Shown here in pieces: positions 1 to 63,056 of a stretch of DNA of 63,056 nt (within the stretch, counting starts at the first letter, position 1; every line of letters starts with the position of its first letter). Below the pieces are notes generated by a model that was not told the origin of the DNA, did not search any database, and was given only the letters and a program-made list of their open reading frames with translations. Both the position numbers and the translations under genes were made by a program. This DNA comes from Deltaproteobacteria bacterium (GTDB lineage Bacteria; Desulfobacterota; BSN033; UBA1163), in the NCBI GenBank assembly GCA_020059605.1, contig JAGVBT010000040.1, positions 1 through 63,056 of the forward strand. The letters are read 5' to 3'.

Positions 1-1
1 C

Positions 2-166
2 ACGGAATTGGCCATCGGAAAGACGCTCGAAGAGGCGCTGAAGCTCACAGACAATGATGTAATCCATGCAGCCGGTGGCATCCCGGCGAGGAAAGCCCAT
101 TGTTCCCTTCTGGCAATCAGAGGGTTACATGAAGCGATTTCGAATTATAAGAAAAAAATAGGATGA
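2..166 (+). CDS. IscU/NifU-like Fe-S cluster scaffold, C-terminal part (5' end outside window)
   Basis: Reading frame 2 is open from the window edge to TGA at 164-166 and gives 54 residues. They match the end of the IscU/NifU scaffold family: a T-E-L-A-x-G-K-T run, the A-A-G-G-I-P-x-R-K-x-H-C-S-L-L-A segment holding the third conserved Cys, and a closing helix. The family assembles [2Fe-2S]/[4Fe-4S] clusters on three cysteines and hands them to apo-proteins in the cytosol. The first two cysteines lie outside the window. The next gene, a ferredoxin-containing ATPase, starts 42 nt downstream, so the two may be co-transcribed. Family assignment is firm; the isc or nif subtype cannot be decided from this fragment. 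Confidence 0.85.
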   Translation, partial: TELAIGKTLEEALKLTDNDVIHAAGGIPARKAHCSLLAIRGLHEAISNYKKKIG

Positions 167-208
167 TAATCCTTTCTTACCTCCCTTTAATTTAGAGGAA
201 GGAGGGGG

Positions 209-1135
209 ATGATGGATCAAATCGAAATGAAACAATTGGCCATTGTCAGCGGTAAAGGTGGAACAGGTAAAACCACTATTGCGGCTGCCTTTGCCTCACT
301 GGCAAAAAATAAAGTGATGGTGGACTGCGATGTGGATGCCGCAGACCTCCATCTTCTACTTAAACCTAAAATTGTGACTCAGGAGAAATATTTTGGGGGA
401 AGATCCCCTTATGTGGATTTAGACAAATGCACCCAGTGCGGTTGTTGTACCGAACTCTGTCGGTTTAAAGCTATTGATAACGGAGTGGTCGATCCGGTTT
501 CGTGCGAAGGTTGTGGCTTTTGCAGTCACATCTGTCCGGAAAATGCTATAATGATGAAAGAGGCCTTTTCAGGAGACTGGTTTGTCTCTGAGACATCCCT
601 TGGTCCCTTTGTCCACGCCAGGCTGGGGATTGGGGAAGAAAATTCGGGGAAGCTGGTCACCGTTGTTCGAAAAAAGGCAATGGAAGTTGCCCAAGAGGGA
701 GGTTTGGAACTGATTCTTATTGACGGCCCTCCGGGGATCGGATGCCCTGTGACCGCCTCCCTGACCGGAGTGAATCTGATCCTGGCCATTACCGAGCCCA
801 CTCTTTCTGGAATCCATGACCTGGAAAGAATTTTGAAACTGGCAGGACATTTCAAGATTCCCTCGATGGTCTGTGTCAATAAATTCGATATCAATCTGGA
901 AAACACCCAAAAAATTGTTTCCTGTTGTGAGAAGGATGGCTCCAGAGTGATCGGAAGAATCCCTTATGAACCCAAAGTGGTCGAAGCCCTGGTCAATAAA
1001 AAGACTTTGATGAATTATCCCTGCGGTGAAGTCCAGAGGATCGTACGAGAAATGTGGGAAGAAGTGGAAAACACCCTGTTTCCCTTTCCCTTCAATGAGA
1101 AGTTAGGCCGAGGAGATCGGGATAGAGGCTGTTGA
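209..1135 (+). CDS. MinD-superfamily P-loop ATPase with inserted 2[4Fe-4S] ferredoxin domain
   Basis: 308-residue cytosolic protein. A deviant Walker A (GKGGTGKT, residues 15-22) is of the MinD/Mrp/NifH type. A ferredoxin insert follows with two CxxCxxCxxxC motifs: Cys74/77/80/84 and Cys99/102/105/109. The ATPase fold then resumes with LILIDGPPGIGCP. This is the COG1149 architecture, common in anaerobes and usually thought to act in Fe-S or redox-cofactor assembly; its substrate is not established. The position directly after an IscU-like scaffold gene agrees. A GGAGG-rich stretch lies just before two adjacent ATGs (209 and 212); either may be used. The next gene begins immediately after the stop codon, so the two are translationally close. 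Confidence 0.9.
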   Translation: MMDQIEMKQLAIVSGKGGTGKTTIAAAFASLAKNKVMVDCDVDAADLHLLLKPKIVTQEKYFGGRSPYVDLDKCTQCGCCTELCRFKAIDNGVVDPVSCEGCGFCSHICPENAIMMKEAFSGDWFVSETSLGPFVHARLGIGEENSGKLVTVVRKKAMEVAQEGGLELILIDGPPGIGCPVTASLTGVNLILAITEPTLSGIHDLERILKLAGHFKIPSMVCVNKFDINLENTQKIVSCCEKDGSRVIGRIPYEPKVVEALVNKKTLMNYPCGEVQRIVREMWEEVENTLFPFPFNEKLGRGDRDRGC

Positions 1136-1864
1136 GTGAATAAAATGTCCGAGTATAAAAAAATTTGCTATTGGGTGGATTTATATGGTTTAAAAAAGGT
1201 CAAGGAGTATATCGACCAAAGTGGAAGTCCACTGGACAGCGAACCTCGCATCCCTTGTCGCGTGTTAAGATCGTCAAGAAATATCGGCTACATTGATCCG
1301 GAAGCGTGGAATGGCTTTTGTAGAAGAAGAACTTCCTGGCACCAGAGGTCCAACAAAACGGGGAAATTCCTTGTGGCCAGTAACAAACCACTGGATGATT
1401 TGGATATTGGAGAACCTATCATCATCAGAGAATCGAATTTCAAACCGAATGACCTCCCTTCCTATGAGGAGAATCTTCAAATGATCACGTCAGAAAGATA
1501 TCAGAGTACAAAACCCGACATCTGGGAAAACGTTGATTCGCTCGATAAGGAATTCTACCAGCGTTGGTTTGAACGTTATCGCCCTAAAGAGCTTTTTAAT
1601 TTTGACAAAATCTTTGCACACCATTCGGCAAATCACGCCAATTTCATCGATCCTAAGTTTTTTGTCAACATGGACGGGATAAAAGCCCCTTATTCGATTG
1701 CCGATAGCATTCATGTGTGTTCTTCCTGCGTTGAATTTTTCAGCATCCTCGGAGAAGAGTGGCCAGTTAAATACGTCGTTCCTTGCATTGGCGCCGTTCA
1801 ATTCGCGCATCTTTCAATGGATCAGTATTTTGAAGTGAGATTTCAAAAGAAGGTTGAACTGTAA
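1136..1864 (+). CDS. uncharacterised 242-residue protein
   Basis: I do not recognise this family. The frame starts with GTG directly after the TGA of the ATPase gene; an in-frame ATG at 1145 is an alternative. The protein is soluble, with no signal peptide or membrane segment, and is rich in aromatic and charged residues. A C-terminal HVCSSCVEFF segment contains a CxxC pair, followed by another Cys (VVPCIGAV). The CxxC and the neighbouring scaffold and ferredoxin-ATPase genes suggest metal or redox chemistry, but that is inference. The following small gene starts 1 nt beyond the stop codon, so these genes appear to form one transcription unit. Confidence 0.7.
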   Translation: MNKMSEYKKICYWVDLYGLKKVKEYIDQSGSPLDSEPRIPCRVLRSSRNIGYIDPEAWNGFCRRRTSWHQRSNKTGKFLVASNKPLDDLDIGEPIIIRESNFKPNDLPSYEENLQMITSERYQSTKPDIWENVDSLDKEFYQRWFERYRPKELFNFDKIFAHHSANHANFIDPKFFVNMDGIKAPYSIADSIHVCSSCVEFFSILGEEWPVKYVVPCIGAVQFAHLSMDQYFEVRFQKKVEL

Positions 1865-1865
1865 A

Positions 1866-2144
1866 ATGAGGCTGATCCCTATCGAACTCAAACCCAATCA
1901 GTCAAGCTGTATCGAAACTCTATCCAAGCAAGAATATGAACGAACCCTTCATCTCATTCTCAAAAAAAGACCTGTAGATGAAGCGCTTGGAGAGAAGCTT
2001 GAAGCATTAAGGCTCTTTCTGGAATCTACGGATTTTGGTCATCTTCGAAGTCAATACGAAGGATTTCTTGCTGATGGAAAAGAAGTCACCTTCCTCATCT
2101 ATCCTGCAGAGGGAAAAGTGACCTATAAACTTATTATAGAATGA
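1866..2144 (+). CDS. uncharacterised 92-residue protein
   Basis: Small soluble protein of unknown family. The ATG at 1866 begins one base after the stop of the preceding gene. An upstream in-frame TTG at 1854 would overlap that gene and is less likely. The predicted product is mainly helical in the middle (RTLHLILKKRPVDEALGEK) and ends in a beta-like VTFLIYPAEGKVTYKLI stretch. No cysteines or motifs point to a function. Tight packing between the 242-residue gene and the FmdB-like gene supports it being real. Confidence 0.65.
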   Translation: MRLIPIELKPNQSSCIETLSKQEYERTLHLILKKRPVDEALGEKLEALRLFLESTDFGHLRSQYEGFLADGKEVTFLIYPAEGKVTYKLIIE

Positions 2145-2156
2145 AGGAGGCTTTGC

Positions 2157-2402
2157 ATGCCGATTTATGAGTATCAATGTCATCAATGTGGAACGATTTC
2201 AGAATTTTTGGTCGGGATAGCAACCCCGAATAGTTCTCTGTCATGCAAACAGTGTGGGAGTTCCCAATTGGAAAAAATGATCTCTGTGTCTCATTCTTTA
2301 AGAGGCGATAAAAGAGCGCCCGGTCAGACCTGTTGCGGTAAAGAGGAACGTTGCTCCACCCCACCGTGTTCTACTGGTGGCACCTGCAGGGGGGAGGATT
2401 GA
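2157..2402 (+). CDS. FmdB-family zinc-ribbon protein
   Basis: 81 residues starting MPIYEYQCHQCG, the hallmark of the FmdB/CxxC_CxxC_SSSS regulatory zinc-ribbon family. Zinc would be held by CHQC near residue 8 and CKQC near residue 31. The tail is cysteine-rich (CCGKEERC, PPCSTGGTC), as in several members. The ribosome-binding site AAGGAGG sits 7 nt before the ATG. The family's role is unclear; FmdB was named from a formamidase cluster and is often called a putative regulator. It closes the first gene group before a 163-nt spacer. Confidence 0.85.
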   Translation: MPIYEYQCHQCGTISEFLVGIATPNSSLSCKQCGSSQLEKMISVSHSLRGDKRAPGQTCCGKEERCSTPPCSTGGTCRGED

Positions 2403-2497
2403 GGTGGGGGTGATCAGAAGATCGTTTCCCCCTCACCTCGGTTGCGAGTCGAAGCGACCTAACCCTCCCCCCCCCGGGTAGAGGGAATGCCATTCAT

Positions 2498-2518
2498 CCC
2501 CCCAGCAGAGCTGGGGGG
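2498..2518 (+). terminator. GC-rich perfect hairpin, possible terminator
   Basis: A 9-bp perfect stem (CCCCCCAGC / GCTGGGGGG) closes a 3-nt loop between the FmdB-like gene and the selenoprotein peroxiredoxin gene. It has no T-run, so intrinsic termination would be inefficient. It may instead be an RNA-stability or attenuation element. Confidence 0.35.
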
Positions 2519-2565
2519 TATTCTGGCACATTTTTATAAGGCAAACTGGGAAAGGAGGTATCCTT

Positions 2566-3273
2566 ATGGCAAACGCAAAAGATGGATGTGTGCAGCCGGC
2601 AAAGGGCCCAATGATGGCGGGGGAATCCAAAACATCTCAAACATCACCAATTCAAAAGGAGGAAGCAAAGATGAGTGCTCAAGTTGGCAAACCAGCGCCT
2701 GATTTTGAGGCAAGCGCCTATGTGGACGGGGGTTTTAAGAATATTAAACTATCAGATTATAAAGGGAAATGGGTCGTGCTCTGCTTTTACCCTGGTGATT
2801 TCACTTTTGTTTGACCGACTGAATTGTCGGCAGTTGCCGTCAAATATCAAGAATTCAAGTCTCTCGGCGTAGAATTTTTATCATTCAGCACAGATAGCCG
2901 CTTCACCCACAAGATCTGGCAGGAGGAGGAGCTCTCCAAAATGGTCCCAGGAGGAGTGCCATTCCCTATGCTGTCAGATGCAGGAGGCCGCATCGGTAGT
3001 GTCTATGGCGTCTACGATGAAGATGCAGGAGTTGACATCAGGGGACGGTTTCTGATCGATCCGGATGGGGTCATTCAGGCGATGGAGACGGTTACTCCAC
3101 CGGTCGGCCGGAATGTTTCCGAGCTGATCCGGCAGGTCAAGGCTTTTCAGCATACCCGAACTACAGGCGAGGTGATGCCTTCCGGATGGCAACCTGGGAA
3201 ACCAACCCTAAAACCCGGTCCCGATTTGGTGGGGAAGGTTTGGAAGGTCTGGAAACCGGAGATGGCCTATTAA
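2566..3273 (+). CDS. peroxiredoxin (AhpC/TSA family), probable selenoprotein with UGA-coded Sec at the peroxidatic position
   Basis: Two open stretches in one frame are separated only by TGA at 2812-2814. Across the join the product reads ...[19 protein letters not shown]..., so UGA replaces the peroxidatic Cys of the universal FTFVCPTE motif. The downstream part has all other family landmarks: [20 protein letters not shown], a [12 protein letters not shown] strand and a [18 protein letters not shown] tail. A bacterial SECIS-like hairpin follows (2824-2843). The position that holds the resolving Cys in GEVCPxGW homologues is Met here, and no Cys follows the UGA, so this would be a 1-Sec enzyme reducing peroxides with an external thiol. 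ATG 2566 has a strong AAAGGAGGT; ATG 2671 also has a GGAGG-type site and would place Sec at residue 48, the usual position. Both starts are possible. A terminated product would lack the active site. Confidence 0.88.
2824..2843 (+). promoter_or_regulatory. bacterial SECIS-like hairpin of the peroxiredoxin gene
   Basis: Within the coding sequence just after the UGA, TTG-T-CGGC / GCCG-T-CAA forms a stem with one U-U mismatch and an AGTT apical loop containing a G. The loop starts 17 nt after the UGA, inside the distance range known for SelB-dependent bacterial SECIS elements. Confidence 0.7.
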
Positions 3274-3312
3274 GTTTTCCCCAGAAATGTTACAGGGACA
3301 AGGTCACAATAA

Positions 3313-4287
3313 ATGAACGATATCATTCAAGTGAAAGACCTAACGAAGGTTTATGGAGGAAACCTTGCCATTGACCATATCTCTTTTCACGTCAGAGATG
3401 GTGAGGTTTTTGGTTTTCTTGGGCCCAATGGCGCAGGGAAAACGACCACCATTCGGATCATGGTAGGCCTGACCCAACCCGGTTCGGGAACCGTATGGAT
3501 TGACGGCCACGATATTTTGAAGGAACCCGTGGAGGTCAAAAAGACAATCGGCCTTGTCCCAGAGACATCCAACCTTTATGGAGAGTTGACCGCCTTAAAA
3601 AACCTCATCTATCAGGCCGAGCTCTATGAGGTTCCCAAAAAAGAACGTAGAACTCGTGCTTTTAATCTTCTTGAGGAATTCAGTCTGAAGGAACATCAAG
3701 AAAAACCCTTCCAGGCATTGTCCAGAGGGTTAAAGAGGAGATTAACGATTGCGGCTGCGCTTGTTCATAAGCCCAAAATCCTTTTCCTTGACGAACCCAC
3801 AACAGGTCTCGATGTGATGAGTGCCAGGGGACTCAGGAAGCTTATTGGAGACCTTAAGAAAAAAGGGGTTACCATTTTTCTCACCACTCATTACATCCCT
3901 GAGGCGGAAAGTCTATGTGATCGCATTGCTGTTATTATGAAAGGTAAAATTAGGGTCATCGATACTCCTGAAAGCATCAAAGCCCAGGTCAAAGAGATGG
4001 ATGTTCTTGAAATCGGATTAGATCGAATTACAGAAGATTTAAAGAATAAACTTTTTTTGATGGAAGGGATTGAAAAAATTCTGATTTCTGAAAACCGAAT
4101 CCGTCTTCATACGAAAACGCTTGATCAAATCACCCCTTCAGTAATTCAGGTTATTGAAAAACAGGGGGCTAAAATCGAAATGATCAATACCTTAAGCCCT
4201 ACCCTGGAGGATGCTTTTATAAAAATCACCGGCCTCGATTCAGACGTAATGAAGATTGATAAACCGATGAAAACGGGGATAGAATAG
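3313..4287 (+). CDS. ABC-2 type transporter, ATP-binding protein
   Basis: 324 residues with a full ABC ATPase core. Walker A is GPNGAGKT near residue 37; the signature is atypical (LSRGLKRR instead of LSGGQ); Walker B is ILFLDEPTTGLD and the switch His is in TTHY. The C-terminal ~90 residues form the extra domain usual in export ATPases of this class, ending in LEDAFIKITG. It should energise the membrane partner encoded 36 nt downstream. The substrate is unknown; ABC-2 pairs export drugs, polysaccharides or lipids. The start codon lacks a good Shine-Dalgarno sequence and lies 39 nt after the peroxiredoxin stop, so co-transcription is likely. Confidence 0.9.
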   Translation: MNDIIQVKDLTKVYGGNLAIDHISFHVRDGEVFGFLGPNGAGKTTTIRIMVGLTQPGSGTVWIDGHDILKEPVEVKKTIGLVPETSNLYGELTALKNLIYQAELYEVPKKERRTRAFNLLEEFSLKEHQEKPFQALSRGLKRRLTIAAALVHKPKILFLDEPTTGLDVMSARGLRKLIGDLKKKGVTIFLTTHYIPEAESLCDRIAVIMKGKIRVIDTPESIKAQVKEMDVLEIGLDRITEDLKNKLFLMEGIEKILISENRIRLHTKTLDQITPSVIQVIEKQGAKIEMINTLSPTLEDAFIKITGLDSDVMKIDKPMKTGIE

Positions 4288-4323
4288 TCACGAGGTTTGA
4301 GGACTGAGGTATGAGGCAAGATC

Positions 4324-5061
4324 ATGGGTGAGATAGCAAAAGCCTACTTCATTGCAAAAAAGGATATGGGAGCCTACTACCTCAAGCCTCCCTTAATCAG
4401 TTGGGGATTGATGCTCCCCATCGTCTTTGTATTAGCTTTCTATTTCAGAAACCCTGCGGGAATCATAGAGGTTGTCCCGGGATTGATTGGCTTGACACTT
4501 CTTTTTTCATGTACCTCCATGGCTGCCATTGTGATTACCTTTGAGAAAAGAATCGGAGCACTAGAACGGCTCCTTCTTGCTCCATTGAATTTCAGAACCA
4601 TCCTTTTTGGCAAATCTCTCGGGAGCACCCTTTTTGGGCTGATGGTGGCCGTTTTCATCACCCTCATCCTGATTCCACTCATGGGGCTTTCCGTAAAACA
4701 CTTCTGGGCGTTTGTTCTCATTTTCATTTTTTCAGGCCTTGCCTTTTCCCTTCTTGGGATCCTGATCTCGGTGGGAGTGAAAGAAGTTTTTGAGGCGATG
4801 ACCATGTCCAACTTCTTCCGATTTCCCATGATCTTCCTCTGTGGAGTTTTCTTCCCTGTGTCCTCCATGCCCTACCCTCTTCCCATCCTCTCCTATCTCC
4901 TTCCGTTGACCTACACGGTGGATGGTTTGAAACATTGCATGCTGGAAGAAAATGGGATGATTCCTTTGTATCTGGATTTATTAATTTTGTTAGGATTCGT
5001 TTTTTTACTCTTTAGCCTCTCGTTATTCATTTTTAAGAAAAGAATCCGTCAGGAATTCTGA
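4324..5061 (+). CDS. ABC-2 type transporter, permease
   Basis: 245-residue integral membrane protein with about six hydrophobic segments, typical of the ABC2_membrane family. Landmarks are the loop with EKRIGALERLLLAPL after the second helix and a FPMIFLCGVFFPVSSMP segment before the last helices. It is the partner of the preceding ATPase. The spacer before it (4288-4323) contains repeated TGAGG words, and a GAGGCAAG just ahead of the ATG may serve as ribosome-binding site. No clue to substrate is visible. Confidence 0.88.
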   Translation: MGEIAKAYFIAKKDMGAYYLKPPLISWGLMLPIVFVLAFYFRNPAGIIEVVPGLIGLTLLFSCTSMAAIVITFEKRIGALERLLLAPLNFRTILFGKSLGSTLFGLMVAVFITLILIPLMGLSVKHFWAFVLIFIFSGLAFSLLGILISVGVKEVFEAMTMSNFFRFPMIFLCGVFFPVSSMPYPLPILSYLLPLTYTVDGLKHCMLEENGMIPLYLDLLILLGFVFLLFSLSLFIFKKRIRQEF

Positions 5062-5077
5062 AAGGAGGTAGAGGAAG

Positions 5078-5602
5078 ATGGCCTTCACGGAGGGGAAAGT
5101 CTGGAGTCCATATTTGGCCGGAGCTCTGAGCGGGGTTCTCTCCATTCTATCCGTTTGGGTTGCCGGAAAGTACTTCGGCGCATCGACCACCTTTGTCCGT
5201 TCCGCCGGAATGATTCAGAAAATCATCGGTTCTGAACGGATAGCTAACATGTCTTATTTCATTAAAGAGATTCCTGAAATCGACTGGCAGTGGATGTTTG
5301 TGGTTGGCATTCTCATCGGTTCCCTGATTGCCTCGATCACTTCTAACACTTTCCTCTGGAAGGGCGTGCCCGATATGTGGGAAAAACGGTTTGGGCCAGG
5401 TAAACTCAAACGGGGCATTGTCGCTTTTCTAGGCGGAGTGATCGCCATGTTTGGCGCCCGTCTGGCAGATGGGTGACCGAGCGGCCATGGTTTGAGCGGT
5501 TCGCTCCAGTTAGCAGTGAGTGGTTACATCGCCCTGATATGCTTTTTTATCGGCGGAATGTTCATGGCCCGACTCCTCTATGGAGGAGGTGATCGAAGAT
5601 GA
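5078..5602 (+). CDS. YeeE/YedE (sulf_transp) half-transporter, probable selenoprotein with Sec at the conserved Cys
   Basis: The frame is open from ATG 5078 (AAAGGAGG 14 nt upstream) to TGA at 5600-5602, interrupted only by TGA at 5474-5476. The product across the join reads GARLADG-U-PSGHGLSGSLQLAVSG. Family members carry G-C-x-S-G-H-G here, so UGA replaces the conserved pore Cys at residue 133. The 41 residues after UGA complete the domain with a last membrane helix. The total of 174 residues equals the length of the second half encoded next. The real stop overlaps the next start (ATGA), showing that ribosomes are expected to reach it. A perfect hairpin at 5494-5506 fits a bacterial SECIS. 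Family members move thiosulfate or related sulfur species through cysteine relay; one line co-occurs with selenium metabolism. Use of Sec here is inferred from sequence. Confidence 0.88.
5494..5506 (+). promoter_or_regulatory. bacterial SECIS-like hairpin of the YeeE/YedE gene
   Basis: GAGCG-GTT-CGCTC is a perfect 5-bp stem whose G-containing loop starts 22 nt after the in-frame UGA. It lies inside sequence coding the conserved GLSGSLQ segment. Size and distance match SelB-binding bacterial SECIS hairpins. Confidence 0.7.
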
Positions 5603-6123
5603 TGATACTTTACGGGCTTATCACAGGAATCCTCTTCGGCTTTTTATTACAGAAAGCGAGGGTAATACGCTATGATAAACAACTCGGCGCCCTCCGGCTC
5701 ATCGATATGACTATTGTCAAGTTCATGCTTTCCACCGTTCTGGTGGCGATGGTAGGAACTTACCTGCTTAAAGATTTAGGCTTGGTTAAGCTCTCAATAA
5801 AGTCAACCATCTTAGGGAGTGTCATTCTGGGCGGTTTGATCTTTGGAATGGGCTGGGGACTCTTGGGTTACTGTCCGGGAACATCGGCCGGAGCACTCGG
5901 GGAGGGACGGTTTGATGCGATCTGGGGAATTTTTGGAATGCTCTTAGGAGCGGCCCTTTATGCAGAGGCCTATCCGGGTATGAAAAAAACGGTTTTGACA
6001 TGGGGTGACCTCGGGAAAATTACCTTTCCTCAGATATTCGGTTTGAATCACTGGATCATCATCGCCATCGTTGTGACTGGAGGGTTATTCCTCTTTCGCT
6101 GGTTTGAGAAAAAAAATATATAG
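5599..6123 (+). CDS. YeeE/YedE family transporter, second half
   Basis: 174-residue membrane protein starting at the ATG that overlaps the stop of the Sec-containing half (ATGATGA). It has four to five hydrophobic helices and the family motif GLLGYCPGTSAGALGEG, which keeps its Cys. Split YeeE/YedE pairs are thought to assemble into one channel equivalent to full-length TsuA-like thiosulfate transporters. Here one half would offer selenocysteine and the other cysteine. A ferredoxin gene follows 64 nt downstream. Confidence 0.9.
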   Translation: MMILYGLITGILFGFLLQKARVIRYDKQLGALRLIDMTIVKFMLSTVLVAMVGTYLLKDLGLVKLSIKSTILGSVILGGLIFGMGWGLLGYCPGTSAGALGEGRFDAIWGIFGMLLGAALYAEAYPGMKKTVLTWGDLGKITFPQIFGLNHWIIIAIVVTGGLFLFRWFEKKNI

Positions 6124-6187
6124 GAAACGAAGATTTTAAAAGACATTCGTCCTCTGAATTGAATAAAAATCTTTCAGGAGGCAGAAC

Positions 6188-6364
6188 ATGGCAGTGATCA
6201 TTGATCTGGAGAAATGCACAGGATGCGGAACATGTAAAGAGGGTTGCCCGGTAGAGGCCATTAAGATTGAGAATGAGAAGGCCGTGGTTGATGCAGAGAC
6301 TTGCGTCGATTGCGGGACCTGCATTGATGAATGTCCTGAAAAAGCCATCAGCGAAGGGACATGA
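6188..6364 (+). CDS. 2[4Fe-4S] ferredoxin
   Basis: 58-residue protein with two classical cluster motifs: Cys10/13/16/20 and Cys39/42/45/49, the last in each followed by Pro. It is a cytosolic low-potential electron carrier typical of anaerobes. The ribosome-binding site AGGAGG lies 6 nt before the ATG. In related gene orders a YeeE/YedE pair, a ferredoxin and a metallo-beta-lactamase-fold protein often sit together; here only a scrap of the last seems to follow. Confidence 0.93.
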   Translation: MAVIIDLEKCTGCGTCKEGCPVEAIKIENEKAVVDAETCVDCGTCIDECPEKAISEGT

Positions 6365-6413
6365 TCCTGACCGGGAGCGGGGCAGGAAATCGAAGTAGGT
6401 TAGGGATAAGCCG

Positions 6414-6488
6414 ATGAAAATAAAAATAACCGTACTTTGCGAGAATTTGGTGGGTAAATTGGTGGGTTTAAGAACATCGCCAAGTTGA
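6414..6488 (+). pseudogene. possible 5' remnant of an MBL-fold metallohydrolase gene
   Basis: A 24-codon frame starting MKIKITVLCENLVG closely resembles the first residues of small MBL-fold metallohydrolases (MKITVLCEN-type starts). It then diverges and stops. No frame in the following ~65 nt carries the expected zinc-binding continuation before the crotonase gene begins. I read it as the stub left by a deletion. With so few matching residues, chance resemblance remains possible. Confidence 0.3.
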
Positions 6489-6554
6489 TGAGTCCCACGG
6501 GACAATCGAAGCTGATCTGCGGGGAGAAAGGGGATCATGGTAAGGAGGCTCCTT

Positions 6555-7331
6555 ATGGCTTTTGAAACGATTCTCATCGAAAAGAAAGATAAAATCAGAG
6601 TCCTCACCCTCAACCGGCCTGAAAAATTCAATACCTTCAACACCCAGATGGTTGAAGAGTTAAATACTGCCTTGCGCCAATTCGATGAAGATGATGAGGT
6701 CCGAGTCGCCATCGTGAAAGGAGCGGGCAAGGTCTTTTCCACGGGGATTGATGTGAGTGAATTCCACGGGAAAACCCCTTCGGAGTACCACACGTGGCTT
6801 ACCCGAATGGATCAAATGCACTTGACCATCGGATCCATGAAAAAGCCTGTCATTGCGATGGTTCACGGTTTTGCGGTGGCAAATGGTGCCGGGCTTGTAG
6901 CGGCAGCAGATTTTGCCATCGCCGCCGAGGGGACTCAAATCGGAACAACAGCGATCAACGTGGGGTTACTGTGCACCGGGCCAATCATCCCCATGAGTTA
7001 TGGCTTGGGCAAAAAGAAAACTTTAGAGATGCTTCTGAGCGGAGATGTCATCGATGCCAGAGAAGCCGAGAGATTGGGATTGCTCAATAAGGTCGTGCCG
7101 AAGGAAAAGCTGGAAGAAGAGACTTTTGCCTTTGCTCAGAAGCTTATCACCAAAAGCCCTGTGGCCATTCAAATGGGGAAAAATTTCTACTACCAGATGA
7201 TTGATATGCCTTTTCGTCAGAGGTTCGTCCTCAACAGTGAAATCATGGCGAGGTTATGCACAACAGAAGATGCCCAGGAAGGTGTGAAGGCATTCCTTGA
7301 AAAGCGGAAACCCTCATGGAAAGGGAGATAG
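6555..7331 (+). CDS. enoyl-CoA hydratase/isomerase (crotonase) family protein, ECHDC3-like
   Basis: 258-residue cytosolic crotonase. ATG 6555 is chosen because AAGGAGG lies 6 nt upstream; an in-frame ATG at 6537 has no such site. Oxyanion-hole segments are present (KVFSTGIDVSEF; HGFAVANGAGLVAAADF). The region that usually holds the catalytic Glu pair instead reads GTTAINVGLLCTGP, which matches the ECHDC3-like subgroup (N-I/V-G-L-x-C-x-x-P). The acid/base glutamates of true enoyl-CoA hydratases therefore appear to be missing, so hydratase activity is doubtful. The substrate is unknown; an acyl-CoA ligand is likely from the fold. Confidence 0.85.
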   Translation: MAFETILIEKKDKIRVLTLNRPEKFNTFNTQMVEELNTALRQFDEDDEVRVAIVKGAGKVFSTGIDVSEFHGKTPSEYHTWLTRMDQMHLTIGSMKKPVIAMVHGFAVANGAGLVAAADFAIAAEGTQIGTTAINVGLLCTGPIIPMSYGLGKKKTLEMLLSGDVIDAREAERLGLLNKVVPKEKLEEETFAFAQKLITKSPVAIQMGKNFYYQMIDMPFRQRFVLNSEIMARLCTTEDAQEGVKAFLEKRKPSWKGR

Positions 7332-7398
7332 AACGATTATAGAAAATGGATCCGAACCATCGTGGATGGAACCTGGGAGAACAAAAGGGGAATACAGA

Positions 7399-7917
7399 AT
7401 GAAAAAAGCACATAGCGCAGCATTGGCGGGGAAAGCTTACAGACTGGGCAAGCAATACGAAAAAACCTATCGCGGGTGCGGGCAGTGTGTGGTCGCGGCG
7501 CTCCAGGACGCCCTGGGCGTCCGGAATGATGACGTTTTCAAGGCGGCTACCGGCCTGGCGGGAGGGACCGGACTGGCGGCGGATAGCGGATGCGGAGCCT
7601 ATACGGGAAGCATCCTTATGTTAGGTTCATTGCTTGGAAGAGAACGGCAGGATTTCTCCGATCCCGGGGGGATTCGCTTCAAAACCAATGCTCTCACAAG
7701 GAAGTTCCGGGAAAGGTTTATCCAGGAATATGGCTCAATCATCTGCCGGGATATCCAGAATAAAATTTTAGGCCGCTATTACTTTTTGGCGGATCCTCAA
7801 GAATATGAGAAATTCCATAATGCGGGAGCCCACGATGTCCATTGCCCGGAGGTCGTAGGCAAGGCGGCGAAATGGATGGTTGAAATCATCCTGAATGAAA
7901 ACTTGATCTCCGGATAG
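7399..7917 (+). CDS. C_GCAxxG_C_C family protein
   Basis: 172 residues from ATG 7399 (AAAAGGGG upstream). The cysteine pattern of the C_GCAxxG_C_C family is visible: CGQCVVAALQDALG near residue 28, GLAGGTGLAADSGCGAYTGS, a Cys in SIICRD, and a late HCPEVV. The family is redox-associated and often found beside iron-sulfur or flavin proteins in anaerobes; its reaction is not established. It ends the plus-strand cluster, with the protease gene converging 29 nt away. Confidence 0.85.
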   Translation: MKKAHSAALAGKAYRLGKQYEKTYRGCGQCVVAALQDALGVRNDDVFKAATGLAGGTGLAADSGCGAYTGSILMLGSLLGRERQDFSDPGGIRFKTNALTRKFRERFIQEYGSIICRDIQNKILGRYYFLADPQEYEKFHNAGAHDVHCPEVVGKAAKWMVEIILNENLISG

Positions 7918-7946
7918 ATCGCTTTAAAATAAAAGGCCTGTTATCT

Positions 7947-10544
7947 CTAATCGCTAAGGATGAAACTCATCACTTCCGTAATGGCTTTCCTCTTGATCCC
8001 GTCCCAGGATTCCACATACCAATAAATGATAGAACCATCCCTGTCCCCCACCAACCTCCGGATCCCCAACCATTGGTGTGAAGCCAGTTCTTTCGAGAAG
8101 AGTCCGGCTTTTTGATCGGGATCGTTGAGATTGAAACTCAAAGTCCTATTGGTTGAAAAGCCTGGATCGCTTCCAAACCAGACCTTAAACCTGACATTGC
8201 AACGGTTCTGCCAGGCGAGGGTCGGAAGTGCAGCCCGGCTTACGGGAGCGATCGTTGGAGCACCCACGGCCGTAGGGGCAGGAACCAGGAAAGATCGGGC
8301 CTCACTGGTGACGAAGCTTCCATCCGATTTCTTCCCAACGACCCGCCAATAGACCGTCCCTCCAACGCCGCCCGGAATCGACAGGATCCTTCCCCACTGG
8401 AAAGAAAATGGTCGATAGGCCATTGTCTGCCCGGAGACACTCGCCTTGATGGGGATCGAACCAAAGTCCGAACTTCCCGAAAATTGAATTTCATAGCCTG
8501 TAAAGGGGTCCCTGGATTTCCATTGAAGGAGAGGAGGGGTATTGATTGAACAGAGTTCGATCCGGGTCTGATCTTCCGGTGACAAGAGGGTGATCCATAA
8601 TACTCCCTGACCCTTGAGTGGAACACTGACACTGCCTCTCAAAGAATCATTCGAAGGGATGACCAGACCGCTTTCAAAAAGACCGGTCAAACTGGGTGAA
8701 AACCGTATCGCAAGCGTGCAGCTTCCTCCCAGGGGCAGGAATTTGCCGGAGCATTGATCTGAAGCAAAACCGAACGGGGCTGGAGGCGGAATAATCGCCC
8801 CGATCATCAGGGATTGATTTCCGAGGTTCCGGACGGTCAGGACCCTTTCGATGGAACTTCCCCGCAATACCTCGCCAAAGTCGATGGATACAGGGTCCAC
8901 GGAGAGGGTTGAAAGATTCAATCGGCCAAAACCATAAATCGTATCCTGCCCGCTCTCCCCCAGATCAACGGCGGAAGCAGTCAGTGCATTCCAGAGCTGG
9001 TCTACCGTTATAATGGAATGATTTGAGAGGATGAGCGCCGCGGCTCCCGCCACATGGGGAGAGGAGGCCGAGGTGCCGTAAAAAGTCCCAAATGTAAAAC
9101 TGGAAACGCCGTCCGGCCCGCTGATTTCCGGTTTCACTCGGCCGTCGGTCGTGGGGCCCTGGGAGCTGAAGCTCTCCTGGGGGCCGGTTTCCCATTGAGT
9201 ATAATGAATGGCGGCTACTGCCATCACACCTCTGGCATCGGAAGGGGAGAGAAGGCTCCCCGATGCAACAAAAGGATTCAGTTCATGATAAAAGGTGAAG
9301 AGGGAGAATCGAGGATTCGAGTGCCCCCTCGCCTTTTTTATGGCCAGGTAATAAGTTCCTGAGAAGGGGGCCAGGTAGTAGAGGGTTTCCCGGGGCGGTT
9401 GGGTCCCACTCTGAATGCTCGTACTGGAAGCCACAACCTCAAACATGCTATTGTAAAGAAGGAGATCGAAGTCCTGATCCGTCACCGGCCAGGCATCCCA
9501 TGTCAGAAGGGCAATGATCGGATCCCCCTGATAAGCAAAGAGGCTGATGAAATTACTTTCTTCCGTCACATTATGAAGCCGGTCCCCCTCTCGATCGATG
9601 AAGGCAGCCCCGTAGTGCTTCCTTGCGTGGTTGCCCGCGCTGTTGACCCAGAGAATACCATTTCGATAGGCATGGTCAGCGGTACAAACGGCATTGTCAA
9701 AATAACAATGTCCATCATAAAAATTGCTCACAAACCACCCCACCGAATGATTGACGATACGGATCCCATTCGCAATGCAATAATCCTTTGCATCCCTGAG
9801 GTCGAGGGAATCTCCTACCTTGATGAGGTAAAGTTGGGCATCCGGCGCCATCGCATGGGCGATTTCCGCTACGGCAGTTCCATGATCCTCCTCTTCGAAA
9901 GAAAAGTCGGTAGGAGTGCAACCGGATCCTGTACAATCAATTTTGATCACCGTCGGAGGGAGGACTCCCGCAAGAATAGATCCCGATAGCCCTGCGAACC
10001 CCAGATCGATGACCGCCACCTTTACGTTTTGCCCCCTGAATCCCGAGGCATGATAAAAGGAACCTCCGCTGAGATTGACCCCCTCGCTCACGACTCCAAT
10101 ATAAGGGAGGTCCGGCTGTCTGATGAAACCAATTCCTTTCACATGGTCTGCAATGTCAACCAGCAGGTAGACGGGAATCTTTGCCTTGATCAGGGATTTA
10201 CCTTTCTTAATGATCTCAACTCCATAGGCCTTCAGGGCTTCTTCATCAATCGTTCCATTCACCCCTTCGGTCTTCGGATGGATGAATACGGTCACCCTAT
10301 CCTGCACATCGAAGCGAAGGGCGTTTTGCTGGGCAAGGGAATGGGCAATGTCCCTCCCGAGAAAGATATAATTTTTCTGCAAATCGAAGAGACCGCTCTC
10401 AATTTTTGGATGGCCTTCCTTTGCTTTTACAAACCAATCCTCGTCTGCCTGCGCTCCCTGCCATGAGACCATAATGACAAGCAAAAAGGCCAGCATAAAT
10501 AGGGTATAAGGCTGAAAGGCGAATCGTCTTGAATTATATCTCAT
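7947..10544 (-). CDS. secreted subtilisin-like (S8) serine protease with C-terminal beta-sandwich domains
   Basis: 865 residues from the ATG at 10542-10544, preceded by GGGGAGGATGAA. A longer in-frame start at 10610 lacks a site. An N-terminal signal peptide is clear (basic MRYNSRR, hydrophobic core, AQA-DED cleavage region). The S8 triad is visible: Asp in VAVIDLGFAGL, His in EEDHGTAVAEIAHAMA, Ser in GTSASSPHVAGAAAL, plus the oxyanion Asn in WVNSAGNHA. A pre-peptidase-type insert (TYYLAIKKARG) lies in the catalytic half. After the catalytic domain comes an ASH/HYDIN-like repeat (VSIDFGEVLRGS, NLGNQSLMIG) and further sandwich-like sequence with TVYWRV and IYWYVES motifs. The protein should act outside the cytoplasm on proteins or peptides. 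It stands alone, with its own upstream hairpin region. Confidence 0.92.
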   Translation of the reverse strand: MRYNSRRFAFQPYTLFMLAFLLVIMVSWQGAQADEDWFVKAKEGHPKIESGLFDLQKNYIFLGRDIAHSLAQQNALRFDVQDRVTVFIHPKTEGVNGTIDEEALKAYGVEIIKKGKSLIKAKIPVYLLVDIADHVKGIGFIRQPDLPYIGVVSEGVNLSGGSFYHASGFRGQNVKVAVIDLGFAGLSGSILAGVLPPTVIKIDCTGSGCTPTDFSFEEEDHGTAVAEIAHAMAPDAQLYLIKVGDSLDLRDAKDYCIANGIRIVNHSVGWFVSNFYDGHCYFDNAVCTADHAYRNGILWVNSAGNHARKHYGAAFIDREGDRLHNVTEESNFISLFAYQGDPIIALLTWDAWPVTDQDFDLLLYNSMFEVVASSTSIQSGTQPPRETLYYLAPFSGTYYLAIKKARGHSNPRFSLFTFYHELNPFVASGSLLSPSDARGVMAVAAIHYTQWETGPQESFSSQGPTTDGRVKPEISGPDGVSSFTFGTFYGTSASSPHVAGAAALILSNHSIITVDQLWNALTASAVDLGESGQDTIYGFGRLNLSTLSVDPVSIDFGEVLRGSSIERVLTVRNLGNQSLMIGAIIPPPAPFGFASDQCSGKFLPLGGSCTLAIRFSPSLTGLFESGLVIPSNDSLRGSVSVPLKGQGVLWITLLSPEDQTRIELCSINTPPLLQWKSRDPFTGYEIQFSGSSDFGSIPIKASVSGQTMAYRPFSFQWGRILSIPGGVGGTVYWRVVGKKSDGSFVTSEARSFLVPAPTAVGAPTIAPVSRAALPTLAWQNRCNVRFKVWFGSDPGFSTNRTLSFNLNDPDQKAGLFSKELASHQWLGIRRLVGDRDGSIIYWYVESWDGIKRKAITEVMSFILSD

Positions 10545-10882
10545 TTCATCCTCCCCTCTCTTATCCGAGATGAAATCGTCATAGCATTTATTCTTTAAAT
10601 TTGGAAGCATTTTTTATGCCACCCCCCTTAAGTGGCATAACGTTATAATTTCCATGATCTTTTTTCAATAAGCATTGCCTGTTGATGGTTAAAATTTAGC
10701 CACCTGCAACAAAACCAACCTGCCCATCCTGATTTTTAAACAACCATCCCTCAATCAACTGAATCAAGCGGAATAAGTTAGGGGTAGAGGGAAGCCGACC
10801 GGGCGGGGCCTCCCCGCAAAACTAACTTTTCCTTATGGATAGTGCAGATTGAGAATGCGCGTGAAGGGTTCCCTGCCGTGAT
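10545..10882. other. intergenic region with two hairpins between the protease and thrC genes
   Basis: No coding potential was seen. TATGCCAC (10615-10622) and GTGGCATA (10632-10639) form a perfect 8-bp hairpin about 70 nt upstream of the protease start, in a position to act as leader structure or operator. A second nested structure runs from AAGTTAG (10775-10781) to CTAACTT (10822-10828) and encloses GCGGGG-CCT-CCCCGC (10803-10817). It lies downstream of thrC on the minus strand and may be its terminator, although no T-run follows the inner stem. Confidence 0.5.
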
Positions 10883-11935
10883 TTAGAGGTCGAGATATTC
10901 CAATACCCTTTCCTTCTTGGGGGGGAGTGAGGCGGATTTCCGGGAGACCTGAATGGCGATGTCCGGGTCTTTCAAACCATGACCGGTGATCGTTAAGACG
11001 ACAATGTCGCTCTTTTTAAAAAAGCCCTTACGATCCAGCTTGATGACCCCGGCCAGGGAGGCGGCCGAGGCGGGTTCGCAGAAGACCCCCTCCAGGCTTG
11101 ATAGCATCTGGTAGGCCCGGGTAATTTCATCGTCGCTCACCATATCGATCAATCCCCCCGATTCATCACGGGCCGCCTCTGCCTGCTTCCAGCTTGCGGG
11201 ATTGCCGATCCGGATGGCGGTGGCAATCGTCTCAGGTTTTTCCACGACCTTTCCCCTCACGATGGGCGCCGCCCCTTCCGCCTGAAATCCTAACATCTTC
11301 GGAAGCGTATCGGCCCTGCCCTTCTCCCAGTATTCCTTATATCCTTTCCAGTAGGCCGTGATGTTCCCGGCATTTCCCACGGGAAGACAATGATAGGTTG
11401 GGACTGACCCGAGATGATCGATCACCTCAAAGGCGGCCGTCTTCTGGCCTTCGATCCGGTAAGGGTTGAGCGAGTTGACCAGGGTGATCGGCTCCGTCTC
11501 GGCAATCTCCCTGACGATGTGAAGGGCTTCATCAAAATTGCCGTCTATCTGAATCACCCGGGCGCCATGGGCCATGGCCTGGGACAATTTCCCATGGGCG
11601 ATCTTCCCCTGCGGGATGAGGACATAAGCCTTCATCCCCGCTCTTGCCGCATAGGCAGCCGCCGAAGCAGATGTATTCCCCGTGGAAGCGCAGATGACCG
11701 CCTTTGAATCTTTCTCCTTTGCCATCGAGACCGCAACGGTCATACCCCGATCCTTAAAAGAACCCGTGGGGTTCAACCCTTCATATTTAAAATAAAGTCC
11801 GATTCCTGAAAGAACTTCTTTGCCGATCCGAAAAGAAGGAACCAGAGGCGTATTTCCTTCCAGGAGAGTAACGACGCTCTCTTCCCTCTTAACCGGCAAA
11901 TAATTCCAATACTCCCGAATCACCCCATGCCACAT
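10883..11935 (-). CDS. thrC: threonine synthase
   Basis: 350-residue PLP enzyme of the short (class 2) threonine synthase type, converting O-phosphohomoserine to threonine in the cytosol. Visible features are the PLP-lysine motif NPTGSFKDRG near residue 60, the CASTGNTSASAAAYAARAG segment, the phosphate-binding PVGNAGNITAYW loop and the late VFCEPASAAS. It lies directly downstream of hom on the same strand, as in many aspartate-family operons. No clear Shine-Dalgarno sequence precedes ATG 11935. The 75-nt spacer from hom consists of TTCGGA-type repeat words. Confidence 0.95.
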   Translation of the reverse strand: MWHGVIREYWNYLPVKREESVVTLLEGNTPLVPSFRIGKEVLSGIGLYFKYEGLNPTGSFKDRGMTVAVSMAKEKDSKAVICASTGNTSASAAAYAARAGMKAYVLIPQGKIAHGKLSQAMAHGARVIQIDGNFDEALHIVREIAETEPITLVNSLNPYRIEGQKTAAFEVIDHLGSVPTYHCLPVGNAGNITAYWKGYKEYWEKGRADTLPKMLGFQAEGAAPIVRGKVVEKPETIATAIRIGNPASWKQAEAARDESGGLIDMVSDDEITRAYQMLSSLEGVFCEPASAASLAGVIKLDRKGFFKKSDIVVLTITGHGLKDPDIAIQVSRKSASLPPKKERVLEYLDL

Positions 11936-11939
11936 GATT

Positions 11940-12009
11940 TAAACCCATTTCGGATTTCGGAATTCGGATTTCGGAATTTTATTCCGCATTACGCACTCTG
12001 CATTCCGAA
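11940..12009. repeat. TTCGGA-word intergenic repeat (copy 1)
   Basis: The spacer between hom and thrC is built of near-tandem words (TTTCGGAATTCGGATTTCGG), then ATTCCGCATTACGCACTC and TGCATTCCG. The same order of words, with point differences, recurs at 44221-44286, so the two form an imperfect ~60-nt repeat pair. Partial self-complementarity (CGGAATTTTATTCCG) gives a hairpin. No protein is encoded. Confidence 0.6.
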
Positions 12010-12010
12010 A

Positions 12011-13324
12011 TTATTCCAATTCATTCTCCACCCGGATGAAGACTGTTCTTCCCAGAATCACGCCTAACCGTTCGATCTCCCTGAGGGACCGGTGGACGCC
12101 TTTTTCCCTGGCCTCATGGGTCATCATGACCACGGGAACAGCGCCGTTGACCTGCCTTTCCTTCTGAATAACCGCAGAGATGCTGATGCCATTCTTGCCC
12201 AGGATTCCCGAGATCTTGGACAGCACCCCGGGACGGTCCAGTGCGGAAAACCGCATATAGAACGGCATGACCACGTCATCCATCCTTTTCAGGGCAATCC
12301 TGCCGATGGCCGATTCCTGATATGAAAGAAGAGGAACCCGCCGCCCGGCCACGCCCACAAGGAGATTCCTGCCCAGCTCCACCAGGTCCCCTACGACAGC
12401 GCTTCCGGTGGGCATCTGTCCGGCTCCCTGGCCATAAAAAAGGGTGGGCCCCACGGCGTCCCCTTTGATGTAGATCGCATTGAAGACCCCGCCCACGGTT
12501 GAAAGCAGGTGTTTTTCCGGGATCATCGTGGGATGAACCCTCGCCTCGATCTTCCCGTTGTCAACCTTTGCAATGGCCAGAAGCTTGATCCGGTAACCGA
12601 ACTCACTGCTGAACTGAATATCGACTGGAGTGATCTCAGAGATCCCTCCGATAAAAATGTCTTTGAACCGGAGGGTCGTTCCAAAGGCCAGACGAATGAG
12701 AATAGTCAGCTTGTGCGCAGCGTCGATTCCCTCGACATCATAAGTGGGATCGGCCTCGGCATACCCTTTCTCCTGGGCTTCTTTCAAAACCTCCTGGAAC
12801 CCTCTCCCCTCATCCGTCATCTTGGTGAGGATGTAGTTGGATGTCCCGTTAAGTATGCCGAAGATCGACTGAATCCGGTTGGCCACCAGTCCCTCTTTAA
12901 TCGATCGGATCACGGGAATCCCCCCACCGACCGAGGCCTCGAAGTGAACGTCAACTCCAAACCGTTGAGCTGCCCTGAAAATTTCATCTCCGTGAAGGGC
13001 GAGGAGGGCCTTGTTGGCGGTAACCACGTGTTTCCGGTTCCGGATTGCCTGTAGAATAAAGGTCTTGGCTGGTTCGATGCCACCGATCAGTTCCATCACG
13101 ATGTCGATTTCAGAATCCCCGATGACCTCTTCGGCCTTCCGCGTCAGGACTCCCGGCTTTAATCGCACCCCTCGATCCGTCTTTAAATCCACATCGGCGA
13201 TCCGTTTCAGGACGATCTTTGCCCCCATCCTGTCCTCGATGAGTTTCGAATTTTTCTCGAGGATCCTGGCCACGCCGGAACCCACCGTTCCAAAACCAAT
13301 CATCCCGACCTGAATCGTTTTCAT
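12011..13324 (-). CDS. hom: homoserine dehydrogenase
   Basis: 437 residues, the usual length for the monofunctional bacterial enzyme that reduces aspartate semialdehyde to homoserine with NAD(P)H. The N-terminal Rossmann motif is GFGTVGSGVA (near residue 10). The catalytic domain has GGIPVIRSIKEGL, GILNGTSNYILTKM and ADPTYDVEGIDAAHKL. A C-terminal ACT domain (SALDRPGVLSKISGILGKNGIS) probably binds threonine for feedback control. The partner thrC follows downstream and an aminotransferase gene lies upstream. Operon membership on the minus strand is likely. Confidence 0.96.
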   Translation of the reverse strand: MKTIQVGMIGFGTVGSGVARILEKNSKLIEDRMGAKIVLKRIADVDLKTDRGVRLKPGVLTRKAEEVIGDSEIDIVMELIGGIEPAKTFILQAIRNRKHVVTANKALLALHGDEIFRAAQRFGVDVHFEASVGGGIPVIRSIKEGLVANRIQSIFGILNGTSNYILTKMTDEGRGFQEVLKEAQEKGYAEADPTYDVEGIDAAHKLTILIRLAFGTTLRFKDIFIGGISEITPVDIQFSSEFGYRIKLLAIAKVDNGKIEARVHPTMIPEKHLLSTVGGVFNAIYIKGDAVGPTLFYGQGAGQMPTGSAVVGDLVELGRNLLVGVAGRRVPLLSYQESAIGRIALKRMDDVVMPFYMRFSALDRPGVLSKISGILGKNGISISAVIQKERQVNGAVPVVMMTHEAREKGVHRSLREIERLGVILGRTVFIRVENELE

Positions 13325-13377
13325 ATCTTCGTTCCCTTCCTTATCTTCGCGTTTACACTTCCCATGCTGATCTCAAT

Positions 13378-13437
13378 GCTCTGAGTTCGGAGTATTTTCT
13401 ATTTCTCCCCGAGCTCCGAACTCATCACTCCGAACTT
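13378..13437. repeat. CGAACTC/GTTCGGAG word repeat
   Basis: TCTGAGTTCGGAGTA on one side and GAGCTCCGAACTCATCACTCCGAA (split here: GAGCTCCGAACTC, then ATCACTCCGAA) on the other give an inverted, near-tandem arrangement of the word GTTCGGAG. It runs into the last codons and stop of the adjacent aminotransferase gene, so the word has replaced part of that C-terminus. Similar words occur at 52252-52384. Confidence 0.5.
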
Positions 13438-14630
13438 TTCCTTTTCAGCGCCTTCCCTATCCCTTTGACTGCCTGCTTGATCCGGGCCTCATTCTCCACC
13501 AGGGCGAACCGGACAAATCCCTCTCCGGATTCCCCGAAACCGATCCCCGGAGAGACCGCCACTTTTCCTTCCCTCAAGAGGTATTTTGTAAAATCGAGCG
13601 ATCCCATCTTCTGGAAGTTTTTTGGGATCTCCGCCCAGACGAACATCGTCCCCCTCGGCTTTTCAATCTCCCAGCCTACCCGCTTTAAGCCGTGAATGAG
13701 GGTATCCCTTCTTTTCCGGTAAATCTCGGACGTCTCCTGAACGCACCTCTGTTCTTCGTTCAGGGCGATGATCGCAGCGATCTGGATGGGCTGAAAGACG
13801 CCATAGTCAAAGTAACTTTTCAGCCTGGCCAGTGCGGTCAGCATCTCGGGGTTTCCCACGGCAAAACCGACCCGCCAGCCGGCCATATTGTAACTCTTGG
13901 AAAGGGAATAGATTTCCACCCCGATGTCCTTTGCCCCATTGACCTGCAGGAGGCTCGGCGCATGGTATCCGTCAAAGACAATATCCGCATAGGCCAGGTC
14001 ATGAACGATCATCAGCCGTTGACTCTTTGCAAAATCCACCAATCTCTCAAAGAAATCGAGATCGACCACCCTGGCCGTCGGATTGTGGGGAAAACTGACG
14101 ATGAGCATCTTGGGATGAGGCCAGGTCTGCTTGGTGGCGGTCAATAGCCTTTCAAAGAAGTCGCCATCGCCCGCCAAGGGAACCGATCGCAGGTCTCCGC
14201 CTGCGATCACAACCGAATAGGCGTGGATGGGATAGGTCGGATCGGGGACAAGGACCACGTCCCCCGGGCCCAGGGTCGCCAGAATCAAATGGCCGATTCC
14301 CTCTTTCGCGCCGATTGTAACCACGGCTTCGGACTCCGGATCGAGGTCCACATCATACCTTTTCCGATACCATCCGGTGATGGCCAGCCGAAGCTTATAA
14401 ATCCCCTTTGATGCGGAGTACCGATGGTTCCTTGGGTTTTTAACGGCTTCGATCAATTTGTTGACGATGTGCTTGGGGGTGGGCAGGTCCGGATTTCCCA
14501 TGCCCAGGTCAATAATGTCCTCTCCCCTCCTCCGGGCCTCCATTTTCAGCTGGTTGACGATGCCGAAGATATAGGGTGGCAATCTCATGATCCGGTGGAA
14601 ACCGGAACCCTCAGGGCGAAATAATTCCAT
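13425..14630 (-). CDS. class I/II PLP aminotransferase (alanine / LL-diaminopimelate aminotransferase-like)
   Basis: 401-residue cytosolic fold-type I aminotransferase. Landmarks are [12 protein letters not shown] near residue 42, [11 protein letters not shown], the [13 protein letters not shown] segment, [10 protein letters not shown] and the PLP-lysine loop [19 protein letters not shown]. The family includes alanine, aspartate and LL-DAP aminotransferases, and members directly beside hom/thrC are common in this lineage. Substrate cannot be fixed from sequence. The upstream site is weak (AAAGGGAT). The extreme C-terminus (SSE) lies inside a GTTCGGAG-word repeat. Confidence 0.88.
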
Positions 14631-14740
14631 GTTTTATCCCTTTTGTGCCAAGTTCCATTTCAACCCATAAAATCCTGGTTAACACACTTTCCATCCCTTT
14701 TCAATTCAGTTGGCCCTGGCGGACCTAACCCGGTCCGGAG

Positions 14741-16873
14741 TCACCCAATCGTTGCCAACTCCAACCTTCCCTTCCAGCGTTTCACCAACACCTCTCTCAT
14801 GTCCCTATGGAAAGGCTTCTCCAGAGCCGGATCTTCCTCGACCAACCGGAAGGCTTCTTTCCTCGCTTCGATAAGAATCGGGGCGTCCCGGATGAGCTGG
14901 GCCACTCTGAAATCGGGCAAACCGGACTGCCGGATCCCGAAGAAATCCCCCGGCCCTCTCAACTCAAGGTCCTGCTCGGCAACCTTAAACCCGTCGTTTG
15001 TCCTCTCCATGGCCTGGAGCCTGACCCTTGCCTCTTCGGAAGAACGGTACTGGGCAAGAAGAATACATTTTGAAGGAAAACGGCCCCGGCCGATTCTTCC
15101 TCTCAATTGATGGAGCTGGGAGAGTCCGAACCGTTCCGCATGTTCCACGACCATGACGGAGGCATTGGGGATGTCAATCCCCACCTCAATGACCGTCGTT
15201 GCGACCAGGACCTGGATATTCCCTTCCTTGAACTCCAACATGATCGCTTCTTTCTCATTGCTCTTCATCCGGCCGTGAAGCAATCCGATTCGAAATTCCG
15301 GAAAAACATCTTTTCGAAGATGTTCCGCCATCTGGGTCGCATCCTTCAGGTCAAGCTTTTCAGACTCCTCCACGAGCGGATAGACGATGAACGCCTGCCG
15401 GCCTTTTTTCACTTCTTCTTCAACGATTCGGTAGACCTTTCCCCTTCCGGATTCAGGAAAAACTTTTGTCTCGACGGGCATTCTTCCCGGAGGCATCTCG
15501 TCGATCAGCGAAATGTCCAGATCTCCATAAAGGGTCATGGCAAGGGTCCTGGGTATGGGGGTGGCGGTCATCACCAGGACATCTGGGTTTCCCCCTTTTT
15601 TTTTCAACAGTCCTCTTTGAACCACACCGAACTTATGCTGTTCATCGATGATGGCCAGGCCCAGGCGTTGAAATTCGACCTGTTCCTGAATCACGGCATG
15701 GGTTCCGATTACGATCCGGACCTCTCCTCTCCGGATGCGTTCATAAATCTCTCCCCTCTCCGAGCCTTTGATATTGCTCGTCAGCAGGGCTACCCCGACC
15801 CCCAGGGGCTCCACCCATCGGTGGATCGTAAGGTAATGTTGTTCGGCCAATACCTCTGTGGGCGCCATGATCGCGGTTTGATAACCGCATTCCACCGCCC
15901 TGAGGCAGGCCAGGAGAGCGACGATCGTCTTTCCGCTTCCCACATCTCCCTGAATCAGGCGGTTCATGGGGTGGGGTTTTTCCATATCCTCCACAATCTC
16001 CGACAGGACCTTTTCCTGGGCGCGGGTCAACGCAAAGGAGAGTTGGTTCATCAGCGTTTGCGCAAGACGCCCATCGGTTCTGAAAGAGAGCCCGGTTTCA
16101 AGGGCCATCCCTCTTTTCTTGACTGCCAGTCCTAATTCTAAGAAAAAAAACTCATCGAAGATGATCCTGCGGTGTCCGTCCGACCGATGAAGGTTCAGCC
16201 CTTCCAGAGATTCTCCGTCCGGCGGGAAATGGACCCTGCGAAAGGCTTCGGAAAAACCGATGAGGTCGTGCCGTTCCAGGATCTCTTCGGGGATACGACT
16301 GGTCAGTTCCTCCGCATATCCATCTACGATGTTCTTCATCAAACGGCGCAGGGTCCTTTGGTAGAGCCCTTCGGTTTCGGAGTAGATGGGAACGATCCGT
16401 TTAAAATTGAGGTAATCCTCCTCGATATCTCCTTCCACGATTTCCACGTCCGGATGGTGAATCTCTTTTTGATAATTGAACCATCTCACCTCCCCGGAGA
16501 AGATCAATTTTCGGCCCTTTTTAAATCTCTCTTTCAGATATCGCTCATTTCCATGAAACCATTTCAGCGTCATCTTACCGGTTTCATCCCCGACCAGGAC
16601 TTCGAAAACCCTTCTCTTCCGGTTCTGGAAGAAAACCATCCCTGAAAGCAGGATCTCGCCGAAGCCTGTCTCTTTCTCCCCTGCCCTGAGCGCCGAGATT
16701 TTTTTGAGAAGTCTCCGGTCTTCATAGCATCGGGGAAGAAAGTAAAGACCGTCCTCGACCGTGAGTACCCCTTTTTTCTCGAGAAGCTTCGCCAGTCGCG
16801 GCCCTACCCCTTTCACGTACTGGATGGGAGTCTGAAGGCGGTCTCGAAAATGCCGGGGTTGAGACTTCAACAT
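14741..16873 (-). CDS. recG: ATP-dependent DNA helicase RecG
   Basis: 710 residues, within the usual 680-780 range. The N-terminal wedge/OB domain begins PIQYVKGVGPRLAKLLEKKG. The helicase core has Walker A GDVGSGKT, the DEQH box (IIDEQHKFG) and TATPIPRTLAMT, with C-terminal motifs VATTVIEVGIDIPNA and LRGRIGRGR. RecG reverses stalled replication forks and processes branched DNA. The gene directly follows a small zinc-ribbon gene whose stop codon abuts its ATG. A long plus-strand open frame within it is an antisense shadow. Confidence 0.97.
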   Translation of the reverse strand: MLKSQPRHFRDRLQTPIQYVKGVGPRLAKLLEKKGVLTVEDGLYFLPRCYEDRRLLKKISALRAGEKETGFGEILLSGMVFFQNRKRRVFEVLVGDETGKMTLKWFHGNERYLKERFKKGRKLIFSGEVRWFNYQKEIHHPDVEIVEGDIEEDYLNFKRIVPIYSETEGLYQRTLRRLMKNIVDGYAEELTSRIPEEILERHDLIGFSEAFRRVHFPPDGESLEGLNLHRSDGHRRIIFDEFFFLELGLAVKKRGMALETGLSFRTDGRLAQTLMNQLSFALTRAQEKVLSEIVEDMEKPHPMNRLIQGDVGSGKTIVALLACLRAVECGYQTAIMAPTEVLAEQHYLTIHRWVEPLGVGVALLTSNIKGSERGEIYERIRRGEVRIVIGTHAVIQEQVEFQRLGLAIIDEQHKFGVVQRGLLKKKGGNPDVLVMTATPIPRTLAMTLYGDLDISLIDEMPPGRMPVETKVFPESGRGKVYRIVEEEVKKGRQAFIVYPLVEESEKLDLKDATQMAEHLRKDVFPEFRIGLLHGRMKSNEKEAIMLEFKEGNIQVLVATTVIEVGIDIPNASVMVVEHAERFGLSQLHQLRGRIGRGRFPSKCILLAQYRSSEEARVRLQAMERTNDGFKVAEQDLELRGPGDFFGIRQSGLPDFRVAQLIRDAPILIEARKEAFRLVEEDPALEKPFHRDMREVLVKRWKGRLELATIG

Positions 16874-17080
16874 TTATTTTTTCTTCCTTTTTGCAAACGG
16901 ACCAGGAACAATTTTGATATACCTATTTTTACAGGAAGGGCACTTTACCTCATTCTCCCCTTCGTCCAATCTAAAATCCTCATAAGAAATCACTTCATCA
17001 CAATAAGGACACCGGTTCGGAAACTTCTGAATGACCTGCTCTCCCACACTCTTCTTGTTCTGTCTATCTTTCCTTTTCAT
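16874..17080 (-). CDS. small zinc-ribbon protein
   Basis: 68 residues from ATG 17078-17080, with GGAGGT about 12 nt upstream. Two knuckles, CPYC and CPSC (spaced ~20 residues), make a treble-clef or ribbon zinc site. The tail KIVPGPFAKRKKK is strongly basic, which suggests nucleic-acid contact. Its TAA is immediately followed by the recG start codon, so the two are translationally linked. Function is unknown. Confidence 0.75.
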   Translation of the reverse strand: MKRKDRQNKKSVGEQVIQKFPNRCPYCDEVISYEDFRLDEGENEVKCPSCKNRYIKIVPGPFAKRKKK

Positions 17081-17181
17081 ACAGGGCGATGGACCTCCGA
17101 TCTCCAGCCTCCAACAATCAGGGACTATACTAAAAGTCCCCCGAAGAATCAAGTGAGGCAATTCGCCCCCTGATGCCGGCT

Positions 17182-17210
17182 TTGACATCCGAAACAATAT
17201 TTGCCATAAT
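17182..17210 (+). promoter_or_regulatory. sigma70-type promoter of the mla operon, nearly leaderless
   Basis: TTGACA (17182-17187), a 17-nt spacer and CATAAT (17205-17210) match the consensus at 11 of 12 positions. The expected start of transcription (~17217) is about 2 nt before ATG 17219, leaving no room for a ribosome-binding site. Confidence 0.75.
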
Positions 17211-17218
17211 TCAATGTT

Positions 17219-17986
17219 ATGGCTTCGGTCAGAAAGCTTGGAGAAACAACCCTTTGGGGGTTGCAGCGAATCGGAAGGATGGGACTTTTCCTGGCCAATG
17301 CCATTCTCTGCGCGGCCACACCTCCCTTAAAAATCTCCTGGATTATCAAACAGATCTGGTTTATCGGATTCCAATCGACCCTGGTCATCCTCCTGACCGG
17401 GGCTTTTTCCGGAATGGTTCTCGGCCTCCAGGGGTTTTACACTCTCAACCGGTTTGGCTCTACTGCCCTTCTTGGCCCCATGGTCGCCCTGTCGCTCATC
17501 AAGGAATTGGGACCCGTTCTCACCGGGTTGATGGTCACAGGAAGGGCCGGCTCGGCCATGACCGCTGAGATCGGGATCATGAGGATCAGTGAGCAGATTG
17601 ACGCCATGGAGCTGATGGGACTCAATCCCTTTCGATACCTTGTCGTTCCAAAACTCATCGCCGCAATGATCGCCCTGCCCTTGCTGACCGCTATTTTCGA
17701 TGTGGTAGGTATTTTCGGCGGCTATTTTGTGGGAGGCAAGTTGCTGGGCGTGGGAGAGGGAACCTACTTCGGCGAAATGTCAAACTATGTGAGATTGGAG
17801 GATGTCCTGGAGGGCCTCTATAAATCTCTCAGCTTTGGAGCGCTCATTGCCTGGATCTGCAGTTACAAAGGCTATCACGCTGGGTTTGGAGCTGAAGGGG
17901 TTAGCAAGGCGACCACTCAGGCAGTTGTGCTCTCATCTGTCCTGATCCTCTTCTGGGATTACATCATGACTTCTCTCCTTTTCTGA
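17219..17986 (+). CDS. mlaE: MlaE-family lipid ABC transporter permease
   Basis: 255-residue inner-membrane protein of the MlaE/TTG2B family, with about five hydrophobic helices and the conserved core LGPVLTGLMVTGRAGSAMTAEIG split by ALSLIKE. It is the permease of the Mla complex, which moves phospholipids between the outer and inner membrane. ATG 17219 fits the family N-terminus (TLWGLQRIGRMGLFL), but no Shine-Dalgarno sequence exists and the promoter lies almost on top of the start. The ATPase gene begins 8 nt after the stop. Confidence 0.94.
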   Translation: MASVRKLGETTLWGLQRIGRMGLFLANAILCAATPPLKISWIIKQIWFIGFQSTLVILLTGAFSGMVLGLQGFYTLNRFGSTALLGPMVALSLIKELGPVLTGLMVTGRAGSAMTAEIGIMRISEQIDAMELMGLNPFRYLVVPKLIAAMIALPLLTAIFDVVGIFGGYFVGGKLLGVGEGTYFGEMSNYVRLEDVLEGLYKSLSFGALIAWICSYKGYHAGFGAEGVSKATTQAVVLSSVLILFWDYIMTSLLF

Positions 17987-17994
17987 GGCGAAAA

Positions 17995-18747
17995 ATGATT
18001 CGGATGGAAGAGATCCATAAATCGTTCAATGGGTTCCCCGTGCTCAAAGGTGTCTCGCTCGAAGTGAAAAAGGGAGAGATTCTCACCCTGATCGGGGGAA
18101 GCGGCCATGGCAAAAGCGTCATCTTGAAGCATATCGTCGGATTGATCAAACCGGACCGGGGTCGCATCCTGATTGACGGCATGGATCTATCCCAATTAAA
18201 AGGAAACCAATTGGAAGCGTTGAGGAGCCGATTTGGTTATCTTTTCCAGGGTGGGGCTCTCTTTTCTTCTCTGACGGTCTTCGACAATGTGGCTTTCCCG
18301 CTCCGGGAAAAGACGAAACGGACCGAAGAGGAGATCAGGGTGAAGGTCCTTCATCAACTGGAGGAGGTAGGCCTTTCCGATGCGGGGCATAAATTTCCCG
18401 CTGAGATCAGCGGAGGCATGCTCAAACGCACCGCCTTCGCACGGGCCCTGGTCACAAAACCTGAGATCATCCTCTTTGACGAGCCCACCACGGGCTTGGA
18501 CCCTGTCATTGCCCATACGATTCTCGACCTCATCCAATCGATCCATGCGAATCTTTCCTTTACGGGGATTATCGTCACTCACGAATTGGGAAGAGTCTTC
18601 CCGATTGCCCACAGGGTGGCCATGCTTTACGAGGGGAGGATCCTCGCCGCAGGATCCCCGGAAGAAATCCTTTCCTCCGGAGACCCGATCGTCCGTCAAT
18701 TCATCAGCGGAAGCGGGGAAGGACCTATCCAGTTCTCAGAGAGGTGA
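17995..18747 (+). CDS. mlaF: MlaF-family ATP-binding protein
   Basis: 250-residue ABC ATPase of the Mla lipid transport complex. Walker A reads GGSGHGKS near residue 33, the signature is SGGMLKRTAFARAL (the MlaF-type M-x-K-R variant), Walker B is IILFDEPTTGLDP and the switch His is in VTHELGR. It sits on the cytoplasmic face of the MlaE permease. The spacing to mlaE (8 nt) and mlaD (4 nt) supports one transcript. Confidence 0.94.
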   Translation: MIRMEEIHKSFNGFPVLKGVSLEVKKGEILTLIGGSGHGKSVILKHIVGLIKPDRGRILIDGMDLSQLKGNQLEALRSRFGYLFQGGALFSSLTVFDNVAFPLREKTKRTEEEIRVKVLHQLEEVGLSDAGHKFPAEISGGMLKRTAFARALVTKPEIILFDEPTTGLDPVIAHTILDLIQSIHANLSFTGIIVTHELGRVFPIAHRVAMLYEGRILAAGSPEEILSSGDPIVRQFISGSGEGPIQFSER

Positions 18748-18751
18748 GCAG

Positions 18752-19192
18752 ATGAAAAAATATAACCTTGAATTGATGGTCGGGCTTTTCTTGATTGCAG
18801 GCGTCCTCTGTCTCGGTTATCTTTCGATCAAACTGGGCAAGATGGAAGTGTTTGGAGCAAAAGGGTATGAGGTCTATGCCATTTTCTCCAATAGCGGAGG
18901 ACTTAAAACCGGATCGAGCATCGTCATTGCTGGCGTGGAGGTGGGACGGGTGAAAGGGATCGTTTTGGAAGATTATCAGGCGCGGGTCGCTCTCACCCTG
19001 TCCAGGGATGTGAAGATCCAGGAGGATGCCATTGCCTCTATCAAAACGAAAGGGCTCGTGGGGGAGAAGTATCTTGAGATTACCCCGGGAGGATCCGAAA
19101 AAATCATTCCTCCGGGGGGAAAAATTCGGGAGACCCTTCCACCTGTGGACATTGAAGAATTGATCTCCAGGCTTCTCTTTGAAAAAATCTGA
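18752..19192 (+). CDS. mlaD: MlaD-family MCE-domain protein
   Basis: 146 residues from ATG 18752 (GAGGTGAG upstream). A single N-terminal membrane anchor (LMVGLFLIAGVLCLGYLSI) is followed by one MCE domain with V-G-R-V-K-G-I, KGLVGEKYLEITPGG and a short tail. MlaD forms the periplasmic hexameric ring of the complex. The family usually runs 150-180 residues, so this is a short form. An in-frame open stretch far upstream (inside mlaF) is not part of the gene. Confidence 0.92.
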   Translation: MKKYNLELMVGLFLIAGVLCLGYLSIKLGKMEVFGAKGYEVYAIFSNSGGLKTGSSIVIAGVEVGRVKGIVLEDYQARVALTLSRDVKIQEDAIASIKTKGLVGEKYLEITPGGSEKIIPPGGKIRETLPPVDIEELISRLLFEKI

Positions 19193-19211
19193 AGAACCAA
19201 GGGTGGCCCGT

Positions 19212-19814
19212 ATGAATCGAATGAATCTCATCCAGGGGGTGCTTTGCCTTGCCCTCGTTTTTGGAATCCCCGCGGCCGGCCTCACAGGCGAGCCTCTGGA
19301 TCAACTGAAAGGGACCACGGACAAGGTCCTCTCCATTTTAGCCGACCCGGCCCTGAAGGGTCCCGGGAAAGCCGGCGAGAGAAGGGAGCTCATCCGAAAA
19401 GCGGTCGATGAACGCTTCGACTGGGAAGAGATGGCCCGCCGTTCCCTCGCCAGGCACTGGGCTCAGAGAACTCCCGAAGAAAAGAGGGAATTTATACCTC
19501 TCTTTAGAGAGTTTCTCGAAAGGGTTTATGCGGATAAGGTGGAGGGTTATTCCTGGAATAAGATTCATTATGAAGAAGAGCGTATCGATGGGGATTATGC
19601 CGCCATCAAGGTCAAAATCTTCACAGCAAAGGATCAGGTCATCCAGGTGGAATACCGGACCCGGAAAAAAGGAAACAACTGGATGGTTTATGACCTCTCC
19701 GCTGAAGGGGTGAGTCTGGTGAGCAATTACCGGACACAGTTCAATGAGATCATTGTCAAATCCTCCTACCAGGAGCTCATAAAAAGGCTGAAGGCCAAAT
19801 CGGTCCAGAACTGA
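19212..19814 (+). CDS. mlaC: MlaC-family periplasmic lipid-binding protein
   Basis: 200 residues from ATG 19212, with AAGGGTGG upstream; a TTG at 19179 inside mlaD is less likely. An N-terminal signal peptide (LIQGVLCLALVFGIPAAG) targets the periplasm. Family features are KAVDERFDWEEMARRSLARHW, EFIPLFREFLERVYADKVEGY and a terminal WMVYDLSAEGVSLVSNYRTQF stretch (split). MlaC shuttles phospholipid between MlaD and MlaA. The 3' end overlaps a small hairpin. Confidence 0.92.
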   Translation: MNRMNLIQGVLCLALVFGIPAAGLTGEPLDQLKGTTDKVLSILADPALKGPGKAGERRELIRKAVDERFDWEEMARRSLARHWAQRTPEEKREFIPLFREFLERVYADKVEGYSWNKIHYEEERIDGDYAAIKVKIFTAKDQVIQVEYRTRKKGNNWMVYDLSAEGVSLVSNYRTQFNEIIVKSSYQELIKRLKAKSVQN

Positions 19815-19830
19815 ACCGGTCCTCCGGTTC
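19813..19830 (+). terminator. hairpin at the end of mlaC
   Basis: GAACCGG-TCCT-CCGGTTC forms a perfect 7-bp stem overlapping the mlaC stop codon and is followed by CTTTCTTCT. It could attenuate transcription between mlaC and mlaA. The tail is pyrimidine-rich, not a pure T-run. Confidence 0.4.
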
Positions 19831-19884
19831 CTTTCTTCTACCGGAACCCTCCCCTGCCTTCAGGGGAATAAAGGAGACGAGAAG

Positions 19885-20694
19885 ATGAAGATATTTTTAC
19901 GACTGCTTTTGCTATTCACTCTATGCCTTATTGTCTTCCCGTCCCCCACCCCTGCCGACCCCGGCGGCTCCAGCATTTTGGGGTCCCCTGCCTTTAAAAC
20001 GGTCTCCGACCCACCTGTCCTGGTGGCACAAATCTCCAGGCCATATTTTGAAGAGGGGGAAAACCCGGAATGGGAAGAGTGGCCGGATACGATTCATGAT
20101 CCCCTTGAGCCCGCGAACCGCATCTTTTTCCACGTGAATGATAAGCTTTATTTTGCGGTCGTTAAGCCCATGGCCTCCGGGTATAAGGCAGTGGTTCCCG
20201 AGGATTTGCGAATCGGTGTAAGAAATTTTTTCTCTAATCTCACCACTCCCGCCCGTTTGGTCAACTGTCTCCTCCAGGCCAAATTTAAAGGCGCTGGAAA
20301 TGAAATGCTCCGTTTTCTTTTAAACTCCACACTCGGTTTAGCCGGTTTTCTTGACCCCGCGAGAAAGGAGCTGGGGATTGAGAAAAAAGATGAAGATTTC
20401 GGTCAGACCCTCGGTTTCTGGGGAATCGGGCCGGTTTTCTATATCGAATGGCCGCTTCTCGGGGGCTCCAGTTTGCGCGATACCTTCGGATACACAGGCG
20501 ACCTTCTCCTCGATCCGAAGATCTACCTGATTGGGTCCGTCCCCCTCAACCTCGCCATTAGAACCTATGATCAGGTCAACGACATCTCTTTCCGTATCGG
20601 AGAATACGAGGATTTTAAAAAAAACGTGCTCGACCCTTATATCGCCAAAAGAGAAGCCTATCACCAGAACCGCAAATATAAGATAAAAAACTGA
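19885..20694 (+). CDS. mlaA: MlaA/VacJ-family outer-membrane lipid protein
   Basis: 269 residues with signal peptide and the MlaA core: DPLEPANRIFFHVNDKLY near residue 77, NFFSNLTTPARLVNCLLQ, LLNSTLGLAGFLDPA and EDFGQTLGFWGIGPVFYIEW (each listed within limits). MlaA removes misplaced phospholipid from the outer leaflet. Many homologues are lipoproteins; the leader here (LFTLCLIVFPSP) does not make a good lipobox, so anchoring may be by the protein itself. It completes an mlaEFDCA set. Its stop overlaps the next start. Confidence 0.93.
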   Translation: MKIFLRLLLLFTLCLIVFPSPTPADPGGSSILGSPAFKTVSDPPVLVAQISRPYFEEGENPEWEEWPDTIHDPLEPANRIFFHVNDKLYFAVVKPMASGYKAVVPEDLRIGVRNFFSNLTTPARLVNCLLQAKFKGAGNEMLRFLLNSTLGLAGFLDPARKELGIEKKDEDFGQTLGFWGIGPVFYIEWPLLGGSSLRDTFGYTGDLLLDPKIYLIGSVPLNLAIRTYDQVNDISFRIGEYEDFKKNVLDPYIAKREAYHQNRKYKIKN

Positions 20695-21194
20695 TGGCTA
20701 TCAATAAAAAAATTCGTCAATTCTTTGTTCCATCTTTAACCCCTGCTTTTCTGATCCGAGCAGGTTGCGTGGCCATCTTTGCCTACGTCCTTTTTGGACA
20801 CCTGCTCACTCCCTTCCGCATCAAAGGGCACAGCATGGAACCCGGCTATCAAAACGGGAGTTTCAATTTTTCCTGGAGATTGCGGTATCTCCTTTCAACC
20901 CCCCGGAGGGGAGACGTTGTGGTGATCCGTTTTGCAGGGCAAAGGGTGATGCTGCTGAAACGAGTGGTCGCTCTTGAAGGTGAAAAGATTGAGTTTCGCG
21001 AAGGAAAGCTTTTCATCAACGGAAAAGAATTGGACGAGCCTTACCGCCAACTCCCTTGCAATTGGGACCTTCCGCCGCGCCAAGTCGAGGCCAATTCCGT
21101 CTACGTCGTAGGAGATAACAGGAGCGGTCCAATACAAAATCATTATTTCGGCCAGACCTCCGTCGCACGGATCCTGGGAGGTCCCTTATGGTAA
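20694..21194 (+). CDS. lepB: signal peptidase I
   Basis: 166-residue S26 peptidase. One N-terminal membrane helix is followed by the catalytic Ser in GHSMEPGY, the catalytic Lys in MLLKRVVALEGE and the GDNRSGPIQNHYFG box. It cleaves signal peptides on the periplasmic side. It starts on the last base of the mlaA stop codon (TGATG), so translation is coupled. The short form with a single helix suggests a secondary enzyme; the main LepB may lie elsewhere. Confidence 0.9.
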   Translation: MAINKKIRQFFVPSLTPAFLIRAGCVAIFAYVLFGHLLTPFRIKGHSMEPGYQNGSFNFSWRLRYLLSTPRRGDVVVIRFAGQRVMLLKRVVALEGEKIEFREGKLFINGKELDEPYRQLPCNWDLPPRQVEANSVYVVGDNRSGPIQNHYFGQTSVARILGGPLW

Positions 21195-21787
21195 ATCCTG
21201 TTGGAAATTTCGAAAAAAAGGTAAAATCTGGCGAGAAAGGATTAGCAAGGAAATCGGCCCCGGGGCAGCCTCCCATGATGTTTAGCGGGATAAAGGTCAA
21301 ATATATCCTCATCGTCCTCTTCCTGATCGCACTGGGAATATGGGGAAGCCTGACCCTCTCGCAAAGCAAAGAAAAAAAGGTGAAGAAGCAGTTTCATCTC
21401 CTCTCGGAGGCGCTTTCGAGAGAACCCGGGGAGAACATCTTCACCCTCGACCAAAAGCTCAAGAAGATTGGCTCCCTTTTCGATGAAACCTGCGACATTC
21501 ATATCCCTGCCCAGTCGCTCTCGGGCCCCCTAATCCGCGATGAAATAACCGGTTATGCCGCCCGCGCCCGCCTCCATTTTGCACAACTCAACATAAAATT
21601 CCACGATTTCGTCATTTCGTTCCCCGCGGAGAGCGAGGCAAGGGTCCGCTTGACCGGCCGGCTAACCGGAAAAACGACCTATGGGGAGGCGGTCGATGAG
21701 GCCCATGAATTGGAGTGCCTTCTAAAGAAGAGTGAAAAGAAATGGGTTTTCAGCTATATCGAAGTTGTCGAGGTTTTGAAAAAATAG
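21188..21787 (+). CDS. uncharacterised membrane-anchored protein
   Basis: 199 residues, family not recognised. ATG 21188 overlaps the end of the signal peptidase gene. After a basic cytoplasmic segment comes one membrane helix (YILIVLFLIALGIWGSLTL), then a ~145-residue exported domain with alternating helix and strand (FHDFVISFP, ARVRLTGRLTGKTTYGEA, WVFSYIEVVEVL). The pattern resembles an NTF2/SnoaL-like fold, but I cannot confirm it. Position suggests a cell-envelope role with the mla-lepB genes. Confidence 0.7.
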   Translation: MVNPVGNFEKKVKSGEKGLARKSAPGQPPMMFSGIKVKYILIVLFLIALGIWGSLTLSQSKEKKVKKQFHLLSEALSREPGENIFTLDQKLKKIGSLFDETCDIHIPAQSLSGPLIRDEITGYAARARLHFAQLNIKFHDFVISFPAESEARVRLTGRLTGKTTYGEAVDEAHELECLLKKSEKKWVFSYIEVVEVLKK

Positions 21788-21838
21788 GAAGTTCACCTCA
21801 ATCATGACCATGCGAGTCCATTCGGGGAGGGAAAAAAG

Positions 21839-22771
21839 ATGAACTACAAGGCATTTGTCGACGAACAGGTTGCTTCTATCCAGGCATCGGTCGGAAATCA
21901 TCTTGCCATCAATGCGCTCAGCGGCGGCGTCGACAGTTCCGTCGTGACGGTCCTGGGACACCGTGCTGTCGGCGACCGGTTGAAGACCGTTTTCGTCGAA
22001 AACGGACTGATGCGCCGGGGAGAACCCGAAAGAGTGGTTCACCTTTTTTCCGGCATGGGGATTCCTGTCCGGTTGGTCGATGCGAAGAAGGAGTTCCTTG
22101 GCGCCCTCAGGGGATTGACCGACCCGGAAGAAAAAAGGAATGCCATTACCAGGACGTTCTATTCCACCGTCTTCGGAAAACTGGTGAGAGAGACCGGTGC
22201 GAAATATCTCTTTCACGGCACCATTCTCACCGATATCGAGGAGACCGTAGCCGGCATCAAACGCCAGCACAACATCCTTGCCCAGATCGGCATCGATCCT
22301 GAGAAGGAATACGGCTACCAGGTGCTCGAACCCCTTAAAACCTTGAGGAAAGACGGGGTCAGAGAGGTGGCAAATATCCTGGGATTGCCTCCTGAGATTT
22401 CCGGGAGAATTCCATTCCCCGGCCCGGCCCTTGCGACCAGGATCGTGGGAGAAGTGACCGAGGAACGGATCGCCACGGTCCGCGAGGCAACATCCATTGT
22501 CGAAGAAGAGCTTGAAAACACGGGCGCGTTTCAGTATATGGCCGTCCTCTTAGGAGACAAGGCGACCGGTATGATCCAGGGAAGAAGAGAATTCGGGCAG
22601 ATCATCGTGGTTCGATGCATCCACAGCGTTGACGCGAGAGCGGCAACGCCCGTGGAACTTCCCTGGGACAAACTGAAACGGATATGCGAACGGATCACAG
22701 CCATCAAGGGGGTGAACCGTTGTCTCTACGATCTCACGCCGAAGCCACCTGCCACCATTGAATACATATGA
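21839..22771 (+). CDS. stand-alone GMP synthase ATP-pyrophosphatase (GuaA C-terminal part)
   Basis: 310 residues covering only the synthetase half of GMP synthase. The PP-loop is SGGVDSSV near residue 29, followed by FVENGLMRRGEPERV, KYLFHGTILTDIEE, the FPGPALATRI loop and the dimerisation domain ending TPKPPATIEYI. The usual bacterial GuaA (~510-525 residues) has a fused N-terminal glutaminase; none is present here and the ATG has its own GGAGGG-rich upstream region. The enzyme would aminate XMP to GMP with ammonia, or with a separately encoded glutaminase as in archaea. It may also serve another PP-loop reaction. Confidence 0.85.
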   Translation: MNYKAFVDEQVASIQASVGNHLAINALSGGVDSSVVTVLGHRAVGDRLKTVFVENGLMRRGEPERVVHLFSGMGIPVRLVDAKKEFLGALRGLTDPEEKRNAITRTFYSTVFGKLVRETGAKYLFHGTILTDIEETVAGIKRQHNILAQIGIDPEKEYGYQVLEPLKTLRKDGVREVANILGLPPEISGRIPFPGPALATRIVGEVTEERIATVREATSIVEEELENTGAFQYMAVLLGDKATGMIQGRREFGQIIVVRCIHSVDARAATPVELPWDKLKRICERITAIKGVNRCLYDLTPKPPATIEYI

Positions 22772-22792
22772 TGGGGCAAGAAAGGGATAACC

Positions 22793-22990
22793 ATGGAGGA
22801 CAAGAAGAAGCTATCGGTCGTCATCGACCACTGGATCGAACATAATGAGAGCCATATGGCCGAGTACCAAAAGTGGGCCGAGAAAGCAGGTCAATTAGGA
22901 CTCGAATCGGCGAAGACGAATATCCAGAAGGCCATCGAAGATCTCAATCAGTGCAACCTCGACCTTAAAAAAGCCCTGAAGGAACTATAA
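22793..22990 (+). CDS. small helical protein
   Basis: 65 residues, predicted almost wholly helical and highly charged, with heptad-like spacing (VVIDHWIEHNESHMAEYQKW; LESAKTNIQKAIEDLNQCN). No known motif. It follows the GMP-synthase-like gene by 21 nt. Compact size and codon use support a real gene; function is unknown. Confidence 0.65.
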   Translation: MEDKKKLSVVIDHWIEHNESHMAEYQKWAEKAGQLGLESAKTNIQKAIEDLNQCNLDLKKALKEL

Positions 22991-22995
22991 ATGAT

Positions 22996-23090
22996 GGTAT
23001 CAGGGTATCCGTATATCAGGAAACAGGGCGCCAGGCCATCAGAAAACCAGGTTTTGCCTGATACCCTGTTATTCTGATATTCTGATGATC
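22996..23090. repeat. intergenic TATCAGG-word repeat with inverted copies
   Basis: The spacer between two convergent genes contains GGTATCAGG (22996-23004) and its exact inverse CCTGATACC (23057-23065), further near copies (GTATATCAGGAAACAGG) and ATTCTGATATTCTGATG. It is built from one word repeated in both directions. The large hairpin it allows may end transcription from both sides. Confidence 0.55.
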
Positions 23091-23091
23091 T

Positions 23092-23661
23092 CTATGGAGT
23101 GGCTGCCTTTCGACCCAATGCGTGGGCCTCCTTTTTGGCTTTCTCGTTCTTATCGATCTCTCCTTTTCCGTAGGCGGAAGCCCGGACCACGGTTAATAAT
23201 TTCAGCCCCGAAAACTTGCACGTGGCCCTGAAGCTGTGAACGATGGGATCGGCCGTATGGACATTGGGATCTCCGCAGACGGTAATCAGGCCGATCTTCT
23301 TTCCCTTCATCATGGGGGCATAGGTCGCGTGCCAATTCCAGCTGCCGTCAAAGAAGGCGCACCAGCGGTCAAGATAAGCCTTCATCTGGGCGGTCATGGC
23401 CCAGAAGTAGAGTGGAACGCTGTGGATGATGGCATCGGCTTCTAGGATCTTCCTGTGAATCGCCGGCATGTCATCCTTGATGACACATACCCCTGTCTCA
23501 TTACACTTCGTACAATCGAGGCATCCCGAAATCTTCTTCCGGCTCAGGATGATCTTCTCCCCCTTTGCCCCCATCTCCCTTGCCCCGCTTAGGGCCTGCT
23601 CCAGCAGAACATCGCTATTTCCACCTACCCGCGGACTTCCAAGCACACCCAGTACCCGCAT
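23092..23661 (-). CDS. flavodoxin-fold NAD(P)H-dependent FMN reductase
   Basis: 189-residue cytosolic protein of the NADPH-dependent FMN reductase / iron-sulfur-flavoprotein class. It starts MRVLGVLGSPRVGGNSDVLL, the FMN-phosphate loop. A CLDCTKCNETGVCVIKDDM segment has Cys spacing seen in iron-sulfur flavoproteins, but with no certain cluster. HSVPLYFWAMTAQMKAYLDR forms the isoalloxazine pocket. It may reduce quinones or metals. GGAGGAGAG precedes the ATG. Confidence 0.88.
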   Translation of the reverse strand: MRVLGVLGSPRVGGNSDVLLEQALSGAREMGAKGEKIILSRKKISGCLDCTKCNETGVCVIKDDMPAIHRKILEADAIIHSVPLYFWAMTAQMKAYLDRWCAFFDGSWNWHATYAPMMKGKKIGLITVCGDPNVHTADPIVHSFRATCKFSGLKLLTVVRASAYGKGEIDKNEKAKKEAHALGRKAATP

Positions 23662-23767
23662 CTCTCTCCTCCTTTCGAGTGGTTATCATAGAAAGCTTAT
23701 ATATCATGACCTTATCAAAGTCAAATCATAGCGAAGTTTTTTTATATGACAAATTTTTATGAGACTC

Positions 23768-23796
23768 TTGACACCTTGTCCCGCAATGAATAAACT
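23768..23796 (+). promoter_or_regulatory. sigma70-type promoter candidate
   Basis: TTGACA (23768-23773), 17-nt spacer, TAAACT (23791-23796) upstream of the uncharacterised gene at 23839. The -35 is perfect and the -10 matches at four of six positions. Confidence 0.5.
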
Positions 23797-23838
23797 TCAT
23801 ATAGTCCTTGTAGCAGAGAGAACGCGGCATGAATAAGT

Positions 23839-24246
23839 GTGTATGAAATGGATTTAAACAATTGGAATTCAGGTCCGGGAAAAATGAAAAAAAACAGAAA
23901 AAAGGAAGAAATTTCAGAGCAAACCCTGGAAAAAGAGGAAGGGTGCGCCTTCAGCTGGGGAAAATTGGTTGAAATGAAGAAGGAAGGAACCCAATTTTTT
24001 GCCGGGGACGGTTTCAAGCGGTTGCGAATACTGGACATCGACGGCAAAACGAAAAACATCCATATGGTCTGTGAGCTGGGGAAAAAAACATGGCCTCTGC
24101 ATTTCGATAAATTGGAGGAATTGCACCGGAAGATTCACAATGGGGAGATCAACCTGATCCCCTACGAAATTGACCGATGGATGCCCACCTGGGGCAACTT
24201 CATCGCCGGTCTCTTTAAATATCTCGGCTGCGATAAGAGGGCGTAA
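23839..24246 (+). CDS. uncharacterised soluble protein
   Basis: Up to 135 residues; family not recognised. Start codon is uncertain: GTG 23839, ATG 23848 and ATG 23884 are all in frame and none has a good ribosome-binding site. After a very basic and acidic N-terminal stretch (KMKKNRKKEEISEQTLEKEE), the main part has GTQFFAGDGFKRLRILDID and NIHMVCELGKKTWPLHFDKL, then HRKIHNGEINLIPYEID. The single domain could bind nucleic acid or a ligand, but nothing decides this. Confidence 0.6.
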   Translation: MYEMDLNNWNSGPGKMKKNRKKEEISEQTLEKEEGCAFSWGKLVEMKKEGTQFFAGDGFKRLRILDIDGKTKNIHMVCELGKKTWPLHFDKLEELHRKIHNGEINLIPYEIDRWMPTWGNFIAGLFKYLGCDKRA

Positions 24247-24582
24247 GCCATCATTCTTCTTCCCCTTGGCCCTGCTTATTTCGCCATTGGCAGGAGGAAG
24301 TGCTTGCCGGTCAATGGCAACCCCTTCATTCTTTCGATTTCTCTTGACAAAAAATGGCAGTTTATTGCTTTCCACCCACATTCTTTCCTTAATATATATA
24401 TTAATATCAATAAGTTGGATTGATAATGTCCTTCTGGCATCATAATTGCTGATCTATCACCTCAGATGCTTCAGTAAATCCGCTTAGAAATTCCAATCGT
24501 TGTGGCTCAAACCCCAGATTGGCATTATTTCTAACGGAGTAAGTCCTGAAAAATCAATGCGAAGAATAGAGGAGGCAGCCTG
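24247..24582. other. 336-nt intergenic region
   Basis: I see no gene here. It contains a short hairpin (TTGCC...GGCAA, 24305-24321), an isolated TTGACA (24344-24349) without a good -10, and a perfect 16-bp AT palindrome TTAATATATATATTAA (24389-24404) that could be an operator. The AT-rich character differs from the flanking genes. AGAGGAGG at its 3' end is the ribosome-binding site of the next gene. Confidence 0.5.
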
Positions 24583-25626
24583 ATGGAAAAACAACCTATT
24601 AAAACAAAAATTGACGATCAGTCATTTGTTGCCTTTCTTGATCAGGTCCAATCGAGACCTTCTGGTTTTCTTTCGGGAGGACAAGATCTTTCCCCCACAG
24701 AAGGGAATGTCCCAGCAATCCCCTTAAGAAATGAAAACCCTGAACAATCCCAACTTGACGATGGGGAAAATGACTTTTTTGAATCAGAATTTGAATCAGA
24801 AAAGGAGGATAACCTTCTTGAGTTTTTCCTAAAGTCTGATACGGAGCCAAAAGAACAACAAAAGGAAAGCCTCTCTTATGAGCAAGACTCCCCTTTTATG
24901 AATTCTTTTCTCACGGAGTTGGTGAATAGCATGAAAAACACCCTCTCCTCCATTTATCATGCCACCGTTCTAACCATGGATAAATTCGACGATGCTGATA
25001 TTAAAAAACGGTCCCATCGCCAGATCAAGGAAGATATCAGAAGAATGGATTCGGTGTTGAATAGCCTATTAAATTTCATCAATATCAATACCCCCATCGC
25101 AAAAACAGACACCCTATCCGTGATTTTTGATGAAATCCTGGAGGCCAATGAGAAACAGCTTCGTGAGAAAAACATCAAGGTCATGAAACGTTGTGAAAAA
25201 AACCTCCCTGAAACTTATATCCACAATGAACAGATCAGGTTTATCCTTCATTCCATTCTTCAGTACGCCGTCTTTTCAACATCCCCGAACGAGACCATCG
25301 GGCTTTTGATGAAATCCTCTGATTTCCATGATGGCATGGACACAAAGAAACCTTCTTCGGAAAGTAAAGAGGGATATGTTGAGGTCGTAGTAGGTTTCAA
25401 TGGGAACAGGAAGCTTTTGAATCCATTAGAAAATTCGGCAGGAACGTCCGAAGACCAAGGGGAAGAAGCGATCGGTTTGATATTGAGATTAGTGAAAGAG
25501 ATCCTTCAAAAAAACCGGGGGAGAATAGCGGTTGAAACCAATGGAAAAAGGCCGAACACCCTCGTTACCCTGAGGTTCCCGATCGAAAGAAGAAAAGTGG
25601 TTTATTATGCGCCCATCACTCTCTAA
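24583..25626 (+). CDS. degenerate histidine-kinase-like protein
   Basis: 347 residues. The first ~110 are acidic and low in structure (DDGENDFFESEFESEKEDN). Residues ~110-170 resemble a DHp two-helix domain (FLTELVNSMKNTLSSIYHAT; RRMDSVLNSLLNFININT), and the rest resembles an HATPase_c domain (EQIRFILHSILQYAVFST; EAIGLILRLVKEILQKNRGRI; TLVTLRFPI). At the place of the phospho-accepting His in H-x-x-(K/R)-N the sequence is VNSMKN, with no His, and the N-box Asn is Gln/Tyr. It is therefore probably a pseudokinase or scaffold. No response regulator is adjacent. The site AGAGGAGG supports ATG 24583. Confidence 0.65.
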   Translation: MEKQPIKTKIDDQSFVAFLDQVQSRPSGFLSGGQDLSPTEGNVPAIPLRNENPEQSQLDDGENDFFESEFESEKEDNLLEFFLKSDTEPKEQQKESLSYEQDSPFMNSFLTELVNSMKNTLSSIYHATVLTMDKFDDADIKKRSHRQIKEDIRRMDSVLNSLLNFININTPIAKTDTLSVIFDEILEANEKQLREKNIKVMKRCEKNLPETYIHNEQIRFILHSILQYAVFSTSPNETIGLLMKSSDFHDGMDTKKPSSESKEGYVEVVVGFNGNRKLLNPLENSAGTSEDQGEEAIGLILRLVKEILQKNRGRIAVETNGKRPNTLVTLRFPIERRKVVYYAPITL

Positions 25627-25793
25627 AAGGCGTTGAAAAATACTTCAAAGGCGGGATCCGGAGATGAAGGGAAATGGAAATATTCAACGAAGTCATGAGG
25701 GGATTTAAGACGGTTAAGGAGGACCCGGCGAACATCCGAGAGAAAATATTCTTGTGATACAGGACGATGCCGAGACAAAAGGAGAGATTGGAT

Positions 25794-26003
25794 ATGAAAA
25801 ATCACCTTCATTTAGAAAACTACGAATTTGTATTCTGTCCACGTTGCAATACGAATGCAAAATGGCCTGAAACCTTCGACGGCTTCAACCCTTGCGTAAA
25901 GTGTGGAGGCTTTGGTTTTATCATGCAAGCCAAACACGTTCCCAAGAAAAGGCAAAAGTTGATGCGGCCAACGAAAGACGTGCTTGTCTCATACGAAGCT
26001 TAA
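25794..26003 (+). CDS. small zinc-ribbon protein
   Basis: 69 residues from ATG 25794, chosen for AAGGAGAG 7 nt upstream over an in-frame ATG at 25767. CPRC and CVKC, separated by ~19 residues, form a zinc ribbon (FVFCPRCNTNAKWPETFDGF). The tail is basic (KHVPKKRQKLMRPTKD). It sits between the kinase-like gene and the large helical protein gene. Function unknown. Confidence 0.7.
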   Translation: MKNHLHLENYEFVFCPRCNTNAKWPETFDGFNPCVKCGGFGFIMQAKHVPKKRQKLMRPTKDVLVSYEA

Positions 26004-26033
26004 GGAAAAGGAGTATCAAAGAGTACGGACCCT

Positions 26034-27854
26034 ATGGTCTCTCTGGATAAAAGCATGACGGGAAGGAAGAATAAAGAGGCGTCTCCACTCAACAGAAAGG
26101 TGGAGGTCTTTGCCCTGAACCTTTTGCACCTTATTCGCGGTGTGCGGGTCTATCCCACAAGACACCCAACTCTTCTCGAAGTCGCTAAAAAAGCTCTCAT
26201 GTCCGCCCCGTTGGATTCCCTGGGATCTCTCACGATCGGCGTCACTTCCAAGGAGCTCATCGTCTCGGGAGAATTCATTGCCGGAAAGGCGAGCGGGCTT
26301 GCCTCGATGCTCCACGGGCGAAAAGTTCTTCAGCTTCTCTGGACAAAAGGCGTAACCCTCGAAGATGTCTGGACCTTCGCCCGAATGATATCGACTCCCA
26401 AACTCGAAGGCGAGGAACTGCGGGAAAAACTCCGCGCTGAACTCCTGACGATTGACATCGAGACTCTCAAACTCGCTCAGGTCCACAGCAAGGTCATGGA
26501 TACCCCCAAGGATCCCGAGGAAGACCCTGAATACAGGCGGCGGCGTGCCTGGCTCATCTTGATGAGCCAGGAAGCGCCGGTTGAGCAGCTCGCCTCTGCC
26601 CTCGCCTCTGAGGAATTCTGGGATGCGGCAAAGGACGAGTGGGTGAAGTCGGGGCTGGGCGACTCCGAGGGGTTTGCTCAGTTTCTTCTCAAATTGGGAG
26701 AGCGCCTTGAGGAAGCCCTGGGGTTGATCCCTGTCGGACAGCGTGAAGAGATTCTTGCCTACCTAACACAGATGGGGAAATGCCTTGCCGTTAAGGACCT
26801 CGTGAGAATCGTGGGACGAGAAGGCCAGGAGTCCAAGCGGCTGGGACTCGGGAAAGCATCTCTGTTAAGAGACATCGATGGAGAACGACTCGTCGACCTC
26901 CTCGCAGGTCTGGCGGCAATGGGGGAACAGGGAACCCAGAGATTTATAGAGGTGTACCGCCGTTTTGCCCCTGTCACTCAATCCCGGGATATCCTCTCCT
27001 TGGTCCGGTCGAGACTTTCTGAAGGTCAGGACAGCGGGTATTCCGTAGACGTCTGGAAAACCGTTGAAACCCTGATTCTCAACCTGACGGAAAACCCGTT
27101 CATGGATTCGGAGTATTCCGATTCACTCGAATTGCTCATGGACCCCTCTAAGGCAATCTCCTTCGATGAAGAAACGTCCGCTTTATTGGAATCCCCTGCG
27201 CAATACTTGGACCACCTGTTCCTGGCGTTGGCCGCGGAAGAAGAGGAAACCTTTCAGAAGAGGTTGGTTGACCGGATCAAAGCGCGAGCCGAAGAACTGG
27301 GTCCGTTTGGGGTTCTTGAATTCATCAGGATGGTCGATCGGACGCTCCCGAGGGTCCTCGACACCACTCCCTATTTTGTCAGGTCGCTATTCGAAAAGGG
27401 CCTGTCGGCCATCGGCCAGGCATCGTTCGCCGAACGACAGGCGCTGATCCATTTCGCTGTGAACCACGAGAAATGCCTTCTCGACAACGTTTTAAAGGCA
27501 TTGATCGAAGAAAAAAAGATTCCCACACGCTATTTTCTTGTCAACCTCCTCTCCTGTTTTTCTTTTGCCGCAACACCCTCTTTTGTTTCTAAGTCTCGAG
27601 CAGGCCCCTGGTATGTTACCCGGAATCTTGCCATTGTTCTTGGACAACAAGGTTTTCCCCAGGCGCTTCCGCACCTCAGATCCCTCTCAAATCATCCCCA
27701 CCCCAAGGTCAAGAGGGAAGTGCTTAAGGCGATGAAGAAAATGAAATTCTTGATCGATGACCTTTCGTTAGAACAGGCAGAGGAGGCCTTTTTTGTCCAA
27801 CGCCCTCAAGACTCTGGCATAGGACAGGTTGGATATGGCGCAGGATGTTCTTGA
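26034..27854 (+). CDS. large helical-repeat protein sharing an N-terminal module with the downstream HD-GYP protein
   Basis: 606 residues; I do not recognise a named family. Residues ~20-130 form a module with NLLHLIRGVRVYPTRHPTLL, a strand region LTIGVTSKELIVSGEF and a helix pair, whose order and spacing match the start of the next protein (FRMRRIYPPGSKQVYQ; VRITFLGQDIILEDRRI). The rest is alpha-helical with HEAT-like pairs, for example NLAIVLGQQGFPQALPHLRS and HPHPKVKREVLKAMKKMKF at the end. No catalytic motif was seen. Its last 20 nt overlap the HD-GYP gene, so the two are translationally coupled and probably work together. Confidence 0.75.
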   Translation: MVSLDKSMTGRKNKEASPLNRKVEVFALNLLHLIRGVRVYPTRHPTLLEVAKKALMSAPLDSLGSLTIGVTSKELIVSGEFIAGKASGLASMLHGRKVLQLLWTKGVTLEDVWTFARMISTPKLEGEELREKLRAELLTIDIETLKLAQVHSKVMDTPKDPEEDPEYRRRRAWLILMSQEAPVEQLASALASEEFWDAAKDEWVKSGLGDSEGFAQFLLKLGERLEEALGLIPVGQREEILAYLTQMGKCLAVKDLVRIVGREGQESKRLGLGKASLLRDIDGERLVDLLAGLAAMGEQGTQRFIEVYRRFAPVTQSRDILSLVRSRLSEGQDSGYSVDVWKTVETLILNLTENPFMDSEYSDSLELLMDPSKAISFDEETSALLESPAQYLDHLFLALAAEEEETFQKRLVDRIKARAEELGPFGVLEFIRMVDRTLPRVLDTTPYFVRSLFEKGLSAIGQASFAERQALIHFAVNHEKCLLDNVLKALIEEKKIPTRYFLVNLLSCFSFAATPSFVSKSRAGPWYVTRNLAIVLGQQGFPQALPHLRSLSNHPHPKVKREVLKAMKKMKFLIDDLSLEQAEEAFFVQRPQDSGIGQVGYGAGCS

Positions 27855-29151
27855 TTATTTTCTTCACGCCCTCGGCGCTCTCTTCCGGATGCGACGCATT
27901 TACCCTCCGGGAAGCAAACAGGTCTATCAATCAGCCAAGCAAGCTCACCAGAGGCTTGTTGAGTGGGGAAGGTCGGTCAGGATCACCTTTCTCGGACAAG
28001 ACATAATCCTTGAGGACCGAAGGATTGACCCCATTCCCATCTCCTTTCAAGCCCTCTTTCAATCTCTCCAGCAACTTGGATTCGAGAGCGTTCAAATTGA
28101 GGCGGATGCGGACACGGGCGATTTGATGGACTGGGTCGAACATGTGGTTTCCAAAGACCGGACTCCCTACCAGGGTCAAAAAATCGTCGCCGGTTCCATG
28201 AATCTCGAGAAGCGGGCATCCCCCCAGTCCGTCATGACGCGGGCCATTACGGGATATCTCGGATTTCTTGCCGAGGCTCAGGGAATTCTGTCTGACCTCG
28301 AATCCAAAAAACCCGAAGGGATTGTCCGGGCCCGCGAGGTCGTGTGCACCATTGTGGCCCGCCTGGCCATTGGGCGGGAACTTTTTGAACCCATTCGTGA
28401 TCTCAAGAACTTCGAAGACTATACCTTTACGCACGCTCTCAATGTCTGCGTTCTCTCGTCGGCCCTGGCGCGGGCGCTTCGCGTCTCTGACGAAATGGTC
28501 AATACCATCGCCATGGCGGGTCTTTGCCACGACCTCGGTAAAAAAGAAGTCCCCAAGGAGATCCTGAATGATAAGGGCGCCCTCCAACCGGAGGACCGGC
28601 GCCTGATGGAGAGGCATCCTTTCTTTGGCGCACAGTTACTCCTTGAAATACCCGGCGTAGAATCGACCTATCCTCTTCTTCCGGTTGTAGCCTACCAACA
28701 CCATATGGGCTCCAATCAATCCGGGTATCCAAAAGTTCAAAACCGCATGCTGCAGTACTCACTCCATTTTGCAAGCCTTCTTGTGGCCGTTGCGGATGTC
28801 TATGATGCCCTCCGCACCGTGCGTCCTTACCGGCCGGCCATGACCGTGGCCAAGGCCGCTACGATTCTCATCAGGGATGCCCTGGCCGGAAAACTCAACA
28901 AGGAATATGTCTCCTCATTTCTCTTGCTCTTAAATGTGCTCTCGGCCGGGCGGTGGGTTGTCCTCTCGGACGGAAGGCGCGGAATGATCGTTGAGACGCA
29001 AACCGGTCGCCCGTTATGCCCCATGATAGGGGATGAGCAAGGACGGGTCCTGGATCTTTCTTTACCGTCGGCGCCCACCATCTGGGAGGTAGAGGAAGAT
29101 GGTGCCTCGAATCCCCGGGAAATTCCGGCCGGTCAGCAAGCCCAGCTCTAA
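27835..29151 (+). CDS. HD-GYP domain protein (putative cyclic-di-nucleotide phosphodiesterase)
   Basis: 438 residues from ATG 27835 (AGGACAGG upstream). The first ~110 residues form the module shared with the preceding protein. The HD domain follows with FTHALNVCVLSSALARAL, the metal-binding HDLGK pair, HPFFGAQLLLEIPGV, and HHMGSNQSGYP as the GYP signature (canonical HHExxxGxGYP, so the Glu is replaced). VADVYDALRTVRPYRPAM completes it. HD-GYP enzymes hydrolyse c-di-GMP; with the altered signature, activity is likely but not certain. No signal-receiver domain is fused. Confidence 0.86.
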   Translation: MAQDVLDYFLHALGALFRMRRIYPPGSKQVYQSAKQAHQRLVEWGRSVRITFLGQDIILEDRRIDPIPISFQALFQSLQQLGFESVQIEADADTGDLMDWVEHVVSKDRTPYQGQKIVAGSMNLEKRASPQSVMTRAITGYLGFLAEAQGILSDLESKKPEGIVRAREVVCTIVARLAIGRELFEPIRDLKNFEDYTFTHALNVCVLSSALARALRVSDEMVNTIAMAGLCHDLGKKEVPKEILNDKGALQPEDRRLMERHPFFGAQLLLEIPGVESTYPLLPVVAYQHHMGSNQSGYPKVQNRMLQYSLHFASLLVAVADVYDALRTVRPYRPAMTVAKAATILIRDALAGKLNKEYVSSFLLLLNVLSAGRWVVLSDGRRGMIVETQTGRPLCPMIGDEQGRVLDLSLPSAPTIWEVEEDGASNPREIPAGQQAQL

Positions 29152-29315
29152 ATTTCATCCTGGCCTCCTCTCTCAACCTTCAAAAAAGAAGCCATGAATT
29201 CGAAGACATCTTCTGCAACCCCCTCCTGAGCCGGTTGAAACCTCACCATGGGTCACACATGGCCGGAGGCGGCAAATTTCTTTCTTTTTAACCAAGACTG
29301 TTTTAAAATGGATGT

Positions 29316-29957
29316 ATGTGGACCAGGAGGCGATTCTTAAAAAAAGGACTGGGCGCATTCCTGATAGGCCTTTCGGTTCTTTTCCCCATGTTATTGAATG
29401 TTATCTCCACCTCCTGGGGCAGGGTAAAACAACTTCTTCCGAAACGCTTCTCAAGGGAGGAACTTAAGAATATGAATCCTGCCGAGGTTGACAGTCGAGA
29501 TCTTGAAATCGATCCGCTTGATACCTTCGGAACCATGGGGCCCACGGATGTGACGGTCGATATTAAAACCTACCGGCTTAATATCACGGGGAAAGTGAAA
29601 CAGCCCCTTGCCCTAACCTATGATGAAGTTCTCAAACTTCCCCCCATGACAGCGACGGTTCTTCTCATCTGTCCGGGTTTTTTTACCAACAACGGACAAT
29701 GGACCGGTGTTAGTTTCAGGGCACTTTTGAAAAATGCGATGATCCACCAGGAGGCGAAATATGCCGATATCAAAGGAGCCCATGGAAAGTTGGTAAGAAT
29801 TCCTTTGAAGGACATCGATCGGAAGAAGGTCTTCCTCGCCTATCAGGTCAATGGCGAACCTCTTCCCCAGAAGCATGGGTTCCCTGTAAGATTGGTCTAC
29901 GAGGATGCCTACGGATATGACTGGGTGAAATATGTGGACGAGATCGTCATCTTGTAA
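29316..29957 (+). CDS. Tat-exported sulfite-oxidase-fold molybdopterin protein
   Basis: 213 residues. The N-terminus MWTRRRFLKKGLGAFLIGLS is a Tat leader. The body is an oxidoreductase molybdopterin-binding domain: DIKTYRLNITGKVKQPLALT, LPPMTATVLLICPGFFTNNG with the Cys expected to ligate molybdenum, WTGVSFRALLKNA, and DAYGYDWVKYVDEI at the end. It resembles MsrP/YedY-like proteins, which act in the periplasm. No heme-membrane partner (MsrQ) is adjacent, so its electron donor is unknown. Confidence 0.86.
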   Translation: MWTRRRFLKKGLGAFLIGLSVLFPMLLNVISTSWGRVKQLLPKRFSREELKNMNPAEVDSRDLEIDPLDTFGTMGPTDVTVDIKTYRLNITGKVKQPLALTYDEVLKLPPMTATVLLICPGFFTNNGQWTGVSFRALLKNAMIHQEAKYADIKGAHGKLVRIPLKDIDRKKVFLAYQVNGEPLPQKHGFPVRLVYEDAYGYDWVKYVDEIVIL

Positions 29958-30005
29958 GATCTAAACCAGAGGTCTTTCTTTTCGGATAAGAATCCATTCA
30001 ATCGT

Positions 30006-30488
30006 TCAGCGGCCCACATGGACCGTGACCGGTTTTAACAATCTCACGAGATCCCTTGGAGACATCTCGCACAAGAGGCCTCTTTTGCCTGCATTGATGA
30101 ATATCCGGGGGAGGCTGAGGATGGTCTCTTCGACATAAACTGGCAGTCGTTTCTTCGTCCCGAAAGGAGAAATTCCACCCACCGTGTAGCCGGTATGTTT
30201 CCATGCCGCTTCCGGGGAGCAAGGGGTAATGGATTTTACTCCCAGGACCCTCGCCAATTCTTTCGTTGAGACCTCCCTGTCCCCGTGCATGAGGATGATG
30301 AGGGGTATCTTTTTCTCGTCCTCCATCACGAGGGTTTTCACCGTCAGGTGTTCATCCACACCCAGTTCTTGTGCCGCGACTTCGGTCCCCCCCTTCTCTT
30401 CATACCGGTAAGGACGCTCGACAAACTCCGCCCGATGGTCTCTTAAAAAACGAACGGCATTGGTAACCTGAAACTTTTCTTTGGACAA
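30006..30488 (-). CDS. YbaK/EbsC-family aminoacyl-tRNA deacylase-like protein
   Basis: 160 residues if the TTG at 30486-30488 (AAGGAGAG upstream) is used; a GTG at 30521 would overlap the preceding gene. Family features are VTNAVRFLRDHRAEF, the catalytic Lys region LTVKTLVMEDEKK, HGDREVSTKELARVLG and GYTVGGISPFGTKKRLPVYV. Members hydrolyse mischarged tRNA, typically Cys-tRNA(Pro). It lies in a minus-strand run with a GGQ release-factor-like gene, so both neighbours act in translation quality control. Confidence 0.9.
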   Translation of the reverse strand: MSKEKFQVTNAVRFLRDHRAEFVERPYRYEEKGGTEVAAQELGVDEHLTVKTLVMEDEKKIPLIILMHGDREVSTKELARVLGVKSITPCSPEAAWKHTGYTVGGISPFGTKKRLPVYVEETILSLPRIFINAGKRGLLCEMSPRDLVRLLKPVTVHVGR

Positions 30489-30510
30489 AACGCTCTCCTT
30501 CCAATCCGTG

Positions 30511-30870
30511 CTACAGGTCACCCTTGGAATACTTCAGCCTTGCCCGCTTCTGCCTCCTCGCTTTCTGCCGCCTTGCCTTTCTGATGTTCATTGCTTCGGG
30601 ATCGGTTCCCCCTGATAATTTTTCGATTCGATTCGCCAATGCTCGCCTTGCAAAGAAACGGTTGAGGCCCTGGCTTCTTTCGGTCATCCATTTGACTTCA
30701 ACCCCGGTGGGAAGATGCTTGAGATAGACCCCGGTGGAGGTTTTATTCACCTTCTGGCCGCCGCTTCCTGAAGATCGAATAAATTTTTCCTCAAGATCCT
30801 CCTCACGAATCCCAAGGATATCCATCCTTTCCCTGAGCTCCCGGTTTTTCTCCAAACTGACAGGAAACAT
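30511..30870 (-). CDS. peptide-chain release-factor-like protein (GGQ domain only)
   Basis: 119 residues from ATG 30868-30870. It holds the catalytic RF domain with GSGGQKVNKTSTGVYLKHLP, which places Gln at the ribosomal peptidyl-transferase centre, and a basic C-terminal tail (ARRQKARRQKRARLKYSKGD). There is no codon-recognition domain. This matches ArfB/mtRF-R-type rescue factors that release stalled peptides without a stop codon. It lies 2 nt after the stop of the truncated oxidoreductase remnant. Confidence 0.88.
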   Translation of the reverse strand: MFPVSLEKNRELRERMDILGIREEDLEEKFIRSSGSGGQKVNKTSTGVYLKHLPTGVEVKWMTERSQGLNRFFARRALANRIEKLSGGTDPEAMNIRKARRQKARRQKRARLKYSKGDL

Positions 30871-30872
30871 CG

Positions 30873-31514
30873 CTATCCCGAATCCCTTCCCCTGTCGCCG
30901 CACCAGCAGAGCAGGCCGCCATCGACATTCTTCACATTTTCAAAGCCTTCCTGCTGCAGCTTAAGACAGGCCTTGTAGGAGCGGAGGCCCGATTCGCAGT
31001 GAACAACGATCTCCTTCTTTTTATCGAGTTCTCCCGTCCGTTTCCCTAATTTCCATAAAGGAATCCACGTGGAGTTAGGGATCCTTTGTTCCTTGACTTC
31101 ATCTTCCTCCCTGACATCCAGTACCTGAAAAGACTCTCTTGCAGTCGAAAGCTTCTCCCTCATCTCGGAGGCTTGAATCCATTGCACCTTCCCCTCCAGC
31201 TTGTTTAACAGGACATTGGCCGCCACAATCACGGGCGAGAGGACCGGACTGAAAGGCGGAGCATAAGCCAGGTCCACGTTGGCCAGCTCCTGGCAGGTCA
31301 TTTTTCCGTGAAGGGCCATGGATAGGATATCGATGAATTTATCTGAAGGACCCTCTCCAATGGCCTGCCCCCCGAGTATTCTGCCTGTCTCCTGGTCGGC
31401 AATCACCTTCAGGGTGGACTCCTTTCTTCCGGGATAGTAGTGAGCCCGGTCATATCCTCTCACAATGGCCTGGATAGGGTGAAACCCCTCTTTTTCATAT
31501 GAAAACCTCCCTAT
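30873..31514 (-). pseudogene. N-terminally truncated CoA-disulfide-reductase-like protein with rhodanese domain
   Basis: The frame is open from 31514 (after a TAA at 31515-31517) and has a GTG at 31463. It encodes only the dimerisation domain of a pyridine-nucleotide-disulfide oxidoreductase (GYDRAHYYPGRKESTLKVIA; GRILGGQAIGEGPSDKFIDI; ANVDLAYAPPFSPVLSPV) and a C-terminal rhodanese domain (FQVLDVREEDEVKEQRIP; VVHCESGLRSYKACLKLQ). The FAD- and NAD-binding domains, ~310 residues, are missing. The homology begins abruptly inside the third domain, beside the radical SAM gene, so a deletion removed the 5' part. The rhodanese half has an intact CESGLRS active loop and could still be expressed. Confidence 0.75.
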
Positions 31515-31546
31515 TTATTGAGCGGTTTGAAACAGAAACGAAGAAG

Positions 31547-32596
31547 TTATCCTGACCGGCGTTGTTTATAGAATTCCCGGAGGGCCTTCGATTGGCGATC
31601 GAGGTTGCTCAACCCGTTTTTAATCGCCCAGTCCATCGCCTCCATAAATTCCTGAACCGTAATCCCCCGGGCGATCTCCGGATGCTCGAAGGCCTTGTAT
31701 TCAACGCGATACTGGGCCATGATGTTGACGTAAGTGTCTGGGGGAAGATGCTCAGCCACCCACTTCACGAACGCCTCCGTCCCGGCAACTCGGTTGGGCA
31801 TGACCAGGTGCCGGATCATCAATCCGCGAAGGGCAACCCCCTTGGGATCGAGTTGAAGGACTCCCACCTGCCGGTGCATTTCGACAATGGCTTTCTTCGT
31901 CATCTCGGGATAGTCGGATGCTCCCGAAGAATATTGGGCGGACTTGCCTGAGTCCATATATTTCATGTCCGGAAGGTAGATGTCGACGATTCGGTCTAAC
32001 ATCTTTATGGCCTCCACCCGTTCATAGCCGCTTGTGTTGTAAACCAGCGGAAGGCGCAGCCCTTTTTTGAGTGCGATTCGCGTGGCCCGAAGAATATTGG
32101 GCATGACATGGGTTGGCGTGACCAAATTGATGTTATGGCACCCCATCTTTTGAAGTTTAATCATCATGTCCGCCACATCCTCATCCTGGGTCTCTTTTCC
32201 TCTCCCTTCATGTGCAATGGGCCAATTCTGGCAGAAAATACAGCGCAGATTGCAGTTCGAGAAGAAGATGGTCCCGGACCCCCCGGTGCCCACCAGTGGC
32301 ATCTCCTCGCCGAAATGGGGATTAAAGCTAAAAACAACCGGTTTGAAGGGAGCCCGACAGTAACCTGTCTCCCCCTTCTTTCGGTTCACCCCGCACATCC
32401 TGGGGCAGAGCTCACATTTTTCCAAAAGGCGATAAGCCTCTTCTACCCTCTGCGAAAACCTCCCCTCTTCCTCCAGCTTCTCATAGGCCGGAACCCACCG
32501 CTCCTCTTTCTTTCTGGCCAGCAAGGCGGAGGGAAAGAGGAATGAACTGCTTAAGAGAGTGGACCCCTTAATAAAATCTCTGCGCGTCAATCTCAT
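31547..32596 (-). CDS. radical SAM protein with Tat-type leader
   Basis: 349 residues from ATG 32594-32596, set by a strong promoter 9 nt upstream; the frame is open further but without a plausible start. The N-terminus MRLTRRDFIKGSTLLSSSFL is a twin-arginine leader. The core has CELCPRMCGVNRKKGETGYC, a cysteine-rich prelude as in PflA/AmrS relatives, then the radical SAM triad CNLRCIFC with aromatic CxFC ending. VYNTSGYERVEAIKMLD and DIYLPDMKYMDSGKSAQYSS follow. Members of this group act in the cytoplasm; export would be unexpected. It is transcribed divergently from a second radical SAM gene with the same kind of leader. Confidence 0.87.
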   Translation of the reverse strand: MRLTRRDFIKGSTLLSSSFLFPSALLARKKEERWVPAYEKLEEEGRFSQRVEEAYRLLEKCELCPRMCGVNRKKGETGYCRAPFKPVVFSFNPHFGEEMPLVGTGGSGTIFFSNCNLRCIFCQNWPIAHEGRGKETQDEDVADMMIKLQKMGCHNINLVTPTHVMPNILRATRIALKKGLRLPLVYNTSGYERVEAIKMLDRIVDIYLPDMKYMDSGKSAQYSSGASDYPEMTKKAIVEMHRQVGVLQLDPKGVALRGLMIRHLVMPNRVAGTEAFVKWVAEHLPPDTYVNIMAQYRVEYKAFEHPEIARGITVQEFMEAMDWAIKNGLSNLDRQSKALREFYKQRRSG

Positions 32597-32605
32597 ATGA
32601 ATGAA

Positions 32606-32634
32606 ATTATACTCTACTCGAAGAGGGTTGTGAA
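32606..32634 (-). promoter_or_regulatory. promoter of the minus-strand radical SAM gene
   Basis: On the minus strand TTCACA (32634-32629), a 17-nt spacer and a perfect TATAAT (32611-32606). The expected transcription start is ~3 nt before the start codon; no Shine-Dalgarno sequence fits. Confidence 0.75.
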
Positions 32635-32654
32635 GAGGGAAAGTTCGAAAAAGA

Positions 32655-32682
32655 TTGACGGGAAGCCTGATTTGGCTATAAT
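32655..32682 (+). promoter_or_regulatory. promoter of the plus-strand radical SAM gene
   Basis: TTGACG (32655-32660), a 16-nt spacer and a perfect TATAAT (32677-32682). Transcription should begin at about 32689, on the start codon itself, so the messenger is probably leaderless. Confidence 0.75.
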
Positions 32683-32687
32683 TGAAA

Positions 32688-33848
32688 ATGATGAGGATCA
32701 ACAAAACCATTTCTCATCCACGGATCACGAGGCGGGAGGCGTTAAAACTCGGCGGAAAGAGTTTTTGTTTCCTCACCGTTTCCAGCCTTCTCCCTTCTCC
32801 TCCCTCACGGGCACAAGGGATGAAGAAAGGTTTGATCAGGACAAAACTCTCCCCCTATTTCGTCCCCCTTGAAGGAGGCAATATTCGATGTGAGCTCTGT
32901 CCGCATCAATGCCGGGTTTCAAAAGGAAAAAGAGGACTCTGCAGGGTGAGAGAAAATCGGGATGGTAACTATTACAGCCTGGTTTACGGAAATCCCTGCG
33001 CGATCCATCCGGATCCGATCGAGAAGAAACCTTTTTTTCACATCCTTCCCGGCACGATCTCGTTCTCGTTGGCCACGGCTGGATGCAATTTTCAATGCAA
33101 GTTTTGTCAGAACTGGGAGCTCTCTCAGGCATCTCCCGAGGATGTATTCAATCACGATGTTCCGCCGGAGATGATCGTAAAGAAGGCCAAAGACATAGGC
33201 GCACATTCCATCGCTTATACCTACGTGGAACCTACCGTTTTCTACGAATATATGTCAGATATCGCCCAGCTTTCCAAAAAGGCAGGACTCCTCAATCTGA
33301 CCCATTCGAATGGGTTCATCAATCCTGCCCCGCTTCGCACCCTATGCAAGGTCCTGGATGCGGCCAATATTGATTTAAAAGGGTTTACGGAATCGTTCTA
33401 CCGTGAACTCTGCAGTGGAGAACTCAATCCGGTCCTCCGGACATTAAAAATCCTGAAAGAAGAGAAGGTCCATCTGGAGATTACAAACCTGATGATCCCG
33501 ACAAAGAACGACGATATCCATCTCATCCGCGAGATGTGCCTTTGGATAAGGAAAGAACTGGGCGCGGAGACTCCGATTCATTTTTCGAGATTCTACCCTC
33601 TCTATAAATTGAGGACTTTGCCTCCAACCCCTGTTTCTACTCTTGAGAAAGCCCGGGAAGTGGCTTTATCCGCCGGGCTGGAGTATGTCTATATCGGAAA
33701 TATCCCGGGCCATGAGGCCGAAAATACCTTCTGTCCCAAGTGCAAGAAGAGGATCATTCAACGAACAGGGTATATGGTCGGGGAAGTCAACCTCAAGGCT
33801 GGAAAGTGTAAATTTTGCGGAAAGCCTATCCCGGGGATATGGTCATGA
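32688..33848 (+). CDS. amrS: AmmeMemoRadiSam-type radical SAM enzyme with Tat-like leader
   Basis: 386 residues from ATG 32688; a second ATG at 32691 is equally possible. The N-terminal RITRREALKLGGKSFCFLTV segment followed by SSLLPSPPSRAQG looks like a Tat leader. The body matches AmrS: CELCPHQCRVSKGKRGLC, the radical SAM triad CNFQCKFC, AYTYVEPTVFYEYMSDIA, LTHSNGFINPAPLRTLCK, and HFSRFYPLYKLRTLPPTP near the end. The tail carries extra CPKC and CKFC knuckles. AmrS usually acts with AmmeMemo (AMMECR1 and MEMO1 homologues), which are not present nearby. The gene overlaps a zinc-ribbon gene. Confidence 0.88.
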   Translation: MMRINKTISHPRITRREALKLGGKSFCFLTVSSLLPSPPSRAQGMKKGLIRTKLSPYFVPLEGGNIRCELCPHQCRVSKGKRGLCRVRENRDGNYYSLVYGNPCAIHPDPIEKKPFFHILPGTISFSLATAGCNFQCKFCQNWELSQASPEDVFNHDVPPEMIVKKAKDIGAHSIAYTYVEPTVFYEYMSDIAQLSKKAGLLNLTHSNGFINPAPLRTLCKVLDAANIDLKGFTESFYRELCSGELNPVLRTLKILKEEKVHLEITNLMIPTKNDDIHLIREMCLWIRKELGAETPIHFSRFYPLYKLRTLPPTPVSTLEKAREVALSAGLEYVYIGNIPGHEAENTFCPKCKKRIIQRTGYMVGEVNLKAGKCKFCGKPIPGIWS

Positions 33849-34021
33849 GAACATATCCTTTTCCGTGTCCGGTTTGCGGACGAAAAAAAGATTACCTCTT
33901 GACGGAGCTGTTCGAAGGGGCCATCCTGATCTGCCCTTACTGCAAGCTGACCCTCACCCTACACGGCCACATGTGGGAGGACGTCCGAAAGGAGATTCAA
34001 AAACTGGATGAAGATAAATAA
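33845..34021 (+). CDS. small zinc-ribbon protein
   Basis: 58 residues from the ATG that overlaps the stop of the radical SAM gene (ATGA), so translation is coupled. CPVC and CPYC knuckles, ~22 residues apart, form a zinc ribbon; HGHMWEDVRKEIQKL makes a C-terminal helix. A perfect 13-bp terminator hairpin follows the stop codon. It probably assists or regulates the preceding enzyme, though this is inferred only from coupling. Confidence 0.75.
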   Translation: MRTYPFPCPVCGRKKDYLLTELFEGAILICPYCKLTLTLHGHMWEDVRKEIQKLDEDK

Positions 34022-34050
34022 GAGGCAGGGTCAAGGATTGACCCTGCCTC
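34022..34050 (+). terminator. bidirectional terminator hairpin
   Basis: GAGGCAGGGTCAA-GGA-TTGACCCTGCCTC is a perfect 13-bp stem with a 3-nt loop, between the convergent zinc-ribbon gene and the proline-rich gene. The tail CCTTTG holds a short T-run. Confidence 0.75.
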
Positions 34051-34079
34051 CTTTGACAACACCAATCTCGTTGTTCAAA

Positions 34080-34835
34080 TTATTCTTCGCAGGCTAATAT
34101 GTCTTTATAAGTGATCAACACATGCTCAAATAGATAATCCGTCGGATTCCAGCCAATCATCGCTCTTCCATCGCAATCCACGTCGCCGGACAGAACCAGC
34201 CAGATTTTAGCTCCGTAAAGATAATTGTCGTCGCTTTTCATCGGCAGATCGCCGCAGGTTTCGACTGCCCCTTTGATATGGACATTGCCCTCCTCATTTA
34301 CAATGCCTGTCCCTAAACATATCAAGCCCTTTCCCGGCCATGGATCGGGGTAATAGATCAACGTATATTCACTGTCAGGGACCAACCCGTGTCCGTTGAA
34401 CACGAAACTAAAATACATGCCGGAGGTCTGGTAGGTCATTTTGCCCCAGGCCCCATCTTCCACAATTTCCCAGGTTGATGGATCTTTCTCATAAAGATAG
34501 AGATGGGCCATGCTGGACCTTCCAGCCGGCCCACTGGGTCCTTTAGGCCCTTTGATCTGTTTCGGAATTTCGGGCGGAACGGGTGGCACCGGGGGAACAG
34601 GAGGTTTTGTTAATTTGGGTTCTTCTGGATTGACCGGAGGTTTCGGCTTTTCTGGAGGTGACGGTGGCTCAGGAATCGTGGGCGGTTTTGGAACCGGGAG
34701 GTTAAACGATTCCCATTTTTCCTTTATGATTTCATTCGGGTTTTTGGGTCCTTTGGCATCAGCCGCAGCAAAAAGAATGAATCCTAAAAAAATACTCATA
34801 CAAATCAACACTCCCATTTTGTTAGATGTCTTCAT
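34080..34835 (-). CDS. secreted proline-rich protein
   Basis: 251 residues from ATG 34833-34835, with AAAGGAGGATGAA upstream. The N-terminus is a signal peptide (MGVLICMSIFLGFILFAAADA). Residues ~45-110 are proline-rich (PKPPTIPEPPSPPEKPKP; TKPPVPPVPPVPPEIPK), followed by a short collagen-like GPKGPSGPAG. The C-terminal ~130 residues form a globular, tryptophan- and tyrosine-rich domain (YLYEKDPSTWEIVEDGAWGK; EYTLIYYPDPWPGKGLICLG) with three Cys. It is probably cell-surface or secreted. No family was recognised. Confidence 0.75.
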   Translation of the reverse strand: MKTSNKMGVLICMSIFLGFILFAAADAKGPKNPNEIIKEKWESFNLPVPKPPTIPEPPSPPEKPKPPVNPEEPKLTKPPVPPVPPVPPEIPKQIKGPKGPSGPAGRSSMAHLYLYEKDPSTWEIVEDGAWGKMTYQTSGMYFSFVFNGHGLVPDSEYTLIYYPDPWPGKGLICLGTGIVNEEGNVHIKGAVETCGDLPMKSDDNYLYGAKIWLVLSGDVDCDGRAMIGWNPTDYLFEHVLITYKDILACEE

Positions 34836-35083
34836 TTCATCCTCCTTTCTTACTTTAAATAACAGCAATATCTGTGCCAGTAATATCCATTTAAAATAGA
34901 ATAAACCGGAGTAAATCGGTTAAATTGTTTTGACATTTTATCCTGGCCCTAAACAAAATTGGACATTCCAAAGTTTTTTACTTCCACGCATAGGGTTTTC
35001 GTTCGTTTGGGAGGCGGTTTGAACAGGCTAAAAAACCGAGGTTAAGGTGCCGGTTGAGGGTTTTATTTCCGAAGATGGAGCGA

Positions 35084-36472
35084 TCACTTGGGGGTTGGAG
35101 ACAAGGGCAAGCCCCCCGATGACGCCCACTCGGTATGGAAGATTTCCTCCATCTCCTTTCTGAAGACAACGGCTTCGCTCTCCCCAACTTCGACATCACC
35201 CCATAAGACCGGTTGACCCGCAACCACGGTCCTCTTCAGCTTCAGCTTCACGCCGTGTGCAAGCCCCACAGGCAACCCGCCCAGCCTCAAAGAATCGGCC
35301 GCCGGCATTAATCTTCCATAGACGGTATAACCCCCTTCTCCGTCCAGCATTTCGCCCGCGGAAAGGTTCCGTTTGGCCACGGCCACCACGTCGCCCCTGA
35401 AACCCGTCGGGGCGCCGGTGGGCTCGCCGAGCAGGCCGATGGAAGCAACACTGATGCCCAACTCCAGCCCGATCAGATGGAACGGCTTGTACATGGCCGA
35501 GTAGTTTCCGCTGTCGTCGGTAACCAAACCATACTCATGGAAGCAACGACGCACGTATTCGCTGTCAGCGGAGAAGGTAACATACACGCCCCATCTCAGG
35601 TCGCGGTAGACCGGCCGCCCATCCCGCTCCAGGCTTGATATCACCTCTACCTGGCCTCGATGAGCCAGTTGCCCGCCCTCGGCGCGGGGCCTGAGCACCC
35701 GCGGCAGGTCATCTACGCCGCAGGGAGGAAAGGCGAGGCCCTCCGGGGCCGGGGTCAGTCCGGTGGCATTGGCAACTGCTGCCATCTCGATGGCAGACTT
35801 GGTGCCGTCAAGAAACGAATTGAACATCTGTGGGTTGAAATTTCCCTGTGCCACAATCTGCGGCGAGAACCCGTAATATCCCCAAACAGTATCGGGTGTC
35901 GATGCATGGTATGCCGGCAAATACTTGGTGCCTTTGCCCGCCGCCGCAACCTCGAAGCCTGCGGTGCGCGCCCAGTCCACCAACTCGCAGATCAGGGCCG
36001 GCTGGTCGCCGTAGGCAAGCGAATACACGATGCTCGATTGTTTCGCCTTCCGCGCAAGCAGCGGTCCGGCCAGGGCATCGGCCTCAACGTTTACCATCAC
36101 CACGTGTTTGCCATGCCGGCAGCAGCCCAGGACATGCCGGATGCCCGCCGTCGGACTCCCGGTGGCGTCAATCACCACGTCCACCGGACCGGCGGCGATT
36201 AACGTCATCGAATCATCGGTGACGAATGTGCCCCCGCTTTTAACCGCCCCGGCATAGGACGCAGAAGAATATTGTTCAGGAGGCCAGCCTGCGCAGGCCA
36301 GCGATTCCCTTGCCCGTGCCGGGTTCAAATCCGCGATGCCGGCTACGTGCAGGCCCGGCGTCCGCCGGGCCTGGGCAAGAAACATCGACCCGAACTTGCC
36401 GGCCCCGATCAGAACAACCCTCAGCGGCTTACCGCTCTCGGCCCGTTTAGTTAGCTTTCGGTAGAGATTCAT
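35084..36472 (-). CDS. homoserine-dehydrogenase-like NAD(P) oxidoreductase with C-terminal SAF domain
   Basis: 462 residues. The Rossmann motif is VLIGAGKFGSMFLAQARR near residue 20, then DVVIDATGSPTAGIRH and HVVMVNVEADALAGPLLARK. The C-terminal part (VVAVAKRNLSAGEMLDGEGG; LKRTVVAGQPVLWGDVEVGE) is a SAF domain. Proteins of this build are annotated as NAD(P)-dependent oxidoreductases or FlgA-like and some act on branched or phosphorylated sugars; substrate unknown here. The gene is visibly richer in G+C than its neighbours and stands alone between gaps, which suggests horizontal acquisition. Confidence 0.82.
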   Translation of the reverse strand: MNLYRKLTKRAESGKPLRVVLIGAGKFGSMFLAQARRTPGLHVAGIADLNPARARESLACAGWPPEQYSSASYAGAVKSGGTFVTDDSMTLIAAGPVDVVIDATGSPTAGIRHVLGCCRHGKHVVMVNVEADALAGPLLARKAKQSSIVYSLAYGDQPALICELVDWARTAGFEVAAAGKGTKYLPAYHASTPDTVWGYYGFSPQIVAQGNFNPQMFNSFLDGTKSAIEMAAVANATGLTPAPEGLAFPPCGVDDLPRVLRPRAEGGQLAHRGQVEVISSLERDGRPVYRDLRWGVYVTFSADSEYVRRCFHEYGLVTDDSGNYSAMYKPFHLIGLELGISVASIGLLGEPTGAPTGFRGDVVAVAKRNLSAGEMLDGEGGYTVYGRLMPAADSLRLGGLPVGLAHGVKLKLKRTVVAGQPVLWGDVEVGESEAVVFRKEMEEIFHTEWASSGGLPLSPTPK

Positions 36473-36567
36473 GGAAGCGCTCCTTCGGCGGAAAAACCCG
36501 CCTGTGACGATCCGAAATCATTGCCTTCCTGCGGTTTTGAACTTCGCCTGGATTCAAAGGATCCATC

Positions 36568-37410
36568 TCATCTCCTCAGGACTTCATAAACCTTCCGCAC
36601 CAATGTCAACTGCTCCCCTTCCTCCAGCGGAAGCCCCTTTTCTAAACGGCCGATCGATCCATCGATTTGCGGATCCTCCGCCCTCAAGCGGATCAACTTC
36701 TCACCCTGCTCCTTGATCTCACCCTCAAGCCATTCCAACTCCAGATGCAGACGGAATCGATCATTGAGAAAAGAAAGGACCGCCTTCAATGCCTCGGGAT
36801 CTTCTCTCGCGGACAAGTAAAACGGTATTTCCGGCCATAGGCTGACCCCGGGGATCCCCCTTTTTTTCGCCACCCACAAGAGATAGCTGCTGATCGCCGG
36901 CGGCCCTTGCCAGGTCATATATTCTAACCCTGAACCTTCGAGATGTTCTTTCAATCCCCTTTGATTGAAAACCGTTAATACCCTCCGCGGGTGAGTATGA
37001 GCCGTCCACGCCATCGTCCCGCTAAGAGTATAAATCTCCTTGATTCGAAAATAGTGTTCCATCGTATTCAGAAGGATACTTAAAAACCGGTACTGTTCAA
37101 ACTCGGGCTCATCGCTCTTAAAGATCAAAAGATTGTCCTTCTCGCAAGCCCAGAATTGACTCCCCTGAGCCAGGACCAAATCTTCCCTGAATCGGATTCC
37201 CCCAAATGAAAAAAAACCCGAAGGCTTCATCTCGGCAACCATCTGACCGTTCAGTTTTTCAATTAAAAAATCCACCGCCCTGACCGAACATTTCCCAACG
37301 TCCCGGGTTTGCCAACCGACAATCAACGAGGGACAATCAAGCTTGGGAGTTCCATAAATCTCAACTGGGACCGTCTCCACCCTCCTCGCCTCCTTTTTTA
37401 AACCGTTCAT
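36568..37410 (-). CDS. PAC2-family protein (second of a tandem pair)
   Basis: 280 residues. PAC2 features: LIVGWQTRDVGKCSVRAVDF, EFEQYRFLSILLNTMEHYFR, IYTLSGTMAWTAHTHPRR and PPAISSYLLWVAKKRGIPGV. The first ATG (37410) overlaps the upstream PAC2 gene by 50 nt; a GTG at 37380 preceded by GAGGAGG is a possible alternative start. PAC2 proteins are ATP-grasp-like proteasome assembly chaperones in eukaryotes; the bacterial members lack a known role. The tail is coiled-coil-like (ELEWLEGEIKEQGEKLIRLR). Confidence 0.85.
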   Translation of the reverse strand: MNGLKKEARRVETVPVEIYGTPKLDCPSLIVGWQTRDVGKCSVRAVDFLIEKLNGQMVAEMKPSGFFSFGGIRFREDLVLAQGSQFWACEKDNLLIFKSDEPEFEQYRFLSILLNTMEHYFRIKEIYTLSGTMAWTAHTHPRRVLTVFNQRGLKEHLEGSGLEYMTWQGPPAISSYLLWVAKKRGIPGVSLWPEIPFYLSAREDPEALKAVLSFLNDRFRLHLELEWLEGEIKEQGEKLIRLRAEDPQIDGSIGRLEKGLPLEEGEQLTLVRKVYEVLRR

Positions 37411-38269
37411 CGATATAGATCTGGGCCTGGATTGTAACAGGCCCGGGTGTGTTCGGGAACATCACCTTCCTTTGATCATACTCCTCTTTCATTTCCTTTG
37501 GAAATTTAGCATAGAAGCCTTCGACGATCTCATCTACTTGTCTTTCCGTCTCATCCAAAAATCCGAGATCCGTTTTTATATCCAGGATCTCTTCAAAGAC
37601 TTCAAGGACGGACCTGGACGCTTTCGGATAGGGGAAAGAAGCTCCGGCAAGCCAATCGGGTATCTCGCCCATCAGGCAGACTCCCTCCATGCCTCTCGAT
37701 GCGGCCACCCCTAACAGCAAGCCATTCAACCCGGTGATGACTCCCTCTTCTTCCCCTCTTCCGGCAATCTCGCTCATCAAAATAGTATTCGGGTATTTTT
37801 TTATTTCTCCTACCAGTTTCTTATCCGTCGCCACCGCACAAACCCTCGGTTTCATCCGGTGATGGATGGGGGAAACACACGCTCCTGACGTGTAAACCCT
37901 CCGGCAGCCGAATTTTAAACCGACATCCAAGACGAGATTGGCCATCTGATAGGCCCTGTCTCCCCTGCCGTACATTTTCCCTCCTTCGGAGGGTTGTTCG
38001 TCCCCGATAAATAAAAGGACATCCCTGTCCCCCAGTCTCCGGTAATAAAATTTGGTGCCCGGAAACTCCAAGCTTTCCAACAGGCCGTCCTCGATGGAGA
38101 CTCGCCGTGGGTAGAAAAAATCCCAACTTTCCACTCTTCCAAACTCTTCTGCTTGAAGCATATCTTTCAATGCATTCACCGCAAGCATCCCGATATTTCC
38201 GATTCCCGGCCATCCCACAAACATCACGGGCTTTCTCAGTTCAGGTTCGTAGTAAAGGATGATTCCCAT
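37361..38269 (-). CDS. PAC2-family protein (first of a tandem pair)
   Basis: 302 residues starting MGIILYYEPELRKPVMFVGW. Family features: GWPGIGNIGMLAVNALKDML, FIGDEQPSEGGKMYG, YTSGACVSPIHHRMKPRVCA and GLNGLLLGVAASRGMEGVCL with GEIPDWLAG. The C-terminal ~60 residues are helical (LDETERQVDEIVEGFYAKF). It is transcribed from its own promoter at 38351-38379 and overlaps the second PAC2 gene. The pair may form a heteromer; no 20S proteasome gene is in the window. Confidence 0.87.
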   Translation of the reverse strand: MGIILYYEPELRKPVMFVGWPGIGNIGMLAVNALKDMLQAEEFGRVESWDFFYPRRVSIEDGLLESLEFPGTKFYYRRLGDRDVLLFIGDEQPSEGGKMYGRGDRAYQMANLVLDVGLKFGCRRVYTSGACVSPIHHRMKPRVCAVATDKKLVGEIKKYPNTILMSEIAGRGEEEGVITGLNGLLLGVAASRGMEGVCLMGEIPDWLAGASFPYPKASRSVLEVFEEILDIKTDLGFLDETERQVDEIVEGFYAKFPKEMKEEYDQRKVMFPNTPGPVTIQAQIYIDERFKKGGEEGGDGPS

Positions 38270-38706
38270 CTTACTTCCCGATTCTTATTTCGATTCAATC
38301 GGCCCTTGCCGCTCGGCCTTTGAAACCCGGCCTTGTTCCTTCAGCTATACATTATACCTGATCAGGTTGGCATTGTGGAGACACGGGAACCTCAGAAGGA
38401 CGTTCCGCTGGCTTTTATAAGAGGAACAATCAAAAGGCCTCACCGGACTTGTCAAAAGGGCCCATGTCAATTGAATCCGGTAAAAAAGAAGGATCGCCAG
38501 CGTGGAAACAAAAAATGCGATAACGGATTTCCTCGCATAAACGATATCCCATCCCATGCTCCTTCTTGTTTTGATCGTGGGTTTACTTTCCATAGAAGAG
38601 CGCCCAAGACGTTGAACATATGATAATCAAATCGGCTCCAAAGATCAATTCCGTGAGCCGGAAAAGTCGTTTCTATTGAAATTCTAACCGAAATCGTCTA
38701 TCGTTG
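38270..38706. other. 437-nt intergenic region between the PAC2 and LpxL-like genes
   Basis: Holds the divergent promoters of the flanking genes. A minus-strand open frame (38345-38593) starts with MESKPTIKTRRSM and contains one hydrophobic segment (SVIAFFVSTLAILLFYRIQL), but has no convincing ribosome-binding site and crosses the PAC2 promoter, so I do not call it a gene. A weak plus-strand promoter candidate is TTGAAA (38676-38681), 17 nt, TATCGT (38699-38704). Confidence 0.45.
38351..38379 (-). promoter_or_regulatory. promoter of the PAC2 gene pair
   Basis: Minus strand: TCCACA (38379-38374), a 17-nt spacer, TATAAT (38356-38351). It leaves a leader of roughly 75 nt before the first PAC2 start codon. 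Confidence 0.6.
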
Positions 38707-39663
38707 ATGAACATCGAAAAGCAGATCCCATCACAGCTCCCCATGAAAAAAAGACAACCCAACATAAGGCATCCTGCGGGGGATGCCCTCATCAACGGCC
38801 TTCTCACCTGCATGGTCATCCCCCTTCGCCGCTTATCCCCGGAGAGGCTCCCCCCTCTTTCAAGATTTCTGGGAAGGGCCGTTTACCACCTGATCAAAAG
38901 GTACAGGAATCGTGTGATCCAGAATCTGACCGTTGCCTTTGGAAAAGAGAAAGATTCCGGGGAGATTGCGAGACTCGCCAAGGAAGTTTTTTTCAACATG
39001 ACATTGACCCCCCTGGAAACGATTTACGCCTATCTTCATCCGCCCGAACGATTTCTCCTTAAAATCGAGATTGAAGGCGAGGAATATCTCAGGTCCGCCC
39101 TCGCCCGGGGCAAAGGGGTTATCGCCCTGGGAGCCCACCTGGGCCCGTTCACTTTGGTCGGAGGCAGACTCTCTTTAAAAGGATACCGATTCAATCTCAT
39201 TTTCAATGAAGGCAATTACCCGAAGCTCTGGAAAAGACTGTCAGATCATCAACGGAGGCTGGGACAAAACCCGTTTCCCCTGAAACCCACCCCCGCTTCC
39301 CTTAAAAAATCTTTAAACTGTCTTCACCGCAATGAGATTCTCTATCTCATTGCCGATGAGCAACAGAGGCGCGGGGGCGTCACCACTCCCTTTTTCGGAC
39401 AGGCCGCTTTCACTCCTCCCGGACCTGCCATCCTCTCCCTGAAGACAGGGGCTCCGATTGTCCCGATGTTCATGGTGAGAGAGGATGGTTTTATCCGAAA
39501 GCTTGCCATCGGCCCTCCCATCAAAATAGAACAAACAGCCGATTTCAGAAAGGATATCGAAACGCTTACGGTCAAATTGACCGGAGTGATTGAAGATGCC
39601 GTAAGGCAATATCCAAGCCAGTGGGCTTGGCTCAACCGCCGCTGGAAAAGGAGAGCTCGATAA
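38707..39663 (+). CDS. LpxL/HtrB-family lysophospholipid (lauroyl) acyltransferase-like protein
   Basis: 318 residues from ATG 38707; ATG 38743 would also fit and agrees better with the candidate promoter. Family layout is clear: PAGDALINGLLTCMVIPLRR, GKGVIALGAHLGPFTLVGGR, LYLIADEQQRRGG with the family D-Q-Q/R box, VTTPFFGQAAFTPPGPAILS, and WAWLNRRWKRRA at the end. These enzymes add the secondary acyl chain of lipid A at the inner membrane. The catalytic H-x4-D/E motif reads HLGPFT here, so the acid is replaced by Thr; activity or substrate may differ. gmhA follows with its own promoter. Confidence 0.85.
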   Translation: MNIEKQIPSQLPMKKRQPNIRHPAGDALINGLLTCMVIPLRRLSPERLPPLSRFLGRAVYHLIKRYRNRVIQNLTVAFGKEKDSGEIARLAKEVFFNMTLTPLETIYAYLHPPERFLLKIEIEGEEYLRSALARGKGVIALGAHLGPFTLVGGRLSLKGYRFNLIFNEGNYPKLWKRLSDHQRRLGQNPFPLKPTPASLKKSLNCLHRNEILYLIADEQQRRGGVTTPFFGQAAFTPPGPAILSLKTGAPIVPMFMVREDGFIRKLAIGPPIKIEQTADFRKDIETLTVKLTGVIEDAVRQYPSQWAWLNRRWKRRAR

Positions 39664-39703
39664 AACTTCGTTTCGCTCTCTGATGAGGGAGATTTTGAAA
39701 AAT

Positions 39704-39750
39704 GATTTCACAGATTTTTTTATCAATTCTTTTAATCTGTGTCATCTGCT
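39704..39750. repeat. CACAGATT-word repeat
   Basis: CACAGATT (39709-39716) and its exact inverse AATCTGTG (39734-39741), followed by TCATCTG, make up most of this spacer. The words belong to the same class of phrase-like intergenic repeats seen elsewhere in the window. Confidence 0.45.
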
Positions 39751-39776
39751 CCGAATCGGCGCCACCAGAGATTCCT

Positions 39777-39797
39777 GAGTTTTTTCAGAAAAAACTC
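39777..39797 (+). terminator. hairpin upstream of gmhA
   Basis: GAGTTTTTT-CAG-AAAAAACTC forms a perfect 9-bp A/T-rich stem just before the gmhA promoter, probably ending transcription from the acyltransferase gene. Confidence 0.45.
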
Positions 39798-39808
39798 AAA
39801 AGGTGTTC

Positions 39809-39835
39809 TTGACAGGAAGCCACAGGAAGTATAAT
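39809..39835 (+). promoter_or_regulatory. promoter of gmhA, almost leaderless
   Basis: TTGACA (39809-39814), a short 15-nt spacer and TATAAT (39830-39835). The start of transcription should fall about 5 nt before ATG 39847, again without a Shine-Dalgarno sequence. Confidence 0.6.
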
Positions 39836-39846
39836 ATTTGGACGCC

Positions 39847-40452
39847 ATGGAAAATATCATCCGGAAGCGATTCAAGGAGAGCGTCGAGGTCAAAACCCGC
39901 TTTTTGAAAGAGAACCTCTCCCTGCTCCTCGATGCGGTCAAGTTGATGTCCCATTGTTTCGAAGGAGGCAATAAACTCTTTTTCTTCGGGAACGGGGGAA
40001 GCGCCGCGGATGCCCAGCATCTTGCCGCAGAATTTGTCAACCGCTATATTATGGATCGCCCTCCGCTTCCCGCCATCGCCTTGACTACCGACCCCTCTAT
40101 CCTCACCAGCATTGCGAACGACTTCTCCTTTAACGAAGTCTTTGCCAAGCAACTCAAGGCCCTGGGAAAAGAAGGAGATATCGCTATCGGCATCAGCACC
40201 AGCGGAAAATCTCCCAATATCATCAAAGCCTTCGAAGTGGCCAAAGAGATGGGGATAAAGACGGTTGCTCTGACGGGAAACGACGGGGGCGCCTTGATCA
40301 AGATTGCCGACCTTTCCCTCATTGTCCCTTCTTCCAGTACGCCCCGGATTCAGGAGACTCACATCCTCATCGGGCATCTCCTCTGTGAACTGGTGGAACA
40401 CTACCTCTTTCTCAATAATCCCGCTGTCTCCGGCGAGGCTGCCTCCCGATGA
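39847..40452 (+). CDS. gmhA: phosphoheptose isomerase
   Basis: 201 residues from ATG 39847. SIS-fold isomerase converting sedoheptulose 7-phosphate to D-glycero-D-manno-heptose 7-phosphate for the LPS inner core. Landmarks are FFGNGGSAADAQHLAAEFVN near residue 50, LTTDPSILTSIANDFSF, GISTSGKSPNIIKAFE and the zinc-site region RIQETHILIGHLLCELVE. Length and motifs are typical. The following genes overlap or abut, so it heads a small operon. Confidence 0.95.
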   Translation: MENIIRKRFKESVEVKTRFLKENLSLLLDAVKLMSHCFEGGNKLFFFGNGGSAADAQHLAAEFVNRYIMDRPPLPAIALTTDPSILTSIANDFSFNEVFAKQLKALGKEGDIAIGISTSGKSPNIIKAFEVAKEMGIKTVALTGNDGGALIKIADLSLIVPSSSTPRIQETHILIGHLLCELVEHYLFLNNPAVSGEAASR

Positions 40453-40474
40453 AGAAAGCGTTGAAAGAATGCTG

Positions 40475-41455
40475 ATGAAGAATAGAAATAAACTCCTTAA
40501 CCTGAACCGGGTTACTTTTACATCACTCAAGCGGAAGAGGCATAAGGTCGGGAAAACCCTTTTTGCCCAACCCTGGAGAAACGGAGGGACACTGAAGGAC
40601 TTCCTGGACGCCCTGCCCGGCATTCTGGCCGGGAAAGAGTTCAGAGAGGTCGTGGAGCGAATCGCCAAGGCAGTCCTCCAAAAAAGAATGGTCCTTATGG
40701 GAATGGGGGCCCATCCCATCAAGGTGGGACTCAATCCCATTCTCATTGACTTGCTCGAAAAAGGGGTGCTGAACGGGGTGGCAATGAACGGCGCCTGCCT
40801 GGTCCATGACGTGGAGATTGCCATGGCCGGCCACACCTCCGAGGAGGTCGACGAGGAACTTTCCAGGGGAACGTTCGGGATGGTCAGAGAAACCCACGAG
40901 ACCATCAACCACGCCGTCCGGGATGGAGTCCGGAAAGGATGGGGGATCGGCGAATCGGTCGGCCGGAAAATTCTCGAGGGAACGTTTCCTTACAAACAGC
41001 TCTCCCTGCTTGCCGCCGGTCAGCGCCTCGGAATTCCGATGACGGCTCATATCGCCATCGGAACGGACATCAATCATATGGGACCTTCCGCAGATGGTTC
41101 GGCAATCGGAAAGGGAAGCCTTCAGGACTTCCACACCTTTGCCTCTCTTGTCTCCCGACTGGACAGGGGAGTTTTTATCAATCTGGGTTCGGCTGTCGTG
41201 CTCCCCGAGGTCTTTTTAAAGGCGGTCGCCCTTGCCAGGAATCTGGGCCATCCCCTCCTCAACCTCACCACGGTGAACATGGACTTCATTCACCATTATC
41301 GGCCATCTCTCAACGTGGTCAAAAGGCCGACCTTAAAAGGAGGAAAAGGCTATACCCTGATCGGCCACCACGAGTTGATGTTTCCTCTTCTGGCCGCCGC
41401 CGTGATTGAAAAAATAAAGGGCCAAAGGGTTCAAAAGGCGAGTAAAAAAAGATAA
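40475..41455 (+). CDS. deoxyhypusine-synthase-like protein
   Basis: 326 residues from ATG 40475 (ATG 40469 is also in frame). Segments such as VAMNGACLVHDVEIAMAGHT with SEEVDEELSRGTFGM resemble the NAD-binding region of deoxyhypusine/homospermidine synthases, and PSADGSAIGKGSLQDFHTFA the later DGS box. The lysine of the true synthase is not obvious. Bacteria lack eIF5A, so the substrate is something else. It follows gmhA by 22 nt and precedes a GalT-like gene, hinting at a role in sugar or envelope metabolism. Confidence 0.65.
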   Translation: MKNRNKLLNLNRVTFTSLKRKRHKVGKTLFAQPWRNGGTLKDFLDALPGILAGKEFREVVERIAKAVLQKRMVLMGMGAHPIKVGLNPILIDLLEKGVLNGVAMNGACLVHDVEIAMAGHTSEEVDEELSRGTFGMVRETHETINHAVRDGVRKGWGIGESVGRKILEGTFPYKQLSLLAAGQRLGIPMTAHIAIGTDINHMGPSADGSAIGKGSLQDFHTFASLVSRLDRGVFINLGSAVVLPEVFLKAVALARNLGHPLLNLTTVNMDFIHHYRPSLNVVKRPTLKGGKGYTLIGHHELMFPLLAAAVIEKIKGQRVQKASKKR

Positions 41456-41574
41456 ATTTTTTCATTTTGATCCAGGCACATTTCTTCATCGAATGGCGCG
41501 AATCGCAACAATGTTCGCGAGCGGAATTTGAATTCGAGGCATTCGCTGACCTTCGTGCTATTCGTTTTAGCCTT

Positions 41575-42591
41575 ATGGAAATCAAATTCGAGCGATTCCA
41601 TCTCCAATCGGACCTCCTTTCGCCCCTCAAGGATTTTGAGTCCGTCTCTATCCCGACGGAAATCCGGATCGATCCCCTGACGAAAAGAAAGAGCCGGATC
41701 ATCACCTGGTCCCTTCCCTCGACAGGGAAGTTCGATTTTTCTCGGATGATCGAGGAGTCGAAGGGGTGTATCTTCTGCCCGGAGAATGTCCTCCAGAAGA
41801 CGCCCAGGTATTTAAAAGAGATCGTACCCGAAGGGAGGGTTTCCGCCGGGGAGGCAATCGGTTTTCCGAATCTCTTCCCGGCAGGAACCTATGGAAGCGT
41901 GGTTGTCCTCTGCAGGGATCATTTCCTGAACCTACATGAATTCACCCCCGAGATCTATGTCGAGGGGTTTTCCGTTGCCGTTGAGATCATCCGGAAGACC
42001 ATGGCCTACGACCTCCATGCCCGCTTCTGGCAAATCAGCCAGAACTTTCTCCTTCCGGGGGGAAGCAGTATCCTCCATCCCCATCTTCAAGTCATAGGAG
42101 ACCCAACTCCCACCAATGAGATGGAATGGCTCATCGATGCGGGTTCCTCTTATTACGAGAAGAACAATACCCTCTTCTGGAACGATCTCGTGCGCATGGA
42201 AGAGAAACTTGGAGAGAGGTATATCGCTACCTCCGGCAAGGTTCATTGGTTCGTTCCCTTTGCCCCCATCGGATTCAACGAAGTCTGCGGCATGGTGGAG
42301 GATCACGCCTCTCTCACCACGCTTGGTCAAGAGGAAATCTCATCCCTCGCCAAAGGAATTGTCTCTACGCTAAGGTATTATTATGATAAAGATCTCAACA
42401 GCTTTAATTTTGCCATTTACTCAATCTCCGGAGAAGGATCTCATCGGCTTCTCATCCGGATCATCTCCAGAACCCCCATCCAGTCTTATTATCTGAACGA
42501 TTGGACCTCCTTCGAAGTCCTTCAATCCGAGCTCACATCCAATATCTATCCCGAGGTGCTTTGCCGTGAAATCCGCCCCTACTTCTCCTGA
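41575..42591 (+). CDS. GalT-like / HIT-superfamily nucleotidyltransferase
   Basis: 338 residues from ATG 41575; the longer open frame upstream lacks a plausible start. Zinc-type CIFCPEN near residue 65 and the GGSSILHPHLQVIGDPTPTN box resemble galactose-1-phosphate uridylyltransferase, whose HPHxQ holds the catalytic His. IYSISGEGSHRLLIRIISR lies near the end. It probably transfers a nucleotide to or from a sugar phosphate. True GalT carries HPHGQ; Leu replaces Gly here, so the substrate may differ. Its 3' end overlaps the ppx gene by 26 nt. Confidence 0.78.
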   Translation: MEIKFERFHLQSDLLSPLKDFESVSIPTEIRIDPLTKRKSRIITWSLPSTGKFDFSRMIEESKGCIFCPENVLQKTPRYLKEIVPEGRVSAGEAIGFPNLFPAGTYGSVVVLCRDHFLNLHEFTPEIYVEGFSVAVEIIRKTMAYDLHARFWQISQNFLLPGGSSILHPHLQVIGDPTPTNEMEWLIDAGSSYYEKNNTLFWNDLVRMEEKLGERYIATSGKVHWFVPFAPIGFNEVCGMVEDHASLTTLGQEEISSLAKGIVSTLRYYYDKDLNSFNFAIYSISGEGSHRLLIRIISRTPIQSYYLNDWTSFEVLQSELTSNIYPEVLCREIRPYFS

Positions 42592-43525
42592 ACGGGTGGC
42601 TTGCATCGACATCGGGACAAACACCATCCTCCTGCTCATCGCAGAAGTCCGCCGGGGCAAGCTGATGCCGCTCTTTGATACCGAGACCATGGTCCGGCTG
42701 GGCGAAGGACTCCACAAAAAAGGGATGCTCTCAGAAGGGGCCATGGAGAGGGGGCTGCGAACGTTAGAAGGATACTTGAAACGATGCCGGGACATGCGGG
42801 TGGAAAAAATCTTCGTTGTTGGCACAAACGCGCTCAGGGAAGCAAAAAACTCAGATTATTTTCTAACGATGGTTAAAGAAAAACTGGATCTTTCCGTTGA
42901 GGTCATCTCGGGGGAGAAAGAAGCCTTCCTCTCCTTTTTGGCTGTGGCCCGTGATCTTAAAACACCTTCCAAGCCCATCCTGGTGGTGGATGTGGGAGGA
43001 GGAAGCACGGAGTTGATCCATGGAAATGGCGCTATCCTTCACCAGTGGGTCAGTCTGCCTCTTGGGATTGTCCGATTTTCAGAAAGGTTTCTTCTCTCCG
43101 ATCCGGTTAAAGAGACGGAATGGAGGACTATGGCAGATGAGATTCGAAAGCAACTCTCACGTTTTTCATTTTCTAAAGAACCCCTATCGATGATCTCAAT
43201 CGGAGGAACCGGAACGGCATTGGCATCAGTGGAACTCGGGCTTGAGAAATTTATCCCTGAAAAGATCCACCGGTTTGTTCTGACAAGGGAGGCTCTCCAG
43301 GCCCAGTTGTCTCTTTATCGCTCGAAAACTTTCGAAGAGAGAAAAAAGATCAAAGGGCTTCCACCCTCCAGGGCGGATGTCATCTTGGCAGGCGGGACGA
43401 TTCTCTACCTCATCATGGAAGGAGCCGGTTGTTCATCCTTAATGGTCAGCACTCATGGCGTCAGGTATGGTCTTCTTTATCAAAAACTCACCCTTTGGCA
43501 ACGAGTTGTTTTAAAACGAGAGTGA
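42566..43525 (+). CDS. Ppx/GppA-family exopolyphosphatase / pppGpp phosphatase
   Basis: 319 residues from GTG 42566, overlapping the GalT-like gene; a GTG at 42596 is an alternative. ASKHA fold: ACIDIGTNTILLLIAEV, EVISGEKEAFLSFLAVAR, LVVDVGGGSTELIHGNGA and ISIGGTGTALASVELGL. Such enzymes shorten polyphosphate or convert pppGpp to ppGpp. The one-domain length (~310) matches the short Ppx-like form. It ends tail-to-tail with a cupin gene, overlapping by 38 nt. Confidence 0.92.
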   Translation: MKSAPTSPERVACIDIGTNTILLLIAEVRRGKLMPLFDTETMVRLGEGLHKKGMLSEGAMERGLRTLEGYLKRCRDMRVEKIFVVGTNALREAKNSDYFLTMVKEKLDLSVEVISGEKEAFLSFLAVARDLKTPSKPILVVDVGGGSTELIHGNGAILHQWVSLPLGIVRFSERFLLSDPVKETEWRTMADEIRKQLSRFSFSKEPLSMISIGGTGTALASVELGLEKFIPEKIHRFVLTREALQAQLSLYRSKTFEERKKIKGLPPSRADVILAGGTILYLIMEGAGCSSLMVSTHGVRYGLLYQKLTLWQRVVLKRE

Positions 43526-43823
43526 CCAGAACCATGAACCTGCCCTGACCCGGATTCTTAGGGCCCACAGGAACTTCCCCCTTACAGAAGACGAGGTCCC
43601 CTTTCTTAAAGGATTTCTCCTCATCTCCGATCACCAGGGCCCCTTCCCCATCCACTCCATAGAGAATAACTTCCAGGGCCCCCGGATGGGGATGAGGAGG
43701 CATGGTCTGCCCGGGTTCAAAACAGATCAAAACGGCTGCGCCCGCATCGCCGATGTGGATCTGCTTGGGTACAAAATTTTCTTTGGAAAATTCGGCCTTT
43801 TCAAAAAGATGAATCGGTTCCAT
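43488..43823 (-). CDS. cupin-domain protein
   Basis: 111 residues, a single cupin beta-barrel. Motif 1 is PPHPHPGALEVILYGVDGEG, with His/His/Glu for a metal. Motif 2 (LVFCKGEVPVGPKNPG) has Val where the usual metal His stands (PHGxxN), so metal binding may be weaker or altered. The gene may be the last of the minus-strand stress cluster; a repeat-filled spacer separates it from the disulfide-protein gene. Function unknown. Confidence 0.82.
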   Translation of the reverse strand: MEPIHLFEKAEFSKENFVPKQIHIGDAGAAVLICFEPGQTMPPHPHPGALEVILYGVDGEGALVIGDEEKSFKKGDLVFCKGEVPVGPKNPGQGRFMVLVTLVLKQLVAKG

Positions 43824-43835
43824 AATTTACCCCCA

Positions 43836-43997
43836 AAATACGAAATCCGAATATCGAAATCCGAAACAAACCCCAATTTTCAAATATTCAAAACTTCATT
43901 TTTCTTTGAGTTTCGAATTTGAATTTTGGTCATTTGAAATTGTTTCGAAATTCGCCACGGTACGGGCGGTCGTACCGACCGAATTTCGTGATTCGAA
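43836..43997. repeat. TTCGAAAT/GAAATCCG word repeat
   Basis: Spacer packed with near-tandem words: AAATCCGAATATCGAAATCC, TTTCAAATATTCAAAAC, GAGTTTCGAATTTGAATTTT, TTTGAAATTGTTTCGAAATT, with a short GGTACGGGCGGTCGTACC-like GC inset. Both orientations of the TTCGAAA word occur. No coding potential. Confidence 0.55.
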
Positions 43998-43998
43998 T

Positions 43999-44202
43999 TT
44001 ATTCTAATGCATTCAATTCTTTCACGATGACCTCAGGATCGATGTTGTGCATCATCGCCCCGAAAGAGATCGATTCCATATTCATCCCCGGGCAGGTAAA
44101 GCAACCCTGCCCGAAATACTTCTGGATCACCTTGACCGCTTCCGGATTGACCTTTAACACTTCTCCGATGACCATATCTTTGTTGAATTTTTTCTCAGCC
44201 AT
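43999..44202 (-). CDS. hybrid-cluster-protein-associated redox disulfide domain protein (DUF1858)
   Basis: 67 residues from ATG 44200-44202, with GGAGGTTTTGAA upstream. It matches the DUF1858 / prismane-associated disulfide family: MVIGEVLKVNPEAVKVIQKY, then GQGCFTCPGMNMESI with the conserved CxxC, and HNIDPEVIVKELN. Members often accompany hybrid cluster protein and nitrosative-stress genes. It would act as a small thiol/disulfide partner. It lies in the minus-strand run controlled by an Fnr-like box further upstream. Confidence 0.87.
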   Translation of the reverse strand: MAEKKFNKDMVIGEVLKVNPEAVKVIQKYFGQGCFTCPGMNMESISFGAMMHNIDPEVIVKELNALE

Positions 44203-44220
44203 TTCAAAACCTCCGGTTCT

Positions 44221-44283
44221 ATTTCGGAACTCGGATTGCGGATTTCGGATTTTAATTCCGTATTCCGCACTCCGCAATCTGCA
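44221..44283. repeat. TTCGGA-word intergenic repeat (copy 2)
   Basis: Reads TTTCGGAACTCGGATTGCGG, then ATTTCGGATTTTAATTCCG, TATTCCGCACTCCGCA and ATCTGCATTAAT. Word order and length match the hom-thrC spacer (11940-12009), giving an imperfect repeat pair 32 kb apart. Confidence 0.6.
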
Positions 44284-44688
44284 TTAATTTTTTTGCGGTG
44301 TCATACTCTTCCACATATTAAAGATAAAGAGAAATATTGAAACGCCCTGACCCAGTCCAAAGAGGATAGCCAGCAAATGCCACATCCCGCCCCGGGAGGC
44401 CTCCAGGATCCAGGAAACGGAGAGACCGATGAGCGTGATATTGGCCAGCCAGACCTGGGCATTCCCGAGCCGGTGGCTATAAACCGGCCTGCCCATGAAC
44501 CGGGGAAGAATGTGGTATCCCACGCCATAGACCATCATGGCCATGAATCCAAGGAGGAGAAGATGACCGTGAACCCTTCCATGGGTATACCGGACATCCG
44601 GCCAAATGAGCATCTCGATTCCCATCACCACACCGATTCCAAGGTAGACCAGACTTGCTTTAACAAACGCCTTCGCATACTTATCCAT
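44284..44688 (-). CDS. short heme-copper-oxidase subunit I-like membrane protein
   Basis: 134 residues with about four membrane helices. The second helix region RYTHGRVHGHLLLLGFMAMM with VYGVGYHILPRF carries several His placed as in the heme-binding helix of cbb3/NO-reductase catalytic subunits. It is far too short to be a full subunit I (~450 residues or more). Similar small proteins are annotated as cytochrome-c-oxidase-like. In this context a heme-binding NO or redox sensor is possible. AGGAGGCGAAGG precedes the ATG. Confidence 0.7.
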   Translation of the reverse strand: MDKYAKAFVKASLVYLGIGVVMGIEMLIWPDVRYTHGRVHGHLLLLGFMAMMVYGVGYHILPRFMGRPVYSHRLGNAQVWLANITLIGLSVSWILEASRGGMWHLLAILFGLGQGVSIFLFIFNMWKSMTPQKN

Positions 44689-44752
44689 CCCTTCGCCTCC
44701 TCAAATCCAATTCTCGGAAAGGATCTCGCCCTGAAAGCTGACCCCCACCGAT

Positions 44753-44845
44753 TTAAGAGAAAACCTTTCTCTTTGAGTTTTCGAGGGCCTGTTTGGCCAA
44801 CTGGAGCAATCCCATACAGCAGGGTGTATGAAAATAAGTTTCCAT
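44753..44845 (-). CDS. possible 30-residue small protein
   Basis: ATG 44843-44845 follows GGGGGAGGAC and opens a frame METYFHTPCCMGLLQLAKQA ending after 30 residues. The adjacent CC pair and helical continuation look protein-like. It fills the spacer between the NifU-domain and oxidase-like genes on the same strand. It is too short for certainty. Confidence 0.35.
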   Translation of the reverse strand: METYFHTPCCMGLLQLAKQALENSKRKVFS

Positions 44846-44872
44846 GTCCTCCCCCCCCTCATCTAAAAAAGG

Positions 44873-45091
44873 TTACACGGCTTCCACTCGCTTTATGTCC
44901 GGAACCGCTCTCTTAATTGTTGCTTCCACTCCCCGGGTCAGGGTCATCTGCGACATCGGACATCCCCCGCAAGCGCCTTTCAATCTCACCTTGACAATCC
45001 CATCGACCACGTCGACCAATTCCACGTCCCCTCCGTCGGCCTGGAGAGCCGGCCGGATGATTTTCAATGCTTCTTCAATCTTTTCTTTCAT
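44873..45091 (-). CDS. NifU C-terminal-domain (Nfu-type) Fe-S carrier
   Basis: 72 residues from ATG 45089-45091 (AAAGGAGAAA upstream). It is a stand-alone NifU C-terminal domain: EEALKIIRPALQADGGDVEL, then VVDGIVKVRLKGACGGCP with the CxxC that holds a [4Fe-4S] cluster, and RGVEATIKRAVPDI. Such proteins deliver clusters and help repair them after oxidative or nitrosative damage, which fits the neighbours. Confidence 0.92.
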   Translation of the reverse strand: MKEKIEEALKIIRPALQADGGDVELVDVVDGIVKVRLKGACGGCPMSQMTLTRGVEATIKRAVPDIKRVEAV

Positions 45092-45150
45092 CTTTTTCTC
45101 CTTTCCCGGGATGGTAAATCCCATCGGCTCTTTTCACACCAAACCCCGTA

Positions 45151-45297
45151 TCATCCACCATGGATGAGCATCGGGAGGCATCGGGTGCATACGTGCAGAT
45201 CCTCACCGCCCTTTCGGCAGGCCAGCAAAACCGCCTGGTGTTCCGTTTTATTGCAGATAAAACACGAATTCTCTTTTTTACCTGTTTTTTCAGCCAT
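45151..45297 (-). CDS. small zinc-finger-like protein
   Basis: 48 residues from ATG 45295-45297, preceded by AAAAGGAGGAAAAA. It has CFIC near residue 12 and CTRCLPMLIHGG at the end, with a Cys in LACRKGGEDLHVC between: two CxxC pairs able to bind zinc or an Fe-S cluster. It is the first gene after the Fnr-like box at 45346-45359. The strong site and conserved-looking cysteine pattern support it. Confidence 0.75.
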   Translation of the reverse strand: MAEKTGKKENSCFICNKTEHQAVLLACRKGGEDLHVCTRCLPMLIHGG

Positions 45298-45345
45298 TTT
45301 TTCCTCCTTTTAACAAAACCGTAACCCTCTTTTAAAAAAATTACA

Positions 45346-45359
45346 TTGACCTAAATCAA
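45346..45359 (-). promoter_or_regulatory. Fnr/HcpR-like operator of the minus-strand stress cluster
   Basis: TTGACCTAAATCAA is a near-palindrome of the Crp/Fnr type. On the minus strand, 22 nt lie between it and TACGGT (45323-45318), a -10-like hexamer that keeps the three most conserved bases. That is the class II activator spacing (centre -41.5). The first gene begins ~14 nt beyond the expected transcription start. Confidence 0.65.
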
Positions 45360-45409
45360 ATCTTTTTCATTTTCCCCATCACCCCCTCTCCCGATCTCCC
45401 CATCTGGTT

Positions 45410-45775
45410 TTATGCGAAATAGTGATACAGAAGATCCACACGGCCGTGTTTGATCATATACATTCCCGAAAACTTCATAATCTCTCGAATTTTTTCTTTA
45501 TACTCTCCCTTGTAGCATTGGGTCTCGCATTTCTTGCACATGGGTTTTGGGTCGTGTGGACATTTCAACCGCATGGTCAGGCCGTAGGTCAGGAGCTTCG
45601 TGCATTCGGGACAGAGGGAGATCTCTTTCTTCTCAATCTCCTTAAGATCATACAGCCGGAAAGAGAAAGGGTTCCTTTCACCATTGTGATTCTCCCTGCA
45701 GAAAATATCGACAAACCTGATCAGGGTCCGTATATCCGCCTTCTCTTTTTCTGAGATATTTCCCTTTTGGGCCAA
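45410..45775 (-). CDS. YgbA_NO (nitrous-oxide-stimulated promoter) family protein
   Basis: 121 residues from TTG 45773-45775, chosen for AAGGAGAG 4 nt upstream; a TTG at 45808 is also in frame but overlaps the predicted promoter. Family pattern: IRFVDIFCRENHNGERNPFS, LCPECTKLLTYGLTMRLKC, CPHDPKPMCKKCETQCY and REIMKFSGMYMIKHGR. The cysteine-rich centre probably binds an Fe-S cluster or zinc. E. coli YgbA is NO-induced and supports recovery from nitrosative stress. An Fnr-like class II promoter precedes it. Confidence 0.88.
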   Translation of the reverse strand: MAQKGNISEKEKADIRTLIRFVDIFCRENHNGERNPFSFRLYDLKEIEKKEISLCPECTKLLTYGLTMRLKCPHDPKPMCKKCETQCYKGEYKEKIREIMKFSGMYMIKHGRVDLLYHYFA

Positions 45776-45806
45776 TGGTCTCTCCTTCACTTTTCTCTTT
45801 GGTATC

Positions 45807-45848
45807 AATATAGCGCCCCCACAGAAAGAGTTCCTTGACCTAAGTCAA
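45807..45848 (-). promoter_or_regulatory. Fnr/HcpR-like class II promoter of ygbA
   Basis: TTGACCTAAGTCAA (45835-45848), a near-perfect palindrome, lies exactly 22 nt from TATATT (45812-45807 on the minus strand), so the box centre would be at -41.5. This is the geometry of promoters activated by Crp/Fnr proteins. The same box is 25 nt upstream of the divergent acyl-CoA synthetase gene, where it may repress. Confidence 0.72.
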
Positions 45849-45873
45849 TAGAATAAGTTAAAAAAAAACTCCA

Positions 45874-47253
45874 ATGGACTTCTTCTTCGAACCCAATGGG
45901 ATTGCGGTGGTCGGAGCCACTCCCGAGCCTCAAAGCGGGGGCTTGAATCTGCTCGTCAATCTCACCCGAGGCTATAAAGGCCCCATCTTTCCCGTGAATC
46001 CCAAATATAATCACATCCTTGGATTAAAATGTTATCCCCGGGTATCGGAGATCAACGGCCCCCTCGATCTCTGTATCATCTTTGTTCCAGCGAAGGCTGT
46101 TCCCCGGGTACTGGAAGACTGCGTACTAAAAGGGGTCCGTGGGGTCATGATTGAGTCAGGTGGCTTTGCGGAAGTGGGGCCGGATGGAAAAGCGCTCCAG
46201 GAGCAATGCCTTGCCATTGCCAGAAGGGGTGGAATCAGGATATGGGGACCCAACTGCATGGGCCTGATTGATACGGCAAAGCCCTATATCTTTTCTTTTG
46301 TCATTCCGAAAGATATGGAGGAGGCCATCCGTCCAGGCCCGATTTCGCTGATCGTTCAGAGCGGCCTTTTGTCCGGGGGATTCATCATCACCCTCATGGG
46401 GAACAAAACCCTCGGCCTTTCAAAAATCTGTTCAATCGGCAACAAATCCGATGTAGCCGAAAACGAACTCCTGGAGTTTCTTACGGACGATCCCGCGACC
46501 AAGGTCATCTGTCTCTATCTCGAATCCTTCATGAACGGGCGCCGTTTTTTTGAACTTGCATCTTCATCGAAAAAACCGATTGTGGTCCTCAAGGGCGGAA
46601 AGACACCCTCCGGAGCAAAGGCTTCCTTCAGCCACACGGCATCTCTTGCCGGTGATTACGAATTGATCAAGGGAATTCTCAGGCAGGCTCGTGTTGTCCA
46701 GGCTGACGATTTTTTTGAGATGATGGACATTGCAAGAACTCTTGAAAAGAACTTTTATCTCCGGCGGGTCCGCGCGGGAAAACCGAGGATCGCCATACTC
46801 ACTTACAGCGGCGCATCAGGAATTGTCACAGCGGACCACATGGACCCATATGGCCTGATATTGGCGGACCTCTCCCCCCAAACCCGGAAACGATTGCAGG
46901 AGCTCTCCCCCGACTGGATGCCTGTCAAAAACCCGGTGGATTACTGGCCCGCCATAGAAAAAAACGGGCCTTCGCTTGCCTACAAGCATGCCCTTGAGAC
47001 GCTCCATGAGGATCCTGAAGTCGACGGGATCATCGTTCACATCTATGCCGGGCACGGGATATGGCTTCTCAATCCAAAGGAGATTCTGTCAGGCGTAAAA
47101 GGGTCGAGGAAACCCATTCTTTTCTGGTTAATCGGGCCGGAAAAGAACCGGGAAGCCACCCGGTTGCCCCTCGAAGAGGAGGGCTGGCCGACCTTTCATG
47201 AAATTCACCGCACCGTCCGTGTGATGGGAAGCCTCTTCGAAAAACCGGGCTGA
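45874..47253 (+). CDS. ADP-forming acyl-CoA synthetase, alpha-subunit-like (CoA-binding) protein
   Basis: 459 residues. CoA-binding Rossmann start: GIAVVGATPEPQSGGLNLL and PIFPVNPKYNHILG; then WGPNCMGLIDT, ISLIVQSGLLSGG and the SHTASLAGD loop with the His that is phosphorylated in the succinyl/acetyl-CoA synthetase family. No ATP-grasp beta subunit is fused or adjacent. It would join acids to CoA, or the reverse to make ATP, typical of anaerobes. No Shine-Dalgarno sequence precedes ATG 45874. The Fnr-like box upstream suggests shared control with the stress genes. Confidence 0.88.
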   Translation: MDFFFEPNGIAVVGATPEPQSGGLNLLVNLTRGYKGPIFPVNPKYNHILGLKCYPRVSEINGPLDLCIIFVPAKAVPRVLEDCVLKGVRGVMIESGGFAEVGPDGKALQEQCLAIARRGGIRIWGPNCMGLIDTAKPYIFSFVIPKDMEEAIRPGPISLIVQSGLLSGGFIITLMGNKTLGLSKICSIGNKSDVAENELLEFLTDDPATKVICLYLESFMNGRRFFELASSSKKPIVVLKGGKTPSGAKASFSHTASLAGDYELIKGILRQARVVQADDFFEMMDIARTLEKNFYLRRVRAGKPRIAILTYSGASGIVTADHMDPYGLILADLSPQTRKRLQELSPDWMPVKNPVDYWPAIEKNGPSLAYKHALETLHEDPEVDGIIVHIYAGHGIWLLNPKEILSGVKGSRKPILFWLIGPEKNREATRLPLEEEGWPTFHEIHRTVRVMGSLFEKPG

Positions 47254-47277
47254 AAGGGTATAAGGAAAAACCGGATA

Positions 47278-47967
47278 TCATATCTTCAAACCCGAGGCCA
47301 GCTCCTCCAATCCCCGCCGATTGAGGATGACGATGTGATTCTTCCTCACATCGATGATCCCCTTGGCTTTCATCTTCGCCAACGTCCTGGAAAGGGTCTC
47401 GCTGATCGTCCCCAGCTTTGAGGCAAGTTGAGTCTTGCTCAGGTCGAGTTCAACCTCCTCGGCGTGTTTCCCTCCTTTTGACGATTTGATGGAGAGATCG
47501 ATCAGGTATTTTGCGATTCTTGAGGACACCTCTTTCAGGGAGAGCTCCTCGATCAAGGATGCGAAGCCTCTCAAAAAGTGGGAAAGGGAAACGATCATGT
47601 TGATGCTGAGCCGGGGATTCTTCTCGATCAACCCGATGAAATCTCTTTTGGGAAAGAAAAGAAGCTGGCTGTCAACCAAGGCCTCGGCAAATGCGGGATA
47701 ACTTCCTTCGAGAAAAAGAGCCGCCTCGGCAAAAGAACCCGGCGCCGAAACGACATGCAGAATTTGCTCCTTGCCCTCAGAAGAAATCTTGTAGAGCTTT
47801 ATCTTTCCTGAGAGGATCATATAAAACCCTCTTGCCTCTTCCCCGTCGGAAAAAAGAACATCCTTCTTTTTGACCTGCCTGAGGGCGGCAATCGCCCTCA
47901 CCTTCTGCAGGTCTTCGTCCTTCAATCCGGCAAAAAGCGGGCATCTTTTTAAAAGATCGATCGACAT
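47278..47967 (-). CDS. Crp/Fnr-family transcription regulator (HcpR/Dnr-like)
   Basis: 229 residues from ATG 47965-47967; upstream in-frame ATGs lie in repeat DNA. A cNMP-type sensor domain starts LKRCPLFAGLKDEDLQKVRA; the dimer helix is followed by a winged HTH, LSKTQLASKLGTISETLSRT, whose E-x-x-S-R pattern reads TTGA half-sites as in FNR. The four N-terminal cysteines of FNR are absent, so oxygen sensing by a cluster is unlikely; HcpR/Dnr-type regulators sense NO through heme. Two matching boxes lie 1.4-2.6 kb away. The upstream spacer is a GGAACATT-word repeat. Confidence 0.87.
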   Translation of the reverse strand: MSIDLLKRCPLFAGLKDEDLQKVRAIAALRQVKKKDVLFSDGEEARGFYMILSGKIKLYKISSEGKEQILHVVSAPGSFAEAALFLEGSYPAFAEALVDSQLLFFPKRDFIGLIEKNPRLSINMIVSLSHFLRGFASLIEELSLKEVSSRIAKYLIDLSIKSSKGGKHAEEVELDLSKTQLASKLGTISETLSRTLAKMKAKGIIDVRKNHIVILNRRGLEELASGLKI

Positions 47968-47972
47968 AGGAT

Positions 47973-48017
47973 ACCGGAACATTGGAACAATGGAACGATG
48001 GAACATTGGCTGGGAAC
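47973..48017. repeat. GGAACATT-word tandem repeat
   Basis: GGAACATT-GGAACAAT-GGAACGAT-GGAACATT, four 8-nt near-copies in a row, then GGCTGGGAACC. It lies in the upstream region of the Crp/Fnr gene and may affect its leader. Confidence 0.7.
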
Positions 48018-48216
48018 CCATCTTTCGATTATTCCAAAACTCCATTGAAATTTATAGGGTTTTTCCCTTTTTTGCAAGTAAAAAAGAGGGGGCCCTGTTG
48101 GACAGATCCAATTCATTAATATTTACAAGCAATTAGGCTCATAATGGGAGAACAACCTCTTCTTTTGAAGGCCATTCCGCCGGACCCGGGATAGGTTCAG
48201 TATATTGAATCGATAA

Positions 48217-50055
48217 ATGAATTATGTTAGTCTCAATCAAAATGAGCGGCACGAGGTAAGCTTGAGTTCCCTTTACAAAAACCTTCTCTTCTGGTCGGTC
48301 ATCATCATCATTATGATCCTCCTGTTTAACCTCTTCAGCAGGCCGCGTCAGACAATGATGGACAGGAACTACTCCGACTTTATCAACGCGGTTGAAAACA
48401 ATCGTGTCCTTGAGGTTGAGACAAAAGGCAGGAGCATCGTCTGGAAAGATGCCGAGGGAAAACGGTTTAAAACCTATGCTCCGGAAGATCCCGAGATGAT
48501 AAAAACCCTCAGGGAAAAGAAAATCGTCATCAATGCAAAGAAGGAAGAAGATACCCCTGTTTGGCAAAACATCCTCATCTCCTGGTTTCCGATGATTATT
48601 CTCATCGGGGTGTGGATCTTCTTCATGAGACAAATGCAGATTGGCGGCGGAAAAGCTCTTTCCTTCGGGAAGAGCAAAGCGAAAATCCTGACTAAAGAAC
48701 AGCATAAAGTAACCTTTGATAATGTGGCCGGGATTGAAGAAGCCAAGGATGAACTCGAGGAGATCATCGACTTCCTGAGAGACCCCAAGAGATTCACCAA
48801 ACTGGGGGGACGAATACCTAAGGGAGTCCTTCTCATCGGCGCCCCCGGAACAGGGAAGACCCTGCTGGCAAGAGCGATTGCCGGGGAAGCCGATGTCCCT
48901 TTTTTCAGCATCAGCGGTTCTGATTTCGTGGAGATGTTTGTCGGGGTGGGCGCCTCCCGTGTCCGTGACCTCTTCCTCCAGGGAAAGAGAAATGCCCCCT
49001 GCATCATCTTCATCGATGAGATCGATGCCGTGGGAAGGCAACGTGGAGCGGGACTGGGCGGAGGCCATGATGAAAGGGAGCAGACCCTGAACCAGTTGCT
49101 GGTGGAAATGGATGGTTTTGAATCGAACGAGGGGGTCATCCTGATCGCCGCTACCAACCGGCCCGATGTCCTGGATCCCGCACTCCTCAGGCCAGGCCGT
49201 TTCGATCGCCAGGTCATCGTCCCGGTTCCCGATGTGAAAGGGAGGGAAGAGATTTTAAAGGTCCACACGAAGCGGGCGCCTCTGGCCAATGATGTCGATC
49301 TTTCCCTCCTGGCACGGGGGACCCCTGGTTTTTCAGGGGCGGACCTTGAGAACCTGGTCAATGAGGCCGCCCTCCTGGCGGCACGATTGGGAAAAGACTG
49401 GGTTGATATGTCGGACCTTGAACAGGCCAAGGACAAAGTGCTAATGGGGGTGGAAAGAAAATCGATGATCATTCCCCTCGAAGAACGCAGAATCACCGCC
49501 TACCATGAAGCAGGTCATACCCTGGTCGCCAGGATGACTCCCGGGACAGACCCCATTCACAAGGTCACCATTATTCCGAGGGGCCAGGCCCTTGGAATCA
49601 CGCAGCAACTTCCAATCGATGAGAAGCATACTTACCCCAAAGATTATCTCCTTAATAACATCACGGTGATGATGGGCGGAAGGGTAGCCGAGGAACTGGT
49701 CCTGCAACACCAGACCACCGGCGCTGGCAATGATATCGAACGATCCACGGAACTGGCCCGAAAGATGGTTTGTGAATGGGGGATGAGCGAAAGGCTCGGG
49801 CCCCTGGCCTACGGCCGAAAAGAAGAGCAGATCTTCCTCGGCAGGGAATTCGCTCAGCACCGTGACTATAGCGAAGAGACGGCGCGTCTGATCGATGCAG
49901 AAATCAGGGAAATCGTCACGGATCGCTATGAAAAAGCGAAAGAGATCATCCAGGAAAACCTCGATATCCTTCATCGCCTGGCCGGCTCTCTCCTCGAAAA
50001 AGAGGTTCTCGACGGAAACCAGATCGATCGGATTATAAAGGGTGAAGTCGTTTGA
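48217..50055 (+). CDS. ftsH: ATP-dependent zinc metalloprotease FtsH
   Basis: 612 residues. Two membrane helices ([18 protein letters not shown] and [20 protein letters not shown]) flank the periplasmic domain. The AAA core has Walker A GAPGTGKT, Walker [10 protein letters not shown], the second region of homology [19 protein letters not shown] and the zinc motif HEAGH with a later Asp/Glu ligand. FtsH degrades membrane and short-lived cytosolic proteins, including LpxC. No clear site precedes ATG 48217. The long minus-strand open frames inside are shadows. Confidence 0.97.
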
Positions 50056-50241
50056 TCCTGGACGCATCAGGAGTTCTTCGCCGCCCCTTCACATGTGGTA
50101 GGTAAAACCCTAAAGGGATTCCGGTGGCTTGGATAACGGTTACGTACAAAGCATGAATGGACGACAACCGTAGCCTTTTAATGACGATACGGGCGTCCTT
50201 ACCGTTTCCGCTAAACGAAATCTCCTTTTCTAAACAAAGAA

Positions 50242-51444
50242 ATGAATGTAATCCGATGCCTTCACATCACCGGGCTTAAGGAAGCCATCCGGCAAATGGA
50301 AAAAGTGGGGGTGGACCCCAGCGGCATCGAGTGGATGAAAGGGAAAACACTCCATTTCAACCTCAAGGTGGAAGGAATCGATCCTCGTACAGCCAACCTC
50401 CTCAAAGAGGAGATGATATCCCTGGGTGGAGATGCCGCCCTGGATAACCAGAGCCTTGATTGCGGTGTCCGGCCGACAGACGGACTACTCATGGGAAGCC
50501 GGGAGCAGTTCGAGAAATTGATTCAGAAATTGGAATCCCATCCCGATCACCAAATAATTGCCCATCCCCTGAAAGAAACCCTCCAAAATATTTCGAAAGA
50601 CCGTTTCACCCTGCGCTGCCGGCGGCGGACATTCGCGCTTGGTGAAAGAACGCTTCTGATGGGGGTGCTCAATGTCACCCCTGACTCCTTTTCGGATGGC
50701 GGGCTTTTTTACGAAAAAGAGAAAGCCATATCTCACGGCCTGAAGATGGTTGAAGAGGGAGCCGACATGATCGATATCGGGGGAGAATCAACGAGACCGG
50801 GTTCAAAATTACTCGGACCGGATGAGGAACTCGCCCGGGTTCTTCCCGTAATTAAAGCCCTTGCCAGAGAGGTGGATGTCCCCATCTCCATTGACACCTA
50901 TAAATCAGAAGTTGCTCAGAGGGCCATCGACGCAGGGGCGCAAATCATAAATGATATCAGCGGATTACATTTTGACCCCGAACTTGCCCGTGTAGCGGCA
51001 AGCGGGGATGTCCCCATCATTCTGATGCATATTCGCGGAACGCCCGAAACCATGCAGAAAAAAGTCCATTATGATTCGCTGTTTTCTGAAATCATCCGGT
51101 ATCTTAAGGAGGGCATCCTGCGAGCCGAATCAGCGGGGCTGGATCCCGGACAGATCGTGATTGACCCTGGCATCGGTTTTGGCAAAACCCTCGAGGACAA
51201 CCTCTTGATTATTAAAAAACTCTCGGAATTCCGGGTTCTCGGAAAACCGATTCTCCTCGGGGCATCGAGAAAAAGCTTTATCGGAAAGATTCTCGATGCG
51301 CCATTGGGTGAACGGCTGGAGGGAACCCTCTCAAGCATTGCCATCGGCGTTCTCAATGGCGCCCATATCATAAGGAGTCATGATGTTCTTCAGGCAAAAC
51401 GGGCAATTGCAGTGGCCGATGCAATCAGGCTGGCCGAAGGATAG
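50242..51444 (+). CDS. folP: dihydropteroate synthase with N-terminal extension
   Basis: 400 residues; DHPS itself is ~270. The catalytic barrel begins near residue 130: [78 protein letters not shown] and [13 protein letters not shown]. It joins pterin diphosphate to p-aminobenzoate for folate. The first ~125 residues ([40 protein letters not shown]) form a separate domain known from some delta-proteobacterial DHPS proteins, of unknown role. The start lacks a strong site. Confidence 0.94.
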
Positions 51445-51533
51445 CGAGTCCGAAGTCCGAAAATTCATTCCCTTTTCTTCTCTCCCCCACGCATCTCAAG
51501 GAGGAGGATGAGGTTGGGGACATAGGAGGAACC

Positions 51534-52247
51534 ATGACAAGACTGGGGGTCAACATCGACCATGTCGCCACGGTGAGACAGGCCAGAGGGGAGGCTTACC
51601 CGGATCCGGTCACAGCCGCAAGCATGGTGGAAATGGCTGGAGCCGATGGCCTTGTCTGCCATCTAAGGGAAGATCGGCGCCATATTCAGGACAGGGATCT
51701 TCGCATTCTGAGGGAGGTGATCCAGACGCAGCTCAACCTGGAGATGGCCGCCACGGAGGAGATGATCCGCATCGCTCTGCTCACAAAACCCGACATTGTC
51801 ACCCTGGTGCCTGAAAAAAGGGAGGAGCTGACCACCGAGGGAGGGCTTGATGTTGTCAAGAACTTCCGTTCTCTCAAAAAAGCCGTTCAACGGCTCCGGA
51901 AGGAAAATATTCCTGTCAGTCTTTTCGTCGATCCCGACCGGAACCAGATCAAAGCCTCGGAGGGAGTGGAGGCCGATGCCATCGAGATTCACACCGGCCA
52001 CTATTGCGAAGCGAAGACCCCGGCCCAGGCCGACGATGAATTGAAAAGGGTCCTTGATGCGGTGGGAGAAGCCGGCCAGCGGAATTTAAGGATCGCCGCA
52101 GGACACGGCCTCAATTATGTCAATGTGCGAAGGATTGCCGAGATCATAGAAATTGAGGAACTCAACATCGGCCACAGCATCATCGCCCGTGCCGTCCTGG
52201 TGGGCCTGGACCGGGCGGTCAGGGAGATGATCGCGCTGATTCGATGA
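51534..52247 (+). CDS. pdxJ: pyridoxine 5'-phosphate synthase
   Basis: 237 residues, TIM barrel condensing 1-deoxyxylulose 5-phosphate with 3-amino-1-hydroxyacetone phosphate to pyridoxine 5'-phosphate. Motifs: [51 protein letters not shown] and [11 protein letters not shown]. The site GGAGGAACC precedes ATG 51534. It lies between folP and acpS in a housekeeping run also found in other delta-proteobacteria. Confidence 0.97.
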
Positions 52248-52251
52248 AAAA

Positions 52252-52384
52252 AAAGTTCGTAGTTCGGGGTTCGGAGTTCGGAGTCAAAAATCAATTTTCC
52301 AAGGCTTCGATTCCAAGTCTCCGAACTCCCTGCCTCCGCCGAAACGCTTCGTGTAGGCAGGCGAACTAAAATTACTCCGAACTT
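52252..52384. repeat. GTTCGGAG-word spacer
   Basis: AGTTCGTAGTTCGGGGTTCGGA, written here as AGTTCGTAGTTC and GGGGTTCGGAGTTCGGAGTC, is followed by TCTCCGAACTCCCTGCCTCC and ATTACTCCGAACTT, the inverse word. The spacer between pdxJ and acpS is therefore an inverted arrangement of GTTCGGAG words. No gene. Confidence 0.55.
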
Positions 52385-52786
52385 ATGATTCTGGGCACCG
52401 GCATCGACATTGTTAATATCGAACGGATCGAAAGGCTGATGGATCGCTGGGGAGACCGGTTTCTGGGACGGGTCTATACGGAGCGGGAAATCTCCTGGTG
52501 CCGCCGGAAGTCTCATCCCATGGAATGTTTTGCCATCCGTTTTGCCGCAAAAGAGGCCTTTCTGAAGGCGATTGGTACAGGACTCCGGTATGGGATCCAA
52601 TGGACGGATATTGAGGTCGAGAACGATCCCATGGGAAAACCGCTCCTCTCCTTTCATCGGAGGGCAAAGGAGTTTCTCCAATCCCGTCGAATCGACAGGA
52701 CCCTTCTCACCCTTTCCCACGACCGACCCTACGCCGTGGCTCATGTCCTATTAGAGGGGAGAGACCATGAAAGTAGCGACCGCTGA
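52385..52786 (+). CDS. acpS: holo-acyl-carrier-protein synthase
   Basis: 133 residues. Transfers phosphopantetheine from CoA to ACP. Motifs: ILGTGIDIVNIERIERLM with the metal-binding Asp, FAIRFAAKEAFLKAIGTGL with the Glu/Lys pair, and LLTLSHDRPYAVAHVLLE at the end. Length is typical. The start codon lies within the edge of a word-repeat spacer without a good site. The 3' end overlaps nnrDE by 20 nt. Confidence 0.95.
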   Translation: MILGTGIDIVNIERIERLMDRWGDRFLGRVYTEREISWCRRKSHPMECFAIRFAAKEAFLKAIGTGLRYGIQWTDIEVENDPMGKPLLSFHRRAKEFLQSRRIDRTLLTLSHDRPYAVAHVLLEGRDHESSDR

Positions 52787-54317
52787 GCAGATGCAGGAAC
52801 TGGACCGTAAGGCGATTGAGACTTACCGAATTCCTGGAATCGTCCTGATGGAGAATGCAGGGAGGGAAGCCACGGAGGCGATCCTCTCCTCTTTCCCGGA
52901 CCTCCGAAAAAAGAGGGTGGCCATCATCGCCGGGAAAGGGAACAATGGAGGCGATGGCTTCGTGATCGCCAGGCACTTAATGAATCGCGGGATCCAGGTC
53001 AAAGTCTTTCTGCTTACCGACCCCAAATCGCTCAGGGGAGATGCGGAAACAAACCATTATGTCTTCCATCGCATGAAAGGAGAAATCCTCTCCATTCCTT
53101 CTTCGAAGGATTATCAGAAAGTAAAGAGAGAACTGGAAAGGGCAGATCTCTTGGTCGATGCCATTTTCGGGACAGGGCTTGACGCAGAGGTAAGAGGGTA
53201 TTACCGGGAGGTAATTGATCACCTCAATACCCTTCATCGTCCCCTCGTGGCCGTCGATATCCCCTCCGGCTTAAACGCCGATACGGGAAAACCGCTCGGG
53301 ACCGCAATCCGCGCAACCCTCACCGTCACCTTCGGTCTGCCCAAGATAGGGCTGCTCGTCTCCCCGGGGAGCGAATACACGGGAACCCTCAGGGTCGTTG
53401 ACATTGGCATCCCCAAAAACTTGATGGAAGAGGAAAAGATCCAGTCCTACCTTCTCGAGGAGGACGAAATGATGCGGGTTCTTTCCGTCCCCAGACGCCC
53501 CGACACACACAAGGGAGATTACGGTCATCTGCTGGTGATCGCCGGCTCGGTTGGAAAAACCGGCGCAGCCTCCATGGTTTGTGAGGCTGCGTTGAGGATG
53601 GGAGCGGGGCTGGTCACCCTCGCCATCCCGAAAAGCCTGAATGCGATTATGGAGATGAAGCTGACCGAGGGGATGACCGAGCCTCTTCCCGAAACCCCGA
53701 AACAGACCCTCAGTCTAAGAGCCTATCACTCCATCCTGCGGCTTTGCGAAAACAAGAAGGCGGTTGTAATCGGCCCCGGACTGGGAACGTTTAAAGAAAC
53801 CCAGTCGCTCATCCTGAAATTGATCAAATCGATCGAACTCCCCATGATCATCGATGCGGATGGCATCAATGCTCTGGCCACCCAGCCAAAGTTTTTCCCA
53901 GTCTCCAACCGGTCCATTGTGCTCACACCCCACCCCGGAGAGATGGCCAGGTTAATCCGTTCAACAGTCAAGGCGGTCCAGGAGGACCGCATCGGAACCA
54001 GCAAAAACTTCGCTCAGTCCAACCATGTCTATCTGGCCCTCAAAGGGTATCGCACCTTGATCGCCACTCCCAGGGGAGAGGTTTATATCAACCCCACGGG
54101 CAATTCGGGGATGGCGACCGGAGGAACGGGGGATGTGCTCTGCGGGATGATCGCCGGCCTCGCCTCTCAGGGATTCGACCTTCTCCGGTCCCTTCAAGCC
54201 TCGGTCTATCTCCACGGGCTGGCCGGAGATGAAGCGGCCCGGAAACTGGGGGAAAAATCGCTGGTGGCGACGGACCTCATCAAGGAAATCCCCGCCCTCC
54301 TCCGGAGAGGGATTTGA
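52767..54317 (+). CDS. nnr: bifunctional NAD(P)HX epimerase / dehydratase
   Basis: 516 residues. The N-terminal epimerase domain has MENAGREATEAIL, IIAGKGNNGGDGFVIARHL and the DAIFGTGLDAEVRGYY loop. The C-terminal ADP-dependent dehydratase has KGDYGHLLVIAGSVGKTGAA, VIGPGLGTFKETQSLILKL, IDADGINAL and GNSGMATGGTGDVLCGMIAG. It repairs hydrated NADH and NADPH. GTG/ATG 52767 overlaps acpS, preceded by GAGGGGAGAG. Order acpS-nnr is common in bacteria. Confidence 0.96.
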   Translation: MKVATAEQMQELDRKAIETYRIPGIVLMENAGREATEAILSSFPDLRKKRVAIIAGKGNNGGDGFVIARHLMNRGIQVKVFLLTDPKSLRGDAETNHYVFHRMKGEILSIPSSKDYQKVKRELERADLLVDAIFGTGLDAEVRGYYREVIDHLNTLHRPLVAVDIPSGLNADTGKPLGTAIRATLTVTFGLPKIGLLVSPGSEYTGTLRVVDIGIPKNLMEEEKIQSYLLEEDEMMRVLSVPRRPDTHKGDYGHLLVIAGSVGKTGAASMVCEAALRMGAGLVTLAIPKSLNAIMEMKLTEGMTEPLPETPKQTLSLRAYHSILRLCENKKAVVIGPGLGTFKETQSLILKLIKSIELPMIIDADGINALATQPKFFPVSNRSIVLTPHPGEMARLIRSTVKAVQEDRIGTSKNFAQSNHVYLALKGYRTLIATPRGEVYINPTGNSGMATGGTGDVLCGMIAGLASQGFDLLRSLQASVYLHGLAGDEAARKLGEKSLVATDLIKEIPALLRRGI

Positions 54318-54410
54318 TTCCCTTAGGGAAGTCTGTTAGGATTTAAAAAAGTCCGGAGGTAAGTTTTCCATGCAAGGAACCCCGTTCACCATGAATCTAA
54401 GGAGCATTGC

Positions 54411-54884
54411 ATGCTGGTTGAGATGAAAGTGAAGTTTTTGACATTCGATTCCACATCAAACGGGTTTGTCGTCCTCCTGATGGACCTGGCCAATAAGACA
54501 GGGCTACCGATCTGGATCGGACCGTTTGAGGCAAATGCCATCGCCATGAAATTAAAGAAGATCGATTCCCATCGTCCCATGACTCACGATTTGATCCATC
54601 ACGTTTTGAACACCCTTCAATCACAGGTCATGAAAATTGTGGTCAACGATTTGAAGGAAAACACTTATTATGCGTTGATTCACCTCAATCAAAAGGGGGA
54701 AGAGATCGTCATCGACTCCCGCCCCAGTGACGCCATTGCAATTGCGCTCGCCGCAGATGCACCGATCTTTGTTTCAGGGGAGGTTATCGAAAAGGCGAGG
54801 ACCATCGATTTTGAAAAAGAGGGAGATCAACTCAAAGAATGGCTTGAAAACCTCAACCCGGATGATTTTAAGTTTAAGGCGTAA
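54411..54884 (+). CDS. bifunctional nuclease domain (DUF151) protein
   Basis: 157 residues of the BFN family: EMKVKFLTFDSTSNGFVVLL, LPIWIGPFEANAIAMKL, RPMTHDLIHHVLNTL and IDSRPSDAIAIALAADAPIF. Family members in plants and hyperthermophiles show DNase/RNase activity; the bacterial role is unproven. AAGGAGCATTGC lies upstream. It precedes tsaE by 38 nt. Confidence 0.92.
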   Translation: MLVEMKVKFLTFDSTSNGFVVLLMDLANKTGLPIWIGPFEANAIAMKLKKIDSHRPMTHDLIHHVLNTLQSQVMKIVVNDLKENTYYALIHLNQKGEEIVIDSRPSDAIAIALAADAPIFVSGEVIEKARTIDFEKEGDQLKEWLENLNPDDFKFKA

Positions 54885-54922
54885 CGATTTCATGAGGCGA
54901 TACGCATCGCGGTAACGAACAA

Positions 54923-55408
54923 GTGTTTCTTCAAACCGGGAGCCCCTCCGACACCATTCGCCTTGGAAAACAAATTGGACGCCTTCTTCAGAGAGGCGAT
55001 GTCGTGGCCCTGGTCGGCGAATTGGGAGCGGGAAAGACCCGGTTGATCAGTGGGTTGGCCCAAGGAGCCGGTGTTCAAAAATCCGATTATGTCTCGAGCC
55101 CCTCTTTCACCCTGATCAACGAATACAGAGGGAAGATCCCTTTTTATCATATCGATCTTTACCGGTTGGAAAAGGAGCAGGATGCGGAAGAGTTAGGTCT
55201 TGAGGAATACTTTTATGGAGATGGAATTACGGCCCTTGAGTGGGCCGACCGAATTCCTTCCTTGCTCCCCATTGGGGTTCTCCTAATCCATGTCCGGTAT
55301 TCCGGGAAAAAGACCCGGACCATCGAAATGACCGGCCAAGGACAACGCTACGAAGAGTTAATAACAGAAATCGAGTCTCGTGTTCCGGGTTTCACGTTTC
55401 GGGTTTAA
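54923..55408 (+). CDS. tsaE: tRNA threonylcarbamoyladenosine biosynthesis ATPase TsaE
   Basis: 161 residues from GTG 54923; stop codons exclude an upstream start in this frame. P-loop [18 protein letters not shown] near residue 32, [15 protein letters not shown] and [20 protein letters not shown] with [10 protein letters not shown]. It cycles ATP in the TsaB-TsaD-TsaE complex that makes t6A37 in tRNA. The last codons lie in a word repeat (GTTTCACGTTTCGGG). Confidence 0.95.
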
Positions 55409-55440
55409 ACCTTGGAACTTGCAACTTGAAACTCGAACCT
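55376..55440. repeat. CACGTTTCGGG / CTTGCAACTTG word spacer
   Basis: GTTCCGGGTTTCACGTTTCGG overlaps the end of tsaE (shown as GTTCCGGGTTTC and ACGTTTCGGG), followed by CTTGGAACTTGCAACTTGAA and ACTCGAACC. Two word families run in tandem. The repeat forms the C-terminus of TsaE (PGFTFRV). Confidence 0.5.
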
Positions 55441-55464
55441 TTGAGTGATCGGGGAGGTTACGGA

Positions 55465-56703
55465 ATGGCATTGGTTGTTCAAAAGTATGGCGGCACATCG
55501 GTCGGAGATGTCGACCGAATCAGGAATGTCGCAGGAAGAGTCATCCGAAGCGCGAAGGAAGGTCATCAGGTGGTGGTCGTCGTCTCGGCCATGGCCGGAG
55601 AAACCGACAAACTGATCCGGCTGGCCCGGCAGGTCACTACGAACCCCGATGAAAGAGAGATGGATGTTCTTGTCTCCACGGGGGAACAGATCACCATTGC
55701 CCTGCTTGCAATGGCCTTAAAGGCGATGGGCTATAATGCGAAATCCTATCTTGGTTTTCAGATCAAGATCGCCACAGACAGCGCTTTTGGCAAAGCCCGT
55801 ATCACCGGGATCGAATCGGAGAAGATGCTTGAAGATTTAAGAAACGGAAGGATCGTGGTCGTGGCCGGGTTTCAGGGGGTGGATGAGTCGGAGAATATCA
55901 CCACGCTGGGCCGCGGGGGATCCGATACGACCGCTGTGGCCGTCGCCGCCGCCATCCGGGCGGATGTCTGCGAAATCTACACGGATGTGGATGGCGTCTA
56001 TACGACCGACCCGAATGTATGCTCGAAGGCCCGGAAGCTGTCCCGGATCTCCTATGATGAGATGCTTGAAATGGCCAGCCTGGGAGCCAAGGTGCTTCAG
56101 ATCCGTTCCGTTGAGTTTGCCAAGAAGTATGATGTCCCCATTCATGTGAGATCGTCCTTCAATGAAAATCCCGGGACCATTGTCTGCAAGGAGGAGAAAG
56201 AGATGGAAAGGGTTGTTGTTTCAGGGGTGACCTATAACAAGGATGAGGCAAAGATAGAAGTCATGCGCGTCCCGGATGTTCCCGGGGTGGCCGCCAAATT
56301 ATTTAAACCCATTGCCGATGCCAATATCGTGGTGGACATGATCATCCAGACCTCCAGCACCGAAAAAGGTTGCGCCGATCTGGCCTTCACCGTTCCCAAA
56401 ACCGATTTCTCCAGGGCCCTTCAGATTGTGAAAGAAAGTGCCAAGCAGATGGGGGGAAAAGAAGTCCTCTCCGATGAAAACATCGCCAAAGTGTCGATTA
56501 TCGGCGTGGGGATGAGGAGCCATTCAAATGTGGCCGCACAGATGTTTTCCGCCCTGGCCGGTGAGGGCATCAACATCCAGATGATCTCAACTTCGGAGAT
56601 CAAAATCTCCTGCGTTATTGACTCCAAATATACGGAATTAGCGGTGCGCGCCCTCCATGATTCCTTTGAACTGGACAAGCCGACCGTCACCGAAGAAAAA
56701 TAG
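55465..56703 (+). CDS. lysC: aspartate kinase
   Basis: 412 residues from ATG 55465 (GGGGAGGTTACGGA upstream). The catalytic domain opens [20 protein letters not shown] and holds [19 protein letters not shown] and [15 protein letters not shown]. Two ACT domains follow ([40 protein letters not shown]), the site of lysine/threonine feedback. It feeds the hom-thrC branch encoded 42 kb away in this window. cimA starts 6 nt after the stop. Confidence 0.97.
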
Positions 56704-56709
56704 ATAGGG

Positions 56710-58284
56710 ATGGATAAAAAACCTGTTAAAATCTACGACACCACGCTCCGCGACGGGTCCCAGGCGGAGGACATCGCCTTCTCCGTCGAGGACAAGGTAA
56801 GGATTGCCTTAAAATTGGACGAGCTCGGCATCCATTACATCGAAGGAGGCTGGCCCGGCTCCAACCCGAAGGACCTTCAGTTTTTCCGGGAAATCCAATC
56901 GGCTCACCTGACGGCGGCAAAGGCGGTTGCTTTTGGAAGCACCTGCCGTTCGGATTGCCTGCCCGAAGCCGATTCAAATCTCCAGGCGCTGATCGAAGCA
57001 GGGACCCAGGCGGTCACCCTCTTCGGAAAATCCTGGGGCCTGCACGCCCTTGAGGCGTTAAACATCAGCCTCGATCAAAACCTTGAAATGATCTACCGGT
57101 CGGTTTGTTTTATGAAGGAGAAGATTCAGGAAGTCATCTTCGATGCGGAACATTTTTTCGATGGGTTCAGGGAAAATCCGTCTTATGCCCTTTCCATACT
57201 GAAGGCGGCCCAGGAGGCGAAGGCCGATTGGATCGTGCTTTGTGACACGAATGGCGGGACCCTCCCCCATGATCTCCAGAGGGCGATTCAAGAAGTAAAA
57301 AACGAGATCACCGTCCCCCTCGGCATCCACGTCCATAACGACACCGAGTTGGCTGTGGCCAACTCCCTGATCGCTGTGAGAGAGGGAATCACGCAGGTCC
57401 AGGGGACGATCAATGGGTATGGCGAACGGTGCGGGAATGCCAATCTCTGCTCCATCATTCCCAATCTGAAACTGAAGATGGGGATCGATTGCATCACCGA
57501 TGCCCAGCTCAAAAAAATCACGGAGGTTTCCCGCTTCGTCTCGGAGCTTGCGAATCTGCCCCATCCAAACTACCTGCCTTTTGTGGGCAATAGCGCCTTT
57601 GCCCACAAGGGAGGGGTCCACGTGAGCGCCATCCGGAAAAGCCCCCTCACCTACGAACATATCCGGCCGGAGCGGGTGGGAAACCGTCAAAGGGTTCTCA
57701 TCTCCGATCTTTCGGGGGAATCGAACATCCTTTACAAGGCCTCCGAGTTCGGGATCGACCTCGAAAGCAAAGACCCCACCGTCCGCAGGATCCTCGACAA
57801 CTTAAAAAAACTGGAACATGAAGGATTCCAATTTGAAGGAGCCGAAGGGTCTTTCGAAATCCTGATGAAGAAGGCCCTGGGAAAACACAAGAAATTCTTC
57901 GAGCTCATGGGGTTTCGTGTGATCGTTGAAAAGAAGGAGGAGGAAGGTCTTCCCCTCTCGGAGGCGACCATCATGGTTCGCATCGGCGGGCAAATCGAAC
58001 ATACGGCGGCATTAGGAAACGGTCCGGTCAACGCTCTCGATCATGCCATACGAAAGGCGCTCGAAAAGTTCTATCCCCAATTGAAAGAGGTCAAACTTCT
58101 CGATTACAAAGTGAGGATCCTCACGACCAAGGACGGAACGGCTGCCCAGACCAGGGTTCTGATCGAATCCGGAGACGGGGGCTCGAAATGGGGAACCGTG
58201 GGCGTCTCCGAAAATATTATCCAGGCCAGCTGGCAGGCTCTCGTGGATGCCATCGACTACAAGCTCCTGAAAGAAGAAAAGTAG
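56710..58284 (+). CDS. cimA: citramalate synthase
   Basis: 524 residues. HMGL-like barrel beginning [20 protein letters not shown], with [29 protein letters not shown] and [20 protein letters not shown]; the Pro-Gly-Ser-Asn stretch is typical of CimA rather than 2-isopropylmalate synthase. A C-terminal LeuA-type regulatory domain follows ([19 protein letters not shown]). It condenses pyruvate with acetyl-CoA to (R)-citramalate, giving 2-ketobutyrate for isoleucine without threonine deaminase. It directly follows lysC. Confidence 0.95.
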
Positions 58285-58300
58285 CCATTTCGGCAAGGCC

Positions 58301-58885
58301 ATGACTTTTCCTAAAGGGCTGAGATATTTCTCAATCGGCCAACAACGAATTCTCCTCGTGTTGGCCCTTCTCATGCTCACCTTCCTATATGTTCGACTTT
58401 ACCATAAACCCTCTTCATCTCCAGAACAAATCTTTAAAGAATTTGTTGTTGAGGTTTCAGGGGAGGTGCAACAACCAGGCATCTACCTTTTCCAAAAACA
58501 TCCCTCCTTAAAAGAAACCATCAACAGAGCCGGAGGGTTTATAGAGGCTGTCCGATCTGACGATCCGGTATCCTCGGAAACCCTGGAAACCGGGACACTT
58601 CTCTTCGTTCAAAAGACGTCTGACCAACAAATCAAAATTAATATCCGAAGGATGGAGGCCAACAAACTTCTCGTCTTCTCCATCCCCCTTGACCTGAACC
58701 GGGTCTCCGCCGAAGACCTCTGCCTCATCCCGGGAATTGGCGAGTCGCTGGCCCGTGAGATCCTCGCCTATCGTGAGAGGAGAAAAGGGTTCGGATCGAG
58801 AGAGGATCTTAAAAACGTAAAGGGGATCGGTGAGAAGAAATACGAATCCGTGAAAAGGTTTTTTACTGTCCGCTCCCCTCCATGA
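58301..58885 (+). CDS. ComEA-like helix-hairpin-helix protein with SLBB-type domain
   Basis: 194 residues. One N-terminal membrane helix (ILLVLALLMLTFLYVRLY), a soluble-ligand-binding-beta-grasp-like region (EFVVEVSGEVQQPGIYLFQK), then a helix-hairpin-helix pair at the C-terminus: DLNRVSAEDLCLIPGIGESL and FGSREDLKNVKGIGEKKYES. ComEA binds incoming DNA at the outer face of the inner membrane during transformation. Other competence genes are not visible here. Confidence 0.88.
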   Translation: MTFPKGLRYFSIGQQRILLVLALLMLTFLYVRLYHKPSSSPEQIFKEFVVEVSGEVQQPGIYLFQKHPSLKETINRAGGFIEAVRSDDPVSSETLETGTLLFVQKTSDQQIKINIRRMEANKLLVFSIPLDLNRVSAEDLCLIPGIGESLAREILAYRERRKGFGSREDLKNVKGIGEKKYESVKRFFTVRSPP

Positions 58886-58913
58886 ATCTCTGCCCTGTCT
58901 TAACCGGCTCCCC

Positions 58914-58932
58914 AACCCTTTTCAAAGGGGTT
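58914..58932 (+). terminator. hairpin between convergent genes
   Basis: AACCCTTT-TC-AAAGGGGTT forms an 8-bp stem with one bulge, followed by CTCG. It separates the ComEA-like gene from the DJ-1/PfpI gene on the other strand. Confidence 0.4.
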
Positions 58933-58974
58933 CTCGATAGCAGCCTATCCAATGGCTTAAGGGGAAATTTCTTC

Positions 58975-59556
58975 TTAGGGTTCAATCTTTGTCCCTAACA
59001 CTTTCAAGAACTTCGCCAACCAGTCGGGATGGGCCGGCCAGGCGGGGGCAGTCACGAGGTTTCCATCGACATGCGCCTGGTCCACCGGTATGTCAACATA
59101 CTTGCCGCCTGCAGTTTTCACATCGGGTCCCACCGCCGGATAAGCCGAACAGGCTTTGCCAACAATCACTCCGGCTGCCGCCAGGACTTGTGCGCCATGG
59201 CAAATAGCAGCAATAGGCTTATTCGCCTTGGCAAAGTGTCGAACCGCCTCAAGCACCTTATCGTTCAGACGAATGTATTCAGGCGCTCGTCCACCAGGGA
59301 TCACAAGGGCGTCATAAGCCTCCGGTTTGATTTCATCAAAGGTTGCGTTCAGCGTGAAGTTGTGGCCCGGCTTCTCGCTGTAGGTCTGATCTCCCTCAAA
59401 ATCATGGATCGCTGTCCGAACCCTTTCTCCGGCCTTCTTCCCCGGACAAACGGCATGGACGGTGTGCCCGACCATCTGCAATGCCTGAAAAGGAACCATC
59501 ACCTCATAATCCTCCACAAAATCCCCAACGATCATCAAAATTTTCTTCGCCGCCAT
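58975..59556 (-). CDS. DJ-1/PfpI-family protein
   Basis: 193 residues. Class I glutamine-amidotransferase-like fold: [37 protein letters not shown] and the nucleophile elbow [16 protein letters not shown] with Cys-His, plus [20 protein letters not shown] at the end. Members include proteases, deglycases and chaperones; the specific role is unknown. AAAGGAGTCACAT precedes the ATG. Confidence 0.9.
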
Positions 59557-59608
59557 ATGTGACTCCTTTCTTTGGTTTAATGAAATACTGTTGAGAATCC
59601 GTTGAGCC

Positions 59609-59662
59609 GTTGGAACCTATATCCAACTAAGCAATAGTTTAACATTAAAAGGTTTAGTTGGA
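59609..59662 (+). promoter_or_regulatory. three-copy GTTGGA/TCCAAC alternative hairpin
   Basis: GTTGGA (59609-59614), TCCAACTAA (59622-59630) and TTAGTTGGA (59654-59662) allow two exclusive hairpins, a small one and a larger one with a 9-bp stem. The arrangement is of the type used in attenuators, but no leader peptide was found and it may only be repeat DNA. Confidence 0.4.
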
Positions 59663-59733
59663 AAAGATATTTTTAACTCATGGGTCAATTTATTAAGGAT
59701 AGCACTTTAAGTTCTTCTTGTGGTATGTTGTGG

Positions 59734-59776
59734 TCAATAGAATTCTATTGATATTTTCTAATTGGGCATATAAAAA
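59734..59776 (+). promoter_or_regulatory. palindromic operator overlapping a promoter of the FAD dehydrogenase gene
   Basis: TCAATAGAATTCTATTGA (59734-59751) is a perfect 18-bp palindrome. It overlaps TTGATA (59748-59753), a -35-like element followed by TATAAA (59769-59774, spacer 15) or TAAAAA (59771-59776, spacer 17). A repressor bound there would block the promoter. Confidence 0.55.
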
Positions 59777-59822
59777 TAGGGTAACAGGATAACTGAATCG
59801 AAGCAAGAATGGGGAATAGGGG

Positions 59823-61181
59823 ATGATGAAAAAGCAATATCAAGTGGCGATTGTTGGGGCTGGTCCATCAGCCATTTTTGCCGCTCTCACCTTGTCGAAA
59901 GGTAGGATGAAAGATTTGGTGATTTTTGAGAAAGGGAAGGATATCCATGAGAGGAAAAGAGGGAGGGGAATGGAACTCTTGTGTGGGTGGGGAGGCGCAG
60001 GTGCCTTCAGTGATGGTAAGCTGACTCTTTCACCAAAGGTTGGCGGGTTCTTAGGCGACTTTATTCCCCAGAGCCAATTGGTGAATCTCCTTAGAAAAGC
60101 TGATGAGATCTATCTCTCATTCGGTGCCCCGAAAGAGGTCTTCGGTCAATCCTCTGATAAAACTGAAGCCCTGTACCAGGAAGCGAAACTGGCAGGATTA
60201 GAATTCATTCCCATGGAAATCAGACATCTGGGAACTGAAAACTGTGTGCCTCTCTTGAAGAAGATCCGAAATGCCCTGGAGAAAAAAGTGGACGTCCTCT
60301 TTAATACCCCTGTGAAAGAGATTCTCGTTGAGAATGGAAAGATCAAGGGGGTATGGCTTGAGAATGGAACCCGGGTGAACGCGGATTACGTGATTTGTGG
60401 TCCGGGCCGTGTGGGAGCCCAATGGATCAAGAACGAAGTACAGCGATTGGGAATCCCTTCTATACCAAGTCCGGTTGACATAGGAGTTCGTGTGGAAGCC
60501 CCTGCCTCCATTCTTCAAAAACTTACAGACATCGCCTATGAGGCAAAATTTATTTACTATTCTAAGACCTTCGATGACAAGGTTCGGACTTTTTGTATGA
60601 ATCCTTTTGGAGAGGTGGTCACAGAAACGATTGATGAGATCGTCACAGTCAATGGCCACAGCTATGCTAACAAAAAAACTGAAAATACCAATTTTGCCAT
60701 CCTCGTTTCTAACACCTTTACCGAACCCTTTAACGACCCTATCGGCTATGGGAAGTATATTGCAAGACTGGCCAATTTTCTTGGGAATGGAGTAATCATT
60801 CAGAGATTGGGAGATCTACTCGATGGGAGGCGATCCACACCCGATCGGATCAATCGATGCATTACCCAACCTACACTGATTTCAGCCACCCCAGGTGACC
60901 TCAGTTTTGTCCTTCCCTATCGTCATTTAAAGAGCATCATCGAGATGCTCGAGGCATTGGATCGAATAACTCCCGGCATTTTTTCCAGGCATACTCTCCT
61001 TTACGGGGTGGAGGTAAAGTTCTATACCAATCGTGTAAAAATCTCCCCAGCCTTAGAAACAGACATACAGAATCTCTTTCTGATCGGCGATGGAGCTGGG
61101 ATTACGCGCGGGTTAATGCAAGCTTCCATCAGCGGAATATTGGCTGGAGATGAAATTTTGAGAAGAATAGGCAATGAATAG
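59823..61181 (+). CDS. FAD-dependent dehydrogenase (COG2509-type)
   Basis: 452 residues, start ATGATG with AATAGGGG upstream. The N-terminal dinucleotide-binding loop is VAIVGAGPSAIFAALTLSKG. KRGRGMELLCGWGGAGAFSD and DGKLTLSPKVGGFLGDFI follow, as in the uncharacterised FAD-dependent dehydrogenase family, with VDIGVRVEAPASILQKL and a C-terminal LFLIGDGAGITRGLMQASIS. Substrate unknown. The upstream region holds a palindromic operator. Downstream lies a decayed toxin gene. Confidence 0.9.
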   Translation: MMKKQYQVAIVGAGPSAIFAALTLSKGRMKDLVIFEKGKDIHERKRGRGMELLCGWGGAGAFSDGKLTLSPKVGGFLGDFIPQSQLVNLLRKADEIYLSFGAPKEVFGQSSDKTEALYQEAKLAGLEFIPMEIRHLGTENCVPLLKKIRNALEKKVDVLFNTPVKEILVENGKIKGVWLENGTRVNADYVICGPGRVGAQWIKNEVQRLGIPSIPSPVDIGVRVEAPASILQKLTDIAYEAKFIYYSKTFDDKVRTFCMNPFGEVVTETIDEIVTVNGHSYANKKTENTNFAILVSNTFTEPFNDPIGYGKYIARLANFLGNGVIIQRLGDLLDGRRSTPDRINRCITQPTLISATPGDLSFVLPYRHLKSIIEMLEALDRITPGIFSRHTLLYGVEVKFYTNRVKISPALETDIQNLFLIGDGAGITRGLMQASISGILAGDEILRRIGNE

Positions 61182-61222
61182 GCTAAAAATCGCAATCTTG
61201 CAAGCCTAACCCCAGATTTTGA

Positions 61223-61483
61223 CCCCCTGAAAAAAATGAAAAACTTAAGGCGGAGCGGAATATATCCTTTGAGCAGATCGTCTTTTATATTGAAAGGGGA
61301 CAAGTTCTTGACATTCTGGAACACCCGAATAAGAAAAAATATCCAAACCAATTCATATTTGTAATTCCAGTCGAGGATTATGTCTATCTGGTTCCTTTTG
61401 TTGAAGGAGAAAACGAAATCATCTTAAAAACCATTACTCCAAGCCGGAAGGCAACTAAACACTATTTGAGAGGAGATGATTAA
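61223..61483 (+). pseudogene. decayed BrnT-like toxin
   Basis: Frame from 61223 encodes KNEKLKAERNISFEQIVFYI, VLDILEHPNKKKYPNQFIFV, then VYLVPFVEGENEIILKTITP and SRKATKHYL, typical of BrnT-like toxins. It has no start codon: a TGA at 61220-61222 precedes it, and the expected N-terminal FDxDPxK words (DFDPLK, 61215-61232) lie in another frame before a run of seven A. A frameshift in the A-run plus loss of the true start are the simplest explanation. The antitoxin follows after 1 nt. Confidence 0.65.
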
Positions 61484-61484
61484 A

Positions 61485-61747
61485 ATGCCAAGGATGACGA
61501 AAGAAGAAAAGAACCTACTTGATTCCTATGAAGAAGGAGAATGGAAGTCAGTCAAGAATTTAAAACAGTGACCAATCCTTATCAGAAAATTGCCCAAGCA
61601 ACCTTAAGAAAAGATAAGAGGATTAATATTCGAATTGCAAGCAAAGATTTGGACGAAATTCAGAAAAAAGCACTGGAAGAAGGGATTCCTTACCAAACGC
61701 TCATCTCAAGCATTCTCCGCAAATATACCTCAGGCCGTTCAGCTTGA
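61485..61747 (+). pseudogene. CopG-type antitoxin with frameshift
   Basis: ATG 61485 opens MPRMTKEEKNLLDSYEEGEW, then KSVKNLKQ and a TGA at 61569-61571. The family continues in the next frame as TVTNPYQKIAQATLRKDKRI and KDLDEIQKKALEEGIPYQTL, ending at 61747. One frameshift near 61560 splits the gene. A second ATG at 61541 with GAAGGAGA could express the DNA-binding C-terminal part alone (68 residues). It formed a pair with the preceding toxin. Confidence 0.7.
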
Positions 61748-61927
61748 GGAGTTTCTCAACTTCCTATTTCAAGGAATAAAGTCTGCTCTCCTATAGTGTT
61801 ATATTGCAAGACCTGGCCCTCTTACCTCGAAAACCTGATTCACATTTCAAGGCCTGACACCTTTTTCTCTCTACTATTGCCACGCTTATATCGTGAATGT
61901 ATCATGCTTGCAAGAATTATTTGGGTA

Positions 61928-62122
61928 ACAGCCCGTAAAGATGCGACCCCGGAGGCTCTACCCAAAATGAGCTATGATGATCTTGGCCGGCCAATCGAGA
62001 TCAAAGATGCAAAATGTAAAAGCACCTTCTACAGCTATTATGCTGCCAGCCGGGTGACGGGGGTGACCGACGCCAATGGAAACTCGACAGGATATAATTA
62101 TACCGCTTCGGGTAATCTCTCC
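61928..62122 (+). pseudogene. RHS/YD-repeat fragment
   Basis: An open stretch encodes MSYDDLGRPIEIKDAKCKST and SRVTGVTDANGNSTGYNYTA, two typical YD repeats from an RHS/polymorphic-toxin protein. Both ends stop abruptly in unrelated AT-rich DNA; no start or larger gene is present. The rest of 61748-62330 shows no gene other than the promoter candidate at its end. Confidence 0.6.
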
Positions 62123-62178
62123 CTTATAGAAATTATAGAAATGAATTTCTTTGTGTTAGCGAAGTAGAAATGAATTTT

Positions 62179-62207
62179 TTGACATCCGGTTCCATATTTG
62201 ATAATTT
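62179..62207 (+). promoter_or_regulatory. promoter candidate for the secreted Asp-box protein
   Basis: TTGACA (62179-62184) followed by GATAAT (62200-62205, spacer 15) or TAATTT (62202-62207, spacer 17), 124-152 nt upstream of ATG 62331. Confidence 0.4.
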
Positions 62208-62330
62208 AATAATGTTGCGCTACCAAAAGAGAAAGGATGTGAATTTCTGGAGAGGCTCGGAATTCTGAGTTGACTCAGAAAATTAAAGGTTCTGAGAATC
62301 TTTACATCATAACCAAAAAGGAGAGCTCAA

Positions 62331-63056
62331 ATGAAAAAGTCATTCATTGGTCTTTTATTAGTCATTTTAGGATTCACCCCCCTTCTTGCGCAGGTGTCAT
62401 TTCCACCACCTCAAATCAACATTGAAAATTTTAAGTTCCTCAGTGGTGCTGTTTACCTCGAAACCTTGAAGCTTTATGGTATTGGGCCACCAGGCCAAGA
62501 ACCTTTTACAGAGAGTTCAAAGTTTGCGTCACCTGAAACGGTATTATATACAGTCAATGCCAGCAATGATGTGAATCAAGACGTTCAACCTTCAGTCGTA
62601 TCTCTTACGCTTGGCAGTACCGATTATACAACCACAGCTTATATCAAATTTGTCAGTGGGCTTCCGAAAAACCATTTTGCAACAACAACTGATTTTTTGA
62701 ATTTTACCCGCGGTCAGCTTACTATTCCTTTAGGATATACTACTTCAGCGGATCCAATGTTGGATGCAAATATATTCACCTCAGGAATTGCACCCGGGAG
62801 AATCTACTGCGCGGGCATCGTTTTTAATCAGTATCCAACTTCTCCACCCAACGCAATAGCAGTGTGGCGTTCTAGCAACGGAGGAGTGAACTGGTCCGGG
62901 CCCACAATCGCTGCAAGGAACACCGACAGTAATTATTTTCTCGACAAGCCTGATATTGTGTCAAGGCTCATGATAATTCCCCACCCCTGGGATCATGGTT
63001 ATTTCCCCACCTTTGACGAAGAGGGGTTAGATGGTTTTGGACTCAATTTCTTTCGA
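62331..63056 (+). CDS. secreted protein with Asp-box-like (BNR/sialidase-type) motif, 3' end outside window
   Basis: The frame is open from ATG 62331 (AAAAGGAGAGCTCAA upstream) to the window edge, 242 residues. A signal peptide is clear (MKKSFIGLLLVILGFTPLLA-Q). The mature part is beta-rich with few Cys. SSNGGVNW near residue 185 fits the Asp-box pattern S-x-D/N-x-G-x-x-W of BNR/sialidase-type propellers. The total length and enzymatic class are unknown because the gene is cut. It is AT-richer than most of the window and lies beside remnants, so it may belong to an accessory region. Confidence 0.7.
   Translation, partial: MKKSFIGLLLVILGFTPLLAQVSFPPPQINIENFKFLSGAVYLETLKLYGIGPPGQEPFTESSKFASPETVLYTVNASNDVNQDVQPSVVSLTLGSTDYTTTAYIKFVSGLPKNHFATTTDFLNFTRGQLTIPLGYTTSADPMLDANIFTSGIAPGRIYCAGIVFNQYPTSPPNAIAVWRSSNGGVNWSGPTIAARNTDSNYFLDKPDIVSRLMIIPHPWDHGYFPTFDEEGLDGFGLNFFR

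What the first reader, a model, noticed from the sequence alone, without database searches (positions are those of the whole stretch)
5078..5602. UGA-coded selenocysteine at the conserved pore Cys of a YeeE/YedE half-transporter
A single in-frame TGA (5474-5476) stands exactly where the family has Cys in G-C-x-S-G-H-G. The frame continues for 41 family-typical residues, the final stop overlaps the next start (ATGA), and a perfect G-loop hairpin lies 18-30 nt after the UGA. These four signs together argue against a mutation. I cannot recall Sec at this site being described for this transporter family and could not check. A Sec relay in a sulfur/selenium channel would be mechanistically new.
Basis: partly seen in the sequence, partly recalled or inferred. 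Interest (0 to 1): 0.88.

Follow-up and report, generated by a model that had tools for sequence, protein, structure and literature searches.

The report
Selenocysteine-containing sulfur transporter half, already catalogued
A membrane protein of the YeeE/YedE sulfur-transporter family very probably carries selenium (selenocysteine, read from a UGA codon) where its relatives carry a key cysteine; this is real, but such selenium forms of the family are already listed in the literature.

Summary
An in-frame TGA (5474-5476) interrupts a YeeE/YedE half-transporter gene (5078-5602), 41 family-typical codons follow, and the final stop overlaps the start of a second half-gene (5599-6123). Of 23 relatives, 15 have TGA and 8 have Cys at this exact site, and none has another codon. 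Among 69 distinct copies, a GG-loop hairpin with all four inner pairs is kept in 44 of 46 TGA copies but only 2 of 23 Cys copies, with compensatory changes. The window's genome carries selA, selB and a selD that itself has an internal TGA. tRNA-Sec was not found in this incomplete assembly, but 15 of 17 genomes of the family have it. The residue aligns with Cys293, the first relay cysteine of the thiosulfate transporter YeeE of Spirochaeta thermophila. The partner half keeps its relay residue as Cys in 69 of 69 loci. The claim of novelty fails: reviews of 2022 and 2026 list YeeE/YedE as a selenoprotein family, the latter with the motif GUxSG. What remains open is function: my searches found no study of what Sec does in this transporter.

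The parts
5078..5602 (+). YeeE/YedE half-transporter gene (C-terminal-half type), selenoprotein, 174 residues with Sec at 133
   Evidence: Pfam PF04143 profile positions 175-309, 75.4 bits read through; relatives with TGA or Cys
5474..5476 (+). UGA read as selenocysteine, in the motif ADG-U-PSGHG; aligns with Cys293 of S. thermophila YeeE
5492..5509 (+). SECIS-like hairpin; inner 4-bp stem and GGUUC loop at 5494-5506
   Evidence: all four inner pairs in 44 of 46 TGA copies against 2 of 23 Cys copies; not supported by folding the window's RNA alone
5063..5068 (+). AGGAGG, likely ribosome-binding site of the selenoprotein gene
   Evidence: sequence
5582..5589 (+). GGAGGAGG, likely ribosome-binding site of the partner gene, inside the end of the selenoprotein gene
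   Evidence: sequence
5599..6123 (+). Partner YeeE/YedE half (N-terminal-half type), 174 aa, start overlaps the stop by ATGA
   Evidence: PF04143 profile positions 18-152, 54.3 bits; residues 2-136 align with 1-142 of 6leo
5872..5874 (+). Only cysteine of the partner (Cys92, GYCPGT); aligns with Cys91 of S. thermophila YeeE
   Evidence: the motif follows with a Cys codon in 69 of 69 loci

Best explanation
The two overlapping genes encode a two-subunit YeeE/YedE membrane transporter for reactive sulfur (sulfane sulfur or thiosulfate, possibly selenium analogues). In the first subunit UGA at codon 133 is decoded as selenocysteine by SelB with the help of the hairpin just downstream (strongly supported by sequence, not shown by experiment). 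By alignment, Sec133 takes the place of the first relay cysteine of YeeE, and Cys92 of the partner takes the place of the second (supported by alignment). The proposed working is inferred: the selenolate at the outer end of the pore takes up a sulfur group, passes it to Cys92 of the partner in the middle of the membrane, and from there it goes to a thiol acceptor in the cytoplasm; the third relay cysteine of YeeE (Cys22) is absent here. Sec would speed the exchange step.
For: Same-site TGA/Cys exchange: 15 TGA and 8 Cys of 23 relatives; 46 and 23 of 69 distinct copies in a sample that is biased to TGA. Hairpin: four inner pairs in 44 of 46 TGA against 2 of 23 Cys copies; the Gly codon in the loop is GGT in 44 of 46 against 2 of 23; the fourth pair varies as G-C, C-G and G-U and the outer pair as C-G and U-A. 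Against synonymous recoding, TGA copies fold better (mean z -1.91) than Cys copies (-0.74), p 9e-5. Purifying selection after the TGA, for example 9 synonymous and 1 non-synonymous codon differences in 39 against L022. selA, selB and a selD with an internal TGA in the genome. tRNA-Sec in 15 of 17 genomes of the family. Sec/Cys state changes at least 10 times on a quick tree, 4 forced by well-supported branches. Relay positions from 6leo and PMC11073785 (passages). A two-subunit relative, YedE1E2, imports zero-valent sulfur and needs one conserved Cys in each subunit (PMC10812762, passages).
Against: tRNA-Sec was not found in the window's own assembly by covariance model (150 of 617 candidates scored), ARAGORN on the candidate loci, two patterns or a relative's DNA. 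In the window itself the 45-nt RNA prefers a competing fold and is not more stable than shuffles. Two of 46 TGA copies lack one of the four inner pairs, and 2 of 23 Cys copies keep all four. Three of 33 TGA-bearing genomes gave no selB match at E <= 1e-60, though all three have selA; selB does not separate Sec from Cys genomes (30 of 33 against 32 of 34). Substrate, direction and complex formation were not tested; the AlphaFold2 model was too poor to use (mean pLDDT 60).
Confidence: 0.87

Rival explanations
1. Nonsense mutation: the TGA is a recent mutation or sequencing error and the gene is broken.
For: Single interruption in a draft assembly of 167 contigs; tRNA-Sec not found in it.
Against: The same TGA in 15 of 23 relatives from several phyla, purifying selection after it and a hairpin conserved with it.
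Confidence: 0.02
2. UGA is read as a standard amino acid (reassigned code or suppressor, for example Trp or Cys).
For: tRNA-Sec is missing from the assembly.
Against: TGA also ends this gene and the gene in many relatives; selA, selB and selD present; the hairpin follows TGA and not Cys. Where the codon was read without a filter, the non-TGA copies have Cys in 16 of 16 (8, 8), never Trp.
Confidence: 0.03
3. The UGA is a regulated stop: a short (132 aa) and a full-length product are both made, and the ratio reports on selenium supply and may set translation of the overlapping partner.
For: UGA read-through by SelB competes with termination in general (recalled); the partner start overlaps the end of the reading frame.
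Against: The short product lacks the relay residue and the last 41 residues; nothing tested here points to a function for it; the partner has its own likely ribosome-binding site.
Confidence: 0.08
4. The Sec form is a selenium transporter (import or export of reduced selenium) and not a sulfur transporter.
For: YedE (TIGR04112) is a predicted selenium transporter by gene neighbourhood (PMC5322559, passages).
Against: The Sec half has no TIGR04112 match at E <= 0.01 and the partner only a weak one (31.7 bits, cut-off 200). Of the 8 window proteins scanned none is named as a selenium-metabolism enzyme; the peroxiredoxin PrxU is a selenoprotein but not one. Cys copies have the same partner gene (23 of 23).
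Confidence: 0.15

Closest known systems
Sec-containing YeeE/YedE family (PF04143, motif GUxSG, WP_012471001.1), listed in PMC13188914 and PMC9312934
   Same: Same Pfam family and the same motif: G-U-P-S-G here
   Different: I could not compare with WP_012471001.1 itself; the passages I saw do not describe half-genes, the SECIS or the relay position
YeeE/TsuA thiosulfate transporter of Spirochaeta thermophila (PDB 6leo, 8k1r)
   Same: Both halves align with it; Sec133 with Cys293, partner Cys92 with Cys91
   Different: Two genes instead of one; Sec for the first Cys; third Cys (22) absent; scores far below the TsuA cut-offs. A YeeD/TusA gene was looked for only among the 8 proteins scanned, none of which is listed as one
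YedE1E2 zero-valent sulfur transporter of Cupriavidus pinatubonensis (PMC10812762)
   Same: Two short YeeE/YedE subunits from adjacent genes, one conserved Cys in each
   Different: Cys form; its sequence was not at hand, so orthology was not tested
YedE putative selenium transporter (TIGR04112) and YedE/FdhT (NF033796)
   Same: Same superfamily, weak matches; PMC5322559 reports that YedE is split into two neighbouring genes in archaea, so half-genes are known
   Different: Models of 337 and 387 positions (full length); cut-offs 200 and 350 not met; PMC5322559 describes a conserved Cys, not Sec, in YedE

Membership tests
Bacterial selenoprotein | In-frame TGA aligned with Cys or Sec in homologues | tested here: met
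   15 TGA and 8 Cys of 23
Bacterial selenoprotein | Hairpin with GG in the apical loop shortly after the UGA (bacterial SECIS; definition recalled) | tested here: met
   44 of 46 TGA copies against 2 of 23 Cys copies; but the window's RNA alone gives z 0.00
Bacterial selenoprotein | SelA, SelB, SelD in the genome | tested here: met
Bacterial selenoprotein | tRNA-Sec in the genome | tested here: inconclusive
   not found in the own assembly of 93.7% completeness; found in 15 of 17 genomes of the family
Bacterial selenoprotein | Selenium shown in the protein | not testable with these tools
   needs 75Se labelling or mass spectrometry
YeeE/YedE (PF04143 Sulf_transp) | Pfam gathering score | tested here: met
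   75.4 bits against cut-off 27; partner 54.3
TsuA thiosulfate transporter (NF052577, NF041049) | Curated score cut-off and three relay cysteines | tested here: not met
   46.1 and 28.5 bits against 400 and 645 (each half alone against a full-length model); the Cys22 position is Ile23 of the partner
YedE putative selenium transporter (TIGR04112) | Curated score cut-off | tested here: not met
   no match for the Sec half at E <= 0.01, 31.7 bits for the partner, cut-off 200 (each half alone against a full-length model)
YedE1E2 zero-valent sulfur transporter | Two half-length subunits, each with one essential Cys, that import zero-valent sulfur | tested here: inconclusive
   anatomy fits; orthology and transport not tested

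The most novel reading that the evidence does not exclude
Selenocysteine at the outer relay position makes this a chalcogen-relay channel in which a selenolate does the first capture step while the second relay residue must stay cysteine; the asymmetry (Sec in one half only, repeatedly exchanged with Cys, and not seen in the partner in 69 of 69 loci) would mark the entrance step as the rate- or specificity-determining one.
Probability: 0.35. Interest if true: 0.6.

Novelty: new member of a known kind. Interest (0 to 1): 0.35.

Why it matters
The Sec form of the family is listed in reviews, but my searches found no test of it. Placing Sec at the first relay residue of a transporter family with solved structures makes a direct test possible: whether selenium speeds or alters chalcogen transfer through a membrane. 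The repeated Sec/Cys exchange gives natural pairs for comparison. Annotation that treats this TGA as a stop truncates the gene.

Tried and rejected
Covariance search for tRNA-Sec in the own genome gave a match at the cut-off (47 bits) that is in fact tRNA-Ser (ARAGORN), so I do not count it. A recalled tRNA-Sec pattern, a pattern from relatives' tRNA-Sec with up to 3 mismatches and 3 kb around a relative's gene found nothing in the own genome. The tool notes that the empty answer shows nothing by itself.

Copies of the family with an internal TAA looked odd; reading them showed the TAA to be the normal end of the gene, in Cys paralogues.

The AlphaFold2 model of the single half was poor and was not used for a fold search. 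Rfam at a loose threshold gave one weak chance-level match (snoRNA sR1, E 0.54) in the first 12 kb of the window.

I looked for other selenoproteins in the window among TGA read-through frames. Seven frames were scanned against NCBIfam: five had no match at E <= 1e-10; in the other two (HpnM and exopolyphosphatase) the match begins after the TGA, so it gives no support for read-through. My loose hairpin scan finds no such hairpin at the known selenoprotein PrxU, so it is not a reliable detector.

Rows dropped before the counts: duplicates (L045-L048, L110; the window itself enters once, as L049), L056 (TGA copy cut at a contig end), and L057 and L063 (motif not found, so their residue is unknown). 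The scripts accept only TGA, TGC or TGT at the site; each of the other loci of that set gave a row, so no copy was lost by this filter. The 69 copies are not an unbiased sample of TGA against Cys: 10 regions were fetched as TGA copies and the genome search hands out the best matches first. The 23 loci were not chosen by codon.

Full report
What is there. The gene at 5078-5602 starts with ATG after an AGGAGG, has a single in-frame TGA at 5474-5476 (codon 133), runs on for 41 codons and ends with TGA at 5600-5602, which overlaps the ATG (5599) of the next gene, 5599-6123. Both are halves of the YeeE/YedE (Sulf_transp, PF04143) family: the first matches profile positions 175-309 (75.4 bits read through, 44.7 bits for the part before the TGA), the second positions 18-152 (54.3 bits). 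The gene order is therefore C-terminal-type half first, N-terminal-type half second.

Sec or mutation. A search of the genome collection with the read-through protein gave 23 relatives. At the site 15 of 23 have TGA and 8 of 23 TGC or TGT; none has another codon (no codon filter). By record titles the TGA copies come from Syntrophaceae and other deltaproteobacterial groups, Nitrospirota (L028, L031) and Synergistales (L037). In the window's family 13 of 17 genomes have a copy, 9 of them with TGA at the site. In an even draw of 297 genomes of the phylum 67 have a copy at E <= 1e-40. In 33 of these 67 I read a TGA at the site; of the other 34 I read a Cys codon in 8 and for 26 saw only the tool's count of internal stops. 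After removing duplicates and cut copies, 69 distinct copies remain, the window's included: 46 TGA and 23 Cys (biased toward TGA, see Tried and rejected).

Hairpin. Numbered from the T of the TGA, pairs 24-30, 23-31, 22-32 and 21-33 close a 5-nt loop in 30 TGA copies; in 16 others, most of which encode Leu-Ala instead of Ser-Leu there, the stem is shifted by one base and closes a 6-nt loop. All four inner pairs form in 44 of 46 TGA copies and in 2 of 23 Cys copies (L034, L067). A looser count, any GG-loop stem of 4 bp or more, gives 44 of 46 against 3 of 23. The fourth pair is G-C 17, C-G 6, G-U 5 and mismatch 2 in the first type; pair 19-36 occurs as C-G, U-A and U-G, with 4 of 30 and 2 of 16 mismatches. 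The loop begins with GG in 46 of 46 TGA copies, and also in 22 of 23 Cys copies because glycine is conserved there; but the glycine codon is GGT in 44 of 46 against 2 of 23. With synonymous recoding as control, TGA copies have mean z -1.91 and Cys copies -0.74 (Mann-Whitney p 9e-5). One Cys copy, L067, keeps a perfect 8-bp version, which looks like a remnant of a recent Sec-to-Cys change. Against this stands the window's own RNA: in a 45-nt fold the minimum-energy structure is a different one and z is 0.00. I trust the comparative evidence more, since SelB binds a local hairpin (recalled), but a single-sequence prediction would not have made the case.

Evolution. On a quick tree of the 69 proteins with the site masked, Sec and Cys need at least 10 changes; well-supported branches alone force 4 (27 of 66 inner branches are weak). 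The window's genome also has a second, Cys-type pair (C129, L059) in a separate branch. Purifying selection continues after the TGA: against seven relatives the 39 codons after it show 8-21 synonymous and 1-5 non-synonymous differences.

Machinery. The window's genome (4.38 Mb, 167 contigs, 93.7% complete) has selB (371.7 bits), selA (622.4 bits) and selD (391.7 bits). selD has an internal TGA early in the frame, in the context KKAG-TGA-AAKIGPEDL, where SelD carries its active-site Cys or Sec (recalled). tRNA-Sec was not found. With the same model it was found in 15 of 17 genomes of the family, at 76-83 bits, and ARAGORN names it tRNA-SeC in 6 of 6 loci given to it, of 12 fetched. The own genome and G004 lack it; both are draft assemblies, and only part of the candidates was scored (139-150 of about 617 for the own genome), so I take this as a gap, without proof. 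Of the 67 genomes with the gene, 62 have selB at E <= 1e-60: 30 of 33 with a TGA copy and 32 of 34 without. The three TGA genomes without a selB match all have selA; of the two others without selB one has selA. So selB does not separate the two classes; the Cys form is used even where Sec could be made.

Position in the transporter. By phmmer alignment Sec133 falls on Cys293 and the partner's only cysteine, Cys92, on Cys91 of S. thermophila YeeE (6leo; E 1.8e-4 and 4.8e-6); the position of Cys22 is Ile23. [quoted passage not shown] The partner motif G-Y/F-C-P-G/A-T follows in 69 of 69 loci, each time with a Cys codon; a TGA there would have been reported. PMC10812762 (passages) reports that the two-subunit YedE1E2 imports zero-valent sulfur, needs both subunits, and loses activity when the conserved Cys of either subunit is changed to Ser. 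Together these make a two-subunit sulfur importer with Sec at its outer relay residue the most likely reading; substrate and direction are inferred.

Known or new. PMC13188914 (2026; [quoted passage not shown] PMC9312934 (2022; passages) lists the family too. The former cites two earlier papers for it (PMC2398784, PMC5029168); a term search of their main texts found neither YeeE nor YedE, so the primary source may be in supplements that I could not read. Split YedE genes are reported in archaea (PMC5322559, passages), so half-genes are not new either. A term search of the deep-Sep paper (PMC12013277) found no mention. Searches for a functional study of the Sec form (open-licence PubMed Central papers only) found none. 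The feature is therefore a new member of a known selenoprotein family; what this work adds is the hairpin evidence, the repeated Sec/Cys exchange, the two-gene anatomy of the Sec form and the relay position.

Noticed in passing
window 2566-3273 (+), TGA at 2812-2814: A second selenoprotein gene lies 1.8 kb upstream: read through, it matches the peroxiredoxin family PrxU (NF040737, 402.9 bits, cut-off 270). A PrxU-like match also lies near the transporter in 7 of the 69 loci within the short flanks held. My loose scan found no GG-loop hairpin after its TGA.
   Followed up: partly
L067 (G147, Cys copy): A Cys copy with a perfect 8-bp GG-loop hairpin after the TGC codon, apparently a remnant SECIS after a recent Sec-to-Cys change.
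   Followed up: partly
window 5078-5602 against L050-L052: The window's Sec copy is closest (90%) to a copy from another genus of the family, while three members of its own genus carry a distinct Sec clade; transfer or old paralogy within the family.
   Followed up: no
L018 (G000:C150:37026-37952), TGA at locus nt 1531: selD of the window's genome has an internal TGA near its start, so SelD itself appears to be a selenoprotein.
   Followed up: partly
window 6188-6364 (+): A 58-residue ferredoxin-like protein with eight cysteines follows the transporter pair; a similar gene follows in L024.
   Followed up: no
window 2157-2402 (+): FmdB-type zinc-ribbon protein (named from sequence, recalled), Cys form; a similar gene lies just downstream of the transporter in L028 and L073.
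   Followed up: no
L001 (G000:C25:2133-2214): The Rfam tRNA-Sec model scores a tRNA-Ser exactly at its gathering cut-off (47 bits), a false positive for selC surveys.
   Followed up: yes
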